From contig NZ_KE384560.1 of the NCBI RefSeq assembly GCF_000426725.1, positions 124,001 through 188,000 of the forward strand: 64,000 bases of DNA. The letters are read 5' to 3'. Each line of letters begins with the position of its first letter. The stretch's first letter is position 1. The notes beneath the pieces were generated by a model. The model was not told the origin of the DNA. It saw only the letters and a program-made list of their open reading frames with translations, and made no database searches. This DNA is from Sporocytophaga myxococcoides DSM 11118 (GTDB taxonomy: Bacteria; Bacteroidota; Bacteroidia; Cytophagales; Cytophagaceae). This document shows positions 1 to 64,000 of this stretch, in pieces. A program made the position numbers and the translations under genes.

Positions 1-659
1 GTGGTCAGAGATGCACAACTACAAGAAGAATAATCGTACATGAAAATGTATATGATGTTGTAAAAAAGAGATTGAAAAAGATTTATAATGACCTTCCGAT
101 TGGTAATCCTTTTAAACAAGGTATTTTAGTAGGACCACTGATTGACAAGGCTGCAACTGAGAATTATCTGGCAGCACTTAAAAAAGTCGTTAAAGAAGGC
201 GGAAAGCTCGTAACAGGTGGAACTGTTATCGAAAGCAAAGACTACCATACTGGTACTTATGTATATCCAGCATTGGTAGAGGCAAAGAATGAATTTTCAA
301 CTGTTCAGGAAGAAACATTTGCTCCTATACTATATCTGATTAAGTATTCAGGGCCTGTGACTGAGGCGATAAGAATCCAGAATGATGTGAAACAAGGATT
401 GTCTTCTTCAATTTTTTCAAATGATATCAGAGAAACTGAAACATTTCTTTCACATTTTGGTTCTGACTGTGGTATCGCCAACGTGAATATAGGAACTTCC
501 GGCGCAGAAATTGGCGGAGCATTTGGAGGAGAGAAGGAGACAGGAGGAGGGAGAGAGTCAGGTTCAGATGCGTGGAAAGTTTATATGCGAAGACAAACCA
601 ATACAATCAATTTTAGCTCAAAACTACCTCTGGCTCAAGGGATCAAGTTTGATTTATAG
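1..659 (+). CDS. ALDH7-family aldehyde dehydrogenase, C-terminal part (5' truncated)
   Basis: The reading frame is open from base 3 to the stop at 657-659, so the gene begins upstream of the window. A TTG at 72 is only an internal codon. The first visible residues read GQRCTTTRR, which is the catalytic cysteine motif of the ALDH7 (antiquitin, aminoadipate-semialdehyde dehydrogenase) group. The late motif [10 protein letters not shown] and the glycine-rich segment [18 protein letters not shown] follow, as expected of the NAD-dependent catalytic and oligomerisation parts. ALDH7 enzymes oxidise aldehydes such as aminoadipate semialdehyde or piperideine-6-carboxylate in the cytoplasm. The substrate cannot be fixed from this fragment. 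About 218 residues are visible of a usual 500 or so. Confidence 0.88.
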
Positions 660-739
660 GTACCTGAGTAAAATTATTCTTTTGAAGTGTCCATTTTGTT
701 TTTAATTTAGCGAGATATTTAAAAAAGTTAAGATTTTTT

Positions 740-1153
740 ATGGCTTCCAATGGAAAGAAGTATTACGCTGTAATGCTTGTTGATGACAACGAAATCGATA
801 ATCTAATCAATCAGAAGATGATTGAAGCCGCTAATATCTGCGAGCACATTTTCGTACATTCGGGAGCAAAAAGCGCAATAGAGTTTTTGAAAAATATTGA
901 AAAGCTCGCAAAAGGCCCGCTGGATCTTTATCTTCCTGAAATCATTTTTCTGGATATTGACATGCCTCTGATGGATGGTTTTCAATTTCTGGATGAATTC
1001 GAAAAATTGAGCGACAGTATTAAGGCTCACAGCAAGGTGATCATGCTAACTTCCTCTCTGAATCCTCAGGATATGAATAAGGCGAAGAAAAATCAATATG
1101 TCTTAAAATACATCAATAAACCTTTAACTCAGGAGAATCTAAAAAAACTTTAG
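740..1153 (+). CDS. Single-domain response regulator (REC)
   Basis: This 137-residue protein is a receiver domain with no output domain. The acidic pair is D15-D16, the phospho-acceptor is D72 in FLDIDMPLMDG, the switch threonine is T104 and the conserved lysine is K127 in INKPL. Such stand-alone receivers pass phosphate between proteins or dock onto partners, as CheY and Rcp1 do. No histidine kinase lies in the window, so the partner is unknown. It is convergent with the next gene, with only 6 bases between the stops, and a perfect hairpin covers its stop codon. Confidence 0.88.
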   Translation: MASNGKKYYAVMLVDDNEIDNLINQKMIEAANICEHIFVHSGAKSAIEFLKNIEKLAKGPLDLYLPEIIFLDIDMPLMDGFQFLDEFEKLSDSIKAHSKVIMLTSSLNPQDMNKAKKNQYVLKYINKPLTQENLKKL

Positions 1154-1159
1154 ATTCTC
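1133..1159. terminator. Hairpin between convergent genes, overlapping a stop codon
   Basis: An 11-bp perfect stem (1133-1143 with 1149-1159) encloses a 5-base loop. It includes the TAG of the response regulator and abuts the stop of the reverse-strand gene. The flanking T-runs are weak, so efficient intrinsic termination is inferred, not shown. Confidence 0.5.
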
Positions 1160-2599
1160 TTAAGTTAATCTGTTTATAAAGTCCTCGTCCAGCTTCAGAT
1201 ATTTCAATGGTGAGAAATACGGAGGATTGATGGCTTTTATTTTTTGGATATATCCCTGAATTTTTCCTGACTTGCTCTTCTTTACATCATTCAATGATGT
1301 CTTTAATATTTTTGTAAATAAAAGGATATGAACGCAGTTTCCTTTGCCCAATAATCTTACCTGGCGTTGTATGCTGTTTACAAGCTGATTAAATAAATCA
1401 TAATCCTTCATCAGGCAATATTGTAATGCTAGGAATAGCTTTATCTCCAATTGAGTGTATGGATACTTTTTCAGACTCAGGTCATTCAGCATGTTATTTA
1501 CATACTTTGCCGCTTCATCATATTTGTCTCCATAGTAACAGGATATAGCACGGTAAAGTACATAGATGATATATTGAGGAACGTTGTTCTTGTCGATATC
1601 AAAATCTTCGAAAATGGATTTATTTTCTTCATATAATAAATTCTCATTTTCCAGACGCATATGTCTTTCCAGTTTTGTCAGAAGAAACTGGGGAGTAAAA
1701 GTGTACAGGTTGTAATTAGAAATAAAGATTGCTGCCGTCTCATTGACCTCTTCATAATATTTTTCGGCTTTTCTGTATACCGCAACATTGGTGTAGTATT
1801 CAAGCTTCAGATATTCAAAAACCAGTTTTAAATGATAGTAGATCGGATCTAGGTAATAAGAATCGAAGATAGTTTGAACCTTATCAAATATATCTTCAAT
1901 AGGGTCTTGCTGACCTTCCGAATTAATGCTCTTTTCTACAAATAACCAGTGGTAGATGTTCAGGCAAGACATGTAAATATAAAGACGGTGCGACTGATAA
2001 AGATTGGAAACATTCTCCAGCTCTTTTTTCAATAATGTCAATCCCAGTTTTTCAGTCTCGTCGTAAGTGAGGAAGTATACTCCCAGTTTCTTAAAATACT
2101 CAGCAAGCAGATCTTCTGCTTTATCAACAGCTAGCATATAGGCTACGTGTCTGTTATAAAGCTGAGAATAGTTAAATTGATCAGGGCTGTTGATCTGAAG
2201 TTTTTTCAGAGTCTTATAAATGATTGTCAACTCATTTGAAAGATCATAATCGAGCAATTCTTTTTCGAGTTTTCTTAATGTCGCAAGCGCAATCGCCTTC
2301 TTTTTGGTAAAAACTATTTCGTTAATTGTGGCTACTTTTTTCAAAAGGGTAGTCCTTGGACTTTCCATCTGATGAAGCAGGTATTCCTCAATTTTCTGAT
2401 TAAGTCTGGAGCGTAAAGTGTAATATGCATTGGTATTAACATCCAACTCCTCCATAATTTTTGTGTCAGATAATTGCTTTTCCCTCATAAATTTGAGGAG
2501 ATAAGCAGACTTTTCTGCATTACTTTCAATCAGGGAATCATAAATAGAATTATAATTCTTGGGTGAAAGCTGTTTTATAATATTCTTGAGCTTTGACAT
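1160..2599 (-). CDS. Helical protein of unknown function with possible N-terminal HTH
   Basis: I do not recognise this 479-residue protein. It has no signal peptide and looks almost fully alpha-helical and cytoplasmic, rich in Leu, Tyr, Lys and Glu. Residues about 40-70 (KIMEELDVNTNAYYTLRSRL) could form a helix-turn-helix. The rest, with paired Tyr/Ala helices (for example YRAISCYYGDKYDEAAKYV near residue 350), resembles a degenerate tetratricopeptide solenoid. That would suit a protein-binding regulator. The ATG at 2597-2599 is the first good start. It converges on the response regulator gene, so a functional link is possible but not shown. Function is left open. Confidence 0.75.
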   Translation of the reverse strand: MSKLKNIIKQLSPKNYNSIYDSLIESNAEKSAYLLKFMREKQLSDTKIMEELDVNTNAYYTLRSRLNQKIEEYLLHQMESPRTTLLKKVATINEIVFTKKKAIALATLRKLEKELLDYDLSNELTIIYKTLKKLQINSPDQFNYSQLYNRHVAYMLAVDKAEDLLAEYFKKLGVYFLTYDETEKLGLTLLKKELENVSNLYQSHRLYIYMSCLNIYHWLFVEKSINSEGQQDPIEDIFDKVQTIFDSYYLDPIYYHLKLVFEYLKLEYYTNVAVYRKAEKYYEEVNETAAIFISNYNLYTFTPQFLLTKLERHMRLENENLLYEENKSIFEDFDIDKNNVPQYIIYVLYRAISCYYGDKYDEAAKYVNNMLNDLSLKKYPYTQLEIKLFLALQYCLMKDYDLFNQLVNSIQRQVRLLGKGNCVHILLFTKILKTSLNDVKKSKSGKIQGYIQKIKAINPPYFSPLKYLKLDEDFINRLT

Positions 2600-3043
2600 T
2601 TGATTTTCCTGGGGGATAAGGATGTTATCACGCTTAAACTTGTCAAATCTACTAAAAAAAACATCGACTGGAAAGAGAAAAACCTTTAAAAGTTACATTT
2701 TTAAGGTTCAAGCGGAAAGTTCCAGGAAGAATGTAATTTTTAGAAAATGAAATAATGGAAATTAAAGTAAGAAAACACGGTGAAAATGAGTTATGTAAGA
2801 TTGGTGTAATGGGCCTTTTATCAAATAATCTCATAAAAATATTAACGTACAATAATTTAGATATTATTTTTTTATACGCTTAAAAATGGAAAAAGGTAAA
2901 CAACGTCTGAAATTTTAATTTCAAGTTTGGCTGAAAATGTCACTTTTTTTTATGCGGAAATCATGAATCTCGAAAGCACAATTATAAAAATAGTAATAAT
3001 TCAGTGTGCAGAAACTGTTAGGTTTGGGGTTGCTGTAAAAAAC
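2600..3043. other. Intergenic stretch with no recognised gene
   Basis: This AT-rich region lies between the start of the helical protein and the tRNA-Ala terminator. A 66-codon reverse-strand frame (2652-2852) lacks any protein-like pattern. It probably holds the promoter of the upstream reverse gene. I see no RNA gene in it. Confidence 0.4.
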
Positions 3044-3070
3044 AAAAGCCCCTGAACTTCAGGAGCTTTT
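3044..3070 (-). terminator. Rho-independent terminator downstream of tRNA-Ala
   Basis: A 13-base arm (3044-3056) pairs with 3058-3070 with a single G-U, and in the reverse direction it is followed by a T-rich run. It lies just after the 3' end of the tRNA gene. Confidence 0.7.
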
Positions 3071-3072
3071 TG

Positions 3073-3146
<74 letters not shown>

Positions 3147-3192
3147 GTTTGCGCTGCAAATATATTAAAAAGGCAGAATAAACAAGAAATCT

Positions 3193-3738
3193 TTAGTTTA
3201 ATATCCTGACCGCTTTCACAAACCGCGGATGATAATAATCCGAATATAGGTCATCTTCAATAACCCCCATTTTGGTTGTTGAATGAATGAATTTGACACT
3301 GTTGCTCTTTACCTCTGTAACAAGACCAACATGGTTTATTTTATTTCCACCTTTATTATCGCTAAAGAATAGAAGATCGCCTTCTTTGACTTCTCCTATT
3401 TTTACAGTTTTTCCAAATTCGCTTTGGGCCGTTGAGGTCCTGGGTAGAGTAATCTCAATTGTTTTGTAGGAATTGCAAACCAGACCTGAGCAATCAATGC
3501 CTGATTTTGTTGTTCCTCCATACTTGTAGTGGGTACCAAGATATGATCTGGCAGAAGTGATTACCTGATGAGCCTTGTCTTCACTGGCCTTATCGGTTTT
3601 TACTATCTTAGTATTCGAATGATGATTTTTCGCGGATATACTTTGTTTCGATGACTTACAGGAAACCATCGCAGCAACAAAAATCGTTGAGAATAAGATT
3701 GGGTTAACTACTGTTTTGATAACTTTGAAGAAATGCAT
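3193..3738 (-). CDS. NlpC/P60-family cell-wall endopeptidase, lipoprotein
   Basis: This 181-residue protein starts with a lipoprotein signal whose lipobox ends at C27 (MVSC). The C-terminal NlpC/P60 (C40) domain, about residues 55-181, has the nucleophile C83 in DCSGLV, H136 in NHVGLV and the third polar residue H152. Members cut the D-glutamyl-diaminopimelate bond in peptidoglycan stems, and a lipidated form should act in the periplasm at a membrane. The residues after the lipid cysteine (KSSKQS) are not acidic, so there is no surface-export signal. It is divergent from the FAD oxidase gene 44 bases away, so the two promoters are back to back. Confidence 0.92.
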   Translation of the reverse strand: MHFFKVIKTVVNPILFSTIFVAAMVSCKSSKQSISAKNHHSNTKIVKTDKASEDKAHQVITSARSYLGTHYKYGGTTKSGIDCSGLVCNSYKTIEITLPRTSTAQSEFGKTVKIGEVKEGDLLFFSDNKGGNKINHVGLVTEVKSNSVKFIHSTTKMGVIEDDLYSDYYHPRFVKAVRILN

Positions 3739-3782
3739 ACCAAAGTTTTTGTAAATTTAATAGAATAAAATAAAGGGCTACA

Positions 3783-5180
3783 ATGAATACGCAAACGATT
3801 ACGGAAAATTTTATTGATGAGTTGGTAAAAATTACTGGCCCTGAGTTTGTGTTCACAGATTCTGAATCATTGGAAAAATATGGTCAGGATGAGACAGAAG
3901 ATCTTGTTTTTCTCCCTCATGTGGTTGTGAAGCCTGCCAATCCTCAGGAAATCAGTTTGATAATCAGGCTTGCCAATCAACATAAAATTCCTGTTACACC
4001 CAGAGGTGCTGGTACTGGCTTGAGTGGTGGAGCATTGCCTGTTGAAAAGGGGATTCTTCTTTCTACAGAAAGACTTAATAAGATTATTTCCATAGATGAA
4101 AAAAATTTTCAGGCTACTGTGGAGACTGGGGTTGTGACTCAAATATTTCAGGAAGCAGTAATTGCTAAGGGCCTGTTTTACCCTCCTGACCCTTCAAGCA
4201 GAGGAAGCTGTTTTATCGGAGGAAACCTTGCAGAGTCTTCAGGGGGGCCGAAAGCAGTAAAATACGGTGTTACCAAAGATTACGTATTGAACCTTGAAGT
4301 GGTTTTGCCTACAGGGGAAATTATCTGGACGGGTGCCAATGTATTGAAAAATGCAACCGGATATAACCTCACGCAACTAATGATTGGAAGTGAAGGTACA
4401 CTCGGTATTATAACAAAAGTAGTTTTCAGGCTTATACCTCACCCTCCTAAAGACATTGTAATGCTTATTCCTTTCAGATCTTCAGAACAGGCTTGTGAGG
4501 CTGTTAACACAATATTGCATACAGGTGTAAGACCTTCAGCACTTGAGTTCATGGAAAGAGATGCTATTGAATGGAGTGTTAGATATCTCAATTTAGATTT
4601 GGATCTTCCTCAAGATGTTGAAGCTCATCTTCTGGTAGAGGTAGATGGAAATGATCTTGACTTGCTTTCTCGTGATGCTGAAAAAATTTATGAAGCTGTA
4701 AGTGGCTTTGACATTTATGAGCCTTTGTTTGCAGATTCGGCACAACAAAAGGAAGACTTATGGAAAGTCAGAAGAAATGTTGGTCATGCAGTAAAGTCAA
4801 ACTCAATATATAAAGAAGAAGATACTGTTGTTCCCAGAGCGGAGTTGCCTGCGCTTATTAAAGAAATTAAAAGAATTTCCAATAAATATAATTTTAAGTC
4901 TGTTTGCTATGGACATGCCGGGGATGGTAATCTGCATGTAAACATTGTAAGAGGAAATCTGAGTGAAAAAGAATGGAATGAAAATATTCAGGAAGGTATT
5001 AAAGAATTATTCAAATATACAGTTGCAGTTGGTGGTACAATCTCTGGAGAGCATGGTATTGGCTACGTTCAGCGTCCTTATATTGAAATAGCGATTGGAG
5101 AAAAACAGCTGGAGTTGATGAGAGAGATCAAAAAAGCTTTTGATCCCAATGGAATTTTAAACCCGAATAAAATTTTTTAA
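3783..5180 (+). CDS. FAD-linked oxidase of the GlcD / D-lactate dehydrogenase type
   Basis: This 465-residue protein has the two-part VAO fold. The FAD-binding half (about 35-215) carries PRGAGTGLSGG and PPDPSSRG-SCFIGGNLAESSGG. The C-terminal FAD-oxidase half carries CYGHAGDGNLHVNIV and SGEHGIG, and ends in the family signature FDPNGILNPNKIF. Such enzymes oxidise 2-hydroxy acids such as glycolate or D-lactate. The exact substrate cannot be read from sequence. No GlcE or GlcF partner lies beside it, which favours a single-subunit D-lactate dehydrogenase. The next gene starts 19 bases after its stop, so co-transcription is possible. Confidence 0.9.
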   Translation: MNTQTITENFIDELVKITGPEFVFTDSESLEKYGQDETEDLVFLPHVVVKPANPQEISLIIRLANQHKIPVTPRGAGTGLSGGALPVEKGILLSTERLNKIISIDEKNFQATVETGVVTQIFQEAVIAKGLFYPPDPSSRGSCFIGGNLAESSGGPKAVKYGVTKDYVLNLEVVLPTGEIIWTGANVLKNATGYNLTQLMIGSEGTLGIITKVVFRLIPHPPKDIVMLIPFRSSEQACEAVNTILHTGVRPSALEFMERDAIEWSVRYLNLDLDLPQDVEAHLLVEVDGNDLDLLSRDAEKIYEAVSGFDIYEPLFADSAQQKEDLWKVRRNVGHAVKSNSIYKEEDTVVPRAELPALIKEIKRISNKYNFKSVCYGHAGDGNLHVNIVRGNLSEKEWNENIQEGIKELFKYTVAVGGTISGEHGIGYVQRPYIEIAIGEKQLELMREIKKAFDPNGILNPNKIF

Positions 5181-5199
5181 GTCAAAGGATATACTTTAA

Positions 5200-7101
5200 A
5201 TGTGTGGAATAACAGGAATATTTGCCTATAACCAGATCGGAAGCTTGTACATGATCAACCTTGTAAAGGCAATGAACAAGCTTGAAAACAGAGGGCCTGA
5301 CTGGAGAGGGAGTTATATAGATGATACATTTGGTTTAGGCCATAGAAGGTTATCAATTATAGATACCAGCAGAAACGGCGATCAGCCGATGAAAGATGAA
5401 ACCGGAAGGTACATTCTGGTATATAACGGGGAGGTCTTTAACTATCAGGAACTAAAGACAGGCCTTATTAATAAAGGTGTTTCTTTCAATTCTAATTCAG
5501 ACACTGAAGTTTTACTAAAGCTTTTGATTTATGAAGGACCTGGATGTCTCCAAAAGCTAATCGGTTTTTTTTCCTTTGCACTGCTTGATTTAGAAGAAAA
5601 TTCAATACTGCTGGCAAGAGACAGGTTTGGAGTAAAACCTTTATACTATTATGAGGATGATGATAAGTTCCTGTTTGCTTCGGAGCTGAAGTCTTTACTA
5701 GCTTATAATATTGAACGACATGTAGATAATACTGCTGTGCTGCAATATCTGCAGTTTGGTTTTATTCCGGCACCACATTCAATTATTAAAGGAGTTAAAA
5801 AACTTGAGCCTGGCACCTATCTGAATGTAAAGAAAAGAGATTTAAGGATTCACAGATATTATGATCTATCTGAAAAATCAGTTCCGGTAACTGATTCCTA
5901 TGATGCAGCAAAGCAGAAGATCATCGAATTACTTGATGATTCTGTGAAGAAAAGGATGATCTCAGATGTCCCTCTGGGGGCTTTTCTGAGTGGAGGGATA
6001 GATTCTTCGGTCATCGTTGCATTGGCTAGCAATCATAACAAATATCTGAATACCTTTTCAATTGGCTTTAAGGATGAGCCATTTTTTGACGAGACAAAGT
6101 ATGCGAAACTTGTTGCGGATAAATTTCAGACAAATCATACTGTATTTACACTAACCAATGAAGACCTACTTGAAGAGGTCTATAATGTGCTGGATTATAT
6201 AGATGAACCATTCTCCGATTCATCGGTCCTTCCATTGTATATTTTGAGCAAACGCACATCCAAGAAGATGAAAGTCGCGTTGTCAGGTGATGGAGGAGAC
6301 GAGGTGTTTGGTGGATACAATAAACATTTTGCGGATTACAAGATTAGGCAGGGAGGTTTTCTGATGAATGCTGCTACTGCTTTATTACCATTGCTTAAGC
6401 AATTACCATCTTCCAGGAATTCTCCTTTTTATAATAAGGTCCGTCAGGCAATTAAGCTTGCAGAAGGGGCGAGGCTGAAAGATGCAGACAGGTATTTGCT
6501 TTGGTGTTCATTAAATAATGAAGCGACATTGAAAGGAATATTTACAGAAAACTTTTGGGCAGAGGCAGGAGTAGGGGAGTTGGGGCAGAGAAATAAATAT
6601 TATCAAAGATTTTTCAAAGGAAAGCCGGACATCAACCAGGTGCTTTTGTCGGATATAAATTTTGTACTTCCAAACGATATGCTGTTCAAAGCAGATATGA
6701 TGTCTATGGCCAATAGTCAGGAAGTCAGAAGTCCATTCCTGGACCATCGTCTCGTTGAATATGTAAATGGCTTGCCCTCATCCTATAAGATCGGCGAATC
6801 TATGCAAAAAAGAATTTTGCAGGATGCCTTCAAGGAGGTCTTGCCTAAAGAACTCTACCGCCGGCCTAAGCAAGGATTTGACGTTCCAATGATGAAGTGG
6901 TTCAAATTTGAGTTGCGTCCATTGATCAAGGAACAACTGCTTGAAGACGAATTTATTAGGGAGCAGGGAATTTTTTCTCCAGAGTATATTAAAGGAGTAA
7001 AAGAGCAGCTTTTTGGGGGAAAAGCCTTAGATCAGGATAAAGTCTGGAATTTACTGGTTTTCCAATACTGGTATAGAAAATACATTTTCAGATATAATTA
7101 A
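5200..7101 (+). CDS. asnB: Glutamine-hydrolysing asparagine synthase
   Basis: The 633-residue protein begins MCGITGIF, with C2 as the glutaminase nucleophile, so the ATG at 5200 is certain. The class II glutamine amidotransferase domain (2 to about 200) has RGPD, GHRRLSIID and the RDRFGVKPLYY segment. The synthetase domain has the ATP-pyrophosphatase loop SGGIDSS at 264-270 and LSGDGGDEVFGGY. It transfers ammonia from glutamine to aspartate, or to a related carboxylate. AsnB paralogues are common at the start of surface polysaccharide loci, where they may amidate a uronic acid. Its place before gmd suggests that role, but ordinary asparagine synthesis is not excluded. Confidence 0.9.
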   Translation: MCGITGIFAYNQIGSLYMINLVKAMNKLENRGPDWRGSYIDDTFGLGHRRLSIIDTSRNGDQPMKDETGRYILVYNGEVFNYQELKTGLINKGVSFNSNSDTEVLLKLLIYEGPGCLQKLIGFFSFALLDLEENSILLARDRFGVKPLYYYEDDDKFLFASELKSLLAYNIERHVDNTAVLQYLQFGFIPAPHSIIKGVKKLEPGTYLNVKKRDLRIHRYYDLSEKSVPVTDSYDAAKQKIIELLDDSVKKRMISDVPLGAFLSGGIDSSVIVALASNHNKYLNTFSIGFKDEPFFDETKYAKLVADKFQTNHTVFTLTNEDLLEEVYNVLDYIDEPFSDSSVLPLYILSKRTSKKMKVALSGDGGDEVFGGYNKHFADYKIRQGGFLMNAATALLPLLKQLPSSRNSPFYNKVRQAIKLAEGARLKDADRYLLWCSLNNEATLKGIFTENFWAEAGVGELGQRNKYYQRFFKGKPDINQVLLSDINFVLPNDMLFKADMMSMANSQEVRSPFLDHRLVEYVNGLPSSYKIGESMQKRILQDAFKEVLPKELYRRPKQGFDVPMMKWFKFELRPLIKEQLLEDEFIREQGIFSPEYIKGVKEQLFGGKALDQDKVWNLLVFQYWYRKYIFRYN

Positions 7102-7142
7102 TTAATTTACTATTTTTGAAAATAGTTTAAATTAAATAGTGG

Positions 7143-7216
7143 CTTTTGGTATTACCAAAGGTCAGAATATAAATATTTTAAAACAGGAGAGGGACTTTCA
7201 GCGTAAGGTTGAAAGT
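7143..7216 (+). promoter_or_regulatory. gmd leader with two small hairpins
   Basis: The 131-base gap before gmd holds a 6-bp stem with a 3-base loop (about 7145-7159) and a 7-bp stem (about 7194-7215, ACTTTCA with TGAAAGT). They could be a leader structure or a weak terminator of asnB. No known riboswitch is recognised. Confidence 0.3.
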
Positions 7217-7232
7217 TTCGATATTTTAAAAA

Positions 7233-8345
7233 ATGAAAAAAGCTTTAATTACTGGAATTACAGGTCAGGATGGTGCATATCTGGCAGAACTTCTTCTTAA
7301 AAAAGGTTATGAAGTTCATGGAATAAAGAGAAGAACATCTCTTTTTAATACAGACAGAATCGATCACCTTTACATGGATCCCCATGAAAAGAATGTTAAT
7401 CTGAAGCTTCATTACGGCGATCTTACAGATTCAACAAACATCATCAGGATTATCCAGGAAGTACAACCCGACGAGATTTACAATCTTGGTGCGATGTCGC
7501 ACGTGAAGGTTAGTTTTGAAACTCCTGAATACACTGCAAATGTTGACGGGCTGGGTACATTGAGGATTCTGGAAGCAGTTCGTTTATTAGGGTTGACGGA
7601 GAAAACTAAGATCTATCAAGCTTCTACTTCTGAGCTTTACGGTTTGGTACAAGAAGTTCCTCAAAGTGAAAAAACCCCTTTCTATCCAAGATCTCCATAC
7701 GCAGTAGCTAAAATGTATGGTTACTGGATCACAGTAAACTACAGAGAAGCTTATAATATGTTCGCGGTAAATGGTATCCTGTTTAACCACGAATCTCCTC
7801 TAAGAGGTGAAACTTTCGTAACAAGAAAAATCACAAGAGGGGTTGCACGTATTGCACTAGGCCTTCAGGATAAACTTTATCTCGGCAACCTTGATGCTAA
7901 AAGGGACTGGGGGCATGCTAAAGATTATGTAGAGGCAATGTGGCTGATGCTTCAGCAGACAAAACCTGAAGACTTTGTAATTGCCACCGGTATTACAACT
8001 ACAGTAAGAGACTTTGTAATCCTTGCATTTAAAGAAGTGGGTATAGAACTTGAGTTCAAAGGTAAAGGAGTTAAAGAAGTTGCAAAGGTTAAGTCCTGCT
8101 CTAATAAGGCCTTCCAGTTGAAAAAAGGAACAGAGGTTTTAGCAGTTGATCCGATGTATTTCAGACCTACCGAAGTAGAACTATTAATCGGAAACCCAAC
8201 TAAGGCTAAGAAAAAACTTAAATGGAAGCCTCAGTATAATTTAAAGTCTTTAGTTAAGGAAATGGTAAAATCGGATGTTGAACTATTTAAGAGAGACGAA
8301 TATCTGAAACAAGGCGGACATAAGATTCTGAATTATTTTGAATAG
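7233..8345 (+). CDS. gmd: GDP-mannose 4,6-dehydratase
   Basis: This full-length, 370-residue short-chain dehydrogenase has the nucleotide loop TGITGQDG at 7-14, [11 protein letters not shown], the catalytic set T132, E134, Y156 and K160 (YAVAK) and the family block [16 protein letters not shown]. It removes water from GDP-D-mannose to give GDP-4-keto-6-deoxymannose, the first step to GDP-L-fucose, in the cytoplasm. The stop at 8345 sits 1 base before the ATG of fcl, so the two are one operon. No enzyme for making GDP-mannose is in the window. Confidence 0.97.
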
Positions 8346-8346
8346 T

Positions 8347-9273
8347 ATGCAGAAGGACAGTAAAATTTTTGTTGCCGGGTCGAGGGGAATGGTAGGTTCT
8401 GCCATTGTAAGGAAGCTGCAGAAGGAAGGATTCTCCAACCTGGTCCTTAGAACCTCTAAGGAGCTGGATCTAAGAGATCAGAAGCAGGTGCAGGATTTCT
8501 TTGAAAAGGAAAAACCTGAGTATGTATTTCTTGCTGCAGCCAAAGTAGGAGGAATATTGGCCAACAACACTTACCGGGCAGATTTTATCTATGAAAACCT
8601 GATGATACAGAATAATGTGATTCATCAGGCCTATGTACATAAGGTGAAGAAGCTGATGTTTCTGGGCTCTTCCTGTATTTATCCAAAACTGGCGCCCCAG
8701 CCTTTAAAGGAAGAAAGTCTTTTAACAGGTTTACTTGAGTATACTAACGAACCTTATGCAATTGCTAAAATTGCTGGAATAAAGATGTGTGAAGCATACA
8801 GAGATCAGTATGGATGCAATTTCATTTCTGTAATGCCTACTAATCTTTATGGTCCTAATGACAATTATGACCTTAAGAATTCTCACGTATTACCTGCACT
8901 GATCAGAAAGTTTCACACTGCAAAAAAGGAAGCTCAGGAGACTGTTGAGATATGGGGAACCGGTTCTCCAAAGAGGGAGTTCCTTCATGTGGATGACCTT
9001 GCGGATGCATGTTTCTTTTTGATGCAAAACTATAATGAAAAAGGATTTCTGAACATCGGAGTAGGGGATGATATCACTATCAAAGACCTTGCGCTACTTG
9101 TCAAAAAGATTGTTGGCTTTGAAGGAGAGTTGGTTTTTGATACATCTAAACCTGATGGAACACCAAGGAAATTAATGGATGTAGGCTGCCTTAATGGTTT
9201 GGGCTGGAAGGCAAGTATTCCTCTTGAAGAAGGAATTGCTTCTGTGTATAGTGAGGTCAAATCAATATTGTAG
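8347..9273 (+). CDS. fcl: GDP-L-fucose synthase
   Basis: The protein has 308 residues from the ATG at 8347. A TTG at 8338 would overlap gmd and is less likely. It has the Rossmann loop [11 protein letters not shown], the GSSCIYP block with S108 and C110, and Y137/K141 in YAIAK, all hallmarks of the epimerase-reductase that turns GDP-4-keto-6-deoxymannose into GDP-L-fucose with NADPH. It follows gmd directly, which supports the assignment. The likely consumer of the product is the GT11-like fucosyltransferase encoded at 22694. Confidence 0.96.
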
Positions 9274-9281
9274 ATAATTGG

Positions 9282-9323
9282 AACGCCGCCTGTAGCTTAT
9301 AATTAAAAGTGCAGGTGGCGTTT
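9282..9323 (+). terminator. Terminator after fcl
   Basis: An 11-bp stem (AACGCCGCCTG with CAGGTGGCGTT, one G-U) has a loop of about 20 bases and is followed by T-rich sequence. It closes the gmd-fcl unit. Confidence 0.7.
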
Positions 9324-9376
9324 ATCTTTTTATTATTTTTTTGTGTAATAAAATAAATCCACCTCAGAGTTATAAA

Positions 9377-10474
9377 ATGGACTTCATTCCTTTTCTTGAT
9401 CTAAGCAGACAATATCAAAAGATAAAGCAAGAGCTGCTTAAGGCAAGTGAAGAGGTTTTTGAAGCTTCAACATTTTCACTTGGTTCCGACGTTGAAAAAT
9501 TCGAGGAACAATTTGCTTCTTTTTGTAAGGTAAAACATGCTGTAGGCGTCGATAACGGAACTTCAGCAATTGTACTAGCTCTAAAATCCTGCGGAATCAA
9601 AGAGAACGATGAAGTTATCGTTCCGGCTAATTCATTTATCGCTACAGCAGCTGCCGTCTCGCACATTGGAGGAGTCCCGGTATTTGTGGACTGCACAACT
9701 GATACATGGCAAATAAGTCCGGAAGATGTGAAGAGAAAAATTACGTCAAAGACAAAAGCGATTATAGGTGTGCATCTTTATGGAATGCCATTTGATGTTG
9801 AAGGCATTCGAAAAATTGCAGAAGAAAATAAACTATTACTTATAGAAGATTGTGCTCAGGCACAGGGGGCGACCTACAACGGAGTGTCTGTCGGAAATTT
9901 TGGAAAAGCGGGCACCTTTAGCTTTTACCCGGTAAAAAACCTTGGAGCGTATGGTGAAGCCGGAGCTGTGGTAACTAATGATGATGAGGTTTCGGAGAGA
10001 GTTAAAAGATTAAGAAATCATGGAAGTGTTGAAAAATATGTCCATGAAGAAATAGGCTTTAACATGAGGATTGATGCTCTTCAGGCGGCATTTTTATCAG
10101 TAAAATTAAAGCATTTGAATGAATGGAATTTTAGACGAAGAGAGATTGCTGAATTTTATATAGGTACTATCAAAAATCCTAAACTGACATTTCAATATGT
10201 ACCTGAGAACTGTCATTCGGTGTATCATCTTTTTGTAGCGACTATCAAGGACAGAGATGGTTTTCGGGATTATTTAAACCAACATAAGATAGGAAGCGGC
10301 CTTCATTATCCCATACCTTGTCACCTTCAAAAAGCATATTCATCTTTGGGCTATTCAAAAGGGGATCTGCCGAATTCCGAATATCTTGCAGAGCATTGTC
10401 TTTCGCTTCCAATGTTCCCTGAGTTAAGACAATCTGAGCTGGAATATATTGCCCAGGTGATAAATAAATATTAA
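9377..10474 (+). CDS. PLP-dependent sugar aminotransferase (DegT/DnrJ/EryC1)
   Basis: The protein has 365 residues from the ATG at 9377 (MDFIPFLDL). A TTG 36 bases upstream would add 12 residues of no family character. It is a fold-type I aminotransferase with IEDCAQAQGA (D158 holds the PLP ring nitrogen) and the Schiff-base lysine K187 in FYPVKNLGAYGEAGA. Members add an amino group to keto-sugar nucleotides. The FYPxKNLGAxG form is closest to enzymes acting at C3 of dTDP-keto sugars, such as FdtB, but with gmd next door a GDP-4-keto-6-deoxymannose (perosamine) substrate is also possible. A terminator separates it from fcl. It converges on the Wbp-type genes. Confidence 0.88.
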   Translation: MDFIPFLDLSRQYQKIKQELLKASEEVFEASTFSLGSDVEKFEEQFASFCKVKHAVGVDNGTSAIVLALKSCGIKENDEVIVPANSFIATAAAVSHIGGVPVFVDCTTDTWQISPEDVKRKITSKTKAIIGVHLYGMPFDVEGIRKIAEENKLLLIEDCAQAQGATYNGVSVGNFGKAGTFSFYPVKNLGAYGEAGAVVTNDDEVSERVKRLRNHGSVEKYVHEEIGFNMRIDALQAAFLSVKLKHLNEWNFRRREIAEFYIGTIKNPKLTFQYVPENCHSVYHLFVATIKDRDGFRDYLNQHKIGSGLHYPIPCHLQKAYSSLGYSKGDLPNSEYLAEHCLSLPMFPELRQSELEYIAQVINKY

Positions 10475-10484
10475 GATTCTTTTT

Positions 10485-11522
10485 TCAGAAAGGCAGTAAA
10501 TGTTTTTTACCGGCCTTGATCATTCTTTCGATCATATCAACAACCTGCATTCCTTCTTCTGCTGTAGTGGTAGCGCGGCTTCTGCCTTTTAAAGTATCCA
10601 CCACATTTTCTATAATGAAATGATGATTCGCAGCAGAACCTTTGTAATATCCATAATCATTCGGTGGATTGGATGGCGCAAGCTCAGGCATTGTATAATC
10701 TTTGACATTGCAATAAACCACTTCATTCATATATTGTCCTCCTACTTTTATTGTACCTTTTTCGCCGATTATGGTAATACTGCTTTCCAGGTTTTTATCA
10801 TAAACAGAAGTGGTAAAATTAAAAGAGCCTGTTCCTTCATGTACAAAGTCAAAGTTAATGTATCCTGAGTCTTCGAATTCTGTGAGGCCGTTGTGTGAAA
10901 AATTATGAAAAGTAGAACGAATATTCTTGATGTCTCCAAAAAGCCAGAACATCATATCTATGAAATGAGAAAACTGAGTGAATAAGGTTCCTCCATCAAG
11001 CTTTTTAGTTCCTTTCCAGGTATGTTTATGGTAATAACGTTCATCCCTGTTCCAGAAACAATTGATCTGCACCATGTATATTTTACCCAGTCGTTTTTCT
11101 TCCATGATATTTTTCAACCATACAGACGGCGGACTATATCTATTCTGCATAACACAGAATACTTGCTTGTTCATTCTCCTGCTTTCTTCAATTACCTCGC
11201 GGCATTTATCTGAAGAAATATCCATAGGCTTTTCAATGACTACGGATTTATTTGCCTGAAGAGCGATTATTGCCTGATCTGCATGGAGCGCATTGGGTGT
11301 GCATATATTAATTACGCGGGATTCGGGATGATTTTTTAATAGGGCATTTATAGAATTATAAAAAGGAAGATGACTAAAGCTGGCCAGATCTAAATTTTCT
11401 TTAGGTTTTATATCGCATAGAGCGACAACTTCAGCCTCAGGATGTTGCTCAATCATTGCAGCATGTCTTTTTCCAATATGACCGCAACCTATGATTGCAA
11501 ATTTTATCGTTTCTTCCTTCAC
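10485..11522 (-). CDS. Gfo/Idh/MocA oxidoreductase, WbpB/WlbA-type
   Basis: This 345-residue protein has the NAD loop IIGCGHIGKRH (12-17), E97-K98-P99 in VVIEKPM and the catalytic segment LDGGTLFTQFSHFIDMMFW with H186. It begins with GTG at 11520-11522, 7 bases after the upstream gene. Such enzymes oxidise the 3-hydroxyl of UDP-N-acetylglucosaminuronic acid. It is the last gene of a three-gene reverse-strand operon with a WbpD-type acetyltransferase and a WbpE-type aminotransferase, and that order is what makes the WbpB reading likely. The UDP-GlcNAc 6-dehydrogenase (WbpA) needed first is not in the window. Confidence 0.84.
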   Translation of the reverse strand: MKEETIKFAIIGCGHIGKRHAAMIEQHPEAEVVALCDIKPKENLDLASFSHLPFYNSINALLKNHPESRVINICTPNALHADQAIIALQANKSVVIEKPMDISSDKCREVIEESRRMNKQVFCVMQNRYSPPSVWLKNIMEEKRLGKIYMVQINCFWNRDERYYHKHTWKGTKKLDGGTLFTQFSHFIDMMFWLFGDIKNIRSTFHNFSHNGLTEFEDSGYINFDFVHEGTGSFNFTTSVYDKNLESSITIIGEKGTIKVGGQYMNEVVYCNVKDYTMPELAPSNPPNDYGYYKGSAANHHFIIENVVDTLKGRSRATTTAEEGMQVVDMIERMIKAGKKHLLPF

Positions 11523-11529
11523 TATAATA

Positions 11530-12108
11530 TTAACTAATTCTATTTACTGTACTGTTTTTTAACTCGTATTGTTGTCCGCTTTCTCTGCAAACAGCAATTC
11601 CGGCTTCGTTAAACTGTAATTTATGTCCGTATTCGCTCATCCAGCCTTTATGTCTGCCAGGGTTTCCTATAATCAGGGCAAATGGCTGAACTGATTTTGT
11701 CACTACGGTACCTGCTCCGATAAAGGCAAATTCTCCGATGGTGATTCCGCAGATAATTGTAGCGTTGGCGCCAATCGTAGCCCCTCTTTTAACAAGTGTC
11801 TTTTTGTATTCGCTTTTTCTGACAATAGCGCTTCTCGGATTTATTACATTGGTAAAAACCATTGAAGGTCCAAGAAAGACATCATCTTCACATTCGACAC
11901 CTGTGTATACGGAGACATTATTCTGAATTTTAACATTATTGCCAAGAATGGTTCCCGGTGATATAACAACGTTTTGACCCAGCGAACAATTGTCTCCGAT
12001 TTTGGAATTAGGCATAATATGACAGAAATGCCAGATTTTGGTGCCTCCCCCGATGACACAACCAGGATCTACGACTGCGGTTTCATGTACAAAATAATTC
12101 TCAGGCAT
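11530..12108 (-). CDS. WbpD/WlbB-type N-acetyltransferase (left-handed beta-helix)
   Basis: This 192-residue protein is built of hexapeptide repeats (for example IGGGTKIWHFCHI, IGDNCSLGQNV, LGNNVKIQNNV), which form a trimeric left-handed beta-helix. The segments TKIWHF, GPSMVFTNVINPR and the end GNPGRHKGWMSEYG are typical of WbpD/WlbB, which use acetyl-CoA to acetylate the 3-amino group of UDP-2-acetamido-3-amino glucuronate. The gene sits 5 bases downstream of the aminotransferase and 7 bases upstream of the dehydrogenase, so the three form one operon. The hexapeptide fold is certain; the substrate is inferred from signature and context. Confidence 0.9.
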   Translation of the reverse strand: MPENYFVHETAVVDPGCVIGGGTKIWHFCHIMPNSKIGDNCSLGQNVVISPGTILGNNVKIQNNVSVYTGVECEDDVFLGPSMVFTNVINPRSAIVRKSEYKKTLVKRGATIGANATIICGITIGEFAFIGAGTVVTKSVQPFALIIGNPGRHKGWMSEYGHKLQFNEAGIAVCRESGQQYELKNSTVNRIS

Positions 12109-12113
12109 AAAAA

Positions 12114-13235
12114 TTAGGCTTTGAAGAAAGCCAGTAATTTATTCGCAATATAAGATAATTCTTCGGGATTAAGATCCGGATGCATGGGCAGAGAAAGTAC
12201 CTCTTCTGCCAACATTTCAGCTACCGGAAAATCTCCTTTTTTATATCCTAAATACGAATAAGCCTTCTGAAGATGAAGGGGAACCGGATAATAAATCATT
12301 GAAGGAATGCCATTTTCTTCAAGGAATTTCCTAAGGTCGTTTCTTTTTTTCTTTATTCTTAGAGTGTATTGATGAAAAACATGGCTGTTTCCTGAAGAAA
12401 TAGCAGGAGTGACAATTTCTTCAATGCCGGCAAATTTTTCATTATAAAATTCTGCGGCTTTTTGTCTTTTTGAAATGTCTTCTGCAAGATATTTTAATTT
12501 GACAGATAAAACTGCCGCCTGAATTGTATCCAGCCTGGAATTTACCCCAACTAATTCGTGCTGATATTTCTGAGCCTGACCATGATTGGCTATCATTTTG
12601 ATTTTTTGGGCCAGGTTATTGTCAGCGGTAAAAATAGCTCCACCATCACCAAAGCATCCTAAAACTTTGGATGGAAAAAAGGAAGTTGTACTGATGTCAC
12701 CAATTGAACCGGTCGTGACCTTTTCCTGCTTTAAAATGTGCTCAGATCCAAGGGACTGTGCATTGTCTTCAATAATTTTGATCCCAGTTTTTTCAGTAAG
12801 TTTTTTAATTGTTGCCATGTCACATGCCTGGCCAAACAAATGAACCGCAATAATAGCCCTGGTTTGCGAAGTGATCAGTGGAGGAATTTTTAGCGGATCG
12901 ATGTTAAAGGAAGTCGGGTCAGAATCTATCAATACTGGCTTTAATTTTAATATTGCTGCTGCTTCCAGAGGGGCGACATAGCTGAAGGCAGGGATAATAA
13001 TTTCAGCGTTTTCCTGTAATTCGCAAGCCATTAAAGCGATCTGAAGTGCATCTGTTCCATTTCCACAACTGATGCAGAAAGGGATATTTACAAATTTGGA
13101 AAGTTCAGATTCAAAAGCTTTTACTTGAGGACCTTGAATAAAATGAGTTGAAGAAATGACTCGTCTCAGTTCATTATCTATTTCAGTTTTATATCGGAAA
13201 TATTGTTTTTCCAGATCAACCAGCTTTATTTGCAT
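12114..13235 (-). CDS. WbpE/WlbC-type PLP sugar 3-aminotransferase
   Basis: This 373-residue DegT/DnrJ/EryC1 enzyme has D157 in IIEDNAQSLGSE and the PLP lysine K190 in SFFPSKVLGCFGDGGA. That FFPSKxLGCxGDGGA form is the WbpE pattern. It should put an amino group, from glutamate, on the 3-keto sugar made by the WbpB-type enzyme. It is the first gene of the reverse operon and shares a 237-base divergent promoter region with the ABC exporter genes. It resembles the aminotransferase at 9377 mainly in the C-terminal block (HLQKAYSxLGY), so the two are paralogues with different active-site segments and probably different substrates. Confidence 0.9.
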   Translation of the reverse strand: MQIKLVDLEKQYFRYKTEIDNELRRVISSTHFIQGPQVKAFESELSKFVNIPFCISCGNGTDALQIALMACELQENAEIIIPAFSYVAPLEAAAILKLKPVLIDSDPTSFNIDPLKIPPLITSQTRAIIAVHLFGQACDMATIKKLTEKTGIKIIEDNAQSLGSEHILKQEKVTTGSIGDISTTSFFPSKVLGCFGDGGAIFTADNNLAQKIKMIANHGQAQKYQHELVGVNSRLDTIQAAVLSVKLKYLAEDISKRQKAAEFYNEKFAGIEEIVTPAISSGNSHVFHQYTLRIKKKRNDLRKFLEENGIPSMIYYPVPLHLQKAYSYLGYKKGDFPVAEMLAEEVLSLPMHPDLNPEELSYIANKLLAFFKA

Positions 13236-13311
13236 TCCTTGTTTTTTAACTCAATAATTTAAAAAGTTGTTGCTTCCTTTGAAGGAGAGATTATTAAAAT
13301 GTAAATTTAAA

Positions 13312-13337
13312 TAAAAGACTTAAAACCGCGTCTTTTA
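13312..13337. promoter_or_regulatory. Inverted repeat in divergent promoter region
   Basis: A perfect 8-bp inverted repeat, TAAAAGAC with GTCTTTTA, is separated by 10 bases. It lies midway between the divergent wbpE-like and wzm-like genes and could be an operator or a leader hairpin. No matching regulator is known. Confidence 0.35.
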
Positions 13338-13472
13338 GCATGAAGGTCCCCAAAAATATTAAAATATAAATATCCTTAAAATAGCGTTTTTATTCCGGAA
13401 GGATGAAAAAGGGACGTAGAAATAAACTGAAAGTCATTTCTCAGCGTAAAAATCCATTATTGAATAGTTTTC

Positions 13473-14315
13473 ATGAGTGAAATAGAAAATTTAGAACGAA
13501 TTGAATATGAAATAAAACCCGCCGGAAATCTTTCGTTAAACCTTAGTGAACTTTGGCAATATAAAGAACTCTTTTATTTTTTTACCTGGAGGGATATTAA
13601 AGTTAAGTATAAGCAGACCTATCTTGGAGTAGCCTGGGTTGTATTACAACCTTTTATTACAATGATAGTGTTTTCAGTTTTCTTTGGAAGATTGCTTAAA
13701 GTCCCGTCAATGGGATTGCCATATCCTTTATTTGTGTTTTCCGGATTGATGTTCTGGAACATTTTCTCCAGCGGGCTTACCAATTCTGGTGATAGCATGG
13801 TTTCAAATGCGAATATTATAAAAAAGATCTATTTCCCAAGACTGATAATTCCGGTATCCGCATTACTTGTATCAGTGTTTGATTTTGTTTTTACATTTAT
13901 TCTTTTTGTGGGGCTGGCACTGATTTTAGGATTTTCAGTTCCATTCAGGTTCTTTGCTTTTCTTCCATTAGGACTTTTGTTAACTATTTTAACCACTTTT
14001 GGATTAGGCACCTTGCTTTCAGCCTTAAATGTAAAATATAGAGATTTTCGCTATACCATACCATTTATTATACAGCTTACATTATTTCTCACCCCAGTGA
14101 TATATCCTGTTTCTATTATTAAATCAGATTGGGCTAAATATTTTTTTGCCTTAAATCCAATGACAGGAGCCATAAATCTGAGCAGAGCAGGTCTTACAAA
14201 TACTTCAGTAGATATCATACCTCTTTTGATAAGCGTTGGCTCTGCCTTAATTATAGCTGTTCTGGGTATTTTGATTTTCAAAAAAACAGAGGCTTACTTT
14301 GCTGATTTGGCCTGA
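13473..14315 (+). CDS. wzm: Polysaccharide ABC exporter permease (Wzm type)
   Basis: This 280-residue ABC-2 permease has a soluble N-terminus followed by about six membrane helices. The block WRDIKVKYKQTYLGVAWVVLQP is the family signature, and NVKYRDFRYTIPF is the second conserved loop. With the ATPase encoded 5 bases downstream it forms the inner-membrane exporter that moves finished, lipid-linked O-antigen-like or capsular glycan from cytoplasm to periplasm. The ATG at 13473 begins a family-typical acidic N-terminus. Its presence means chain assembly in this locus probably ends on the cytoplasmic side. Confidence 0.92.
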   Translation: MSEIENLERIEYEIKPAGNLSLNLSELWQYKELFYFFTWRDIKVKYKQTYLGVAWVVLQPFITMIVFSVFFGRLLKVPSMGLPYPLFVFSGLMFWNIFSSGLTNSGDSMVSNANIIKKIYFPRLIIPVSALLVSVFDFVFTFILFVGLALILGFSVPFRFFAFLPLGLLLTILTTFGLGTLLSALNVKYRDFRYTIPFIIQLTLFLTPVIYPVSIIKSDWAKYFFALNPMTGAINLSRAGLTNTSVDIIPLLISVGSALIIAVLGILIFKKTEAYFADLA

Positions 14316-14320
14316 TAATT

Positions 14321-15526
14321 ATGAAACCGATACTTGAAGTAAAAAATATTTCGAAAAAATACCGGATTAATAAGGAAGGAGCAGGGTACCTGTCTTTGCG
14401 AGATACTATAACGGATTTATTTACCGGTAAAAAGGCAAGTGCAAAAGAGGACTTCTGGGCATTGAAGGATCTTTCATTTGATATATATCCAGGTGAAAGT
14501 ATTGGAATTATCGGAAGAAACGGAGCCGGGAAATCTACATTATTAAAGATTCTATCAAAGATCACAACTCCCACAGAAGGAAAAATTATATCCAGAGGAC
14601 GAATTTCAAGTCTGCTGGAAGTCGGTACCGGCTTTCATCCTGAATTGACCGGTAGAGAGAATATTTTTCTTAACGGATCTATTCTTGGGCTTAAGAAAAG
14701 CGAGATTGTCAAGCATTTAGATTCAATAATAGATTTCAGTGGTGTAGAAAAGTTTCTTGAAACTCAGCTGAAACACTATAGCAGCGGAATGCAGCTAAGA
14801 CTGGCATTTGCTGTTGCTGCTCATCTTGAGCCGGAGATATTAATTATTGATGAGGTTCTTGCTGTGGGTGATGCAGAATTCCAAAAAAAATGTATTGGAA
14901 AGATGGGGGAGATTAGTAAAAGCGGAAGAACAATTTTATTTGTCAGTCATCAACTGGGAATAGTTTCACAACTCTGCAGGAGAGCAATATTACTTAATAA
15001 TGGCACTCTGGTTCATGATGATACACCAGCCTCTGTTATCGATCTTTATATAAATAACCATCAGAGTAAGGAGGATCAATACATTAATGAAAGCTCTTCA
15101 AAAGAAATTTATATAAGTTCAGTCAGAACATTGAATGACAAAAATGAGCAAACAAACTCCTTCGTTTTCGACCAGAAAATTCTGATTGAAATTATTATCA
15201 AAAATACATCTGTCGCAAGAGGTGTTAAACTTTCCTGTACAATTCAAAGCAAGACCGGAGAATATTTAACAACATTGATTGAAGATTTGGATAAATTTGA
15301 AAATCTTGGTGAAGATATCTATAAATTAAAAATTGAATATCCGGCAAAAATAATTGCTCCAAATAGTTACGCTTTCAGAGTTGCTTTGTTTTTTCCGCAT
15401 GGCAAAGTATATGACCTGGTAGAAATGATATGTCCGATTAAGATTCAGGATAACGGGTCTAATATGGCTCTGTTTGAAGGGGTGGACTACGGAAATTTTA
15501 TTCTCGATTATAAAGTGGTGAATTAA
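14321..15526 (+). CDS. wzt: Polysaccharide ABC exporter ATPase (Wzt type) with C-terminal domain
   Basis: The protein has 401 residues. The ATPase domain (1 to about 245) has Walker A GRNGAGKST (65-73), the signature YSSGMQLRLAFA and Walker B ILIIDEVLAVGD. The extra C-terminal region (about 255-401) is beta-rich and matches the position of the Wzt C-domain, which in Escherichia coli O8/O9a binds the capped end of the glycan before export. This suggests recognition of a modified non-reducing end, and the methyltransferase and acyltransferase genes just downstream could make such a cap. Its stop shares a base with the start of the next gene. Confidence 0.92.
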   Translation: MKPILEVKNISKKYRINKEGAGYLSLRDTITDLFTGKKASAKEDFWALKDLSFDIYPGESIGIIGRNGAGKSTLLKILSKITTPTEGKIISRGRISSLLEVGTGFHPELTGRENIFLNGSILGLKKSEIVKHLDSIIDFSGVEKFLETQLKHYSSGMQLRLAFAVAAHLEPEILIIDEVLAVGDAEFQKKCIGKMGEISKSGRTILFVSHQLGIVSQLCRRAILLNNGTLVHDDTPASVIDLYINNHQSKEDQYINESSSKEIYISSVRTLNDKNEQTNSFVFDQKILIEIIIKNTSVARGVKLSCTIQSKTGEYLTTLIEDLDKFENLGEDIYKLKIEYPAKIIAPNSYAFRVALFFPHGKVYDLVEMICPIKIQDNGSNMALFEGVDYGNFILDYKVVN

Positions 15527-16137
15527 TGGAATTGTATCTGAAGAAGCTTTATTATCGGTTAAGATATTTTTTTGACAGCAGAACACTTAAGATGAAAATG
15601 TATGCTGTTAATAAAAATTATACTATTGGAAATAGAACTGATATTCATGCTCTGGATATATTAATAAATGGTCCGGTAAGGGGAAATACCAATGTGAGTA
15701 TCGGAAACGATTCTATTATTCATGGTGAGATAGTATTGTATAAACATGATTCAAAAGTAATCATAGGAGATCGTGTATATATAGGGCCTGGCACGAAAAT
15801 TTATTGTTATGATACAATCGAGATTAAAGATGATGTAATGATCTCCTGGGGATGTACCTTGATAGATACGAATGCACATTCTCTCCATGCTGAAGAACGC
15901 AAAAATGATGTACTTTCATGGGCAAAAGGATGGCAATATAAAGACTGGTCCAATGTAAAATATGCAAGAATTTTAATTGAAAATAATTGCTGGATCGGAT
16001 TCAATAGTATACTTACAAAAGGTGTGATACTGGAAGAAAATGTTGTAGTAGGTGCTGGAAGTGTTGTAACAAAAAAGGTGGGCAGAAATTCTGTAGTTGC
16101 AGGAAATCCTGCTCAAGTGATAAAACAAGTTGATTAA
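15526..16137 (+). CDS. Hexapeptide-repeat O-acyltransferase
   Basis: This 203-residue protein has left-handed beta-helix repeats (IGDRVYIGPGTKIY, IKDDVMISWGCTLIDTNAHSLH) and the closing block GAGSVVTKKVGRNSVVAGNPAQVI of the CatB/LacA/WcaF acetyltransferases. The His in NAHSLH is the usual catalytic base. It probably acetylates a hydroxyl or amino group of a sugar in this locus using acetyl-CoA. Its ATG overlaps the last base of the ATPase stop, so it belongs to the exporter operon. The acceptor is unknown. Confidence 0.88.
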   Translation: MELYLKKLYYRLRYFFDSRTLKMKMYAVNKNYTIGNRTDIHALDILINGPVRGNTNVSIGNDSIIHGEIVLYKHDSKVIIGDRVYIGPGTKIYCYDTIEIKDDVMISWGCTLIDTNAHSLHAEERKNDVLSWAKGWQYKDWSNVKYARILIENNCWIGFNSILTKGVILEENVVVGAGSVVTKKVGRNSVVAGNPAQVIKQVD

Positions 16138-16143
16138 GTAAGT

Positions 16144-16950
16144 ATGAATCTTAGAGATCTTATACCAGACAGACTAAGGCTTTTAAGGGTAAGACTTAAA
16201 TGGTTTTTAAATAATTATAATTCTATAAAATACAATAGTGAATTATTCACTCCTGAAGAACTTCAGGGGCCAGTCACTTTTTTTGCTGACGGTTTAATCA
16301 CTAGCAATAATTGTGACTTTATTACTGAGGAAAACTTTTCCAAAGCTTATCAATTGGCTAAGGAAACCAATCCATGGCCTAATTTTACTTTGCAATGGAG
16401 GGTTTATACAGTTTGTTGGTTTGCAAATTTTGTAAAAGATCTTGATGGTGATTTTGTAGAATGTGGTGTAAATACCGGAGCATACGCAAGAGCCATTATT
16501 GAATATGTAAAATTTGAAAAGCTTGAAAAACAGTTTTATCTTTTTGATACCTATGAAGGATTGGTAGAGTCAATGGTCTCTGAAAAAGAAAAAGAAGCTG
16601 GCATTGGAGGTTATGTAGGGTTTTATAATGATGTTTACAATCAGGTTAAGGAGACTTTTGCACCATTTGAAAATGTCAGGATTGTCAAAGGCATAGTCCC
16701 TCAGAGCCTTTCATCAGTTAAGGTTGACAAGATTTGCTATCTGAGTATAGATATGAACTGTGTGGAACCTGAGATAGCAGCAGCGGAATTTTATTGGGAT
16801 AAGATTGTTTCCGGAGGAGTTATAATTCTGGACGATTATGGATTTCCTAAACATATCGAACAAAAAAATGCCTTTGATGCATTTGCAAAGAAAAAGAAGG
16901 TACAAATACTTTCTTTGCCAACAGGACAGGGCATTATTTTAAAAAAGTAA
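16144..16950 (+). CDS. TylF/MycF-family sugar O-methyltransferase
   Basis: This 268-residue protein resembles the macrocin O-methyltransferase (TylF) family. The SAM site is DGDFVECGVNTGAYARAI (about 98-115), followed by FYLFDTYEGL and, later, ICYLSIDMNCVEPEIAA and GVIILDDYG with metal-binding aspartates. Family members are Mg2+-dependent and methylate sugar hydroxyls. In this locus it may methylate a sugar residue, perhaps as a chain cap read by the Wzt C-domain. It starts 6 bases after the acyltransferase and ends 1 base before the epimerase gene. Confidence 0.87.
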   Translation: MNLRDLIPDRLRLLRVRLKWFLNNYNSIKYNSELFTPEELQGPVTFFADGLITSNNCDFITEENFSKAYQLAKETNPWPNFTLQWRVYTVCWFANFVKDLDGDFVECGVNTGAYARAIIEYVKFEKLEKQFYLFDTYEGLVESMVSEKEKEAGIGGYVGFYNDVYNQVKETFAPFENVRIVKGIVPQSLSSVKVDKICYLSIDMNCVEPEIAAAEFYWDKIVSGGVIILDDYGFPKHIEQKNAFDAFAKKKKVQILSLPTGQGIILKK

Positions 16951-16951
16951 A

Positions 16952-17851
16952 ATGAAAGTTTTAATCATTGGTAGTTGTGGATTCATAGGAAGACATATTG
17001 TTGAGTACTATCAGAAAAAAGACTATGAAGTCTTTGGAATGGATCTCGTCAACAACATTTCTCCCACATATAAATACTTTAAGGTATTACCGAATGTAAT
17101 TCCGTATGAGAAGATATTAAAATCAGTACAGCCGGATTATTGCTTTTTTACAGCAGGTAATGCCAACATAAATTTTTCAATAGAAAATTCTCAGGCCGAC
17201 CTTGAAGCTAATACCCTTCAGGTTTCTATCATTCTTAATGCAATAAAGAATCTTGGACTAAAAACTTTATTTGTCAACTTTTCAAGTGCGGCAGTTTATG
17301 GTAACCCTGCCTCTTTGCCCATTAATGAAGAGAGCAAGATCAATCCTTTATCACCTTATGGCTGGCATAAGTATATGGCAGAGCTGGTATGTCGGGAATA
17401 TTCACAAATATATGGTGTACCAACCTTCAGTGTAAGACCATTCTCGGTTTATGGTCCCGGGCAAGCTAAATTATTGCTGTGGGATCTTTATCACAAGAGC
17501 AAGAAAGAGGAAAATGTTAGCCTGTTTGGAACAGGTAAAGAGTCCAGGGACTTCATTTATATCACCGATCTGCTTGAGGCTGTTGATCTGATTGTGAGAA
17601 AAGGTAAAAAGCATGGAGAAGCTTATAATATAGCCAATGGTAAAGAATTTACAATAGATTGGATAGCTAATCACTTTCTTAAAGCAGCTGGATACAAAGG
17701 GGAAATTGTTTTTACACAGCAGGTCCGTGAGGGAGATCCGCTAAACTGGAGAGCTGACATCAGTAAAATAGAAGAACTTGGATATTCACAAAAGGTGGAT
17801 ATAGAGAGTGGGATATCAATGTACTTAAAATGGTTGAAAGAAAACGTATAG
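16952..17851 (+). CDS. NAD-dependent sugar epimerase/dehydratase
   Basis: This 299-residue extended short-chain dehydrogenase has the loop IIGSCGFIGRHIVEYY at the N-terminus, SSAAVYGNP, the catalytic tyrosine-lysine pair in YGWHKYMAE, and SVYGPG. It acts on a nucleotide sugar in the cytoplasm, as a 4-epimerase, 4,6-dehydratase or reductase; the sequence does not decide which. The next gene begins inside its last 22 bases, which points to translational coupling within the operon. Confidence 0.85.
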   Translation: MKVLIIGSCGFIGRHIVEYYQKKDYEVFGMDLVNNISPTYKYFKVLPNVIPYEKILKSVQPDYCFFTAGNANINFSIENSQADLEANTLQVSIILNAIKNLGLKTLFVNFSSAAVYGNPASLPINEESKINPLSPYGWHKYMAELVCREYSQIYGVPTFSVRPFSVYGPGQAKLLLWDLYHKSKKEENVSLFGTGKESRDFIYITDLLEAVDLIVRKGKKHGEAYNIANGKEFTIDWIANHFLKAAGYKGEIVFTQQVREGDPLNWRADISKIEELGYSQKVDIESGISMYLKWLKENV

Positions 17852-18984
17852 GGCTGTTTCTGGAGAGCTACAGAACTTTCCCTTCTATTGTAATTTATAT
17901 TTTAAATATCATCAGAACTTGTAATTTGATTGATGATAATAAGAAACCGATATTTGTAATTCTTCATAAAGAGGATAGTCCTTTAGATGAGCTCAAGCAA
18001 TTCAACTATCCTTATCTTGAACTTTATGAATTGAAAGATATTTACGCAAGCGCATTACAACGAGCAGTAAATAAAATATCAAGAAAGATCTTGGGGAAAA
18101 ATCTTACACCATTTATTGATAAAGGATTCCCCCAGGATTTAGATTGTATTTTTCCTTATTCTGAAAGACCTGAATGTACTTACATTAAGCATAAGATTAT
18201 CTGGAAACCTGACTTTCAGGAATTCCATTATCCTGTTTATTTCTCACCGGCGGATCTGGATAATCATACGATCTTTCTTGATCACATTTCGAAGCTTGAA
18301 TGTGATCTGATCTTAAGCAGCGATGATTCAAAGAGAGACTATGAGAGGTACTATCCATCTCATGCCAATAAAATTAAAGTTGTAAATTTTACATCTTTTC
18401 TTCCTCCTTTTAATCAAATAAACATAAGTCAGCTTAAAGGTAAGGTAAACATTAGCCGTCCTTATTTTCTTGTAGCGAATCAATTCTGGCCTCATAAGAA
18501 TCACATCAATGTGCTGAAGGCAATGAGCCAGGTTAAAAAAAAGTTGGGCTATATGCCTTTCCAAATGGTATTTACAGGAAAGACATCCAGCGACAGAGAC
18601 AAGGACCTTAAGAAGAAATTAGATTACTATATCAATCTTAATCAACTTAATGAGGACGTAATCTATACTGGTTTTATAAATAGAGAAGACCAACTTGCCT
18701 TAATGAAGAATTCTATTGCAGTAGTGCAGCCATCGCTGTTTGAAGGATGGAGCATCGTTATAGAAGATGTTAAGGCGATGAATCATAGAGTTATTGCTTC
18801 CAGTATAAGCGTGAATAAAGAACAGATTGTCGACAACGCATATTTTTTCGATCCATTTGATTTTAAAGAGTTGGCTGAAATTATGCTCAAAGTTTTTGAA
18901 TCACCTGAATCTATCAAGGTAAAAGATTATTCAGTCGAAATAAATAAGTTTAAAGAGAATCTTGAATTGGTTTTTGAACTATGA
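17830..18984 (+). CDS. Glycosyltransferase, GT-B fold (GT4-like)
   Basis: This 384-residue cytoplasmic protein ends in the GT-B donor domain. FLVANQFWPHKNHINVLKAM is the start of that half, YTGFINREDQLALMKNS follows, and VVQPSLFEGWSIVIEDVKAMN contains the ExxxxxxxE nucleotide-sugar site. The weakly conserved N-terminal half binds the acceptor. Donor and linkage cannot be read. The ATG at 17830 overlaps the epimerase gene by 22 bases and its last codons overlap the next start by 4 bases (ATGA). Confidence 0.85.
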   Translation: MVERKRIGLFLESYRTFPSIVIYILNIIRTCNLIDDNKKPIFVILHKEDSPLDELKQFNYPYLELYELKDIYASALQRAVNKISRKILGKNLTPFIDKGFPQDLDCIFPYSERPECTYIKHKIIWKPDFQEFHYPVYFSPADLDNHTIFLDHISKLECDLILSSDDSKRDYERYYPSHANKIKVVNFTSFLPPFNQINISQLKGKVNISRPYFLVANQFWPHKNHINVLKAMSQVKKKLGYMPFQMVFTGKTSSDRDKDLKKKLDYYINLNQLNEDVIYTGFINREDQLALMKNSIAVVQPSLFEGWSIVIEDVKAMNHRVIASSISVNKEQIVDNAYFFDPFDFKELAEIMLKVFESPESIKVKDYSVEINKFKENLELVFEL

Positions 18985-19928
18985 CAACTCTTTTCTCCAT
19001 AATAATTTGTAGTTACAATCCTGACCTTCGCCTGTTAGAGAGGTGCATTAATGCGGCACTTAATCAAAAAACTGATGGTTTTGACTATGAAATTATTTTG
19101 GTAGATAATAATTCAAAAGAAAAGTTAAAAAACATTCAATTTGTTCAGGATGCATTAAAAAGGAAAAATGGAGTACTGAGAGTTGTGGAAGAAGTTACAC
19201 CTGGGCTTGCCTTTGCAAGAATAAAGGGTGTACAGGAAAGCAAAGGGTCGTATGTGGTTTTTGCTGATGATGACAATGAGCTTTCTTTCCATTATCTTAT
19301 TACGCTTAAATATCTTTGGGATAATTACTCTTTTGTTGGAGCGTGGGGGGCAGGTGCTATAGAGGTAGACTTTATTGACAATGCACCTTTGTGGCTCAGG
19401 AAACATTTCAAAGATATGTTTCAGTATAGAAAGCAGAAATATGTACAATATGGATGCATAGTGGGGTGGCCGGAGTATTATCCTGTAGGCTCTGGTATGG
19501 CAGTGAGAAAGGATGTCTTTGAAATGTATAGAAGGAATTTCGAATCAGGGAAAATAACTGCCATAGACAGAAAGGCGGGAACTTTGTCCAGTGCCGGGGA
19601 TTCACAGATTGTATGGACTGCCATTCTTAACAAAATACCAGCAGGCTCATCTCCCGACCTTGCATTAACCCATATTATACCTTTTAAGAGGACGCATCTG
19701 AAATACCTTACAGATCTTAATTATAATATCTCCAAATCATATTATACTGCTTTGTTTGAAATGTTTCCGGAAGAAAAGAACAATCATATTCCTTATAATA
19801 TCTTTTCAGGTGTTGGTTTTGCAGTAAAGCAAATGGTTAAGGCAGGAGGTAATCCATTTTTGTTTTATAAGTTTTTTAAAGTCAGAAATGCCTGGAACAG
19901 GGGGTTAAGGGCATCTTTAATTCAATGA
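18981..19928 (+). CDS. Glycosyltransferase family 2
   Basis: This 315-residue protein is a GT-A enzyme. It has FSIIICSYNP at the N-terminus, YEIILVDNNSKE, and the DDDN metal/nucleotide motif in VVFADDDNELS near residue 95. The segment GWPEYYPVGSGMAVRKDVF corresponds to the acceptor-loop region. It has no clear membrane helix and should act at the inner face of the inner membrane. Donor and acceptor are unknown. Its start overlaps the preceding stop by 4 bases, as does the next gene. Confidence 0.88.
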   Translation: MTTLFSIIICSYNPDLRLLERCINAALNQKTDGFDYEIILVDNNSKEKLKNIQFVQDALKRKNGVLRVVEEVTPGLAFARIKGVQESKGSYVVFADDDNELSFHYLITLKYLWDNYSFVGAWGAGAIEVDFIDNAPLWLRKHFKDMFQYRKQKYVQYGCIVGWPEYYPVGSGMAVRKDVFEMYRRNFESGKITAIDRKAGTLSSAGDSQIVWTAILNKIPAGSSPDLALTHIIPFKRTHLKYLTDLNYNISKSYYTALFEMFPEEKNNHIPYNIFSGVGFAVKQMVKAGGNPFLFYKFFKVRNAWNRGLRASLIQ

Positions 19929-20968
19929 AGAGCGTCAGAACTATATATTACCCTGCGTGCTTAAAAAGAGCAGCCCCTGCAAGAATGAGGGCCGGTGATC
20001 AAGATTCATTTGAAAATTTGAAATTCTCAACTTTTAATAAGTCAGATTTACTAAGATTTGACAACGTTCTGCTTACTTCAAACGGAGTCATTTTCCAAAA
20101 TTTTAAACCATATAAAGCTCTTGTTAACTGCTTTGAACAAGACTTCCAGAAATATTGGTTTCGCTTTTTAATCAAAGTTTTACTTCTTTCAAAAGGAAGA
20201 GTTCTTTCAGGGAAAGAAAAATACCTTCTTGTTTATGATAATTATTCAGGACCCAAAGGCTTTTTTCATTGGATTTCGGATTGCCTGACCAGGCTTGTCG
20301 AGATTAAAGATGAGATTAACGAATATGTTGTTATAGTCCCATTCTACTTTAAGAATGAGCAGCTGTACCAGGAAACGTTATCTTTATTTAATATTAAAAG
20401 AATTGAGTACATTGAAGAGAAGGAGTATTTTAGAATTTCAAATATGTATAGCCTGAACTACATAGCTCCCTCTGGCATTTTTCGCCCGGAAAATGTACAG
20501 AAATTAAGAGATCATGTGTGGAATAAGCTTGAGGTAAAAGATTTAGGAAGCGATAAAGGGGAAAAAATTTATATTTCCAGGGCAAAAGCTTCTCGCAGAA
20601 AAGTTCTTAATGAGGAAGAAGTAACTACTGTTTTAAAGAATGAATATGGCTTCTCAATAGTATATCTGGAAGATTTTTCATTTTTTGATCAGGTGAAAAT
20701 AATGTATCACGCAAAATATTTGGTTGGCATACATGGAGGGGGCCTAACGCATATACATTTTTTGAAGCCAGGCAGCGGCGTATTAGAGCTGAGGAAAGAA
20801 AATGATTTCGAAAACAATGTTTATTATTTTCTTGCGGATTCATTGAGTGTAAATTATAACTATCTTTTTTGCGAACACAATCAAATTTCTTCTTCTGCCA
20901 ATAATTTTGATTTAAAGGTGGAAATTACAGAACTAAGAAAATCAGTTGAGGATTTGCTAACTTTATAA
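19925..20968 (+). CDS. Glycosyltransferase family 61 (DUF563-like)
   Basis: This 347-residue protein has KIYISRAKASRRKVLNE and the C-terminal block YLVGIHGGGLTHIHFLKPGSGVLEL, both marks of the GT61 family, which in bacteria is found in capsule and O-antigen clusters and includes xylosyl and related transferases. The FHWISD segment near residue 115 is also typical. The sugar transferred is not known. It is coupled by a 4-base overlap to the gene before and is followed after 1 base by the FkbM methyltransferase. Confidence 0.85.
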   Translation: MKSVRTIYYPACLKRAAPARMRAGDQDSFENLKFSTFNKSDLLRFDNVLLTSNGVIFQNFKPYKALVNCFEQDFQKYWFRFLIKVLLLSKGRVLSGKEKYLLVYDNYSGPKGFFHWISDCLTRLVEIKDEINEYVVIVPFYFKNEQLYQETLSLFNIKRIEYIEEKEYFRISNMYSLNYIAPSGIFRPENVQKLRDHVWNKLEVKDLGSDKGEKIYISRAKASRRKVLNEEEVTTVLKNEYGFSIVYLEDFSFFDQVKIMYHAKYLVGIHGGGLTHIHFLKPGSGVLELRKENDFENNVYYFLADSLSVNYNYLFCEHNQISSSANNFDLKVEITELRKSVEDLLTL

Positions 20969-20969
20969 A

Positions 20970-21734
20970 ATGAGAACTGAGTTATTATATAATCCAATTC
21001 TGCTTATCCAAAGGTTAGGGGAGTTTTTTTTTGATAAGAAAAGATTAAGGAAGGTCAAAGGCACGCCTGCAGCTTCATTAAGCCTGAATCAACTGGATTC
21101 TCTGGAATTCCTTCAAATAATAATGGAGGAGATTGAGGTAAACACGATCTATGATTTAGGTGCTAATGTTGGTACATGGTCTTTGTTAGCAAAGACAATG
21201 GTCCCTAAAGCAGCTATTCATGCTTTTGAGCCTATTAAGGAATACCAGGAAAAGTTTTTGGCTAATACAAGGAAGGTTGATAATGTTCGCCTTCATAAGA
21301 TTGGCATCGGAAATATGAATGGTGAAATGAGTATGCATATTGCAGGTCATTCATCAAGTTTTCTTGAAATTACTGAAGCTATAACAAACATTTTTCCCAA
21401 TGAAAGAAAGACCGGTGAGGTCTTTACTCCTGTCAGAAGGTTGGATGATTATGTTCATGAAAATAATTTACCATATCCACAGCTGATGAAACTTGATGTT
21501 GAAGGATATGAGCTTGAAGTTTTAAAAAATGCTTCAGAATGTTTGAAGAGATGTCAATATCTGATTCTGGAAGTAAGTTTCTCCGAAAGGCATAAAGGAC
21601 AGGCTTTATTCCATGAAATAATTTCTTTCCTGGGAAAGAATAATTTTTATGCATATGCTTTCCCTTGCAACATGCATGTGGGGCAACCAATTACAGTTAC
21701 AGATATTTTGTTCAAAAAGCAGGAGGAGTTGTAA
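20970..21734 (+). CDS. FkbM-family methyltransferase
   Basis: This 254-residue protein has the FkbM SAM-binding pattern IYDLGANVGTWSLLAKTMVP near residue 57, IHAFEPIKEYQEKF, and LMKLDVEGYELEVLKNA with the family acidic motif DVEGYE. FkbM-type enzymes O-methylate sugars or other small molecules. In this locus it is probably the second sugar methyltransferase, and together with the TylF-type enzyme it implies a methylated glycan. Its stop abuts the next ATG with no gap. Confidence 0.88.
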   Translation: MRTELLYNPILLIQRLGEFFFDKKRLRKVKGTPAASLSLNQLDSLEFLQIIMEEIEVNTIYDLGANVGTWSLLAKTMVPKAAIHAFEPIKEYQEKFLANTRKVDNVRLHKIGIGNMNGEMSMHIAGHSSSFLEITEAITNIFPNERKTGEVFTPVRRLDDYVHENNLPYPQLMKLDVEGYELEVLKNASECLKRCQYLILEVSFSERHKGQALFHEIISFLGKNNFYAYAFPCNMHVGQPITVTDILFKKQEEL

Positions 21735-22697
21735 ATGAAAATTGGTCTTGTTGCTTGTTTCATAGGCGATTTGCCAGGTTATTACCCATATTTTTTATTA
21801 ACTGCAAATAATAATCCATCGATCGATTTTTTTATCATAAATGATCAGTTAACTGAAAATAAACATGACAAGAATATTCATTTCGTGAAAATGAATTTAA
21901 AGGATATTGAAGATAAGGTATCATTAAAACTTGGTAGGACATTCACGATTCACAATAGCTGGAAGTTAAATGATTATAAGCCCTCGATCGGTTTGGTCTT
22001 TGAAGACCTACTGAAAGAGTTTGACTATTGGGGCTGGTGTGATCTAGATATTATCTGGGGTAATCTTACCAATTTCTTATCTGAAGAAAAATTGAAGAAT
22101 ATTGATGTGTTTTCTACAAAGGAAAATTGGACTGCGGGGCATTTTACTCTTTTTAGAAATGATAGAAAAATTAATCAATTATTTCTTCAAAACCCTCAGG
22201 TGTATGACATGTTAAATTCTGAAATATACTATGCATTTGAGGAGTGCTGCCATAGATGGGATGGGAAGTTTCGCTTGATTGATGAACTTGTCTCTGAAGG
22301 AAAAATGGTTAGCATGTTTGACATAGTTCAGAATGCGATGCATAATGGAAGCATTAGCGCAAAGTTCGGAGAAGAGATAAGAGAGTATCCCGATAAAATA
22401 AATTATGCATATTCGAATGGTAAGCTTATAGATCTTTCTGATGGAAAGGAGTTAATGTATTATCATCTGATTACTGTAAAGAAAATCTGGAGGTTTTTTA
22501 TTCCGCTGTTAAAACCTGGAACCGAAGAATTATATATTTCCCCTTTTGGAATAAGATCAAATTTTGATTCAGGATTTTTGGGGAAAGGTATATGGTTTTA
22601 TAGGCGGTTGAGATATTGCATCAAAGGCATTAAGAAAAGCTTTGTCAGGGAAGGAGTTTTAAGTATCCTTAAAAGAAAGGTAGGGTTTGGAGAATGA
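21735..22697 (+). CDS. DUF6625-like putative glycosyltransferase
   Basis: This 320-residue protein begins MKIGLVACFIGDLPGYYPYF and has YWGWCDLDIIWGNL near residue 100. The latter has a DxD-like element (DLD) of the kind that holds metal and nucleotide sugar in GT-A enzymes. I match it only by recollection to the uncharacterised DUF6625 family found in polysaccharide clusters. It sits among known glycosyltransferases, with its stop overlapping the next ATG by 4 bases, which supports a transferase role. No reaction is proven for it. Confidence 0.7.
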   Translation: MKIGLVACFIGDLPGYYPYFLLTANNNPSIDFFIINDQLTENKHDKNIHFVKMNLKDIEDKVSLKLGRTFTIHNSWKLNDYKPSIGLVFEDLLKEFDYWGWCDLDIIWGNLTNFLSEEKLKNIDVFSTKENWTAGHFTLFRNDRKINQLFLQNPQVYDMLNSEIYYAFEECCHRWDGKFRLIDELVSEGKMVSMFDIVQNAMHNGSISAKFGEEIREYPDKINYAYSNGKLIDLSDGKELMYYHLITVKKIWRFFIPLLKPGTEELYISPFGIRSNFDSGFLGKGIWFYRRLRYCIKGIKKSFVREGVLSILKRKVGFGE

Positions 22698-23569
22698 TTA
22701 TAATTTGTAATAAACCTGGACAATTGGGGAATAGATTAATCGTCTTTGCTTCATTCATAGCCTTTGCAAGAGAACATAATCTGAAATTGTTGAATCCTGC
22801 ATTTGATGAATATACAGTTTACTTTGACGGCAGCGGACCTGCAGTGAGTATGTATCCGAGAGCATCAAAAAGCTGGTTCAGCCTGTATAAATTAAGGAGA
22901 ATAAATTACTTCTTCTTTTACTACTTATTTGCAGTTATAAAGAGACTTAGATTTTTCAATGGTTTTATAAAAACTATTGCTATTTCGGAAAACGAAGAGC
23001 TTGATATAGAAACCAATAAAATTTTAAAAGAAAGCAAAGGTAAAATCATACTGGTTAAGGGTTGGAAGTTCAGGGCTAATACGCTGTTGGTAAAAAACAG
23101 GAATGAAATAATTAAATATTTTATTCCTTCAGAAAAGTATTTCTCAAGAATAGAATCATATGCTGAGAAAGTAATTAAATCAGGTACCAGAATTTATGTA
23201 GGAATACATATCAGAAGAGGGGATTATAAGAGTTTTGAGAATGGGATTTACTATTATTCGGATGAACAGTATTTACAACAGATTAAAAGAGTAAGCCAAT
23301 TATTGAAAGCAAGAGACTTAACTTTTATCTTATGTTCGAATGAAACCCTAAACCTTGATTACTTTAGGCAAAATAATCTTTCTGTCGAAACAGGCCCAGG
23401 TTTTGAACTTGATGACTTATACACATTAAGTAAATGTGATTACATTATCGGGCCACCAAGCACCTTTACAATGTGGGCCTCGTTTTATGGGGAGAAACCA
23501 TTATATATGATTAAAAATCCTCAAACCCTTTTCGAACTAAAGGATTTCGAAGTAATAAATGAATTCTAA
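22694..23569 (+). CDS. GT11-like alpha-1,2-fucosyltransferase
   Basis: This 291-residue protein opens with GQLGNRL (9-15) and has the HIRRGDY motif (172-178), the GDP-fucose binding block of the alpha-1,2-fucosyltransferase (GT11) and related families. The C-terminal block DDLYTLSKCDYIIGPPSTFTMW fits the second conserved region. GDP-L-fucose from gmd and fcl in this same cluster would be its donor. It may instead belong to a related O-fucosyltransferase-like group. It starts with a 4-base overlap on the previous gene and overlaps the next by 11 bases. Confidence 0.82.
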   Translation: MIIICNKPGQLGNRLIVFASFIAFAREHNLKLLNPAFDEYTVYFDGSGPAVSMYPRASKSWFSLYKLRRINYFFFYYLFAVIKRLRFFNGFIKTIAISENEELDIETNKILKESKGKIILVKGWKFRANTLLVKNRNEIIKYFIPSEKYFSRIESYAEKVIKSGTRIYVGIHIRRGDYKSFENGIYYYSDEQYLQQIKRVSQLLKARDLTFILCSNETLNLDYFRQNNLSVETGPGFELDDLYTLSKCDYIIGPPSTFTMWASFYGEKPLYMIKNPQTLFELKDFEVINEF

Positions 23570-24557
23570 GTTAAATAAGATATCTATCATCACTCCATCA
23601 TATAATCAGGGAATTTACCTGGAGGAAACTATATTGTCGGTACTCAATCAGAACTATCCAGATGTAGAGCTTATTATTATAGATGGTGGAAGTAAAGATA
23701 ATTCGCTTGAAATTATACAGAAGTATAGTTCAGGATTATCTTATTGGGTAAGTGAGCCGGACAGCGGACAAAGCGAGGCGATCAATAAAGGCTTTGATAA
23801 AGCTACCGGTGATATATTAATGTGGTTGAACAGTGATGATGTTCTCCTTGAAGGATCATTAAGTAAGATCAATGAACTCTTCAATCAGAACCCCGATATA
23901 GATATTATTCATGGCCAGTCACTTCTTTTCGGAGATGATATAAAGAATCAAATTATTGGAAAAGATGATGTTGATCTTGAATACAAATATCTGGCATATA
24001 TTCCTTTTCCCCAACCAGCATCATTCTTGAGAAGGAAAGTGTTGAACAACCTGTTAAGAGTAAATACATCTTTGCATTACGGGATGGATTTTGATCTTTA
24101 TGTCAGAGCTTATCTTCAGGGATTTCAGTTTATGAAAGTAGATTACTTATTTTCTAAATATCGCATTCATAAATCCAGCAAGTCTAATGATGATTTAAAA
24201 TTTGCTGCAGACTGGGCAAAAATATTTTCTTCTGTAGCAAGGTCCTTAAAAGGTAATGAAGAAATCATTAAAATTTTAAAGGATGCTGAGCTGTATACTT
24301 TTGATAATAGCACCTACGATGTAACTCAAAAACTGAGTGCTGAGCATTTAAAGAAATCTTTACTGTACCATCTGTATATTCAGGCTCATTATAACTATAG
24401 CGCTCTGGAACTCGTGAGAGCTTTCAAGCTATGTAAGATTATAGAACGGACAGATCCGTTGTTTTACAGGGATATGAAATTATCTGCACTTAGTTTCAGA
24501 TCACTTTATTTTCCTAAATCTTTGATATCCTTCCTAAGAAAATTAACCAGAAATTAA
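23559..24557 (+). CDS. Glycosyltransferase family 2
   Basis: This 332-residue GT-A protein has ISIITPSYNQGIYLEETI at the N-terminus, VELIIIDGGSKDNS and MWLNSDDVLLEGS with the DD nucleotide site near residue 92. The ESEADQGQSEAINKG-like segment (SEPDSGQSEAINKGF) is typical of bacterial family-2 transferases in O-antigen loci. Donor and acceptor are not known. It overlaps the fucosyltransferase gene by 11 bases and the next gene by one base. Confidence 0.9.
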   Translation: MNSKLNKISIITPSYNQGIYLEETILSVLNQNYPDVELIIIDGGSKDNSLEIIQKYSSGLSYWVSEPDSGQSEAINKGFDKATGDILMWLNSDDVLLEGSLSKINELFNQNPDIDIIHGQSLLFGDDIKNQIIGKDDVDLEYKYLAYIPFPQPASFLRRKVLNNLLRVNTSLHYGMDFDLYVRAYLQGFQFMKVDYLFSKYRIHKSSKSNDDLKFAADWAKIFSSVARSLKGNEEIIKILKDAELYTFDNSTYDVTQKLSAEHLKKSLLYHLYIQAHYNYSALELVRAFKLCKIIERTDPLFYRDMKLSALSFRSLYFPKSLISFLRKLTRN

Positions 24558-25435
24558 TGTTAATATCTGTTATAATACCTGCATACAATAGGGGGGATAT
24601 AATTATCAGAACCTTAAATTCAATATTAAATCAAAATTTTAAAGATTTTGAAGTAATAGTTGTGGATGATGGTAGCACTGATAATACAGAAGGAAAGGTG
24701 AAGACTCTAAATGATTCAAGGATTGTTTATATAAAGAAAAAAGTTAATGAAGAAAGAGGGGCAGCACGAAATACAGGTATTCTTGCAGCAAGCGGAGATT
24801 ATATAACATTTGTGGATTCAGATGATCTCTTCTATGAGAATCATTTTTTGACAGCATATACCTCTATCTTAGGGTTTAATAGGCCAGAAGTTTTTTGCCA
24901 GAGATATGAGGTAAAGAATGAGGTTGGAAAGCTATTATGGCAAATGGATGAAATGAATGAGCACATTAATGAAAAGCTGATAGAAGGAAATTTTTTAAGC
25001 TGTAATGGCGTTTTCCTGAGAAAAGATATAGCTATAAAGAATCTGTTTGTTGAAGACAGAAAGCTTGCAGGGCTTGAAGATTGGGAACTTTGGCTGAGGC
25101 TCGCATCAAAGTTCCGGTTCCGGTTTTCTAATATTATAACCTCATCAATGATCAATCATACAGGAAGAAGTGTTTATGATGTAAAACCGGAAATATTAGT
25201 TAATAGGTTTGAATTGTTTTTTGAAGTGGTAAGTAACAATAAAGATATTCTGGCTTTTTATGGAAATAGAATAAATAAGTTAAAGGCAAGTAGCTATACA
25301 TATATTTCTCTTCATCTTGCGATTTCAAAAAGGTATCGATTAAAAAGTATTAAGTATTTATTGATAGGCTTATTGCTTGATCCGTTATTTCTTATGAAAA
25401 GAAGATTTTATGCCATTTTAAAATACTTGTTTTAA
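24557..25435 (+). CDS. Glycosyltransferase family 2
   Basis: This 292-residue GT-A enzyme has the classical N-terminus ISVIIPAYNRGDIIIRTLNS, FEVIVVDDGSTDNT, GAARNTGI and ITFVDSDDLFYENH with its DSDD metal site, and LEDWELWLRLA, where the ED pair is the likely catalytic base region. It transfers an unknown sugar. It overlaps both neighbours by a single base, so expression is tightly coupled. It has no membrane anchor apart from a weakly hydrophobic C-terminal segment (YLLIGLLLDPLFL). Confidence 0.92.
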   Translation: MLISVIIPAYNRGDIIIRTLNSILNQNFKDFEVIVVDDGSTDNTEGKVKTLNDSRIVYIKKKVNEERGAARNTGILAASGDYITFVDSDDLFYENHFLTAYTSILGFNRPEVFCQRYEVKNEVGKLLWQMDEMNEHINEKLIEGNFLSCNGVFLRKDIAIKNLFVEDRKLAGLEDWELWLRLASKFRFRFSNIITSSMINHTGRSVYDVKPEILVNRFELFFEVVSNNKDILAFYGNRINKLKASSYTYISLHLAISKRYRLKSIKYLLIGLLLDPLFLMKRRFYAILKYLF

Positions 25436-26655
25436 TGGGGGAAAATAAAAATATATTAGTGCTTACTTACTGGAGTTATAATGACGCTCTGGTTCAGACT
25501 TATACCCTTCCTTATGTTAAAATAATGAAGGACTTGTGTTTAAAGGATGCTCAGTTATTTCTTGTAACTTTTGAACAGAAGAAGTATCAGGAACTTAACA
25601 AGAAATCTGTATCTGAAGACTTACAAAAGAAAGGCCTATCCTGGCTTCCTCTTACTTATAATCGTTTTGGATTGAGAGGTATTTTGAGACAGATATTTAA
25701 TGTTTTATATCTTATCATCTTTTGCAAAATAAAGAAGATAGATACAATCCACTCTTTTTGCACTCCGGCGGGATCTATGGCATATGTCCTTTCAAGATTA
25801 TTAAATATAGAGCTGATCATTGATAGTTATGAGCCCCATGCAGAAACCATGGTTGAAACAGGAACATGGAAAAGCAATGGTTTAGCATTCAGAATTTTAT
25901 TTAAGCTTGAACAGTTACAGGGCAAGCGCGCTAAGAAAGTTATCACAACTACTGAAGGCATGAAAGAATATGCTCGGGAAAAATACAAACTTGAGAATAC
26001 ATCTGAGTTCTTTGTAAAACCTGCATGCGTGGATTTGCAGATGTTTGATAAGTCAGCAAAGAAGAATAAAGACCTGCTTAACTCTTTAGATCTGAACAAC
26101 AAGATCGTTTGTGTTTATGCAGGAAAATTCGGAAGTATGTATTTGGAGCAAGAGGTATTTGATTTCTTTAAAGCAGGACATGATTATTGGAAAGACAAGT
26201 TTAAGGTCCTTTTATTGACAAGCCATTCCAAAGAAGAAATTTTAAAATATTGTATGGCATCCAACTTAGATCCGGATGTTGTCATAACCAGGTTTGTACC
26301 ACATTCTCAAATTCCACTATACATAGGATTGGGAGACTTTGGGCTTACGCCCTTTAAACCTGTTCCATCTAAAAGATATGGTTCTCCAATTAAAACAGGT
26401 GAGTATTGGGCCATGGGATTACCTGTAGTTATTACAGAATTTATTTCGGACAATTCAGAGCTTATAGAACAAAATGGAATAGGTAGTATATTGAGGAAAT
26501 TCAACCCGGAAGGATATATTTCTGCAATAAGAGAAATAGATTCAATTCTGAAGACAGATCAAGAAGCGTTGTTTTACAAGATCAGATCAGTGGCCGAAAA
26601 ATACAGATCTTATGATATTGCCAAAAAAGTTTATCAGCAGGTTTATTGTGGCTAA
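25435..26655 (+). CDS. Glycosyltransferase, GT4-like
   Basis: This 406-residue GT-B protein has TIHSFCTPAGSMAYVLSRLL in the N-terminal half and YAGKFGSMYLEQEVFDFF plus GEYWAMGLPVVITEFISDNSELIE in the donor half. The usual glutamate pair of GT4 is less clear here. It is the last forward gene of the tightly packed transferase run. Its stop TAA overlaps the TAG stop of the reverse-strand membrane protein by two bases, so the forward run ends by meeting an opposing gene with no terminator between. Confidence 0.85.
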   Translation: MGENKNILVLTYWSYNDALVQTYTLPYVKIMKDLCLKDAQLFLVTFEQKKYQELNKKSVSEDLQKKGLSWLPLTYNRFGLRGILRQIFNVLYLIIFCKIKKIDTIHSFCTPAGSMAYVLSRLLNIELIIDSYEPHAETMVETGTWKSNGLAFRILFKLEQLQGKRAKKVITTTEGMKEYAREKYKLENTSEFFVKPACVDLQMFDKSAKKNKDLLNSLDLNNKIVCVYAGKFGSMYLEQEVFDFFKAGHDYWKDKFKVLLLTSHSKEEILKYCMASNLDPDVVITRFVPHSQIPLYIGLGDFGLTPFKPVPSKRYGSPIKTGEYWAMGLPVVITEFISDNSELIEQNGIGSILRKFNPEGYISAIREIDSILKTDQEALFYKIRSVAEKYRSYDIAKKVYQQVYCG

Positions 26656-28013
26656 TTCTGGCTTTCTAAAGACATCCTTTGACCTTTCCTCTCAGACTTT
26701 TTTTCTCTTTGTTTATAATAATTATTTATGATAAAAAGAGCTGACATATAAAACGACATCATTGGTGTTTTATATCTAACAAGGCTACCGAAGTTGTAAG
26801 TAGAAACGCCGACTGCAAATGAAAATGTGAGGGCAAACAATAGAGCAAATTGTAAGTAAGGATCACTGTTAATGACTCTAAATAGACTTACCGGCCCTTT
26901 CCTGAAAACATAAAGTGTGAAAATTAAAAATATGAGACTTTCTAACGAAGAAAGCGTCATTACTATATTTTTGGATTCCCAGGGATAAGGCCTGAACAAA
27001 GTAACCCACACAGCAGAAGGTGCTATTTTTAACATTCCTGATAATGATGCATCATAGGTTCCCAGTGTGTAATAAGAACCACCTTCCTTAACACTTACAT
27101 ATGAAATCCAACTGGAAGTTTTTTTAGCAGTCTGAACGAAGTTGTCAAGACTATATCTTGAATCAGTTTCTGAAAGCTTTGATATTGCCAAAAAAGCAAG
27201 GGTAAAACCGGTAACAAGGAAGACTGGTTTTATAAAAAGTCTTAATGTTCTGGATCTGATTTTAAAGTTAAAATAGACAAAGAGATAAATTAAAGCAGCC
27301 GGAATGAAGCACAGGGCTATATATATTTTAACTGATTTCAGGACAAACAACATTATTAAAATGATCCCTAGATATAATGTTTTCCTTTCCTTTAATATGA
27401 AATACTTGAGGAAATAGCTGAAGGCAAAAGAAAGTGCCGCAAGAGTCAGGCTATCTTTCATTAGTCCGGATCCCCAGAAGGAAACAGATGGGATAAAAAA
27501 TATACTAATGGCCAGTTCTTTGTGGAGAGTAGGGTATATCTTAATCAATGTAACATACATTTTCCACAAGCCGCTGAAACTGATAATTGCAAAGAAAAGA
27601 CCGATAATACTATATGTTCCAAACGAAAATACAGAAAGGATTGCACCTATTCTGATTAGGAAATAGCTGGATGGATCCTGAGAAAAATAAAGATTGCTTG
27701 TATGCTGAAGAATCTGATAGTTAAAATTATTAATGTCAAGGAATATCAGCTTCAAAGCTTCTTCCGGTGAGGAAAAAAAGAGATCGAAAATGTATTTTAT
27801 ATCGTGAAAATAATTAAAAGTATCACCTCCGGAATAGTAAAATTGATAAATTATGCCAAGGAATAAAGCTCCGATCAGTTTTAAAGATAATCCATATATA
27901 AAGTATTTTTTATCATCAGACCTTTTTACAAATTTTGTTCTGTAAAAAAAAGCCACGAGGTATATTAGAATTAAGTAAACCGGAGTGAGTAATAAATCCT
28001 GAATTCCGAGCAT
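26652..28013 (-). CDS. Polytopic membrane protein, possible glycan polymerase or ligase
   Basis: This 453-residue protein has about 10-12 predicted membrane helices and no recognised conserved motif. A loop around residues 60-70 holds YYSGGDTFNYFHD, which recalls the acidic periplasmic loop of C-type glycosyltransferases and EpsG/Wzy-like proteins. A large loop near residues 290-330 could be periplasmic. In a locus with a Wzm/Wzt exporter a Wzy polymerase is not required, so a ligase or a lipid-linked glycosyltransferase is equally likely. It is on the strand opposite to the transferases, with the acyltransferase upstream of it on the same strand. Confidence 0.75.
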   Translation of the reverse strand: MLGIQDLLLTPVYLILIYLVAFFYRTKFVKRSDDKKYFIYGLSLKLIGALFLGIIYQFYYSGGDTFNYFHDIKYIFDLFFSSPEEALKLIFLDINNFNYQILQHTSNLYFSQDPSSYFLIRIGAILSVFSFGTYSIIGLFFAIISFSGLWKMYVTLIKIYPTLHKELAISIFFIPSVSFWGSGLMKDSLTLAALSFAFSYFLKYFILKERKTLYLGIILIMLFVLKSVKIYIALCFIPAALIYLFVYFNFKIRSRTLRLFIKPVFLVTGFTLAFLAISKLSETDSRYSLDNFVQTAKKTSSWISYVSVKEGGSYYTLGTYDASLSGMLKIAPSAVWVTLFRPYPWESKNIVMTLSSLESLIFLIFTLYVFRKGPVSLFRVINSDPYLQFALLFALTFSFAVGVSTYNFGSLVRYKTPMMSFYMSALFIINNYYKQREKKSERKGQRMSLESQN

Positions 28014-28102
28014 TTTCTCTTTTGAATTGGGTCGTAGGTGCTTGCCAGAGCTATAATCCTAGCAATTTACACAAATCTGATTCTCAATAACGAAATTTTT
28101 AA

Positions 28103-28132
28103 CCTTATAATATTTTTGCAGACATTATAAGG
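28103..28132 (-). terminator. Inverted repeat downstream of the acyltransferase
   Basis: A perfect 9-bp repeat, CCTTATAAT with ATTATAAGG, has a 12-base loop and is followed on the reverse strand by a T-rich run. It may end the acyltransferase transcript before the membrane protein gene. The stem is AT-rich, so the call is tentative. Confidence 0.4.
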
Positions 28133-28171
28133 CTTAGTTTAAATCTTACTAGAGGAAGGGTAATTTAAAAC

Positions 28172-29356
28172 TTATTGCAGAGGCGTTTCCAATGAGATTT
28201 TTTTATGGTGTTGATCTTTAAGTTTCAAGAAAGGGCTTTCGAAATATCTGAAGCTTAATATACTGAGAATAAGGGTAAGTCCTATGCAGAAAAGCATTCC
28301 TGGATAAAAATAGGCCCACAAATAACTATAATCGATTTTAAATACAATCAGTAATTTTTGAAGAACCATAATGGAAATTAAATGATAGGCGTAGAAACCA
28401 TAACTTATAGTACCCAGTTTTTCAAGGTATGGAATTGTACCGGCTTTGAATCCCTTTAAGGAGAACGATTGGTGAAATATGATCAGTATAAAGAATATTG
28501 ATATGATCATCCTGTTCAAAATATTTATGGAATAATAGGCATTGCATATTTCTTTTTGAAAACCTACATAGATGATAAAGCTCAGATATAGAAGAATAAT
28601 AGTAAGGTTGCTGGTGTCAATTATGTACTTTTTTATACTTGGAAATAATTTTAAAAGAGTAGCACCAAGACAACCTACCAATATATCATTCATTACAGAA
28701 AGCGAATGAAAATAAAGCAGATGCTCATTTGAAAGATAGGTAAATCTGAATACTAATGAAATTGCTATGAAAATGATTAGCAATATTGAAAGTCTTTTTA
28801 ATGGGAATAATATAAACATAAGAGGCCAGAATAGATAGAATTGCTCTTCTACACAAATAGACCACATAATGCCTGCCAGGTCGCAACCCATTCCTGAGAA
28901 GTTTGTATATGCTCTGTCCAAATTACCTACGAAGGCGAAATACCATGGAGCGTGGGTAGCAAATACTTGTAAAGAAAAATTGTTACTTATGATGGGGTAG
29001 ATACTAAATGCAATGAATAGGATTAGAAAATAAATAGGCCAGATCCTTAAGATTCTTTTATAGTAGAAACTTTTCAAAGAAATCTTACCTGTCGATTCCT
29101 GTTCATTTATGAGTAAATGAGTGATTAGAAATCCACTTAAAACAAAAAAGAAATTTACACCTAGGCTGCCTTTCTGTATAATATTCTGATATATAAATAG
29201 GCCGATTGGATGATCGTATACTTGTTTATAATTAATATAGTTGAAATAGTGTATAAGGAAAACGAAGAGCGCAGAGATGAATCTCAGAGCATTGAGATTG
29301 GGAATAATTTGCTTCTCGTGTTTTTCTTTAAGCATGGTCTGACTTATTAGTAGCAT
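28172..29356 (-). CDS. Acyltransferase family 3 (OafA/NolL-like) membrane protein
   Basis: This 394-residue protein has about 10 membrane helices and the AT3 hallmarks. LNALRFISALFVFLIHYFN contains the conserved R/K and H, and FFVLSGFLITHLL follows. VEEQFYLFWPLMFIL is the third conserved block. AT3 proteins O-acetylate extracytoplasmic glycans. The first ATG (29356) gives MLLISQTM. A second ATG 21 bases in (29335) is equally possible. It is divergent from the next forward transferase gene. Confidence 0.92.
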   Translation of the reverse strand: MLLISQTMLKEKHEKQIIPNLNALRFISALFVFLIHYFNYINYKQVYDHPIGLFIYQNIIQKGSLGVNFFFVLSGFLITHLLINEQESTGKISLKSFYYKRILRIWPIYFLILFIAFSIYPIISNNFSLQVFATHAPWYFAFVGNLDRAYTNFSGMGCDLAGIMWSICVEEQFYLFWPLMFILFPLKRLSILLIIFIAISLVFRFTYLSNEHLLYFHSLSVMNDILVGCLGATLLKLFPSIKKYIIDTSNLTIILLYLSFIIYVGFQKEICNAYYSINILNRMIISIFFILIIFHQSFSLKGFKAGTIPYLEKLGTISYGFYAYHLISIMVLQKLLIVFKIDYSYLWAYFYPGMLFCIGLTLILSILSFRYFESPFLKLKDQHHKKISLETPLQ

Positions 29357-29649
29357 TCATGGAGTGCAAATATATTTGATTTTTATAATATGATATAAGA
29401 AACATAATCTCCTTGCAGATACATAAATTCTTCATAATTAAGTTATGAATGCATTTGAGTAAAGATGGCCTATGGGAAAAATTCGACTTACTGCTTTTCT
29501 TCATTTTTAGCAATAAAGAAGGTGATGCTTTTTTATTGTCAAATAATAGGAGTATAAATTTCAGGAAAGATTTACGTTTAAATAAAAATCGGAAAATGGA
29601 GTTAATTTTTTATTACTTTTCCGAAAGTATATTCAGGAATCGTTTATAT

Positions 29650-30717
29650 ATGCCGAAAGTCCTCTTCTTAATCCCTTATCCCTTAAATTCCGCTCCTTCT
29701 CAAAGATTCCGTTTTGAACAATATATTCATCTATTAAAAGCAAATAATATAGTACCTGTTTTCCAGTCATTTATTGGACAGGAGACATGGAGTATTCTGT
29801 ATTCCAAAGGAAATTTGTACTTAAAAATTAATGGTTTCTTCTCTGGTTTTTTCAGAAGAATTACCTTATTAACTACAGCATTCAGGTATGAATATGTTTT
29901 CATTCACAGGGAAGCTTCTCCTGTCGGCCCACCAGTCTTTGAATGGTTTTTTGCCAAAGTACTTAGAAGAAAGATTATTTATGATTTCGATGATGCTATT
30001 TGGATGGCTCAGACAGGTAAGGAAAATTTTCTAACTAAAGTGGCAAAGAATCCTGGCAAGGTTAATAAAATCATCAAGTGGTCTTATAAGATTAGTTGTG
30101 GTAATTCTTACTTGAAAAATCATGCACAGGAGTTCAATAAGAATGTAATGATTAACCCGACAACCATCGATACCGAAGGACTTCATTTTAAACTAAAAGA
30201 TCAAAATACTGACGAGGTGGTAATTGGCTGGACTGGCACACATTCCACAATGATTTACCTCGAACAGGCAATTCCTTTTCTGAGAAAATTATATCAGATT
30301 AAAGAATTTAAGTTGTTAGTCATATCCAATCAAAAACCTGATTTTGAATTTCCTCAGATGAAGTTTGTTAAATGGAACGAACAGACTGAGCAGGAGGATC
30401 TCCTTGCTATGAATATAGGCATTATGCCCCTTGCTGATAACGAATGGACGAGAGGCAAATGTGGATTTAAAGCATTGCAGTATATGGCGCTTGGAATTCC
30501 CGCTCTAGTGTCTCCTGTCGGCGTAAATACCGAAATTGTAGACCATGGGATCAATGGTTTTGTATGTGATTCTGAAATAGATTGGCTAAAGCATCTCACA
30601 GATCTTATTGATAACGCTCAGCTGCGTTCTGAAATGGGTAAAAAAGCCAGGGAAAAAATTGTAAATAAATATTCCGTAAAATCAAATCAGGAGAATTTCT
30701 TAAGTTTATTTTCTTAA
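29650..30717 (+). CDS. Glycosyltransferase, GT4-like
   Basis: The protein has 355 residues from the ATG at 29650 (MPKVLFLIPYPLN). The frame is open to an earlier ATG at 29449, but those 67 codons show no family character, so the later start is chosen. It has a GT-B pattern: PSQRFRFEQYIHLL near the N-terminus, IYDFDDAIWM, GWTGTHSTMIYLEQA and, in the donor half, GIMPLADNEWTRGKCGFKALQYMALGIPALVSPVGVN with the conserved KxxxYxAxGxP form. The donor is unknown. It leads a three-gene run with the deacetylase and formyltransferase. Confidence 0.88.
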   Translation: MPKVLFLIPYPLNSAPSQRFRFEQYIHLLKANNIVPVFQSFIGQETWSILYSKGNLYLKINGFFSGFFRRITLLTTAFRYEYVFIHREASPVGPPVFEWFFAKVLRRKIIYDFDDAIWMAQTGKENFLTKVAKNPGKVNKIIKWSYKISCGNSYLKNHAQEFNKNVMINPTTIDTEGLHFKLKDQNTDEVVIGWTGTHSTMIYLEQAIPFLRKLYQIKEFKLLVISNQKPDFEFPQMKFVKWNEQTEQEDLLAMNIGIMPLADNEWTRGKCGFKALQYMALGIPALVSPVGVNTEIVDHGINGFVCDSEIDWLKHLTDLIDNAQLRSEMGKKAREKIVNKYSVKSNQENFLSLFS

Positions 30718-30726
30718 TAAAAAATT

Positions 30727-31713
30727 ATGCCTGCTTACTTTGTCATATCGCTGGATTTTGAATTACTATGGGGGGTAAAAGACCATCGTACTAAGGCCGA
30801 TTATGGTGAAAATATTTTAGGAGCTCGTAAGGCTATTCCATTAATGCTTGAACTTTTTGAAAGAAAAAAAATTCATGTATCCTGGGCCACTGTTGGTTTT
30901 TTGTTTTGTGATAATAAAAAAGACCTGTTAAATTCCTTTCCTCAAGTAAAGCCAGAATACCAGAATACGAAGTTATCCAACTATAACCAGTTGGCAGATC
31001 TCGGTGAAGATGAACAAAGTGATCCATACCATTATGGGAAATCATTGATTCGTCTCATTCAAACAAAAAAATATCAGGACCTAGAAACGCATACATTTTC
31101 CCATTACTATTGTCAGGAGCCCAATAAGCAGGAAAGAGCATTTGAAGCAGATATCAAAGCTGCTGTGCTTGCTGCAGAAGGATTAGGCGTTAAAGTTAAA
31201 TCTATTGTATTTCCGAGAAATCAGGTGAATAGGGAGTATCTCCAAGTACTTGCTGATAATGGTATAATAGCTTATCGTGGTAATCCTTCTTCCTACTATT
31301 ACGATGCAAATAGCCAGAAAGAAAATACTATGTTTAAAAGAATTATAAGGCTGCTGGATTCATATTTCCCATTAATAAAAAAATCCACTCCTTCTTTTAA
31401 GAAAATTAATCCGGAAGTGCCTGTAAATATTGCTTCGAGCAGATTCCTCAGACCATATTCTTCGAAGCTCTTCTTTCTGGAAAGGTTGAAAATAAAAAGG
31501 ATAAAATCAGAAATGTATCAGGCTGCAATATCAAATGAAATTTATCATCTTTGGTGGCATCCCCATAATTTTGGAAAATCGACAAATCGAAACATGGAAC
31601 AACTGGAGGAGCTGCTGGACTGGTATACTTATCTGAACAAACAATTTGGAATGGCATCAGCAAGTATGACTGAGTTGGCTACAGATGTTTTAAACAAGCA
31701 TAAGCAATTATGA
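30727..31713 (+). CDS. Polysaccharide deacetylase (NodB/CE4-type)
   Basis: This 328-residue protein has a NodB-like metal-dependent deacetylase pattern. The N-terminal FVISLDFELLWG carries D10 and E12 in place of the usual TFDDG, and the metal histidines are H122 and H126 in ETHTFSHYY. A late WWHPHNFG block is the other expected motif. No signal peptide is seen, so it should act in the cytoplasm, probably on a lipid-linked or nucleotide sugar intermediate. It overlaps the formyltransferase by 4 bases. Removing an N-acetyl group would expose an amine for that enzyme. Confidence 0.85.
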   Translation: MPAYFVISLDFELLWGVKDHRTKADYGENILGARKAIPLMLELFERKKIHVSWATVGFLFCDNKKDLLNSFPQVKPEYQNTKLSNYNQLADLGEDEQSDPYHYGKSLIRLIQTKKYQDLETHTFSHYYCQEPNKQERAFEADIKAAVLAAEGLGVKVKSIVFPRNQVNREYLQVLADNGIIAYRGNPSSYYYDANSQKENTMFKRIIRLLDSYFPLIKKSTPSFKKINPEVPVNIASSRFLRPYSSKLFFLERLKIKRIKSEMYQAAISNEIYHLWWHPHNFGKSTNRNMEQLEELLDWYTYLNKQFGMASASMTELATDVLNKHKQL

Positions 31714-32483
31714 TGGGGCAAAAGATCATATTGCTAGCAGTAGATTGCGACTTCACAAATATGATTTATCATGCATTAAAAGAATCATATCCTAACATTG
31801 AAGTGATCATTGAAGAGCCAGTATCCAAAGGAAAACTGATCAGAGGAAGAATTCGGAAATTGGGATTGTTCAAAGTATTTGGCCAGCTTGTTTTTCAGGT
31901 AGGAGTTTATCCTTTTTTAAAGAGAAGAGCTCAGGCAAGAATCAAAGCGATACTAAATAAAGCAGGCATGTCATCAGAGTCGATTCCTCCTGGGATAGTG
32001 AAAAAGATTGGGTCCGCAAACAGTAATGAATCAATTGACTTGATAAAAGCCAAAGCTCCGGATCTCATTATCATCAATGGAACAAGGATTTTGTCAGAAA
32101 AATTTGTTAAGACCTTTCAGGGGAAAATAATGAATATTCATGCGGGGATTACTCCCACATACAGAGGGGTTCATGGAGGGTATTGGGCTCTTATCAATAA
32201 CGATCCGGAAAACTGTGGCACTACCGTGCATTTTGTCGATTCCGGAATTGATACGGGAAGCATACTTGCTCAGGACAAAGTGGAGGTTGAACAAGAGGAT
32301 AATTTTGCAACCTATCCGTATTTGCAGTTTGTGAAGGGAATCAATCTCCTGCTGAGTTCGATGGATAAATTTTTTGAAGGCAACCTGAAAGTTATTTCGG
32401 CTGAGTCTGCAAAATCAGCATTATGGTACCACCCGACATTCATTGAGTATTTTTATTATTGGAAAACAAAAAAAGTTAAATAG
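31710..32483 (+). CDS. Formyltransferase-fold enzyme, probable sugar N-formyltransferase
   Basis: This 257-residue protein has the tetrahydrofolate formyltransferase core. N142 and H144 lie in MNIHAGITPTYRG, and the third catalytic residue D181 is in VDSGIDTGSIL, the same N-x-H...D set as in methionyl-tRNA formyltransferase. It lacks the tRNA-binding C-terminal domain and the length of Fmt (about 310). Sugar N-formyltransferases such as WbtJ and VioF have this core and sit in O-antigen loci. The preceding gene encodes a deacetylase and overlaps by 4 bases. The acceptor sugar is unknown, and a hydroxymethyl-type or other transferase role is possible. Confidence 0.82.
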   Translation: MMGQKIILLAVDCDFTNMIYHALKESYPNIEVIIEEPVSKGKLIRGRIRKLGLFKVFGQLVFQVGVYPFLKRRAQARIKAILNKAGMSSESIPPGIVKKIGSANSNESIDLIKAKAPDLIIINGTRILSEKFVKTFQGKIMNIHAGITPTYRGVHGGYWALINNDPENCGTTVHFVDSGIDTGSILAQDKVEVEQEDNFATYPYLQFVKGINLLLSSMDKFFEGNLKVISAESAKSALWYHPTFIEYFYYWKTKKVK

Positions 32484-32512
32484 TTTTAAGAAAAGTTTTA
32501 GCTTTAACGCAA

Positions 32513-32986
32513 ATGCAAAATATTTCTAAACTGGATCCAATTGACAGGCAGATACTGGAGAAGCTGCAAGCAAATGCTAAAATTACTAATTCTCAATTAG
32601 CTCAGGAAATCGGCCTTTCCCCCGCACCCACTTTGGAGAGGGTTAGAAAATTAGAGAATGCAGGACTGATTAAAAGTTATCATGCTCAGGTAGATACAGA
32701 AAAACTAGGACTTGGAGTAGGTATATTTATTCTCATCTCACTTTCAAGTCATAAAAAAAATCAGATTAAATCTTTTGTTGATAAAATAAACAAGATTCCT
32801 GAAGTTATTGAGTGCCATCATATTACCGGGTCAGGTGATTTCCTGTTAAAAGTGCTGACTCATAATATTTCCAGTTATCAGGAGTTGATCCTTGAAAAGC
32901 TTGTGGATATTGAAGAAATCGGGAATATGCAGTCAATGGTAATCCTTTCCACATACAAGGATTCTAAAGTAATGCCCATTCTTTAA
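32513..32986 (+). CDS. Lrp/AsnC-family transcriptional regulator
   Basis: This 157-residue protein has the Lrp/AsnC N-terminal winged helix (LDPIDRQILEKLQANAKITNSQLAQEIGLSPAPTLERVRKLENAGLI, given here in outline) and a C-terminal RAM ligand domain (about 70-150) with IPEVIECHHITGSGDFLLKVL. Such regulators sense amino acids and often act on neighbouring or global amino acid genes. It starts 30 bases after the formyltransferase but is not clearly part of the glycan operon. Its target is unknown. Confidence 0.94.
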   Translation: MQNISKLDPIDRQILEKLQANAKITNSQLAQEIGLSPAPTLERVRKLENAGLIKSYHAQVDTEKLGLGVGIFILISLSSHKKNQIKSFVDKINKIPEVIECHHITGSGDFLLKVLTHNISSYQELILEKLVDIEEIGNMQSMVILSTYKDSKVMPIL

Positions 32987-33002
32987 CTGCTTGAAAATAA
33001 AA

Positions 33003-33027
33003 AACACGCATTGTGTTAATGCGTGTT
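33003..33027. terminator. Bidirectional terminator
   Basis: A perfect 9-bp stem, AACACGCAT with ATGCGTGTT, has a 7-base loop and T-rich runs on both sides. It lies between the convergent Lrp-family and TPR genes and can serve both. Confidence 0.8.
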
Positions 33028-33035
33028 CGTAAAAT

Positions 33036-34229
33036 TTATTTTTTCTTTTTGTCTTTCTTCTTTGGAGGGTCAAGATATTCCTTTGCTTCTTTATAAAGAG
33101 GATCTTTCTTCTCAGCCCTTTTCATCAAGGTTTTATAATACCTCTTTGCAGTTTCATAGTCTTTTTCTTCGTGAGCGATCTGCGCCAGATTAGATAAAGA
33201 ACTCAGATAGTAGTAGGAGTCAGTAAGATTGGTTTTCTCAGAAAAGATAAGCATCCTCTGAAAATAATCTTTCGCTTTTTTATTATCTCTGTAATTGTAC
33301 TTGTAGACATACCCGAGAAAATAGGCAGCATACCTTCCTGCTCTCTCTTCATAACCCGGATATTTTTGGTCAAGCTTATTAAGAATCTCAAGCGATGCGA
33401 CTTCAGCTTCATTCCGCTGACCATTTACGAATGCCAGCATTGCATACATTCTCTGAAAGTAAGGATTGTCTGGGAAAGTTGTAGACAGATACCTGGCAAT
33501 CGGAAATGCTTTTGCGTAGTTTTCTTCTTCCAGGTAGTGAATTCTCATTAAGAAATACTGAGCCTCAATCCTCGTATAAAATGCGTTGTATGAAACTTCT
33601 TTGAGCTGCTTCATGCCCAGCTCTTTATTCCCGTCCGGAAAAAATGCCAGCACTGGACGCAGTAAAGGATATTCTTCTTTAATCCATACTTCGTAGTAGT
33701 TGAAAAGAGCTTTTCCAAATAAGAATTCGGCGGTAAGGGTATTGTTGTCAGAGTATTTACTTAGGTAGTATAAAGCTTCTTTACCAGCAAAAGCAGCTTT
33801 GCTGTATTTTTTTCTTTCTCCGTAAAGCCTGCCTTTAAACCCATAAGCACCGGATAGAAAGAAGGCAGCTTCGTAATTCTCTTCATTTTGTTCAAAAAGC
33901 TCTTTCGCAACTGTTATAGAAGAGTCCATGTATGCCTCAAATGTTGCATCATAAGCTTCATTATCAATATTGGGCATTATTTTCCACCAGGTGCTTAGTC
34001 CCATCAGGAAATAAGGCATGGGGTGCCAAGGCCATTTCTCTTTAAATTCCCTGAATTTTTTTTCAGCAAAATCAAATTTGAAATTATACATCGCGTTCAC
34101 TGCATCTGTTGCTTCAAGCTGCAGAAATTCGTCAGACAATAGCATATTTGAATTTTGCTTTGGCTGAGCAATGAGAGTAGTTCCTGTAAAGGAAATAATA
34201 AATAAAAAGAATAAAAGTGCTTTACGCAT
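33036..34229 (-). CDS. Secreted TPR-repeat protein
   Basis: The protein has 397 residues from the ATG at 34229. The TTG two codons before is less likely. The first 22 residues form a signal peptide (ALLFFLFIISFTGTTLIAQ). The rest is a helical solenoid with tetratricopeptide-like repeats, for example KAAFAGKEALYYLSKY and YYKTLMKRAEKKDPLYKEA at the C-terminus. The end is a Lys-rich tail (PPKKKDKKKK). It should sit in the periplasm as a protein-binding scaffold. Its partners are unknown. It converges on the Lrp-family gene and has an isolated promoter region upstream (34236-34522). Confidence 0.78.
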   Translation of the reverse strand: MRKALLFFLFIISFTGTTLIAQPKQNSNMLLSDEFLQLEATDAVNAMYNFKFDFAEKKFREFKEKWPWHPMPYFLMGLSTWWKIMPNIDNEAYDATFEAYMDSSITVAKELFEQNEENYEAAFFLSGAYGFKGRLYGERKKYSKAAFAGKEALYYLSKYSDNNTLTAEFLFGKALFNYYEVWIKEEYPLLRPVLAFFPDGNKELGMKQLKEVSYNAFYTRIEAQYFLMRIHYLEEENYAKAFPIARYLSTTFPDNPYFQRMYAMLAFVNGQRNEAEVASLEILNKLDQKYPGYEERAGRYAAYFLGYVYKYNYRDNKKAKDYFQRMLIFSEKTNLTDSYYYLSSLSNLAQIAHEEKDYETAKRYYKTLMKRAEKKDPLYKEAKEYLDPPKKKDKKKK

Positions 34230-34522
34230 TATCAAAAGAGTCCTTCAATTTTTTACAAAATGACTAATAAGGATTTAACCATATCCCCTCATTAAACGAG
34301 GAAGGCTTAAAATTTAACGCTTTAAATTATGAATATTTTTTTTGAAACAATAACTATTCATGAAACGTGCCATTTTTTGGTATATATTTAATACGAATAA
34401 ATCATTAACCGTTGAAAAATCCCTTAATCATAATAATCAATCATTTGAATTGTGCTCATGTGTTGATTCTGATGAATGATTTTTTTATTGCTTAATCCCA
34501 TTTAACTCATTCAATTCTTTAT

Positions 34523-35440
34523 ATGGATTTTAGTTTACTTAAAGAACTTTGCTCAGTTCATGCACCTTCTGGAAATGAGATTGCAATGAAAGAATTTCTT
34601 ATTGCATATATCACGTCCAATCAGCACAGCTGGAAAGTTAAGCCTCACATTATCCAAGGCGATGAATTTCAGGATAGTTTTTTACTTGTCTTTGGAAGTC
34701 CTGTTACAGCTGTATTTGCACACATGGATTCAATAGGTTTTACAGTAAGATATGGCCACCAGCTTGTTCCGATCGGCGGTCCGGAACAGAAGTCGGGATA
34801 TAAACTTAGAGGCAGTGACAGTCAGGGAGAGATTCTTTGTGAAATGGAAGTTAGCAAAGAGGAGGATATTACCTATAAATTTCCCCGACAGATAGACCGT
34901 GGAACAGAGCTTGTATTCGACTGTAATTTCAGAGAAGATCTGCATTATGTTCAATCATGCTATCTCGACAACAGGCTTGGTGTTTTTAACGCTTTGAAGC
35001 TGGCAGAAACACTTGAAAATGGAATTATTGCATTTTCATGCTGGGAAGAACATGGAGGAGGTTCTGTCTCAGTACTTGCGAAATATGTATATGAAAATTA
35101 TAAAGTTCGCCAGGCACTGATTTCAGATATTACCTGGATTACCGAAGGTGTGAGGCATGGACAAGGTGTGGTTATTTCCATGCGTGACAGAAGTATTCCC
35201 CGAAGAAGTTATTTAAATAAGGTAATAAATCTGGCTAAAACATCCGGAATACCATTTCAGCTAGAAGTGGAAGCATTTGGGGGAAGTGATGGAAAGGAAT
35301 TGCAATCATCTCCATATCCTTTCGATTGGGTATTCATCGGAGCTGCAGAAGACAACGTCCATTCGCCTGATGAAAAGGTTCATAAAGAGGATATTACTTC
35401 AATGATTGAAATGTATAAGTTCTTACTGAAAAATCTCTGA
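34523..35440 (+). CDS. M42-family metallo-aminopeptidase
   Basis: This 305-residue protein has the M42 metal-site pattern. H67 lies in AHMDSIGF, D149 in YLDNRLGVF, the catalytic glutamate pair E175-E176 in CWEEHGGG, D202 in ISDITW and H280 in EDNVHSPDEK. These di-zinc peptidases release N-terminal amino acids from peptides in the cytoplasm. The length is near the low end for M42 (about 330-360), but all metal ligands are present. The start at 34523 gives SLLKELCSVHAPSGNE, the typical N-terminal pattern. It is probably monocistronic. Confidence 0.9.
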   Translation: MDFSLLKELCSVHAPSGNEIAMKEFLIAYITSNQHSWKVKPHIIQGDEFQDSFLLVFGSPVTAVFAHMDSIGFTVRYGHQLVPIGGPEQKSGYKLRGSDSQGEILCEMEVSKEEDITYKFPRQIDRGTELVFDCNFREDLHYVQSCYLDNRLGVFNALKLAETLENGIIAFSCWEEHGGGSVSVLAKYVYENYKVRQALISDITWITEGVRHGQGVVISMRDRSIPRRSYLNKVINLAKTSGIPFQLEVEAFGGSDGKELQSSPYPFDWVFIGAAEDNVHSPDEKVHKEDITSMIEMYKFLLKNL

Positions 35441-35552
35441 AGAGGCAAGAGAAAGGTTTCCTTATGTATCATTTATCACTAAATGGGGTATGGAAATTTT
35501 TGTACCTTTAGGATAATTGAGATTTTAACATTTTAGCTTTTGGCCAGGGCCA

Positions 35553-36080
35553 ATGAAAATATTAGATAAGGAATTTGAAATTTTTATCCCAAAGGAAAAA
35601 ATTCAACAGAGAATTCAGGAATTGGCAAACGATCTTTCATACAAAATGGAAGGGAAAGACCCTTTGTTTGTTGCCATATTAAATGGAGCATTTATGTTTG
35701 CTTCAGATTTATTTAAGGAAATTTCCATTCCTGCCAGAATTACTTTTATCAAAACGGCTTCCTATGAAGGCACCGAAACTACAGGAAGTGTTCAAAAACT
35801 GATCGGACTGAAGGAAAATATTAAAGGACAGCATTTGGTCCTTGTAGATGATATTTTTGATACTGGCCTCACCATGCAGGCTGTTTGTGAAGAAATGAGA
35901 AAGCAAAATCCTGCATCTATTTCAATTTTAACTTTACTTGACAAGGTCTCTAAACATAAAACGGATTTAAAGATTGATTTTAAAGGATTCGAGATTCCTG
36001 ATAAATTTGTATTGGGTTACGGCCTCGATTACAATGGCTATGGAAGAAATTTAAAGGATATTTATGCATTAGCCGACTGA
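35553..36080 (+). CDS. hpt: Hypoxanthine phosphoribosyltransferase
   Basis: This 175-residue protein has the PRTase fold. ILNGAFMFASDL binds pyrophosphate, the PRPP motif is LVLVDDIFDTGLTM (about 95-108), and the late KFVLGYGLDYNGYGRNL block is typical of HPRT. It salvages hypoxanthine, and possibly guanine, to IMP and GMP with PRPP in the cytoplasm. It begins a short purine-nucleotide run with adenylate kinase, 49 bases downstream. Confidence 0.93.
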   Translation: MKILDKEFEIFIPKEKIQQRIQELANDLSYKMEGKDPLFVAILNGAFMFASDLFKEISIPARITFIKTASYEGTETTGSVQKLIGLKENIKGQHLVLVDDIFDTGLTMQAVCEEMRKQNPASISILTLLDKVSKHKTDLKIDFKGFEIPDKFVLGYGLDYNGYGRNLKDIYALAD

Positions 36081-36129
36081 ATAAAGATTTAAATCATTAA
36101 TTTTAGCCCCTCAAAAAGAAAACGAAACT

Positions 36130-36708
36130 ATGTTGAACATCATTCTATTTGGACCTCCTTACGCAGGTAAAGGCACTCAAAGCCAGAATATCATTGAAAA
36201 GTATGGTTTGATTCACCTTTCTACAGGCGATTTATTAAGAGCAGAAATGAAGGAAGGTACTGAGTTAGGTAAAAGCGCTCAGAAGCTCATTAATGATGGT
36301 TTGCTTGTTCCTGACGAGGTAGTTATCGGAATGATCAACAACAAAATAAAAAGCAACAAATCGTCAAAAGGCTTCATTTTTGACGGATTTCCAAGAACAG
36401 TTCCTCAGGCAGGTGCATTAGACCACCTTTGTGTCGAAAATGGTATTACCGTTGATGCAGTAATCGGACTTACCGTAGAAAAAGATGAGCTAACTAAAAG
36501 AGCTGTACTTAGAGGTCAGACATCTAACAGGGCGGATGATAAAGATCCGGTAGTAATCAGCAAGAGAATAGTTGTTTATCAGGAAGAAACAGCTCCCGTT
36601 GCAGACTATTATCGCAAAAAGGGTATCTACAAAGAAGTAGACGGAATGAATTCCATTGAACAGGTGTTCAAAGATATTTCCAAGATATTGGATTTAGTAA
36701 AACAGTAA
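36130..36708 (+). CDS. adk: Adenylate kinase (short form)
   Basis: This 192-residue protein has the P-loop FGPPYAGKGTQ (Walker A G8 to T16), HLSTGDLLR, and FDGFPRTVPQAGAL near residue 80. The LID is the short form with no zinc cysteines (GQTSNRADD). It interconverts ATP plus AMP and two ADP. The tyrosine at position 11 where a glycine is usual in GPPGAGKGT is unusual but keeps the Walker A spacing. It is followed by a hairpin and then obg. Confidence 0.94.
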   Translation: MLNIILFGPPYAGKGTQSQNIIEKYGLIHLSTGDLLRAEMKEGTELGKSAQKLINDGLLVPDEVVIGMINNKIKSNKSSKGFIFDGFPRTVPQAGALDHLCVENGITVDAVIGLTVEKDELTKRAVLRGQTSNRADDKDPVVISKRIVVYQEETAPVADYYRKKGIYKEVDGMNSIEQVFKDISKILDLVKQ

Positions 36709-36711
36709 TTA

Positions 36712-36730
36712 AAGGAGGAAATTCCTCCTT
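36712..36730 (+). terminator. Hairpin between adk and obg
   Basis: A perfect 8-bp stem, AAGGAGGA with TCCTCCTT, has a 3-base loop. The following T-run is weak, so it may attenuate rather than stop transcription into obg. Confidence 0.5.
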
Positions 36731-36756
36731 ACTTTATATTCTTAAAGCTATTTCAT

Positions 36757-37746
36757 TTGGCTTCTTCAAATTTTATTGATTACGTAAAAATCTGCTGCAG
36801 ATCTGGAGCAGGAGGTGCAGGTTCTGTTCATTTTCGACATGAAAAATTTGCAGATATGGGTGGTCCCGATGGTGGAAATGGTGGTCATGGCGGTCATATT
36901 ATTCTTAGGGGAAACTCTCAGCTCTGGACATTACTCCATCTAAAATACCGAAAACATGTTATTGCTGAGCCTGGTCAGAAGGGTGAAGGCGGAAGACGTA
37001 CCGGAGCCAGCGGCGAACATGTAATTCTCGATGTTCCGCTGGGTACTGTTGCCAAAGATGCAGAAAGTGGAGAGTTTATGGTAGAAATAAGCGAACATGG
37101 GCAGGAAGTAATACTTGTCCCTGGCGGTAGAGGCGGATTGGGGAATGATCATTTTAAAACACCTACCGTTCAGGCGCCGAGAACAGCACAACCGGGGGAG
37201 CCTGGGATTGAACAGTGGGTGGTTCTTGAGCTGAAACTTTTGGCAGATGTTGGTCTCGTGGGATTTCCAAATGCAGGAAAATCTACCCTATTATCCAAAG
37301 TCTCTGCTGCTAAACCTGAAATCGCAGATTATCCATTTACCACACTTACGCCCAATCTTGGAGTTGTAAGCTATAGGGATGACAAGTCATTTGTTATGGC
37401 AGATATCCCGGGAATTATTGAAGGGGCATCTGAAGGGAGAGGTCTGGGACTGCGTTTTTTAAGACACATAGAAAGAAATTCTATTTTACTTTTTCTTGTT
37501 CCTTCAGATAGCAAGGACATAAAAGCAGATTACAATGTTCTTTTAAACGAATTGAGAGAATTTAACCCGGAACTGCTTGATAAAAAGAGAATTTTGGGAA
37601 TCTCTAAAACCGACCTGCTTGATGAGGAACTTGAAAATCTGATAGAAAAGGAACTTCCTAATGTACCTTTCGTCATGTTTTCATCCTACACAGGGAATGG
37701 GCTGATGAAGTTAAAAGATCTGATATGGCGCACATTAAATGAATAA
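36757..37746 (+). CDS. obgE: Obg-family GTPase
   Basis: This 329-residue protein has the Gly-rich Obg fold (about 1-158, starting [11 protein letters not shown]) and a GTPase domain with G1 GFPNAGKST (169-177), G3 [16 protein letters not shown] and G4 GISKTDLL. It binds ribosome 50S precursors and links growth to nucleotide level. The start codon is TTG at 36757; no ATG or GTG gives the conserved N-terminus, so the TTG start is well supported. There is no long C-terminal extension. Confidence 0.96.
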
Positions 37747-37808
37747 TGTCATCTTGTCAGTGCGAATTCTTTTGGCAAAATAATTGAATCTCCACTGCCA
37801 ATGTCTTT

Positions 37809-37824
37809 TTCCAATTAAGTGGAA
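37809..37824. promoter_or_regulatory. Inverted repeat upstream of grpE
   Basis: TTCCA and TGGAA are separated by 6 bases, 37 bases before the grpE ATG, within an AT-rich promoter-like stretch. It is not a CIRCE element. It is noted as a possible heat-shock operator only. Confidence 0.25.
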
Positions 37825-37860
37825 ATATAATTTATAATTGAAAACCTAGCGATATAAGTA

Positions 37861-38424
37861 ATGATACCGGAAGAAAAGAACGAACAAAAAGATTTTCAGA
37901 CAGAAAATGCGGATCAGGAGACTGTAACTTCGGAAGGAAAAGAAAATACTGAAGGAACTTCTCAGGGGGCAAATGAGGTTGAAACTTTGAAAAAGGAAAA
38001 TGAGGAATTGAAAGATAAATATCTGAGATTATATTCCGAGTTTGACAATTTCAGAAGAAGAACCTCAAAAGAACGCGTTGAACTTTTGAAAACTGCGGGG
38101 GAGGATGTTCTTACTAGCTTACTGCCAGTATTAGATGATTTTGAAAGAGCATCAGTATCAATGGCAAAAGCTACTGAAGTTTCCGCAATCAAAGAAGGAG
38201 TTTCCCTTATTCATAATAAAATATATAAAACCCTTGAGCAAAAAGGTCTTAAAGTAATGGAAGATCAGAGGGGAAAAGAGTTTAACAGCGAAATTCATGA
38301 AGCTATTACTCAAATTCCGGCTCCCACACCAGACCTTAAAGGCAAAATTGTTGATGTTGTAGAAAACGGATATTATCTGAATGAAAAGGTGGTTCGTTTT
38401 GCAAAAGTTGTTATCGGAGCATAA
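37861..38424 (+). CDS. grpE: Nucleotide exchange factor GrpE
   Basis: This 187-residue protein has an acidic N-terminal tail (about 1-38), a long helical dimer region (VETLKKENEELKDKYLRLYSEFDNFRRRTSKER), and the C-terminal beta domain ending GYYLNEKVVRFAKVVIG. It releases ADP from DnaK. It is 3 bases upstream of dnaJ, and the two are co-transcribed. dnaK is not in the window. Confidence 0.97.
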   Translation: MIPEEKNEQKDFQTENADQETVTSEGKENTEGTSQGANEVETLKKENEELKDKYLRLYSEFDNFRRRTSKERVELLKTAGEDVLTSLLPVLDDFERASVSMAKATEVSAIKEGVSLIHNKIYKTLEQKGLKVMEDQRGKEFNSEIHEAITQIPAPTPDLKGKIVDVVENGYYLNEKVVRFAKVVIGA

Positions 38425-38427
38425 AAA

Positions 38428-39570
38428 ATGGCTAAAAGAGATTACTACGAAATTCTTGGTGTTTCTAAATCTTCAAGTGCTGAAGAGATAAAGAAAGCCT
38501 ACAGAAAAATCGCAATTAAATACCATCCTGACAAAAATCCTGATGATCCTTCCGCTGAAGAAAAATTCAAGGAAGCTGCGGAAGCCTACGAGGTATTAAG
38601 CAGCCCCGAGAAGAAGCAAAGGTATGACCAGTTTGGTCATCAGGGAGTTGGCGGCGGCTTCGGCGGTGGCGGCGGCATGAACATGGACGATATCTTCTCT
38701 CAGTTCGGGGATATTTTCGGGGGCGGAAGTCCTTTCGAAAGTTTCTTCGGTGGAGGTGGTGGTAGAGGTGGACGTGCGCAGCGCAGAGGAAGTAATCTCA
38801 GAATAAAGCTTAAGCTTACCCTTCAGGAAATAGCTCAGGGTGCCGAAAAGAAAATAAAAGTAAAGCGCTACGTTGCTTGTGATGATTGCGGCGGAAATGG
38901 ATCAAAAAATGGCGCAGCGCTTCAGAACTGTCCTGTTTGTCAGGGAACTGGCCAAACCAGGAAAGTGGTGAATACCATGCTTGGACAAATGGTGAGTACG
39001 TCTACTTGTCATGCTTGTCATGGTGAAGGAACGACAATCTCTCAGAAATGTCCGACATGTGAGGGAGAAGGAAGAGTGCTGAAGGAAGAAGTGATAAGCA
39101 TAAAAGTACCTGCCGGTGTGGCTGAAGGTATGCAATTGAGCATGTCTGGTAAAGGTAATGCCCCAAATCGCGGAGGAATACCTGGCGATCTCCTTATATT
39201 AATAGAAGAAGTTGAAGATGAGCTGTTAAAAAGAGATGGGCAAAACATTATTTATGAGCTATATATCAGCTTTATAGATGCAGTTTTGGGAACCTCTCTG
39301 GAAGTGCCAACAATTGAAGGTAAAGTGAAGATCAAAATAGATCCGGGAACTCAGAGCGGAAAGATATTGAGATTGAAGGAAAAAGGTTTGAGAGAAGTGA
39401 ACGGATATTCCAAAGGAGATCAACTTATTTATGTAAATGTCTGGACACCACAGACATTATCTAAAGAAGAGAAAAATATCCTTACTTCTCTGAAAGATTC
39501 TGAAAGCTTCAAGCCTAATCCGGGAAAGCATGATAAAGGCTTCTTTGAGAAAATGAAAGAATTCTTTTAA
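38428..39570 (+). CDS. dnaJ: Chaperone DnaJ
   Basis: This 380-residue type I DnaJ has a J domain (1-70) with HPD in [10 protein letters not shown], a Gly/Phe-rich linker and four CxxCxGxG zinc repeats ([32 protein letters not shown]), followed by the substrate-binding domain. It stimulates DnaK ATP hydrolysis and delivers clients. It follows grpE with a 3-base gap. A terminator lies just past its stop. Confidence 0.98.
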
Positions 39571-39588
39571 GCTAAAAGCAAAAAGTTA

Positions 39589-39630
39589 AAAAGGTTGAAG
39601 TTGTCCAAATGGTTAATTTCAACCTTTTTA
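39589..39630 (+). terminator. Terminator after dnaJ
   Basis: An 11-bp stem, AAAAGGTTGAA with TTCAACCTTTT, encloses an 18-base loop and is followed by a T-rich run. Confidence 0.75.
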
Positions 39631-39688
39631 TTTATATAGGTATTTATATAGATCAACCTTATGTATTTTTGCTTTAAGTTTTCAGATT

Positions 39689-40180
39689 TCAGCTTTTCGC
39701 ATTTTTCTTCCTTTTTACAAAATCCAAAGATGCCGAATTCATACAATACCTGAGGCCTGTCGGCTTTGGCCCATCTTCAAATACATGTCCGAGGTGAGCG
39801 TCACAGCGGTTGCATCTGACTTCCACTCTGTCACCATCTTCCAGATATTTTACATGTGTTTTGTCAATTGGTTGCCAGAAACTTGGCCAGCCTGTGCCTG
39901 AATCAAATTTTTGGTATGAGCTAAAAAGGCTGTTTCCGCAACAGATGCATTTGTAAATACCTTTTTCTTTATTTTTATCATACTTATTATTAAATGGAGG
40001 TTCAGTTCCCTGTTCTCGGGTAACAGTATATTGCTCAGGCGTTAACTGCCTTTTCCATTCCTCATTAGATTTAGCTACGGTATCTGTCTGATTGAAGTTT
40101 TGGAATTTCGGAAATTGACTGGTTTGAGAACATCCGGTAAATAGACGAAGTACGATGGTTACCAAAACAAGGTTTTTCAT
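39689..40180 (-). CDS. msrB: Peptide-methionine (R)-S-oxide reductase MsrB, lipoprotein form
   Basis: This 163-residue protein has zinc-site pairs C78/C81 (CICC) and C123/C126 (CNRC), the block [10 protein letters not shown] and the catalytic C146 in [10 protein letters not shown]. It reduces the R form of methionine sulfoxide in proteins. Unlike the cytoplasmic form it begins with a hydrophobic segment ending at C17 in LFTGC, a near lipobox, so it is probably lipidated and acts in the envelope. The lipobox is not perfect (F at -3). It may protect secreted proteins from oxidation. Confidence 0.92.
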
Positions 40181-40420
40181 ATTAATAGAGCGATCTGTGC
40201 AGGATCAACTACGCACAAGTGCTTAGGTTTGAATTTAGAATGGGGAATAAAAAAGACGAAGATTTCAACAAAAGCATGCCTTTTTTAGTTTGGTACGTCT
40301 AAAATAGTAGAACTTTCCAATAAAAATTTGTATATTTCTGACTGGTATCAATGATTAAATAAGAATAGTCATATTTTACAACTAAAAAATCCCATTTGAA
40401 TTAACTTTAACCTATCTAAT

Positions 40421-43400
40421 ATGAAAAAAGTTATACTTTTTCTCCTGTTCCTGACTATAGCAATAACAGGTTCCATGGCGGGAACTGTATTTGTGGTAGA
40501 TAATAATGGAGATGGTGACAATGGAGCCGGCTATACAGCTAGTGACAATACCAATACCTTGAGAAAGTGTATTCGTCTCGCCAATAATACAGGGAACGGA
40601 GGAACGCCTCATCAGATTGTATTTAGACTAACTGCCGGGACAGTAATTCAGGTAAACTCTGATCTGCCTACTATCAATAATAATGGTAATGCTGGTGGTT
40701 TGGTTATTGATGCAACTATTGCACCTATGACTGGTTTCAGTGGGACACCACTAATTGGGATTTTTAGAAACAATGGTCAAAATGGAAATGGTTTTAATAT
40801 TGATGGAGCGAGCAATGTAACAGTTAGAGGTATTGCCATTCAAAATTTTAATGTTGGTATCAGGGTAAATAACTCAACAGGTTCAACTCTTGATAAAAAC
40901 TTCATAGGAACTAACCTTGCCGGTACTTCAATCGCCGGAACTACAATAAAAACAAGTGGTATATTTCTTGATGCAAATGCGTCCAATACAAATATTACTA
41001 ACAACGTAATATCAGGTTGTATGTCAGTGGGAGATGGAAATTTTTATGGTGCAATTAACATTAGACCAGGTTCTCACGGAGTTAAAATTACCTCAAACTT
41101 TATAGGTACGGATGCAACCGGTTCAAATTTACTTGGAAATGGAACCAATCAGCCATACAGACAACAAGGTATTTATATTGATGGTGCTTCAACTGTTGCA
41201 AATCCGATAGTAATCAGTGGTAACGTAATCTCGGGTAACATCGGTAATGGTATTTGGGCTACCAATACAGCAGGTCTGAAGATTGTAGGTAACCACATTG
41301 GTACAGACTTAGCAGGTACGAAAGCAATCGGTAATAAAGCAGCTGGTATCAGGGTTGACAGATCTAACAACGTAACGATTGGTGGATCTACAGTTGCAGA
41401 TAGAAATATAATTTCCGGAAACGGAGGTGCAATTGATAGCAGACCTTGCGGACCTGATTATTGTGGTGAGTCATGTAATTTTAATGCTTGTCCTACTGGA
41501 TATGATGCAACTCTGCAGACTGGGATTTACTTTTCAGAAGTTACATCTTCTAAAATATCAGGTAACTATGTAGGTACAAATGAAACAGGAGCATCTACCG
41601 GAACAGGTAATTCACTTGGAAACTTTTATGCAGGTATAAAACTGGAAACAAGTTCTTCCAATGTAACCATCGGAGGGAATACTGCTGCTGAAGGTAACGT
41701 GATCGGTGGCAATGGATTTGGTATTTATCCAAACAACGGAAAGGCATATAGAGGCCATGGTATTCAGCTTAATGGAGGATCTGTTAGCAACATCTTTGTT
41801 TATAACAACAGAGTGGGAGTTGGTCCAAACAATGAAGAAATTGGAAACCGTCAGGATGGTATATCACTTCTAGGTGCTCATGATTGTAAAATCGGAGACG
41901 CTGCTTCAATAGCGGATCCTGCCGGAAAAGGAAATATTGTAGGAAACAACTCATGGGGTATTTTCCTTCAGTCTGATTTCAGCAATAACGATAATAGTAA
42001 CCAGGCTAGGAACAATTCAATTAAAGGGAATTACCTTGGAAATGATGGTACTGCATTATTAGGTAACGGTACAAGAGCATTAGATGATGAGGGTGCTGGT
42101 ATTGGTATTCAGCATGGAAGTAATAATAACGTAGTTGAGCTTAACGTCATTTCAGGTAACAGGGATGGGATTACTTTCAGAGGGCAAGGTTTTGGAGCCG
42201 GAATCGCTAATAATTCAGAAACTACTTCTAATATAATCAGATCAAATTATATCGGTACTGATCAAACTGGCAAAACTGCCATGGCTAATAAAAACAATGG
42301 TATCCTTGTTACAGAAGGTGCACAATATATTACCATTGGTGGGACAGTCGCAGGACAGGGAAATATTATTGCAGGTAATACTGCAGATGGTATTCATATG
42401 GAAGATGGTGACAGGGTAAAAATATTCAATAATAAGATCGGTGTAGAAAAAGACGGACTGGCATTAGCAAACGGTGGAGATGGTATTGAGTTGAAGCAAA
42501 GCGCAGGTACGACAGGCGGAAGCTCCAATAATATAATTGGTGGTGTTAACGCTGGTGAGTCTAACACAATTGCAAACAATGCCGGAAACGGAGTGGTAGT
42601 TGATGGAACAACCTCAATCAATAACTCCATTCACCATAATTCTTTTTCTTGTAATGCGCTAAGAGGTATTGTTCTATCAAACGGTGGTAATAACAATTAT
42701 GCTAAACCCACATTTTCAGGAACTCCTACAAACTTCACAGTTACAGGTCCGGCAAATTCTTACATTGAAATATATGAAATTGACGCCTGTCATAATTGCG
42801 GATTGGATCCTGATAAAGTGCAGGGTAAAACATTAGTAAAATCAGGGCTTTCGCCTCAGTCATTTGTACCAGCAACAGGTAAGACAAATAAAGATTATAC
42901 AGCTATTGTTTCAGTAAATGGAACAACTGCAGCACATAACACTTCAGAATTTACTTCTTGTGTGGCTCTTTGCATAGAGCCAAAGCCAGATATCACAGGA
43001 AGCGCATATGCATTTTGCGATAATACTCAAAATGTAACATTCTCTACACCAAATGTTTCCGGAAATACTTATAGCTGGACTGTTACTGGTGGATTAACTA
43101 TAGTCGGCTCATCTACCGGAAGTAGCGTTACAATTAATGTAGGGGCAACGGGAGGAACACTTTCCGTTAAAGAGCTAGCTGGGGCTTGTGAAGGTATCCA
43201 TAGTAGAGTAATTACAGTTAACCAAAGACCTGAAACTCCTGGAATAGTTGGAAATATAAGCCCATGTGAAAATTCGACAGGAGTTAAATATAGTGTTCCT
43301 TTGACTGCTGGAACGACATATACCTGGACTGTTCCGACAGGAGTAACATTGGTTTCTGGCCAGGGCACTAATGAAATCACTGTTAATATTGGAGCAGCAG

Positions 43401-46400
43401 CAACCACTTCTGGGAAAATTACTGTTACTGCTAAAACCAGCAGTACAACTTGTGAGGATTTAACGCCAAGTGAAATTACTCTTGACGTGAAACCTCGCCC
43501 TGAAACTCCGGGAATCGTTGGAAATGCTACGCCATGTGAAAATACACCAGGTTTAAAGTATAATGTACCGGCTACAGCAGGTACTACTTACACTTGGACT
43601 GTGCCAGTCGGAGTAACGATTGTTTCTGGTCAAGGTACTAATGAAATCACAGTAAACATAGGAGCTGCTTCAGCGGCTTCAGGAGATATTACAGTTACTG
43701 CTAAAACTACCAGTACAACATGTGAAGATTTATCTCCAAGTAAAATTACACTTGACGTAAAACCAAGGCCAGAAACTCCAGGGATCGTTGGAAATGATGC
43801 TCCATGTGAAAATACACCAGGGTTCAAGTACAGTGTAACAGCAACAGCAGGAACAACATATACCTGGACTGTCCCTGGGGGCGTAACTATTGTTAGTGGT
43901 CAAGGTACTAATGAGATTACAGTAAATATAGGATCTGCAGCAACAGCTTCAGGAGAAATTACAGTAACTGCTAAAACTACCAGTACGACTTGTGAAGATT
44001 TGTCTCCAAGCAAAATTACACTTGATGTAAAACCACGTCCTGAGACTCCGGGAATTGTTGGAAATGCCGCACCTTGTGAAAATACTCCTGGATTAAAATA
44101 TAGTGTTCCTTCAACGGCAGGTACAACTTATACCTGGGCTGTTCCAACTGGAGTAACAATTATCTCCGGTCAGGGGACAAATGAAATCACTGTAGATATA
44201 GGTTCTGCAGCAACAGCTTCGGGAGAAATTACAGTAACTGCTAAAACTACCAGCACGACTTGTGAAGATTTATCTCCAAGCAAACTTACACTTGATGTAA
44301 AACCAAGACCAGAAACTCCTGGTATAGTTGGAAATTCTACTCCTTGCGAAAATACTCCTGGTTTAAAATACAGTGTTCCTTCAACAGCAGGTACAACTTA
44401 TACCTGGACTGTCCCAGCGGGTGTAACTATAGTATCCGGTCAGGGAACAAATGAAATAACAGTTAATGTAGGATCTGCATCGACAGCCTCAGGTGATATA
44501 ACAGTTGCAGCGAAAACAACAAGTACTACATGTGAGGATTTGAGCCCAAGCAAGTTCACTCTTGATGTGAAACCAAGACCTGAAACGCCGGGTATCGTAG
44601 GAGAAGCTAACCCTTGTGAAAATAGTCCAGGTCTAAAGTATAGTGTTCCATTAACAGCAGGTACAACTTATACCTGGGTAGTACCAACTGGAGTAACAAT
44701 TGTATCAGGTCAGGGGACAAACGAAATCACTGTTGATATTGGAACTTCTGCTACAGCTTCAGGAGATATCACAGTTTTTGCAACTACGACTTCAACAACT
44801 TGTGAGGATTTGTCTCCAAGCAAAATTACGCTTAATGTAAACCCAAGACCTGAAACCCCGGGAATCGTTGGAAATGATGCTCCTTGCGAAAATACACCTG
44901 GTTTAAAATATAGTGTTACTGCAACGGCTGGCTTAACTTACAACTGGACTGTCCCTGCAGGAGTAACAATTGTATCAGGTCAGGGCACCAACGAGATAAC
45001 TGTTAATATTGGTCCGGAAGCAACAGCGTCTGGAGATATCACGGTTTATGCATCTACCGGATCTTCTGCAACAGCTTGCTCCGATCTTTCACCTAGCACT
45101 ATAACACTTGATGTACAACCAAGACCAGAAACCCCAACAGTTAATGGTGATGATGAAGTTTGCGAAAATAGCAGTGGACATATTTACACTATACCTTCAG
45201 AGACAGGTGTAGAATATAAATGGACAGTCCCTGCAGGATTTACAATTACAGCAGGAGATAATACAAATAGCATCACTGTAAGTGTGGCAGAGGGAGCTTC
45301 GGATGGAATAATTAAAGTATATCTGGTAAATTCTACAACTAAGTGCGAGGATTTATCCCCAAGTGAATTTGCGGTAAAAGTAAATCCAAGACCAGTAACT
45401 CCTGGAATAACAGGAAGTGCTGAGGTCTGTGAAGATACTAAGGGACATATTTATTCAGTTCCTGCTGTAAGCGGAGTTGACTATAAGTGGTCTGTTCCTG
45501 CTGGATTTACAATTACCTCTGGAGATAATACAAATAGCATTACAGTAAGTGTTGCAGCTGGCACAACAGATGGCGTGATAAAAGCGTACTTGGTAAATCA
45601 GCAAAGTAATTGCGAAGATTTGACCCCAAGCGAAATTAGTATTAAGGTTAATACTCTTCCAGTTCTAACGTTGACTCCTGATGCTAATGAAATATGTGTA
45701 GGTTCGTCTACAGTATTAAAAACTGTTGTAACGGGAGGAAATGGTGCAGTTACTTATAATTGGACTGCAACTCCAGGACCGAATCCATCAGGAGAAAGCC
45801 CAACAGTGAGTCCTGCTGATACTACAATCTATACTTTAATAGTAACCGATACTAAAGGTTGTTCAGCTGATACACAATCTGTGCAAATTGATGTAAACGA
45901 AAATCCTGTTCTTGTAATCTCTACCACTGTTAATGACACTATTTGTAAAGGAACTTCGGCGGTTTTATCTACCAATATAACTAAAGGATATAAACCATAT
46001 ATATCTTTAGTTTGGACAGCAAATCCAGCACCTGTACCAAATCAGGATGATTTTAACCCTTCTGTTAGTCCGACAGTAACAACTGATTATACTGCTACAG
46101 TTACAGATTCTAAAAATTGTAAGGCAACAGATGCAATAAAGATTACTGTTATAGATGTTCCGGAAGGACCTCTCTCAGCGAATGTTGACAGATCAGTTAT
46201 CTGTAATACTGATACCAGAAATATCGAACTATCGGCTACTGCAGGTACCGATCCTAAAATTAAACCAATCTGGTACAAAGAAGGGTGCGGATTGGATTCT
46301 GTGACTACTGGATACACGGTTTCCATGGCTCCTCCGGATACAACAACTACCTATTATATAGCATTGAAAAATGTCTGTGGAATATCTGAATGTAAATCTG

Positions 46401-47539
46401 TAAAAGTAAAAGTCAACAAAGATCCTAAAGATGATCTGATAGATGCAATTGTTTCAGATACTTCAATTTGTAGCGCATATGCTGGAGTGATTGAATTGAG
46501 TGTGGATACCATTTATAATCCTGATGCAGTTATAAACTGGTATATGAAGGATAAAAATCTTAACGATAGTTTGATCGGTCACGGAACACCTTATGCTTTA
46601 CCTAAAAATCCAAAGGATACTACATATTATTATGTAAATCTGTTTGTTGAAGCATGTTTGCCTTCACCAACTGATTCAGTTCCTGTAAATGTAATTGATC
46701 CTAAAGTGGATGCCGGACCAAACAAAGCAGGTCAGTATATCTATTGTAAGAATAATGATAGAGCTTTAATTCTTGGAAGCGTTATACCTACCACTGGTGT
46801 GGATTGGAAATGGGTGCCAGAAAATCCGGCTGCTCCATTGTTGTTTGATACTACAAGGTTAGTTTCCCCGGTGAATACCAAAGCACCAGCTGAGAAACAA
46901 AAATGGTATCTGATTGCGGATAATGGAATATGTGAACCGGTTGTAGATTCAATGTATTTAACGGTTCATGACCTTCCGGTAGTAACACTTGATATTCCTC
47001 AGGATACACTTTGTTCCAAAGTAGAGTTTGATGCAGTTGCAACAGCTGTTAAAGGTGTACCTAATGCTTATGTATGGTTCACTCCAAACTCAAGTATTCC
47101 TGATACAAGTTATGTAATGGTAGATCATACTAGTCCATTAACGAAGAGATTTACTGCTGAAGTTGTTGGCAGAAACTACTTCCTCGTTACAGTTGTAGAT
47201 ACAAATAACTGCTGGGCTGAATTACCTGCAATAGATTCCGTAGAAATCTTTGATCATCAGGAGCTGGTTATTCCTAACCTGATGACGCCTAACCATGATG
47301 GTAAAAATGAAACATACATCATCAGAGACGTAAACAACTATGACATTCTTCCCGGAGCTAAACTTGAAGTTTACAACCGTTGGGGTGAGAGAGTTTACAA
47401 AAACTCAAGCTATGATAATAGCTGGGATGCCAAGAATGTCAATGATGGTATGTATTACTTCTACCTGAAGACCGGTTGCGCTAAAGATGAATACAAAGGC
47501 TGGCTGCATATTATAAGTAATAATAACAGACATGAGTAA
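40421..47539 (+). CDS. Giant T9SS cargo protein: beta-helix, tandem repeats, CHU_C sorting domain
   Basis: This 2372-residue protein has a signal peptide with likely cleavage after residue 20 (ITGSMA|G). Residues about 21-850 look like a right-handed beta-helix with repeated NxISGN and IGTDxxG turns, as in pectate-lyase-like proteins. Residues 936 to about 1745 hold nine tandem PKD/Ig-like units of about 90 residues. Each of the first seven carries PCEN(T/S)PG-like and CEDLSPS-like motifs, so two cysteines per unit. Residues about 1746-2270 contain further beta-sandwich domains. The last 90 or so residues (VIPNLMTPNHDGKNETY, VYNRWGERVY) are the CHU_C/type B sorting domain of T9SS. It should be secreted and attached to the cell surface. 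Catalytic residues were not identified, so adhesion and glycan binding are as likely as enzyme activity. Confidence 0.9.
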   Translation: MKKVILFLLFLTIAITGSMAGTVFVVDNNGDGDNGAGYTASDNTNTLRKCIRLANNTGNGGTPHQIVFRLTAGTVIQVNSDLPTINNNGNAGGLVIDATIAPMTGFSGTPLIGIFRNNGQNGNGFNIDGASNVTVRGIAIQNFNVGIRVNNSTGSTLDKNFIGTNLAGTSIAGTTIKTSGIFLDANASNTNITNNVISGCMSVGDGNFYGAINIRPGSHGVKITSNFIGTDATGSNLLGNGTNQPYRQQGIYIDGASTVANPIVISGNVISGNIGNGIWATNTAGLKIVGNHIGTDLAGTKAIGNKAAGIRVDRSNNVTIGGSTVADRNIISGNGGAIDSRPCGPDYCGESCNFNACPTGYDATLQTGIYFSEVTSSKISGNYVGTNETGASTGTGNSLGNFYAGIKLETSSSNVTIGGNTAAEGNVIGGNGFGIYPNNGKAYRGHGIQLNGGSVSNIFVYNNRVGVGPNNEEIGNRQDGISLLGAHDCKIGDAASIADPAGKGNIVGNNSWGIFLQSDFSNNDNSNQARNNSIKGNYLGNDGTALLGNGTRALDDEGAGIGIQHGSNNNVVELNVISGNRDGITFRGQGFGAGIANNSETTSNIIRSNYIGTDQTGKTAMANKNNGILVTEGAQYITIGGTVAGQGNIIAGNTADGIHMEDGDRVKIFNNKIGVEKDGLALANGGDGIELKQSAGTTGGSSNNIIGGVNAGESNTIANNAGNGVVVDGTTSINNSIHHNSFSCNALRGIVLSNGGNNNYAKPTFSGTPTNFTVTGPANSYIEIYEIDACHNCGLDPDKVQGKTLVKSGLSPQSFVPATGKTNKDYTAIVSVNGTTAAHNTSEFTSCVALCIEPKPDITGSAYAFCDNTQNVTFSTPNVSGNTYSWTVTGGLTIVGSSTGSSVTINVGATGGTLSVKELAGACEGIHSRVITVNQRPETPGIVGNISPCENSTGVKYSVPLTAGTTYTWTVPTGVTLVSGQGTNEITVNIGAAATTSGKITVTAKTSSTTCEDLTPSEITLDVKPRPETPGIVGNATPCENTPGLKYNVPATAGTTYTWTVPVGVTIVSGQGTNEITVNIGAASAASGDITVTAKTTSTTCEDLSPSKITLDVKPRPETPGIVGNDAPCENTPGFKYSVTATAGTTYTWTVPGGVTIVSGQGTNEITVNIGSAATASGEITVTAKTTSTTCEDLSPSKITLDVKPRPETPGIVGNAAPCENTPGLKYSVPSTAGTTYTWAVPTGVTIISGQGTNEITVDIGSAATASGEITVTAKTTSTTCEDLSPSKLTLDVKPRPETPGIVGNSTPCENTPGLKYSVPSTAGTTYTWTVPAGVTIVSGQGTNEITVNVGSASTASGDITVAAKTTSTTCEDLSPSKFTLDVKPRPETPGIVGEANPCENSPGLKYSVPLTAGTTYTWVVPTGVTIVSGQGTNEITVDIGTSATASGDITVFATTTSTTCEDLSPSKITLNVNPRPETPGIVGNDAPCENTPGLKYSVTATAGLTYNWTVPAGVTIVSGQGTNEITVNIGPEATASGDITVYASTGSSATACSDLSPSTITLDVQPRPETPTVNGDDEVCENSSGHIYTIPSETGVEYKWTVPAGFTITAGDNTNSITVSVAEGASDGIIKVYLVNSTTKCEDLSPSEFAVKVNPRPVTPGITGSAEVCEDTKGHIYSVPAVSGVDYKWSVPAGFTITSGDNTNSITVSVAAGTTDGVIKAYLVNQQSNCEDLTPSEISIKVNTLPVLTLTPDANEICVGSSTVLKTVVTGGNGAVTYNWTATPGPNPSGESPTVSPADTTIYTLIVTDTKGCSADTQSVQIDVNENPVLVISTTVNDTICKGTSAVLSTNITKGYKPYISLVWTANPAPVPNQDDFNPSVSPTVTTDYTATVTDSKNCKATDAIKITVIDVPEGPLSANVDRSVICNTDTRNIELSATAGTDPKIKPIWYKEGCGLDSVTTGYTVSMAPPDTTTTYYIALKNVCGISECKSVKVKVNKDPKDDLIDAIVSDTSICSAYAGVIELSVDTIYNPDAVINWYMKDKNLNDSLIGHGTPYALPKNPKDTTYYYVNLFVEACLPSPTDSVPVNVIDPKVDAGPNKAGQYIYCKNNDRALILGSVIPTTGVDWKWVPENPAAPLLFDTTRLVSPVNTKAPAEKQKWYLIADNGICEPVVDSMYLTVHDLPVVTLDIPQDTLCSKVEFDAVATAVKGVPNAYVWFTPNSSIPDTSYVMVDHTSPLTKRFTAEVVGRNYFLVTVVDTNNCWAELPAIDSVEIFDHQELVIPNLMTPNHDGKNETYIIRDVNNYDILPGAKLEVYNRWGERVYKNSSYDNSWDAKNVNDGMYYFYLKTGCAKDEYKGWLHIISNNNRHE
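43226..45655 (+). repeat. Tandem 270-bp coding repeats in the giant protein
   Basis: The first six unit starts are spaced exactly 270 bases apart (43226, 43496, 43766, 44036, 44306, 44576, 44846). The seventh unit is 276 bases, the eighth 267 bases, and the ninth is of similar length. The first seven are close copies of a 90-residue unit, and the last two are diverged. The DNA is nearly identical between several copies, which favours duplication and gene conversion. Confidence 0.92.
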
Positions 47540-47554
47540 TTAAAAATATTATCA

Positions 47555-47595
47555 AAAAGAAAGAGGCCGGTCAGAATTGATCGGCCTCTTTCTTT
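47555..47595 (+). terminator. Strong terminator after the giant gene
   Basis: A 14-bp stem, AAAGAAAGAGGCCG with CGGCCTCTTTCTTT, has a 12-base loop and is followed by a T-run. It separates the giant gene from the reverse-strand ECF locus. Confidence 0.85.
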
Positions 47596-47634
47596 TGATC
47601 TCTAAGGAGGGCGGAAGGTTGCAATAAAAAATAT

Positions 47635-47853
47635 TCAAGAGGTTTGTCTACTTTTTATTTTTCGTGATGCAGAGGTTAAAAATTTCTTTAGACTATAGGC
47701 AATACTCATCGTTATACAGGCCGGGCAAACACCAAACCGGAAGAACAAAAGCAACACCTTTTTATACCAATGTAGTTTAGCCGGGATATATGGACAACTT
47801 GTACCAGTGTCTTCATATTCTTTAATTCCCCAAATGTTAAATGACTTTTCCAT
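47635..47853 (-). CDS. Small Cys-containing protein, possible anti-sigma-like zinc finger
   Basis: This 72-residue protein (ATG at 47853) is not a recognised family. It has C20, and C43 and C46 as a CPAC pair, set within a hydrophobic-basic segment (KLHWYKKVLLLFFRFGVCPAC). That pattern resembles the short zf-HC2-like anti-sigma proteins of Bacteroidota, where a CxxC follows a charged amphipathic helix. It lies downstream of the ECF sigma gene and a 27-codon gene on the same strand, with short gaps. No first zinc cysteine-histidine pair is obvious, so zinc binding is uncertain. Confidence 0.55.
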   Translation of the reverse strand: MEKSFNIWGIKEYEDTGTSCPYIPAKLHWYKKVLLLFFRFGVCPACITMSIAYSLKKFLTSASRKIKSRQTS

Positions 47854-47865
47854 CTTTTGTACTCA

Positions 47866-47949
47866 TTAGTGTCCGAAGAAATAATAAATACACATAGCAG
47901 TTAGTCCGACCGAAATAATGCAAAGCAGGATTTTAGTTGATTTATTCAT
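47866..47949 (-). CDS. Predicted 27-residue membrane peptide
   Basis: This short frame starts at the ATG at 47947-47949 and ends at the TAA at 47866. It encodes MNKSTKILLCIISVGLTAM followed by CIYYFFGH, a single hydrophobic helix with a basic N-terminus. It lies between the ECF sigma gene and the CPAC protein gene, in the same direction. Its stop is 12 bases before the next ATG. It is too short for routine annotation. Position and clean membrane-helix character suggest it is real, but translation is not proven. Confidence 0.5.
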   Translation of the reverse strand: MNKSTKILLCIISVGLTAMCIYYFFGH

Positions 47950-48016
47950 AAAGTTTTTCTAATTAATACCAGAACATTCAGTCTATCACCCAAAGTAATA
48001 AAATAAAAAAGGGATA

Positions 48017-48565
48017 TTAAATCCCTTCTTCTATAGCCTTTTGTTTTTTCAATTGCTGAATGCATTTGTACTGCTGGTTGGCACCAGTATGTTTATTTTT
48101 CCATCCCATTTTCTTTATTAGATTATCCATGGGTTCTTTATAGAAGAAAATAGCAATTAAGATCTTCTGACAATTTTCTGTGATTCTTTTCAGCCATTCT
48201 GAAAGTTTCTGGTCTAAGCTTTTTTCAGATGCTTCATGTGGCAACTCCACATCATTTTGCCAGGATTCTATATTGTTAGAAGAGATTACTTTTTTATCTC
48301 TAAGCTGTTTCAACCAAAGGTTTTTTGCGATAGCAAACAAATAGGTCTTTAATCCAGATGTCAAAATAAAGTTTGGTTGCCTTATTTTCTGCAAAAGAAC
48401 AAGCACAGCTTCCTGAAAGATATCTTCAGCATCTGCTTCGTTTCCTTTATTACGTTTTATAAAAGATAAGATAGTCGGGAAATAATACTTATATAGTCTT
48501 TCATAAGCTTCACTATCTTCCGACTTTAATTCCTCGACGATATTATTGTCCGTAACAATTCCCAT
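48017..48565 (-). CDS. ECF-type RNA polymerase sigma factor
   Basis: This 182-residue protein has sigma-70 region 2 (about 12-80) with AYERLYKYYFPTILSFI and DAEDIFQEAVLVLL, and a shorter region 4 (about 130-180) with ILIAIFFYKEPMDNLIKKMGWKN. It lacks regions 1 and 3, as extracytoplasmic function sigma factors do. The usual SxxxSR-type region 4 motif is poor, so it may be a diverged group. It is the first gene of a reverse unit with two small genes, of which the last may be its anti-sigma. Its targets are unknown. Confidence 0.9.
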   Translation of the reverse strand: MGIVTDNNIVEELKSEDSEAYERLYKYYFPTILSFIKRNKGNEADAEDIFQEAVLVLLQKIRQPNFILTSGLKTYLFAIAKNLWLKQLRDKKVISSNNIESWQNDVELPHEASEKSLDQKLSEWLKRITENCQKILIAIFFYKEPMDNLIKKMGWKNKHTGANQQYKCIQQLKKQKAIEEGI

Positions 48566-48921
48566 TATCTGAATATAATTGGTGATTTAATTAATACCTA
48601 AAAACTTAAAAAATCACCCATAGATTTATAAATTATAAATGACCCCAAAGATTTGTTTCTCACTCCTTTTGTTTACTTTTTTGACTTTCAGTGTATATAT
48701 TACATCGTTGATAATTGAGGGATTATCATCTAGCCAGGAATTTCCTGGCCTCCAAATAATAATAGCAACACTTACATTAAAATTTGAATGATTTTAAGCC
48801 CCAAACTGAGGCTCTTTAATCATGCGGCCGTTTTCCATCTTTCTAAAATCGATGGTTTATGGCTTATAATTTTATTTATACCATAACCTTAATTTTAATT
48901 AGAACCCATTATTTACGCATT
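48566..48921. promoter_or_regulatory. Divergent promoter region with a palindrome at 48733-48749
   Basis: This 356-base stretch separates the ECF gene from the sugar dehydrogenase gene. It holds an inverted repeat with 8-bp arms, GCCAGGAA and TTCCTGGC, around a single T, which could be an operator. I see no gene here. Confidence 0.4.
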
Positions 48922-50310
48922 ATGAAAAAACAGTTCTACTTTACATTGGCCATTTTAATGTCTGTCTCGGTCCTAAAATCCTTGGCACAGGCTCCTACAC
49001 TTGAACTAGATAAAGTTCTTTTGTCTTCTAATGAAATGGCACAACCCTGGGGCATGTGTTTTATTTCTCCAAATGAATTACTGTTTACAGAGAAAAGCGG
49101 AAAACTATTCCGATATGTAGTTTCCTCTGATACAAAGACACAGATCAGCGGAGTTCCTGCTGTCTCAACCTCCGGCCAGGGTGGACTACTAGACGTAGCT
49201 ATTCATCCTGATTTCTCCACCAATAAGTACGTTTATCTTTCGTATTCAATTTCTGGATCTGGTGGCTCCACACTTGCAATAGGCAGAGCCGTATTAAATA
49301 ACAACCAGCTAACGGGCTTTACTGAAATATTCAGAGCCCTGCCTTTTAAAAGCGGTACAAATCACTATGGCAGCCGCTTAGCTTTTGATAAAGATAACCA
49401 CCTTATTCTTACCTCAAGTGAAAGGCAGGAACAGGATAATGCTCAGTTACTGGAAAATCATTTGGGGAAAATCATACGTCTGAATGACGATGGGTCCGTT
49501 CCAAGTGACAATCCATATGTAGGAGTAAGTGGAGCAAAGCCTGAAATTTATAGTTATGGACACAGAAATATGCAAGGGTTGGTTATTCACCCGGAAACAA
49601 ATAAAATTTATGCTCATGAACATGGGCCTATGGGTGGAGATGAGCTCAATTTAATTGAAGCTGGTAACAACTATGGCTGGCCAAAAATAACTTTTGGTAA
49701 GAATTATGACGGAAGCACGATTACCAAGGATACTGCAAAAGAAGGAATGAAACAACCTATCAGGTATTGGGTTCCTTCTATTGCCCCTTGCGGTTTAGCT
49801 ATTGTAAATGTACAGAACCAGCAAGCCAATGAGGTGAATTTTATTTTAGGAGCTCTTGCAGGAAAACAAATTCAATGGGTGAAAATAAAGGATGATAAGC
49901 ATGTGGCCACTTATTCATTCATGCAGAATTACGCGAGATTCAGAGATGTTGAAGTCTCACCTGATGGGAAGATTTATGCTTTGACAGAAAGCCCGAACAG
50001 TCTTATTCTTTTAAGGACCAATCAGGTGGTAACAGGGCTGTTTGAAAGTTCTCCAAACAGCGGCAACATAAGTTTATATCCGAACCCCGTTACTGATATT
50101 TTTACGATTGATGCGGCTGATTTTACAGGAAAAAATGAAGTAGCAATTTGTAATAATCAGGGCAAAGTGCTTCGCACATTGCTTGTGACAGATAATTCAT
50201 TCGATTCCGGGAAAATGAAAATAGATATTAGCGATCTACCTTCTGGTATGTATCTGATCATTCTTAAATCAAAAGAAAGCAGCAAGACAATAAAGTGCCG
50301 CAAGTTATAA
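48922..50310 (+). CDS. PQQ-type sugar dehydrogenase with T9SS type A sorting domain
   Basis: The protein has 462 residues from the ATG at 48922 (MKKQFYFTLAILM). The frame is open to 48859, but the signal peptide starts here. A six-bladed propeller of the glucose/sorbosone dehydrogenase family follows, with PWGMCF, SGQGGLLDVAIHPDF, SYGHRNMQGL and HEHGPMGGDELNLIEAGNNYGWP. Such enzymes oxidise sugars with PQQ, though many have unknown substrates. The C-terminal 80 residues start at NISLYPNPVTDIF and end in KCRKL, a type A T9SS sorting domain, so it should be exported to the surface or medium. Confidence 0.9.
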   Translation: MKKQFYFTLAILMSVSVLKSLAQAPTLELDKVLLSSNEMAQPWGMCFISPNELLFTEKSGKLFRYVVSSDTKTQISGVPAVSTSGQGGLLDVAIHPDFSTNKYVYLSYSISGSGGSTLAIGRAVLNNNQLTGFTEIFRALPFKSGTNHYGSRLAFDKDNHLILTSSERQEQDNAQLLENHLGKIIRLNDDGSVPSDNPYVGVSGAKPEIYSYGHRNMQGLVIHPETNKIYAHEHGPMGGDELNLIEAGNNYGWPKITFGKNYDGSTITKDTAKEGMKQPIRYWVPSIAPCGLAIVNVQNQQANEVNFILGALAGKQIQWVKIKDDKHVATYSFMQNYARFRDVEVSPDGKIYALTESPNSLILLRTNQVVTGLFESSPNSGNISLYPNPVTDIFTIDAADFTGKNEVAICNNQGKVLRTLLVTDNSFDSGKMKIDISDLPSGMYLIILKSKESSKTIKCRKL

Positions 50311-50381
50311 TAAATGCAATTCTGAATTAAGAAAGGTGTTTTGATCGTGATGTTATTCTAAGTCAGGAGACTTTTAATATT

Positions 50382-50411
50382 AAAAAGCCAGTTAGTAATG
50401 ACTGGCTTTTT
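50382..50411 (+). terminator. Terminator after the sugar dehydrogenase
   Basis: An 11-bp stem, AAAAAGCCAGT with ACTGGCTTTTT, has an 8-base loop. Confidence 0.8.
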
Positions 50412-50471
50412 AAATAGTATAGAGCAGTTGGGCAACTGAATTAATTATATATTATAAGCAAATGCTCTTCT

Positions 50472-51329
50472 TCAAAATTTATGACCGATCGGTATATTGA
50501 TGCCTGCTGCATAAGTATATTGAAGGGAAAGAAAGTTATGTTTTACTCTTCCGTTATAGATTTTTCCCCATGTATAGAAAGCCTCTGCAGCCTGTAATCC
50601 CGTATCAAGGAAGAAGTATTTAAATAAATCAACTCTTAGAGATCCTGTTACTCCTACAACTATGCCTGATAGTTTAAAAGGACCGTCATTATGATAGCCG
50701 AGAACTCTTGAATCCGTTTTTGGAATCAGTACACCACCTCCTGGTTTTACAAGCCCTCCAAAGCGAATATTCTTATTTTTTGACTCATATATAACCATCC
50801 TTTTCACTAAAGATATCATTAGATAGTTGTTCCCATTCGTATGCTCGAATTTAACAAAGTCAGGGCTAATCAATGTATCCTTATCAATTTTCTGTCCATA
50901 GATTTCACCTTTTACATGCCTGACCTCATTGTCGTGCATTACATACTTCAAGTGGTTCCAGCTTCCTTCAATACCCCATCCTTTCTTTTCGTTGAACATG
51001 AAACCTATATTCAAATTGTATTGAGGAACGGTTGGAGGAGTGCGAAAGAAATTATCCATATCCGGCTGGTCGTGGGCCCGTGCTTTTTCTACTTTAAAAT
51101 CATAATTACCATTAGGATTACTTCCTGCAAAGTGCAAGGTAGAGCGTGAATACATATCTCTGTTATATCCCCACATCAGGTAAAATGAGCTACCATTCTT
51201 TCCGGAAGAGGAAGTGTTATCTTGGGCATTGGCAATGAACACGAAAGATGAGAAAGAGAGGAGGAATAAAAAGCTGCGTAAGCTTTTTCTTAATAATGAC
51301 TTCAAAGGAACCAACAAATTAATGATCAA
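50472..51329 (-). CDS. Outer-membrane beta-barrel protein of unknown role
   Basis: The 285-residue protein has a long hydrophobic signal peptide ending ANA|Q near residue 36. The rest alternates polar and hydrophobic residues and ends in YTYAAGINIPIGHKF, with an aromatic final residue, typical of outer-membrane strands. I do not recognise the subfamily. Its N-terminus could begin at a later Met. It is separated by 100 bases from the next barrel gene, on the same strand. Confidence 0.72.
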   Translation of the reverse strand: MIINLLVPLKSLLRKSLRSFLFLLSFSSFVFIANAQDNTSSSGKNGSSFYLMWGYNRDMYSRSTLHFAGSNPNGNYDFKVEKARAHDQPDMDNFFRTPPTVPQYNLNIGFMFNEKKGWGIEGSWNHLKYVMHDNEVRHVKGEIYGQKIDKDTLISPDFVKFEHTNGNNYLMISLVKRMVIYESKNKNIRFGGLVKPGGGVLIPKTDSRVLGYHNDGPFKLSGIVVGVTGSLRVDLFKYFFLDTGLQAAEAFYTWGKIYNGRVKHNFLSLQYTYAAGINIPIGHKF

Positions 51330-51429
51330 TCTGAAAACTTGCTGTAAAGTTAAGGCAGGAGGATATTAATAAGCGGACCTTTGTATTTCGATTTCTTACA
51401 TGCTTTGGTAACACATAAGTTTTAGATGG

Positions 51430-52101
51430 TTATTTACTTATTTGGTAATGTATGCCTAAAAGGATAGAAATGGTGCGGTTTCTCAAAGGTGTTGATTGAC
51501 TGTTACTTTGTATGTTTGTTAACCCATAAGTATATCTTGTGTCAAATATGAAGTTGGCCCTATCTCCGATCCTGTATTGAAATCCCGCCCCACAAATCAG
51601 ACCAATATCATTTTTTTTGTAATCACTTGATTTTATTTGAGTCCCGGAAAAGCTTTCAAAATCGCCATTAGGCAGGTCTTTAGTATATCGCATTGATTCT
51701 GAAGCTTCCAATCTAAAAGCTGTAGATACACCTCCAAAAAATTTAGGTCTGAAGGATTGATCTTTTTTTCTTAAGTATATTTCAATTAGTAAAGGAATTT
51801 CAAGGTATACAAGATTTAAATATGAATTCCAGTTTAGGTTGGAAGAGTCTGTACTTATTTGTCCTGTTCTTCTCGCTCCTTTTGAAGATATGAGGAAATC
51901 AGCATTAAATCCTACATTATGGAACTTTTCCCATGTGACCGAAAGTCCTGCAATTGTGCCTGGTCTTGTCTTCCCATCAGACAATCCTTTAAGCCGACAA
52001 AGATTTAATCCAGCTTTAGGGCCAATGTACAAAGATTGTGAAGCTGCTTCGTGAATACTTATGAATAGCAAAGCATGCAGAAAAAAAGTAAGACCTTTCA
52101 T
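51430..52101 (-). CDS. PorT-like outer-membrane beta-barrel
   Basis: The 223-residue protein has a signal peptide (about 1-21, ending EAASQ) and the pattern YIGPKAGLNLCRLKG near the mature start, followed by LSVTWEKFHNVGFNADFLIS and late strands LGIHYQIS. These match the PF13568-type outer-membrane barrel with glycine-aromatic strands found widely in Bacteroidota. The substrate, if any, is unknown. It may share a transcript with the downstream barrel gene. Confidence 0.8.
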   Translation of the reverse strand: MKGLTFFLHALLFISIHEAASQSLYIGPKAGLNLCRLKGLSDGKTRPGTIAGLSVTWEKFHNVGFNADFLISSKGARRTGQISTDSSNLNWNSYLNLVYLEIPLLIEIYLRKKDQSFRPKFFGGVSTAFRLEASESMRYTKDLPNGDFESFSGTQIKSSDYKKNDIGLICGAGFQYRIGDRANFIFDTRYTYGLTNIQSNSQSTPLRNRTISILLGIHYQISK

Positions 52102-52558
52102 AAAAGTGAATTATAATATTTTAACCTCTTTACTCCACTAATGTTAGGGTTCTGGCGATAAATCCCAATAATGATTGGACAGGCCTATGTAAATATAATG
52201 GAGAAACAGAGGTTTGCCAAAATAACCGGGTGCTGGTTTTAATATAATTTAATTGATAGTCTGCAATCCGTATTCCAATGATCATTCAAATTGCTGGTCT
52301 GAAGTGGAGGGGGAACTAGTGTTTGTGAAGATTCAGAACAAATATTTAATGCTCAGCGTATTAGGAATGGTAAATTTTTAATCAGAATTTTAAGGGTATT
52401 TCGGCGTATATTTTAGGGGGATATGCGTGAAGATTTATAATATATCACATTACTTCTGAAAAATTTATAATTAAATAATCTGTGTTGCCTTTTAAATAAT
52501 TGGCACACAATGAAATTGTATTAAATTTAAACTTTAAACTATAAACCTTTTTTTTAAT
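52102..52558. other. Intergenic stretch, promoter region only
   Basis: This 457-base AT-rich gap holds no recognised gene or RNA. It probably contains divergent promoters for the barrel gene and the following secreted protein. No convincing -33/-7 pair could be assigned. Confidence 0.4.
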
Positions 52559-54166
52559 ATGAATAGACTAAAACTTTTACTAGCACTTTTACTAACAATT
52601 CAATTTGCATCTTTTGGACAAGTTAATTTATCAAAAGATTTTAAAGTAACTGTCAGCGAGCCTTTTCAGGTAATTGATGGTGCAAGTAAGGAGTATTTTT
52701 CCGATGGAAAGGGCAATGCAATTTCTGTAAAAACAGACGCAGAGAAGGTATTCATTCAGCGTTTTAATGCTTCTACAATGAAAGAAGTAAGTAGAAAAAC
52801 ATACGAAGATTTTCCTCCTTATAATAAAGTTCAAAGGGTAATGAAGGTTGGTGATAAATTATACTACATCTTTAGCTCATTTAACAAGAAAGCCAAGGTA
52901 GAAGACCTTTATGTAAGAGAAATAAATATGGCTGACGGAACTTTCCTTAGTCCTAAATTACTTTTTTCTACCAGCTCAGAAGTAACTGTCAGCTCATATG
53001 TAGATGGAATGCCAGGTATGTTTGGTGCTGGAGCAATAAGATTTGAAGTATTAACTTCATTCGATAACTCCAAAATAATGCTTCGTTACAGAACAAAGCC
53101 GGAAACCAAAAAAGATTCAAAAAGCTTTGATATCATCGGTTTTTATGTGTTCGATGCAGCGTTTAACAAGCAATGGGGCGGTGAAGCTAAAATGCCTTAC
53201 ACTGAGAAGCAAATGAATAACCTTGCTTATGCTGTAAGTAAAGATGGTAAAGCATTTATGCTTGCTGCAATAAATGAGACAAAGGAGTTTCAATTGCTTA
53301 CAATCAATAAAGACCTTTCTGTTACTCCTCACAAAATAGATATTGATGGTAAGTTGTTCTTCCAGGAATTTAAACTTCGCGAAGCTGCTGATGGAAATAT
53401 TACATGTACAGGTTTTTATGCAAATGGAATGGATGTAACGGTAAACTGGACAGGAGCAGGGGCATTAAGCTTTAATACAAATGGTATTCTTCACTTCAAA
53501 ATGGATCAGAATGGAAAGATTCTTGAAAAACACGATTATGAATTTCCAATTGAGTTGATCAATCAATTCGAGTCTGGAAGAGCACAGGCTAAAAATGCTA
53601 AAAGAGAAGGTGAAGGTAAAGCAGGTATCAATGATGTAAAAATGACCAACCTTGTGCAGGCTGAAGATGGAAGTACTGTCATTGTTGGAGAGCAGCAATA
53701 TATCAGAAATGAGTTTGTAGGTACGAGACAAACTACAGTTTATTATTATGCTGATGTTATTGTAACCAAAATTGATGCTAAAGGAAAACTGCTTTGGATG
53801 AAGAAATTACCTAAAACCCAAGTGGGAACACTTGGTAAAGGTGGAATGGGTATACGTTTCATCAAGTCTAAAGATGCTGAATATGTACTATTCCTGGATA
53901 ACATTAAGAATGCAGACATAGGAAAAGATGAAGCTCCTGCTAAGCATCAAGATGGAAGAGGAGGATTCCTGACTGCATTTAAAATTAATGATGCAACAGG
54001 TAACTATGAAAGACATCCTCTTTTCAATATTGAAAATATCAATGGAGTTGAGGCATTTCAGTTTAAAACGCCAAGGATATTTGATTCAGCAGATAAAACC
54101 TTCCTTTTGGAAATTTACCTGAAAGGAAAGCAGGACGGAATGGTTAAAATGGAATTGCTGAAATAA
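52559..54166 (+). CDS. Secreted protein of unknown function
   Basis: This 535-residue protein has a signal peptide (MNRLKLLLALLLTIQFASFGQ) and no membrane helix after it. It is rich in beta-strand-like segments with repeated Lys/Asp turns, such as KIDAKGKLLWMKKLPKTQ, and could be a beta-propeller or a WD-like secreted protein. I do not recognise the family. No T9SS C-terminal domain is visible (ends KMELLK), so a periplasmic or Sec-only route is likely. A terminator lies just after its stop. Confidence 0.72.
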   Translation: MNRLKLLLALLLTIQFASFGQVNLSKDFKVTVSEPFQVIDGASKEYFSDGKGNAISVKTDAEKVFIQRFNASTMKEVSRKTYEDFPPYNKVQRVMKVGDKLYYIFSSFNKKAKVEDLYVREINMADGTFLSPKLLFSTSSEVTVSSYVDGMPGMFGAGAIRFEVLTSFDNSKIMLRYRTKPETKKDSKSFDIIGFYVFDAAFNKQWGGEAKMPYTEKQMNNLAYAVSKDGKAFMLAAINETKEFQLLTINKDLSVTPHKIDIDGKLFFQEFKLREAADGNITCTGFYANGMDVTVNWTGAGALSFNTNGILHFKMDQNGKILEKHDYEFPIELINQFESGRAQAKNAKREGEGKAGINDVKMTNLVQAEDGSTVIVGEQQYIRNEFVGTRQTTVYYYADVIVTKIDAKGKLLWMKKLPKTQVGTLGKGGMGIRFIKSKDAEYVLFLDNIKNADIGKDEAPAKHQDGRGGFLTAFKINDATGNYERHPLFNIENINGVEAFQFKTPRIFDSADKTFLLEIYLKGKQDGMVKMELLK

Positions 54167-54187
54167 TTATTCTTTAAAACTAAAAGA

Positions 54188-54219
54188 AAAGGGCAGCTCT
54201 GAATCAGGACTGCCCTTTT
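54188..54219 (+). terminator. Terminator after the 535-residue secreted protein
   Basis: A 9-10 bp stem, AAAGGGCAG with CTGCCCTTT, encloses a 12-base loop and is followed by T-rich sequence. Confidence 0.8.
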
Positions 54220-54374
54220 ACTTTTTGTCCTGATATCTATTCGAAATATCAAGGAAAAGTCATTATTAAGCATTCTTTTATAACCAAGAAAAGAGTACAA
54301 GAGCGAAGAATGTTAGCTATAATGCCTGGCAGAGTAGGGATTGGAATGAGACACTTTATAAAGCTATCATAATA

Positions 54375-54413
54375 AAAAAGTGCCGGAAGACGATTGGCTT
54401 CAGGCACTTTTAA
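54375..54413 (-). terminator. Terminator downstream of the methyltransferase-like gene
   Basis: A stem of AAAAAGTGCC with GGCACTTTT has an 18-base loop, and both flanks are AT-rich. It lies 30 bases past the stop of the reverse-strand gene. The stretch 54220-54374 contains nothing recognised. Confidence 0.65.
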
Positions 54414-54443
54414 TTAAAAGAAGTCTCTTGGATAGATTTTATA

Positions 54444-55121
54444 TTAACTCACCCCCAAAAGCTTCTTTAAGAATTTCCTTATAGATTTCTTCTTTTTAGA
54501 TGGATTTACAAAGTCACTTTCAATAAACTCATTGTGTTTAGGCACACATAGGATATATCCTTCATCATTGTATAGTCGGACAATTTTATGGGTATTACCA
54601 AGAAGTTTATATACAAAATCAATATTCCTGTTTTTAGGGCGGGCTATGTTGCCTGGCATATTACCATGATCAAAGTTTCCGTCTTCATAGATTCTTAAGT
54701 CATCAATCAGGAATACATCATTAGCAATCTGTTTTTTTACAGCAAGAATCTGCTCTATTTCTTTTTCCAAAGGATATTTTACTTCCTCTATTTTCTCATC
54801 ATTGTATCCTAATATTCCTCCGTCAGCACCAGGGAAATGAGCATCTAGCCAGTAAAATGTTGGTAGATCAGTGTTCGTTAAAAGTTGTGGTACAAGATCA
54901 AAACTATTACCTTTTACAATTTTTACATTGGCATTGGCCTTGAATCTTTCTCTACATAAATTGTAAAATTCATCCATGATTTCTGTAGAAATGATTTCCT
55001 GAAAGCCTGCATCTACGGCTACCTGAATGCCATCACCTTTAAAAGAACCCGTTTCAAAAAATGATTTTAATTTAAATTGATTAACAAACTTGTCAAGTTT
55101 AAACCTTGCTAATGTACCCAT
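54444..55121 (-). CDS. SAM-dependent methyltransferase-like protein
   Basis: The 225-residue protein has a Rossmann-like segment FFETGSFKGDGIQVAVDAGF near residue 20, where ETGSFKGDG resembles the SAM-binding glycine loop, and FYWLDAHFPG with an aspartate in the second motif position. FLIDDLRIYEDG matches the late acidic motif of Methyltransf_24-like proteins. The substrate is unknown. A Lys-rich tail (KKKKSIRKFLKKLL) ends the protein. It stands alone, away from the glycan locus. Confidence 0.7.
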   Translation of the reverse strand: MGTLARFKLDKFVNQFKLKSFFETGSFKGDGIQVAVDAGFQEIISTEIMDEFYNLCRERFKANANVKIVKGNSFDLVPQLLTNTDLPTFYWLDAHFPGADGGILGYNDEKIEEVKYPLEKEIEQILAVKKQIANDVFLIDDLRIYEDGNFDHGNMPGNIARPKNRNIDFVYKLLGNTHKIVRLYNDEGYILCVPKHNEFIESDFVNPSKKKKSIRKFLKKLLGVS

Positions 55122-55276
55122 TTAATCTTTGGTTATAGAATTTGTGAAAAATATCAATTTAAATTTATTACTATTTAAGCGAAAAAAAAATTTTCCCCCT
55201 TAAAGTCAGGTCATTATTAAGGTATGTAAAACTCATCTTAACACTTTGTCGTATTTTTTTGCATATTTAGGGTGGT

Positions 55277-55771
55277 ATGAAATATACATTTTTACTTATA
55301 TCCGCATTACTTGTTTATATTCAGGTTAATGGACAGGATGAGACACATATAGTTTCCTCATCAGGAAATGCTTCTAGTTCAGAAAAGTATTCTCTGACAT
55401 TCACATTAGGTGAGCCGGTAGCAAGAACCTATCAATCTGAAAGTTACAAACTTTCTTTAGGCTTTATTGGCAAGGATCTGACTGATGTAGATTTGGTCAA
55501 TTCTGTTTTCCCACCTAGAGAAGATAAGTCAGCCTTGAACTCAGTAATTTTTCCCAATCCTGTTGCAGACAAATTCCAAATCAAAGGAGATGAAAATGCC
55601 AGTTACGAGGTGAATATATTCAATATGCAGGGTAATCTTATCAGTAATATAAATTATGTAAGACCAAACAATGATATTAATTACCCAAGGGTTGTAGAGG
55701 GATGCTATTATATTGAAATTATCAATAAAGAAACTTTGGAAAGAACATTCGAAAAGATTATTAAAATATAA
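55277..55771 (+). CDS. Small T9SS cargo protein with type A sorting domain
   Basis: The 164-residue protein has a signal peptide (MKYTFLLISALLVYIQVNG) and a short mature domain with a repeated Ser-rich beta pattern. From about residue 90 it has the type A T9SS domain: SVIFPNPVADKFQIKG, VNIFNMQGNL and the ending FEKIIKI. The N-terminal part (SGNASSSEKYSLTFTLGEPV) is the common short stretch seen in Bacteroidota surface proteins that otherwise have no known fold. It ends 2 bases before the next start, so the two are an operon. Confidence 0.85.
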   Translation: MKYTFLLISALLVYIQVNGQDETHIVSSSGNASSSEKYSLTFTLGEPVARTYQSESYKLSLGFIGKDLTDVDLVNSVFPPREDKSALNSVIFPNPVADKFQIKGDENASYEVNIFNMQGNLISNINYVRPNNDINYPRVVEGCYYIEIINKETLERTFEKIIKI

Positions 55772-55773
55772 CA

Positions 55774-56856
55774 ATGAAGAAAATTTTTACAATAGCAATC
55801 CTTTTGATGCTTCAATTGGCTTGCTTTGCTCAGAGTGGATTTTATTATCAGGGAGTTGCTAAGATGAAGAGCGGTGCTCCGATTGCGGGTCAAACTATTT
55901 CAATTTACATTTCTATTTTGAGTACTTCTCCTGATGAGTTGTTTTATAAAGAAAGTCATTCTGTTAAAACCGATGATGATGGACGATTCTCACTGGTAGT
56001 GGGAGAAGGGGCGCCTTTACAAGGGACTTTTAATGAGATTAATTGGAGAAGCAAGGAAATATGGATACAGACTGAAATGGACGCTGGACAAGGGCTGGAG
56101 GATATGGGTAAGTCAAGGATTCTGCCTGTTCCTATTGCTACTTATGCTTTAAAAGCGGCCTATGATTATCGAATCTATACTGCAACTCCTGATTTTCCAA
56201 GCAATCTTTTTGCACTTAAGCAAGGCGAAACAAGGGGGAATCTGAAACTTGGGGTTAACTCCTACATGTATGATCATGAAGCCGTTCAATTAACGGTTGA
56301 AAATCCAATTCAAGGTTTGACCATTCAGCCAATGAGTTTTACAGTAAATGCTCAGGAATCAAGCACCCAGATTCAGGAAGTGAAAGTGAGTGCAAATGCG
56401 GGACTAGCTGCGGGTATCTATAATATTCCAATAAAAGGGCGATCTACTTCTGGTAAAGTTGTCTCCTCTACTTTTCCAATAAAAGTATTGCAAGCTTCTC
56501 TAAGCAGTTACCTGGTGGGAAGATATAATGTCGCAGATGTAATTGTAGGTAAGACAGATACTATTTTTCATGAAGAAAATATTGAAGCGGCTGGCATTGA
56601 TTCAATAAGATTTACGAGCAATATTAAGCATGAAGATCATTATTTACTATACAATCGCGTAGCTGAAGTTAACAATTCTGGTTTGGGCGTGGCACTCGAT
56701 ATCAAGTTTCCGATAGCCTACACTGATGTGATGGTATATACTTCTGGAGCCCAGCAGGTGAGCAATTTAGATGAGTTTATGATTCCTTATACAGTTTATT
56801 TTTCTATGAAAAATATAAATGAGTATCGACAAGCAATTTTTAAAAGAATAAAGTAA
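55774..56856 (+). CDS. Secreted protein with N-terminal domain common in Bacteroidota, role unknown
   Basis: The 360-residue protein has a signal peptide (ending CFAQ) and begins SGFYYQGVAKMKSGAPIAGQTIS, a module with IYISIL-type strands found in many Bacteroidota secreted proteins and often placed before tail-fibre-like or surface modules. The rest is beta-rich, with a middle domain (about 165-235) that could be Ig-like and a C-terminal domain of unknown fold. No CTD of T9SS is visible. It lies 2 bases after the cargo gene and 32 bases before the next. Confidence 0.7.
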   Translation: MKKIFTIAILLMLQLACFAQSGFYYQGVAKMKSGAPIAGQTISIYISILSTSPDELFYKESHSVKTDDDGRFSLVVGEGAPLQGTFNEINWRSKEIWIQTEMDAGQGLEDMGKSRILPVPIATYALKAAYDYRIYTATPDFPSNLFALKQGETRGNLKLGVNSYMYDHEAVQLTVENPIQGLTIQPMSFTVNAQESSTQIQEVKVSANAGLAAGIYNIPIKGRSTSGKVVSSTFPIKVLQASLSSYLVGRYNVADVIVGKTDTIFHEENIEAAGIDSIRFTSNIKHEDHYLLYNRVAEVNNSGLGVALDIKFPIAYTDVMVYTSGAQQVSNLDEFMIPYTVYFSMKNINEYRQAIFKRIK

Positions 56857-56888
56857 GTTGAAGCACTAAGAATCAATGTAATTTTTTT

Positions 56889-57650
56889 ATGTCAACTTTA
56901 AGAGACGAAGCTAAGAAGAGTAAAATCAATAAATCGGACAGACCAGTCCTGATATATATTGCCATTGGAGTTGCTACATTATTTGCAATAGCACTAAGAT
57001 GGTTCGATGAGGATTTATCTTTAAATATATTATCTGAAGTCATCGGTGCTGCATTTACGATTTTTGTAATCGATGTGCTATTGGTAAAATCCAAGACTAA
57101 AAGATGGCTAATTGTGCAGGAGCATATCGATTATCTTATCGGAAGAACGATCAACAGAGTCAGAGATGGTGTAGCAACAAGAGTGTTTGGGTTCAAAGCT
57201 GAATTTAACCACAGAATGACAGAAGAAGAAGTTGTCTTGCAGTTAAGAAAGCAAAGAGAAAAGTTTTTAAACGAATTGGAGGTTCTTTCCGCAGAGAAGC
57301 TTTCTGAAAGGATAGATCTTACTTTTTTTAACAAAGATAGCTATGACTATTTTGACGAGAAGGCTGAAGATATCTGGATGTTGATTAACATGAAATATGC
57401 AGAATACCTGGCTCCGGAACTTGTATCCTTACTTATTGACCTTCATACAAATCTCGTTGATGTCAGTGCCCATATTCGCACGTATGATAAGGCTGAGAGA
57501 TTCCCAGGTGAAAAAGATCATTATCACAATGTGGCGTTACAAGCAACTGCGAGAAATTTAAAAGAGATTATTCGTATTGTGATCAAGCTGAAAGAAGAAG
57601 GTTATTCGGATGCTGCAAGAATAATAGGAACAAGAGAAGAAGAAATCTGA
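56889..57650 (+). CDS. Membrane protein of unknown function with two N-terminal helices
   Basis: The 253-residue protein has a basic start, one helix at about 20-37 (PVLIYIAIGVATLFAIAL) and a second at about 48-68 (LSEVIGAAFTIFVIDVLLV), then a cytoplasmic helical region of about 180 residues. I do not recognise the family. It is cytoplasmic-facing, unlike its secreted upstream neighbours, so its link to them is only positional. The protein has no cysteine-rich or catalytic motif I can identify. Confidence 0.68.
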   Translation: MSTLRDEAKKSKINKSDRPVLIYIAIGVATLFAIALRWFDEDLSLNILSEVIGAAFTIFVIDVLLVKSKTKRWLIVQEHIDYLIGRTINRVRDGVATRVFGFKAEFNHRMTEEEVVLQLRKQREKFLNELEVLSAEKLSERIDLTFFNKDSYDYFDEKAEDIWMLINMKYAEYLAPELVSLLIDLHTNLVDVSAHIRTYDKAERFPGEKDHYHNVALQATARNLKEIIRIVIKLKEEGYSDAARIIGTREEEI

Positions 57651-57669
57651 TTTTAAATTTACCTTAAAA

Positions 57670-57708
57670 TAAAAGGCCCTGCATTGAGTTATAAATGCAG
57701 GACTTTTA
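57670..57708. terminator. Terminator between convergent genes
   Basis: A stem, CCCTGCATT with AATGCAGGA within longer AAAAG/CTTTT arms, has a 7-base loop. It sits between the membrane protein gene and the PepSY gene, which converge, and can serve both. Confidence 0.75.
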
Positions 57709-57711
57709 TTA

Positions 57712-58878
57712 TTAAACCGTTTGTAATGTGGCCTTATTTTTTGATTTAAGTTTATCTTTCTTCTGTTTTTTATTTCTTCCCCACCATATATAAAAGCCTG
57801 TAAGAGGAAGACTTGCGCATATCAGACTAATGCAGAAAACAAGGATTTTCCCTGGTAGGCCCAAGATAGCACCAACATGGATGTCATAGTTCATTCGTCT
57901 TAGCTTATTTCCAAAACCTGAATTTTCATACTTGATATTATAGGGACCTTCTCCATCAGGAAGGGGCTTTCCTGTATACTGATCGAAATAGCTGTTGTCG
58001 GCTTTGTAATATGTACCTCGGGCTGGGTTGACATTAATACTTATAGGGTCTTTATGATCTCCAGGCATATTTACAGAAAGTGAATGACCTGGATTTGCTT
58101 TTACAGCCTTTGACCATAATAGGTCTATCATCTGTCCTTCGTTGCTTGCTGATGGAGTTATGGTTGTATCTGATAATGGCCTGTTATATGCAGGTAAAGA
58201 TTTTCCTCCCGAGGTAGCCCAATAAACTGATTTCGAAAACCACTGGAAGCCCCACACCAGGCCTGTAAGAGCGAGTATTAAGGCAAATGCCATCGCATAA
58301 AACCCAAGTATATTATGCAAATCATAATTTTTTCTTTTCCATTTGGTCGTTTCTTTCCATTTGAAAGAAAAGCGTTGTTTGGCTGCACTGCTATTCTTGG
58401 GCCACCATAAAATAAGACCACTGATAAGCATTATAGCAAATATAAGAGTTGCTGAAGCAATCACCGGCTGTCCGATAGATTCTGGTAGCCACAAATAGAA
58501 GTGACCATGAAGAACGATATGAAAAAAATCCTTATCCATATCAGAGACTTTTAAGACTTTCCCTGTATATGGGTTTAAATATACTTTCCAGTAAAAGTCT
58601 TCACCAAACGCATAAGCAGCTGCCGAATATGGCGCGCCTTTATATTCAATGCTGTTGACCTTATTACCTGGTGTATGTTTTGATGCAATCTTTTTTAATT
58701 GAGAAGGAGGGAGTATCTTTCCTGAGATTGGTTTTGTAAACTGATATGGCTCAGTGAGTTCTTTAATTTCAGTTTCAAAAGCCAGTATACATCCTGTAAT
58801 ACTGATTATAAAAACAATAAGCCCGGACGCAAGCCCAAGCCACAAGTGAAGTTTGCCTGTCAATTGTTTGAAGGTCAT
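57712..58878 (-). CDS. PepSY-associated membrane protein (XusC-like)
   Basis: The 388-residue protein has four membrane helices, the first near residues 12-33 (LWLGLASGLIVFIISITGC). A PepSY-type periplasmic loop follows, with KVYLNPYTGKVLKVSDMDKDFFHIVLHGHF, and SFKWKETTKWKRKNYDLHNILGFY is the usual second block. Its His residues (HxxxH-like) may bind heme or flavin, as in ferric reductases of this family. It is the third gene of a reverse operon with a DUF4374 lipoprotein and a TonB receptor. In Bacteroides the matching third gene is xusC, for xenosiderophore use, so reduction or release of iron is the likely job. Confidence 0.85.
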   Translation of the reverse strand: MTFKQLTGKLHLWLGLASGLIVFIISITGCILAFETEIKELTEPYQFTKPISGKILPPSQLKKIASKHTPGNKVNSIEYKGAPYSAAAYAFGEDFYWKVYLNPYTGKVLKVSDMDKDFFHIVLHGHFYLWLPESIGQPVIASATLIFAIMLISGLILWWPKNSSAAKQRFSFKWKETTKWKRKNYDLHNILGFYAMAFALILALTGLVWGFQWFSKSVYWATSGGKSLPAYNRPLSDTTITPSASNEGQMIDLLWSKAVKANPGHSLSVNMPGDHKDPISINVNPARGTYYKADNSYFDQYTGKPLPDGEGPYNIKYENSGFGNKLRRMNYDIHVGAILGLPGKILVFCISLICASLPLTGFYIWWGRNKKQKKDKLKSKNKATLQTV

Positions 58879-58925
58879 AAATATAGAGTTATGAATATGA
58901 CCCCGTTTCCGGGGCCATTATTATA

Positions 58926-60164
58926 TTATTCATCTTTTAATTTAAAGATAGCAGGTATTTCGATGCCTTTAACAACAGCACCTTTGGTTCCGGTTGCAGT
59001 CGTTGGGTCAATTTCATAAATAGCACATCCATTACTTCCTCCGGCGTTGATAGAAGTATACATCTTTCCATTTTCTACAAGAGCTCTGGAAGCGTACTGT
59101 CCGCCATGCATTGGTACACCGCTGATCTCGGAAATAGACTGACTTTCAAGATCTATTATTATAATTTTGCAAACAGGATTGTCAGACTGAAGAGCAGCCC
59201 ATTGCCAATCTTCGCTTTGTTGCTCATCAACAATTACACGGGCCACAATTTTACCATTGCCAACATAAGTTCCGGAAAGAATTTTATAATGCCCGCCACT
59301 GGCAGCCTGCACATCAAAGAAGTAATCCTTATCAAAAGATGAAGCGCCTTTTTTGATTCTCAAAATACCTGAACTTTTGGTTACCTGTGTATAACCAGCG
59401 CCAAATGAGTTAGGAGAAAATGTATAGATATCTCCATCTTCAGTCATGATCATGCTTTCAGGTCCTGCATAAAACCCGATAGGGCCTGTGCGGGTATCTT
59501 TAATCGTTTGAATATAGTCAAGTCCCGGATAGGTAAATACAGAAACGTAAGCTGTATCGGTTGATGGAGTTAACCATGATTTACCACCAACCGGATAAAA
59601 GCTTACGTACATTTTTCCATCTCTTACAAGGATCCCTGTAGGCCATTTGTTAAGTGTGTCCGAAGGGCTGCTTAGATAAATCGGACTGGTCTTTTTGGTC
59701 ATCAATCCTACAGTGTTAACATCTATCAGTTGGATTTCAGTATTAAGTGTACCTCCGCCCCATGGAGCACCGATTGCTATAAGAGTATTGTCATCTCCTT
59801 TGCCCATGCAGTCCATACGATTAAACATCATGCTGCCTTTTTCCTTCAATTCTCCATTTACTTTATGGTATCCTATACATTTGTTGCTGGCGTTTCCATA
59901 ACTAAAGCTGAAAGCAGTATTACCTACAGTTGCGTAGTAGCACCACCCCAGTTGTTCTATCCCTCTGCCTTCGGCACTTATTTCTCCGTTCAAAAGGTTC
60001 CCTTGAAGCAAGGCATAATCACTGGTACCTTCTTTCCCCTGAGTTCTCAGAGATACAAAGTAATCACCACTCATTACATCAACTTCTTCTTTTTCTTTGC
60101 AAGAAAATAGCATAGAAGTTACAATGCAGGCAAGACCTACTTTGGAGAGTAATCGTTTTTTCAT
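58926..60164 (-). CDS. DUF4374 surface lipoprotein (XusB-like)
   Basis: The 412-residue protein has a lipoprotein signal ending at C22 in MLFSC, followed by KEKEEVD, an acidic run that fits the lipoprotein export signal for the cell surface in Bacteroidota. The body is a beta-propeller-like DUF4374 domain with repeated VRDGKMYVSFYP-type blades. In Bacteroides thetaiotaomicron the DUF4374 lipoprotein XusB captures siderophores at the surface and passes them to XusA. Gene order and spacing here match that system. The ligand here is not known. Confidence 0.88.
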   Translation of the reverse strand: MKKRLLSKVGLACIVTSMLFSCKEKEEVDVMSGDYFVSLRTQGKEGTSDYALLQGNLLNGEISAEGRGIEQLGWCYYATVGNTAFSFSYGNASNKCIGYHKVNGELKEKGSMMFNRMDCMGKGDDNTLIAIGAPWGGGTLNTEIQLIDVNTVGLMTKKTSPIYLSSPSDTLNKWPTGILVRDGKMYVSFYPVGGKSWLTPSTDTAYVSVFTYPGLDYIQTIKDTRTGPIGFYAGPESMIMTEDGDIYTFSPNSFGAGYTQVTKSSGILRIKKGASSFDKDYFFDVQAASGGHYKILSGTYVGNGKIVARVIVDEQQSEDWQWAALQSDNPVCKIIIIDLESQSISEISGVPMHGGQYASRALVENGKMYTSINAGGSNGCAIYEIDPTTATGTKGAVVKGIEIPAIFKLKDE

Positions 60165-60186
60165 TGATAAAATTTATTTTAAAAGG

Positions 60187-62556
60187 TTAATTGTGTAATT
60201 GCATTCTGAATTTTACATAAAAGGCTCTGCCGGGCTTTTGCAGCTTGAAGTTGTCGTAAACTCTCACATCTCCTATGTTATTGCATTCAAGACTTATATT
60301 ATATCGTTCGTTTTTAAAAGAATATGTAACTCCGATGTTTTGTGTGAACTGACCTGGAATGTCAAATTTCCCTCTTCTGCCACCTTGCTTCGGCCAGAAA
60401 AGCCAAAATTTGTTGACATAGTTGATTCCGAGGTTTAAAGAGATATTATCTTTCTTTGAAAAAATATCGCTAAAGCGAACACCTATATCCGAATTGCCGA
60501 ATAGATAGGGGAAATTTGGAATCCGGTCATTTCGGTTAAAGTTTATTGCCCCATCTTCAAAATACTTGTATGTAGAACGAAGATCCTGGTATGTTCCATT
60601 GGCTGTTATATAAAAGAGTGATTTGTACATGTATCTGAATCCGCCTTCAATACCCTTAATGGTAACCTCCCCTTCATTCATATAGGTAACAGTGGGGCCA
60701 CCTGAGGCATTGGGTCTGATAAAGTCAAATGCTTTTCTATAGATGACTCCTGATTCAAAATCAATATGGTGATTGCCTCTTTTGAAATTGGTTATAAAGC
60801 CCAGATTAATGTTGTTACTTCTTTCCGGTTGTATAGTCATGTTAGCTTTATAGGTTATTCCGTTCCCCATTAGCTCTAATTCATCAGGAAGGCGATAGGC
60901 ATGTTCGAAAGAAGCTTTGATCTGTAAAGTGGAAGTTAGAAAATAAGATGCCGCCACTCCATACCCCGGATAGCTTTTGGATTTTGATACAGGCACTTTG
61001 TTGTCATCATATCCCGATGCATCCGTTGTGCTTACTTTTTGCTGAAAGTATTTTCCGAATATTGTTCCGGTAAAACGGTTGTTCAGGCTTTTATAATTGT
61101 ATGCAGCACCAAGTACATGTTTTCTTAATATGTTCGGATCTTCAAAAGCTATTGCAAATCTGGCTATAGGGTCTGAGCCTTTCCTTCTGAACCGATTGAA
61201 GGTATGTGTAAGTCCAACAGAACTTCTTTCAGAAATCTTATAGCTCAGGTTGGTTGTTGTTAGGAAATTTTGATCTGTAAACTTAAATAAGGTTTTTTCA
61301 TCTATTTCTCCCGAAATAGTATTCATAGCTGAATTAATTATTTGACCTTCCCAGTTATACTTTCTCGACGAGGTATCAACATTCAGAGAATTGGTAGAAT
61401 TGAATGAACCATAAAAGCTAAGAGATAGTCCTTGAATGAAAAGATTATCTTTTTTGTATTTAAGTGTTGGCATTAATGATGTACTCTTAGTAAAGGCTTC
61501 TCCCACCACGTTTTGCATGTTCATGCCAGTCTGAATTTCTTTGTTATTGCCGGAAGCAATAATTCCGAAAAGTAATTTGTCAGCAAATTTTTTGTTAACG
61601 ATTCCAGCTTCCAACTGCAGCGTTCCTGACTTGTATCTATCATGAAATCTTTTGTATGACTTTTCAGGGCCATATTTCATAGTAATTGGATCAGCAGATT
61701 CTACATAAGTTTTATAGCTATTATCTGAATAATTGTAAAATGCATTTACATTTACCATAAACCCACTGCTATCCGCAAAGCGGCTATTTAAAGAAGCACG
61801 GTGAGTGTTAAAAGATCCATAGCTGTATGACAGATCAGCAAAGCTTTTGACCTTTTGATTGGTTACAACATTAATCGCTCCTCCAAGGGCATCACTTCCT
61901 AACCAGATAGGTACAACTCCTTTATAAACCTCTATTCTTTCTGCAAGATTCGCAGGGATATTATTCAGTGTGAGCGATGATCCGAAGTTGTCCATTGGAA
62001 CTCCGTCCAGGAAAAATTTAACCTGTTTACCACTGAAACCATTCAAAGTAAAGTTAAAATTAGAGCCCATTCCGGCTTCCTCACGTACCTTAATTCCTGA
62101 TGTTCTGTTTAGTATCTGATTAAGATCTGTAGTAGTGTTAGCATATGTTTTTAGATCAACAACATTAACATTATATGATGATTCTTTTATTTCCTGAGCT
62201 TTGGATTTACCTATTATCTGTACCTCCTTCAGGTGTTTATCAGATTCTATAAGTTTGATTTGAGCTACATCCGTTATTTCACCAGCTTTTACCTGCACTT
62301 TAATTAATATTGGTTCATGATCCAGCATTTGGACCTCCAGTGTATATGCTCCTTCAGGATGTTCAAGTTTAAAAGTCCCATCAGCTTCAGTCAATGTCGA
62401 TTTTCCGGTTTCTTTTATAGCAGCCAATGTAAATGCCGCTGGTTTTCCATTTGAATCTACAACTGCTCCCTTGATGGTACCAGAAGTTGATTGTCCATAA
62501 AAAAGGAGAGGGGTAAAAATGAAACTGAGGGTGAGTAAAATTTTGGAAAATGACAT
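60187..62556 (-). CDS. TonB-dependent receptor (XusA-like)
   Basis: The 789-residue protein has a signal peptide, a carboxypeptidase-regulatory-like domain (about 25-100: GTIKGAVVDSNGKPAAFTLA), a plug domain (about 130-235, with FLDGVPMDNFG and GGAINVVTN) and a 22-strand barrel to the C-terminus, which ends VKFRMQLHN. It takes up iron chelates across the outer membrane using TonB energy. With the DUF4374 lipoprotein (22 bases downstream) and the PepSY protein (47 bases further) it forms one transcript. Two Fur-like palindromes lie upstream of its start. Confidence 0.93.
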   Translation of the reverse strand: MSFSKILLTLSFIFTPLLFYGQSTSGTIKGAVVDSNGKPAAFTLAAIKETGKSTLTEADGTFKLEHPEGAYTLEVQMLDHEPILIKVQVKAGEITDVAQIKLIESDKHLKEVQIIGKSKAQEIKESSYNVNVVDLKTYANTTTDLNQILNRTSGIKVREEAGMGSNFNFTLNGFSGKQVKFFLDGVPMDNFGSSLTLNNIPANLAERIEVYKGVVPIWLGSDALGGAINVVTNQKVKSFADLSYSYGSFNTHRASLNSRFADSSGFMVNVNAFYNYSDNSYKTYVESADPITMKYGPEKSYKRFHDRYKSGTLQLEAGIVNKKFADKLLFGIIASGNNKEIQTGMNMQNVVGEAFTKSTSLMPTLKYKKDNLFIQGLSLSFYGSFNSTNSLNVDTSSRKYNWEGQIINSAMNTISGEIDEKTLFKFTDQNFLTTTNLSYKISERSSVGLTHTFNRFRRKGSDPIARFAIAFEDPNILRKHVLGAAYNYKSLNNRFTGTIFGKYFQQKVSTTDASGYDDNKVPVSKSKSYPGYGVAASYFLTSTLQIKASFEHAYRLPDELELMGNGITYKANMTIQPERSNNINLGFITNFKRGNHHIDFESGVIYRKAFDFIRPNASGGPTVTYMNEGEVTIKGIEGGFRYMYKSLFYITANGTYQDLRSTYKYFEDGAINFNRNDRIPNFPYLFGNSDIGVRFSDIFSKKDNISLNLGINYVNKFWLFWPKQGGRRGKFDIPGQFTQNIGVTYSFKNERYNISLECNNIGDVRVYDNFKLQKPGRAFYVKFRMQLHN

Positions 62557-62683
62557 TGTTTAATCGGTACTTAATTTCTTTATGGTTTTGATTCGAATTT
62601 TGACGTTGTGGGATTGAGCTGACTCACTTATATCTTTTGTGGGTGTTTTTTTCTTACCATTTCACATTGTTTACTAATTTTAA

Positions 62684-62698
62684 TTAGACTAAATCTAA
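62684..62698. promoter_or_regulatory. Putative Fur-like operator 1
   Basis: TTAGA and TCTAA are separated by 5 bases, upstream of the TonB receptor (128 bases before its ATG). The TTAGA core resembles Fur sites of Bacteroidota, but this is a judgement by eye. Confidence 0.45.
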
Positions 62699-62720
62699 AC
62701 AGCGCAAAAATAAATAAATT

Positions 62721-62739
62721 ATTTAGAATGGTTCCAAAT
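62721..62739. promoter_or_regulatory. Putative Fur-like operator 2
   Basis: ATTTAGAA and TTCCAAAT form an inverted repeat with one mismatch around 3 bases, 22 bases from the first site. It could serve either the reverse TonB operon or the forward gene at 62856. Confidence 0.45.
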
Positions 62740-62855
62740 TATGTGAAAAAATATTTTTTGATTTTTACCCCTGTTTAATCTACTGTTAATCAGTATGTTA
62801 TTGGATTTTGGTACTTATTAAACTGATAAAGGTGGTTTTTTTGTTTAAAGAATAA

Positions 62856-63440
62856 ATGGAAACGGGAATTAAAATGGGGCACATGGGACCAATGTTTTTT
62901 ACTGAAGAGCAAGAACTTCGGAATTGGTTTGAAAAAAATTACCAAAAGAAGAAGGAGCTTTTAATCGGTTATTACAAAGAGGATTCTGAAAAAAAAGGCA
63001 TCACCTTGTCCCAATCTGTGGATCAGGCTCTCTGCTTTGGATGGATAGAGGGAGTACGCAAATCGCTTGATAAAGAAGGGTATATTATCAGATTCACACC
63101 AAGAAAACCCAAAAGCGTGTGGAGTCCTTTGCATATAAAGAAAGTAGAAGAACTTTTGGAAAAAGGATTAATGAAGTTTGAGGGTATTGAGGTTTTTAAT
63201 AACAGACAAGGATGTGATTCGGGTGTATTTCCCTTTGAAAAGGTAGAAGCAAAACTGGATGATTTTTTAGTAGAAAAATTTAAGGCGCATAGTAAAGCCT
63301 GGAATTTTTTTAATGCAACAGCTCCTTCCTATAAACGCACAGTACTCAACTGGATCATGAGCGCAGATCAAAGAAGTACAAGAGAAGAAAGGTTGGAAGC
63401 TTTGATAAGAGAAAGCGAAGCTGAAAAGAAACTAAGCTGA
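62856..63440 (+). CDS. YdeI/OmpD-associated family protein
   Basis: The 194-residue protein has PMFFTEEQELRNWFEKNY, SVDQALCFGWIEGVRKSLDKEGYIIRFTPRKPKSVWSPLHIKK (in outline) and the C-terminal SAPSYKRT-like segment APSYKRTVLNWIMSADQRSTREERL. These are the marks of the YdeI/OmpD-associated family. Its cellular role is not settled; some members are linked to stress or peptide resistance. Start ATG at 62856 precedes several Met codons (METGIKMGHMGPM), so the true start could be up to 11 codons later. Confidence 0.88.
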   Translation: METGIKMGHMGPMFFTEEQELRNWFEKNYQKKKELLIGYYKEDSEKKGITLSQSVDQALCFGWIEGVRKSLDKEGYIIRFTPRKPKSVWSPLHIKKVEELLEKGLMKFEGIEVFNNRQGCDSGVFPFEKVEAKLDDFLVEKFKAHSKAWNFFNATAPSYKRTVLNWIMSADQRSTREERLEALIRESEAEKKLS

Positions 63441-63512
63441 GTTTGGGTACTTTTCTATTTGGATTAAATATTTATATTGCCAGAATAAATGTTTAACCAA
63501 TAACGAGAACCT

Positions 63513-64000
63513 ATGAAATTTGGCCAGGTAGAGAATCCCGAAGAGATCGATTTTAAGTTACCACCAGACCATAAAGACACAGGAAAGATGCTTTCGGAGA
63601 ATAAGAAGGACAAGCCTTTCAAAGTGTATGTCGGCTGTGCAAAATGGAATAAAACAGACCTAAAGAATTTTTACCCTAAAGGAACAAAAGACGAACTGAC
63701 ATATTATTCATCACAATTCAATAGCATAGAGTTGAATGCTACTTTTTATAATGCACCTTCCAAAGAGCAAGTCTTAACATGGAAAGAAAAGACTCCTTCG
63801 GACTTCAGATTTTTTCCTAAACTCACTAATAGTATTAGTCATTTTAAAAGACTAATAGATGTACAACCTGTTGTAGAAGAGTTTTGTGATGCTGTATCCG
63901 AATTTGACAAGAAACTCGGAATGGTGTTTTTGCAGATGCATGATAATTTTGGGCCTAAAAATTTTGATAGGGTTGAGACATTTATCAACGATTTTCCAAA
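63513..64000 (+). CDS. DUF72 protein, N-terminal part (3' truncated)
   Basis: The frame opens with ATG at 63513 (MKFGQVENPEEIDF) and runs to the end of the window without a stop. After a short N-terminal stretch it has KVYVGCAKWNKTDLKNFYP, then TYYSSQFNSIELNATFYNAPSKEQVL, the hallmark of the DUF72 (YecE-like) TIM-barrel family. About 162 residues of a usual 240-300 are visible. The reaction of DUF72 proteins is not established. It is the only visible gene cut by the right edge. Confidence 0.87.
   Translation, partial: MKFGQVENPEEIDFKLPPDHKDTGKMLSENKKDKPFKVYVGCAKWNKTDLKNFYPKGTKDELTYYSSQFNSIELNATFYNAPSKEQVLTWKEKTPSDFRFFPKLTNSISHFKRLIDVQPVVEEFCDAVSEFDKKLGMVFLQMHDNFGPKNFDRVETFINDFP

Follow-up and report, generated by a model that had tools for sequence, protein, structure and literature searches.

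The window, by which we mean the whole analysed stretch of 64,000 nucleotides from the genome of Sporocytophaga myxococcoides DSM 11118, carries a compact module on its minus strand that consists of a sigma factor gene (48017..48565; 182 aa), a gene for a 27-aa single-helix peptide (47866..47949) and, after a gap of 12 nt, a gene for a 72-aa protein with a CPxC motif (CPAC here; 47635..47853). All three open reading frames (ORFs) were found where the earlier note, made from the letters alone, had placed them. The sigma factor, identified by its ORF, profile matches, position in a tree and neighbours, belongs to the ECF superfamily, scoring 65 bits against TIGR02937 (cut-off 42.9) and 43.6 against Sigma70_r2 (cut-off 24; E=2.5e-11). 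The peptide, characterized through its family, pN/pS and hydropathy, contains one hydrophobic segment of transmembrane length, as its earlier description as a single-helix product implied. The CPxC protein has three conserved cysteines (C20, C43 and C46) and a hydrophobic helical segment. A membrane anti-sigma factor was sought among the neighbouring ORFs, and none adjoins the sigma gene, which bears out the earlier remark that a conventional anti-sigma factor is missing. No redox enzyme adjoins the module in the window's own locus either. In Sporocytophaga, the module is pared down to the sigma factor and the pair of mini-genes.

Other features had escaped the earlier note. A two-box, promoter-like element, GGGTGAT-N14-GGTATTAATTA, lies on the minus strand at 48588..48619, 22 nt 5' of the sigma start codon, where it presumably mediates autoregulation, and a second exact copy, with both boxes and the spacing identical, is located at 47960..47991 on the same strand, 10 nt 5' of the peptide start codon. 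Between the sigma and peptide genes, a terminator-like hairpin with a T tail (48005..48031, minus strand) overlaps the end of the sigma gene; the 37-nt stretch around the hairpin folds with -12.9 kcal/mol (z -2.98).

The distribution of the module is patchy overall. In two genomes of the same genus (G001 and G003), the side of the locus that encodes a glucose/sorbosone dehydrogenase is conserved up to about positions 48646-48670 of the window (loci L239 and L240), that is, conservation ends just upstream of the sigma promoter, and the corresponding stretch lacks both the module and the giant adhesin-like gene next to it. This pattern is consistent with gain or loss of the stretch that comprises the module and the giant gene. 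The product of the latter (40421-47539), a large surface protein of 2372 aa, combines ten PKD-like stretches with a beta-helix region and a CHU_C type IX secretion domain.

Two families of mini-proteins

Homologues of the CPxC protein were detected in 8 of the 98 genomes in the sample of relatives (one a weak match with stops), in 6 of the 295 class-level genomes (one weak) and, by a pattern scan, in 56 loci of named genomes. The latter scan used the amino-acid pattern FFRFG[VLI]CP, so that the conservation of these columns results from the selection of matches; C20, C46 and S50 lie outside the pattern. After merging duplicates, the working set includes 59 loci, namely, 52 from Bacteroidota, 4 from Ignavibacteriota, 2 that lack a phylum label, and the window's own; because L065 and L085 represent a single gene at two contig ends, these correspond to 58 distinct genes. 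The alignment of the CPxC protein contains 56 rows, with the degenerate L093 and the contig-end loci L065 and L085 left out. The proteins of this family are 60-90 aa long, and those of the peptide family, 26-27 aa.

The peptide, searched for with a profile built from its own locus matches, is encoded upstream of the CPxC gene in 40 loci, near relatives included: 39 have it as an ORF, and in L053, the reading frame is present but a usual start codon is not. The gap between the two genes is 5-28 nt, with a single exception of 59 nt. The three strong peptide matches in the class sample all come from genomes that encode the CPxC protein. The family consensus is MxKxTKIILCIxSVxLTxxCxYHFFG, with a conserved cysteine near the C-terminal end. 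Pooled pN/pS values are 0.19 for the peptide and 0.22 for the CPxC protein (12 pairs), next to 0.21 for the sigma factor (10 of those pairs). The predominance of synonymous changes in the codon pattern implies that both mini-genes are translated and selected as proteins and, together with the homologues in many genomes, rules out chance ORFs. Thus, the small frames, on whose conservation the earlier note had made its proposal depend, are well conserved.

With the best 19-residue hydropathy at 1.86-2.68 in 40 members and a basic N-terminus, the peptide has the features of a single-pass membrane micropeptide, and its association with the membrane is likely; for the CPxC protein (1.31-2.17, median 1.78), membrane association is plausible. 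A structure model of the CPxC protein, inspected also for the four-helix domain of zinc anti-sigma factors, predicts two helices with modest confidence (pLDDT 72, pTM 0.40); a fold search with this model returned no match, and neither a thioredoxin fold nor a thioredoxin family match was found for this protein. Searches of Pfam and NCBIfam with 56 members each, and of PDB sequences, gave stray weak matches to the CPxC protein, none of them convincing. The window peptide has weak matches to PsbN in Pfam and NCBIfam, all below the cut-offs. Thus, we found no entry for either of these small-protein families in Pfam or NCBIfam; members of one are just 26 residues long. A viral origin was considered and rejected: of 127 stretches of viral contigs that fit the pattern, none could be confirmed as a relative.

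Two individual loci deserve mention. In one Xanthocytophaga (L006 / L094), the CPxC frame has no usable start when compared with the near relative L007, which points either to decay of this copy or to an error in the sequence. L056 encodes two 26-aa copies of the peptide (3652-3732 and 3900-3980), each unit with its own element.

The sigma factor clade and its linkage to the mini-genes

In a tree of 83 sigma factors (L044, L048, L081 and L169 were left out), 60 rows form a clade that is split from 23 sister rows with 100/100 support. Two traits separate these groups. The element, with at most two mismatches, accompanies 49 of the 60 clade sigma genes, either upstream or shortly downstream, and none of the 23 sisters; the remaining 11 clade sigma genes have no element beside them. 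Conversely, a downstream membrane-protein neighbour, defined as an adjacent ORF of at least 250 aa with a transmembrane segment, accompanies 22 of the 23 sisters and none of the 58 clade sigma genes with enough downstream DNA, a contrast with a Fisher p of ~6e-19 when kinship is ignored (L065, L081, L090 and L169, with too little downstream DNA, were left out of the neighbour count). In L078, a 369-aa ORF 185 nt downstream has a hydropathy of 1.58, just below the threshold of 1.6, and the hydrophobic N-terminus of its product resembles a signal peptide. Thus, the absence of an adjoining conventional anti-sigma factor extends from the window to this ECF branch, which makes the question of how the sigma factor is kept off a concrete and testable one.

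The neighbours of the sister sigma factors are termed anti-sigma-like here by position and architecture. Three of the five tested contain a trypsin-like domain, and the other two have no Pfam family; these proteins (L022, L029 and L176; also L030 and L184) are candidates for a protease-type anti-sigma factor or sensor. Within the sigma factor itself, the clade-specific residues, such as H159 and Q171, are mostly in region 4, which would fit a changed -35 preference. Redox sensing by clade-specific cysteines of the sigma factor was rejected: C132 and C168 are equally invariant in 61 clade and 23 sister rows. The Chitinophaga clade sigma genes (L171-L174) adjoin a gene for a Crp-like (cNMP-binding) regulator (one of the four tested against Pfam), a candidate for their transcriptional control.

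The mini-genes keep close company with this clade, a full-length clade sigma gene being present in 46 of the 59 CPxC loci; L070 and L072 hold sigma fragments. The reverse does not hold. At least 15 genomes in the sample of relatives encode a clade sigma factor (a lower bound, from the top sigma loci), and a search with a single CPxC sequence found the CPxC protein in 6 of these and failed to find it in 9; with a profile that recovered the window's genome (G000) at 9e-33 as the positive control, it was not found in any of 11 genomes; two of the 11 carry the element, with no sigma factor placed in the clade. Even within the genus, the CPxC protein is present in G002 and absent from G001 and G003. 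Thus, presence of the CPxC protein largely implies that of the sigma factor, and not the other way round.

We searched for an unlinked clade sigma gene in ten genomes whose CPxC locus has no full-length adjacent one. In five genomes of a single genus, Chitinophaga (G383-G386 and G390), a clade sigma gene is located elsewhere (46-50% identity to a Chitinophaga query), each time preceded by the element, and the mini-gene pair, apart from the sigma gene, has the element as well. In G387, the clade sigma gene lies within the same island at a distance of ~5.5 kb; G391 is a contig-break case. No convincing clade sigma factor was found by this search in G388 (at best a 37% fragment), G389 (generic-level matches, the best with 32% identity) or G392 (none). 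The CPxC gene comes right after the sigma gene, with no site of its own, in four loci of Ignavibacteriota/Kapaibacteria; in a fifth (L091), it does have one.

The earlier note had proposed that the two mini-proteins jointly make a split anti-sigma factor. That they belong together and with the sigma factor is supported by these observations; their function as an anti-sigma factor is not. As a split or minimal anti-sigma factor, the pair would hold the sigma factor at the membrane until oxidation of the cysteines frees it, or else the two proteins would inhibit the sigma factor by feedback after it has been switched on. Such a role fits the frequent presence of a full-length clade sigma gene at the CPxC loci, the three-cysteine pattern of the small protein and the lack of another anti-sigma factor beside the sigma gene; the gene order in the four Ignavibacteriota/Kapaibacteria loci is also that expected of an anti-sigma factor. 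However, in the window, the pair lies behind a hairpin and is preceded by a separate copy of the presumed sigma promoter, so that it would be made mainly after the sigma factor has become active. Furthermore, an obligate partner is expected wherever the sigma factor is, but the CPxC protein is absent from 9 of the 15 sampled genomes with a clade sigma factor, and the pair of the five Chitinophaga genomes retains the element although it lies apart from the sigma gene. The HxxxCxxC motif is missing, too. All told, we consider an anti-sigma role of the pair unlikely. The specific case of a zinc anti-sigma factor (ZAS) was rejected on the absence of HxxxCxxC, position -4 from C43 being occupied by R39 in 56/56 rows, in a column that lies inside the search pattern.

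Specificity of the two-box element

Across the genomes, the element has the general form GGGTGAT-N14/15-GGTATTAA and occurs upstream of the sigma gene and again upstream of the peptide gene. The window contains 2 exact matches against 0.05 matches expected with up to three mismatches. At the same stringency, the complete genome yields 10 matches, that is, the 2 exact ones at this locus and 8 with three mismatches, compared with 7 for the reversed control; hence the strict form of the element, shared by the two transcription units, is confined to the module locus, and no further targets above the level of the reversed control were found in this genome.

For scans of other genomes, we used the strict pattern GGGTGATN14-15GGTATNAA, with H in place of the free base in the scan of 41 related genomes. 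It matched 23 sites in the 98 genomes of relatives (2 in controls) and 58 in the 59 CPxC loci (438 kb; the lineages are not independent), where the reversed control gave none. Of these 58 sites, 57 are upstream of a module gene, and the remaining one was missed solely because the ORF caller took an early sigma start. In the 41 related genomes, there are 64 strict sites against 0 in the reversed control, with 0-4 per genome: 55 lie at the module or at the clade sigma gene of the genome (matched by sequence to known sites, or in the island L234), and a further site, located 35 nt upstream of a clade sigma gene at a contig end, brings the number at the module or its sigma gene to 56; the other 8 are within ORFs, on one strand or the other. 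Four of these genomes have no strict site, their loci holding variants within two mismatches. Applied to the 295 genomes of the class-wide sample, the strict pattern produced 40 matches compared with 17 for the reversed controls, so that many of the matches outside the lineages that carry the module are background. The element is informative mainly where the clade sigma factor is present; there, it is clean enough for predicting the regulation of the mini-genes across Bacteroidota and Ignavibacteriota.

In 31 of the 33 loci that have both sites, the two spacers are of equal length (14 nt in 23 and 15 nt in 8); the two exceptions come from genomes without the CPxC protein. As this agreement amounts to about two switches on the tree and is not significant, we do not count it as independent evidence.

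The most likely interpretation of these sequence patterns is that the element is the promoter used by the sigma factor itself, with the mini-proteins as output; very probably, then, the sigma factor drives both itself and the mini-gene pair through the element. The alternative is that the element is an operator through which an unlinked transcription factor governs both units, the sigma factor reading another promoter. In its favour, the element is defined by sequence only, and 11 of the 60 clade sigma genes have none nearby. Nevertheless, the asymmetric boxes, the 14-15 nt spacer and the location 10 and 22 nt before the start codons in the window resemble a -35/-10 pair, the element separates the clade from its sisters (49/60 vs 0/23), and the clade-specific residues of the sigma factor fall in region 4, all of which makes the operator an improbable explanation. 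A private sigma-promoter pair with so few strict sites per genome could serve as an orthogonal switch.

Redox neighbours and the role of the pair

In relatives, the genes between or beside the sigma gene and the pair encode a secreted thioredoxin-like protein, a peroxiredoxin, DoxX, AhpD-like proteins and an FMN reductase. For the secreted thioredoxin-like neighbour, a thioredoxin fold is predicted (model and Foldseek), and a signal peptide is likely. Elsewhere in genomes of the relatives sample, elements lie before genes for YceI, thioredoxin-like, peroxiredoxin and DUF2911 proteins. In one genus (L107, L122, L108, L110 and L124), the element is found before a YceI gene and a secreted thioredoxin-like gene, both far from the sigma gene, which suggests a regulon in trans in that genus. 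The island L234 combines genes for DoxX, three thioredoxin-like proteins, the sigma factor, an FMN reductase, DsbD, a flavoprotein (Pyr_redox_2), two peptides (identified in the overlapping locus L056) and the CPxC protein with four elements; we take the flavoprotein to be thioredoxin-reductase-like on the basis of its CAVC motif.

The cysteines of the pair and these redox neighbours in relatives point to a role in thiol chemistry. The competing possibility is that the pair handles metals, the CPxC motif in a membrane helix binding soft metals and the sigma factor acting as a metal-stress regulator. The metal sites of P-type ATPases include CPxC in a hydrophobic helix, which the CPxC protein resembles; yet the annotated neighbours (a part of all neighbours) are a peroxiredoxin, thioredoxin-like, DoxX, AhpD-like and DsbD proteins, with no metal transporter among them, and metal handling appears quite improbable.

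We consider it probable, on balance, that this is a self-amplifying ECF module that yields a membrane thiol pair. The sigma factor, with no usual anti-sigma factor beside it, would probably be produced at a low level that is raised by stress. Once active, it would read the element before its own gene, generating positive feedback, and the second element, before the mini-gene pair, its sole detectable target in this genome. The products would be a single-pass membrane peptide with a cysteine and a C...CPxC protein with the motif in a hydrophobic helical segment. Located at the inner membrane, the two could jointly serve as a thiol-redox component that repairs, relays or buffers disulfides or oxidant-modified thiols, given that in relatives the element precedes or neighbours genes for secreted thioredoxin-like, peroxiredoxin, DoxX and AhpD-like proteins and, in a single island, for DsbD and the thioredoxin-reductase-like flavoprotein; such a thiol-redox role at the membrane may well be the correct one, with slight preference over other roles. 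More tentatively, and we would not lean on it, the peptide and the CPxC protein might constitute a minimal thiol device of two chains within the membrane, in which the cysteine helix docks to the CPxC helix. Such a device would transmit or sense disulfide stress from one side of the inner membrane to the other and would be made by a dedicated, self-amplifying and anti-sigma-free ECF sigma factor, with the pair as the whole regulon in some species.

Comparison with known systems

Among the literature matches listed, there is no apparent description of the sigma-peptide-CPxC set or of the element. With respect to membrane-spanning anti-sigma factors, the sister sigma factors have an anti-sigma-like membrane neighbour (22/23), whereas the clade has none adjoining (0/58). 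The parallel with DsbD and with ResA/TlpA-like thioredoxin relays consists in the secreted neighbour with a predicted thioredoxin fold and in the DsbD gene of one island; the CPxC protein differs in having no convincing match in Pfam, NCBIfam or PDB.

RsrA is a small cysteine protein encoded beside an ECF sigma factor of thiol or oxidant stress. RshA and ChrR are likewise small cysteine proteins beside ECF sigma factors of this kind (PMC8999054). The CPxC protein resembles these ZAS proteins as a small cysteine protein that accompanies an ECF sigma factor; unlike them, it lacks HxxxCxxC, has a hydrophobic helical segment and its own element, and is absent from 9 of the 15 genomes with a clade sigma factor.

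By description, the only basis of comparison here, the module is also similar to ECF114, in which Bacteroidota ECF sigma factors are tied to oxygen or oxidative stress and have no anti-sigma factor. Examples are SigH of Porphyromonas gingivalis and SigR-1 and SigH-1 of Bacteroides thetaiotaomicron, the P. gingivalis SigH being listed as transcriptionally regulated and without an anti-sigma factor (PMC8999054, PMC12596196). The difference is that the module described here has specific partner proteins, a promoter element and a very small local regulon.
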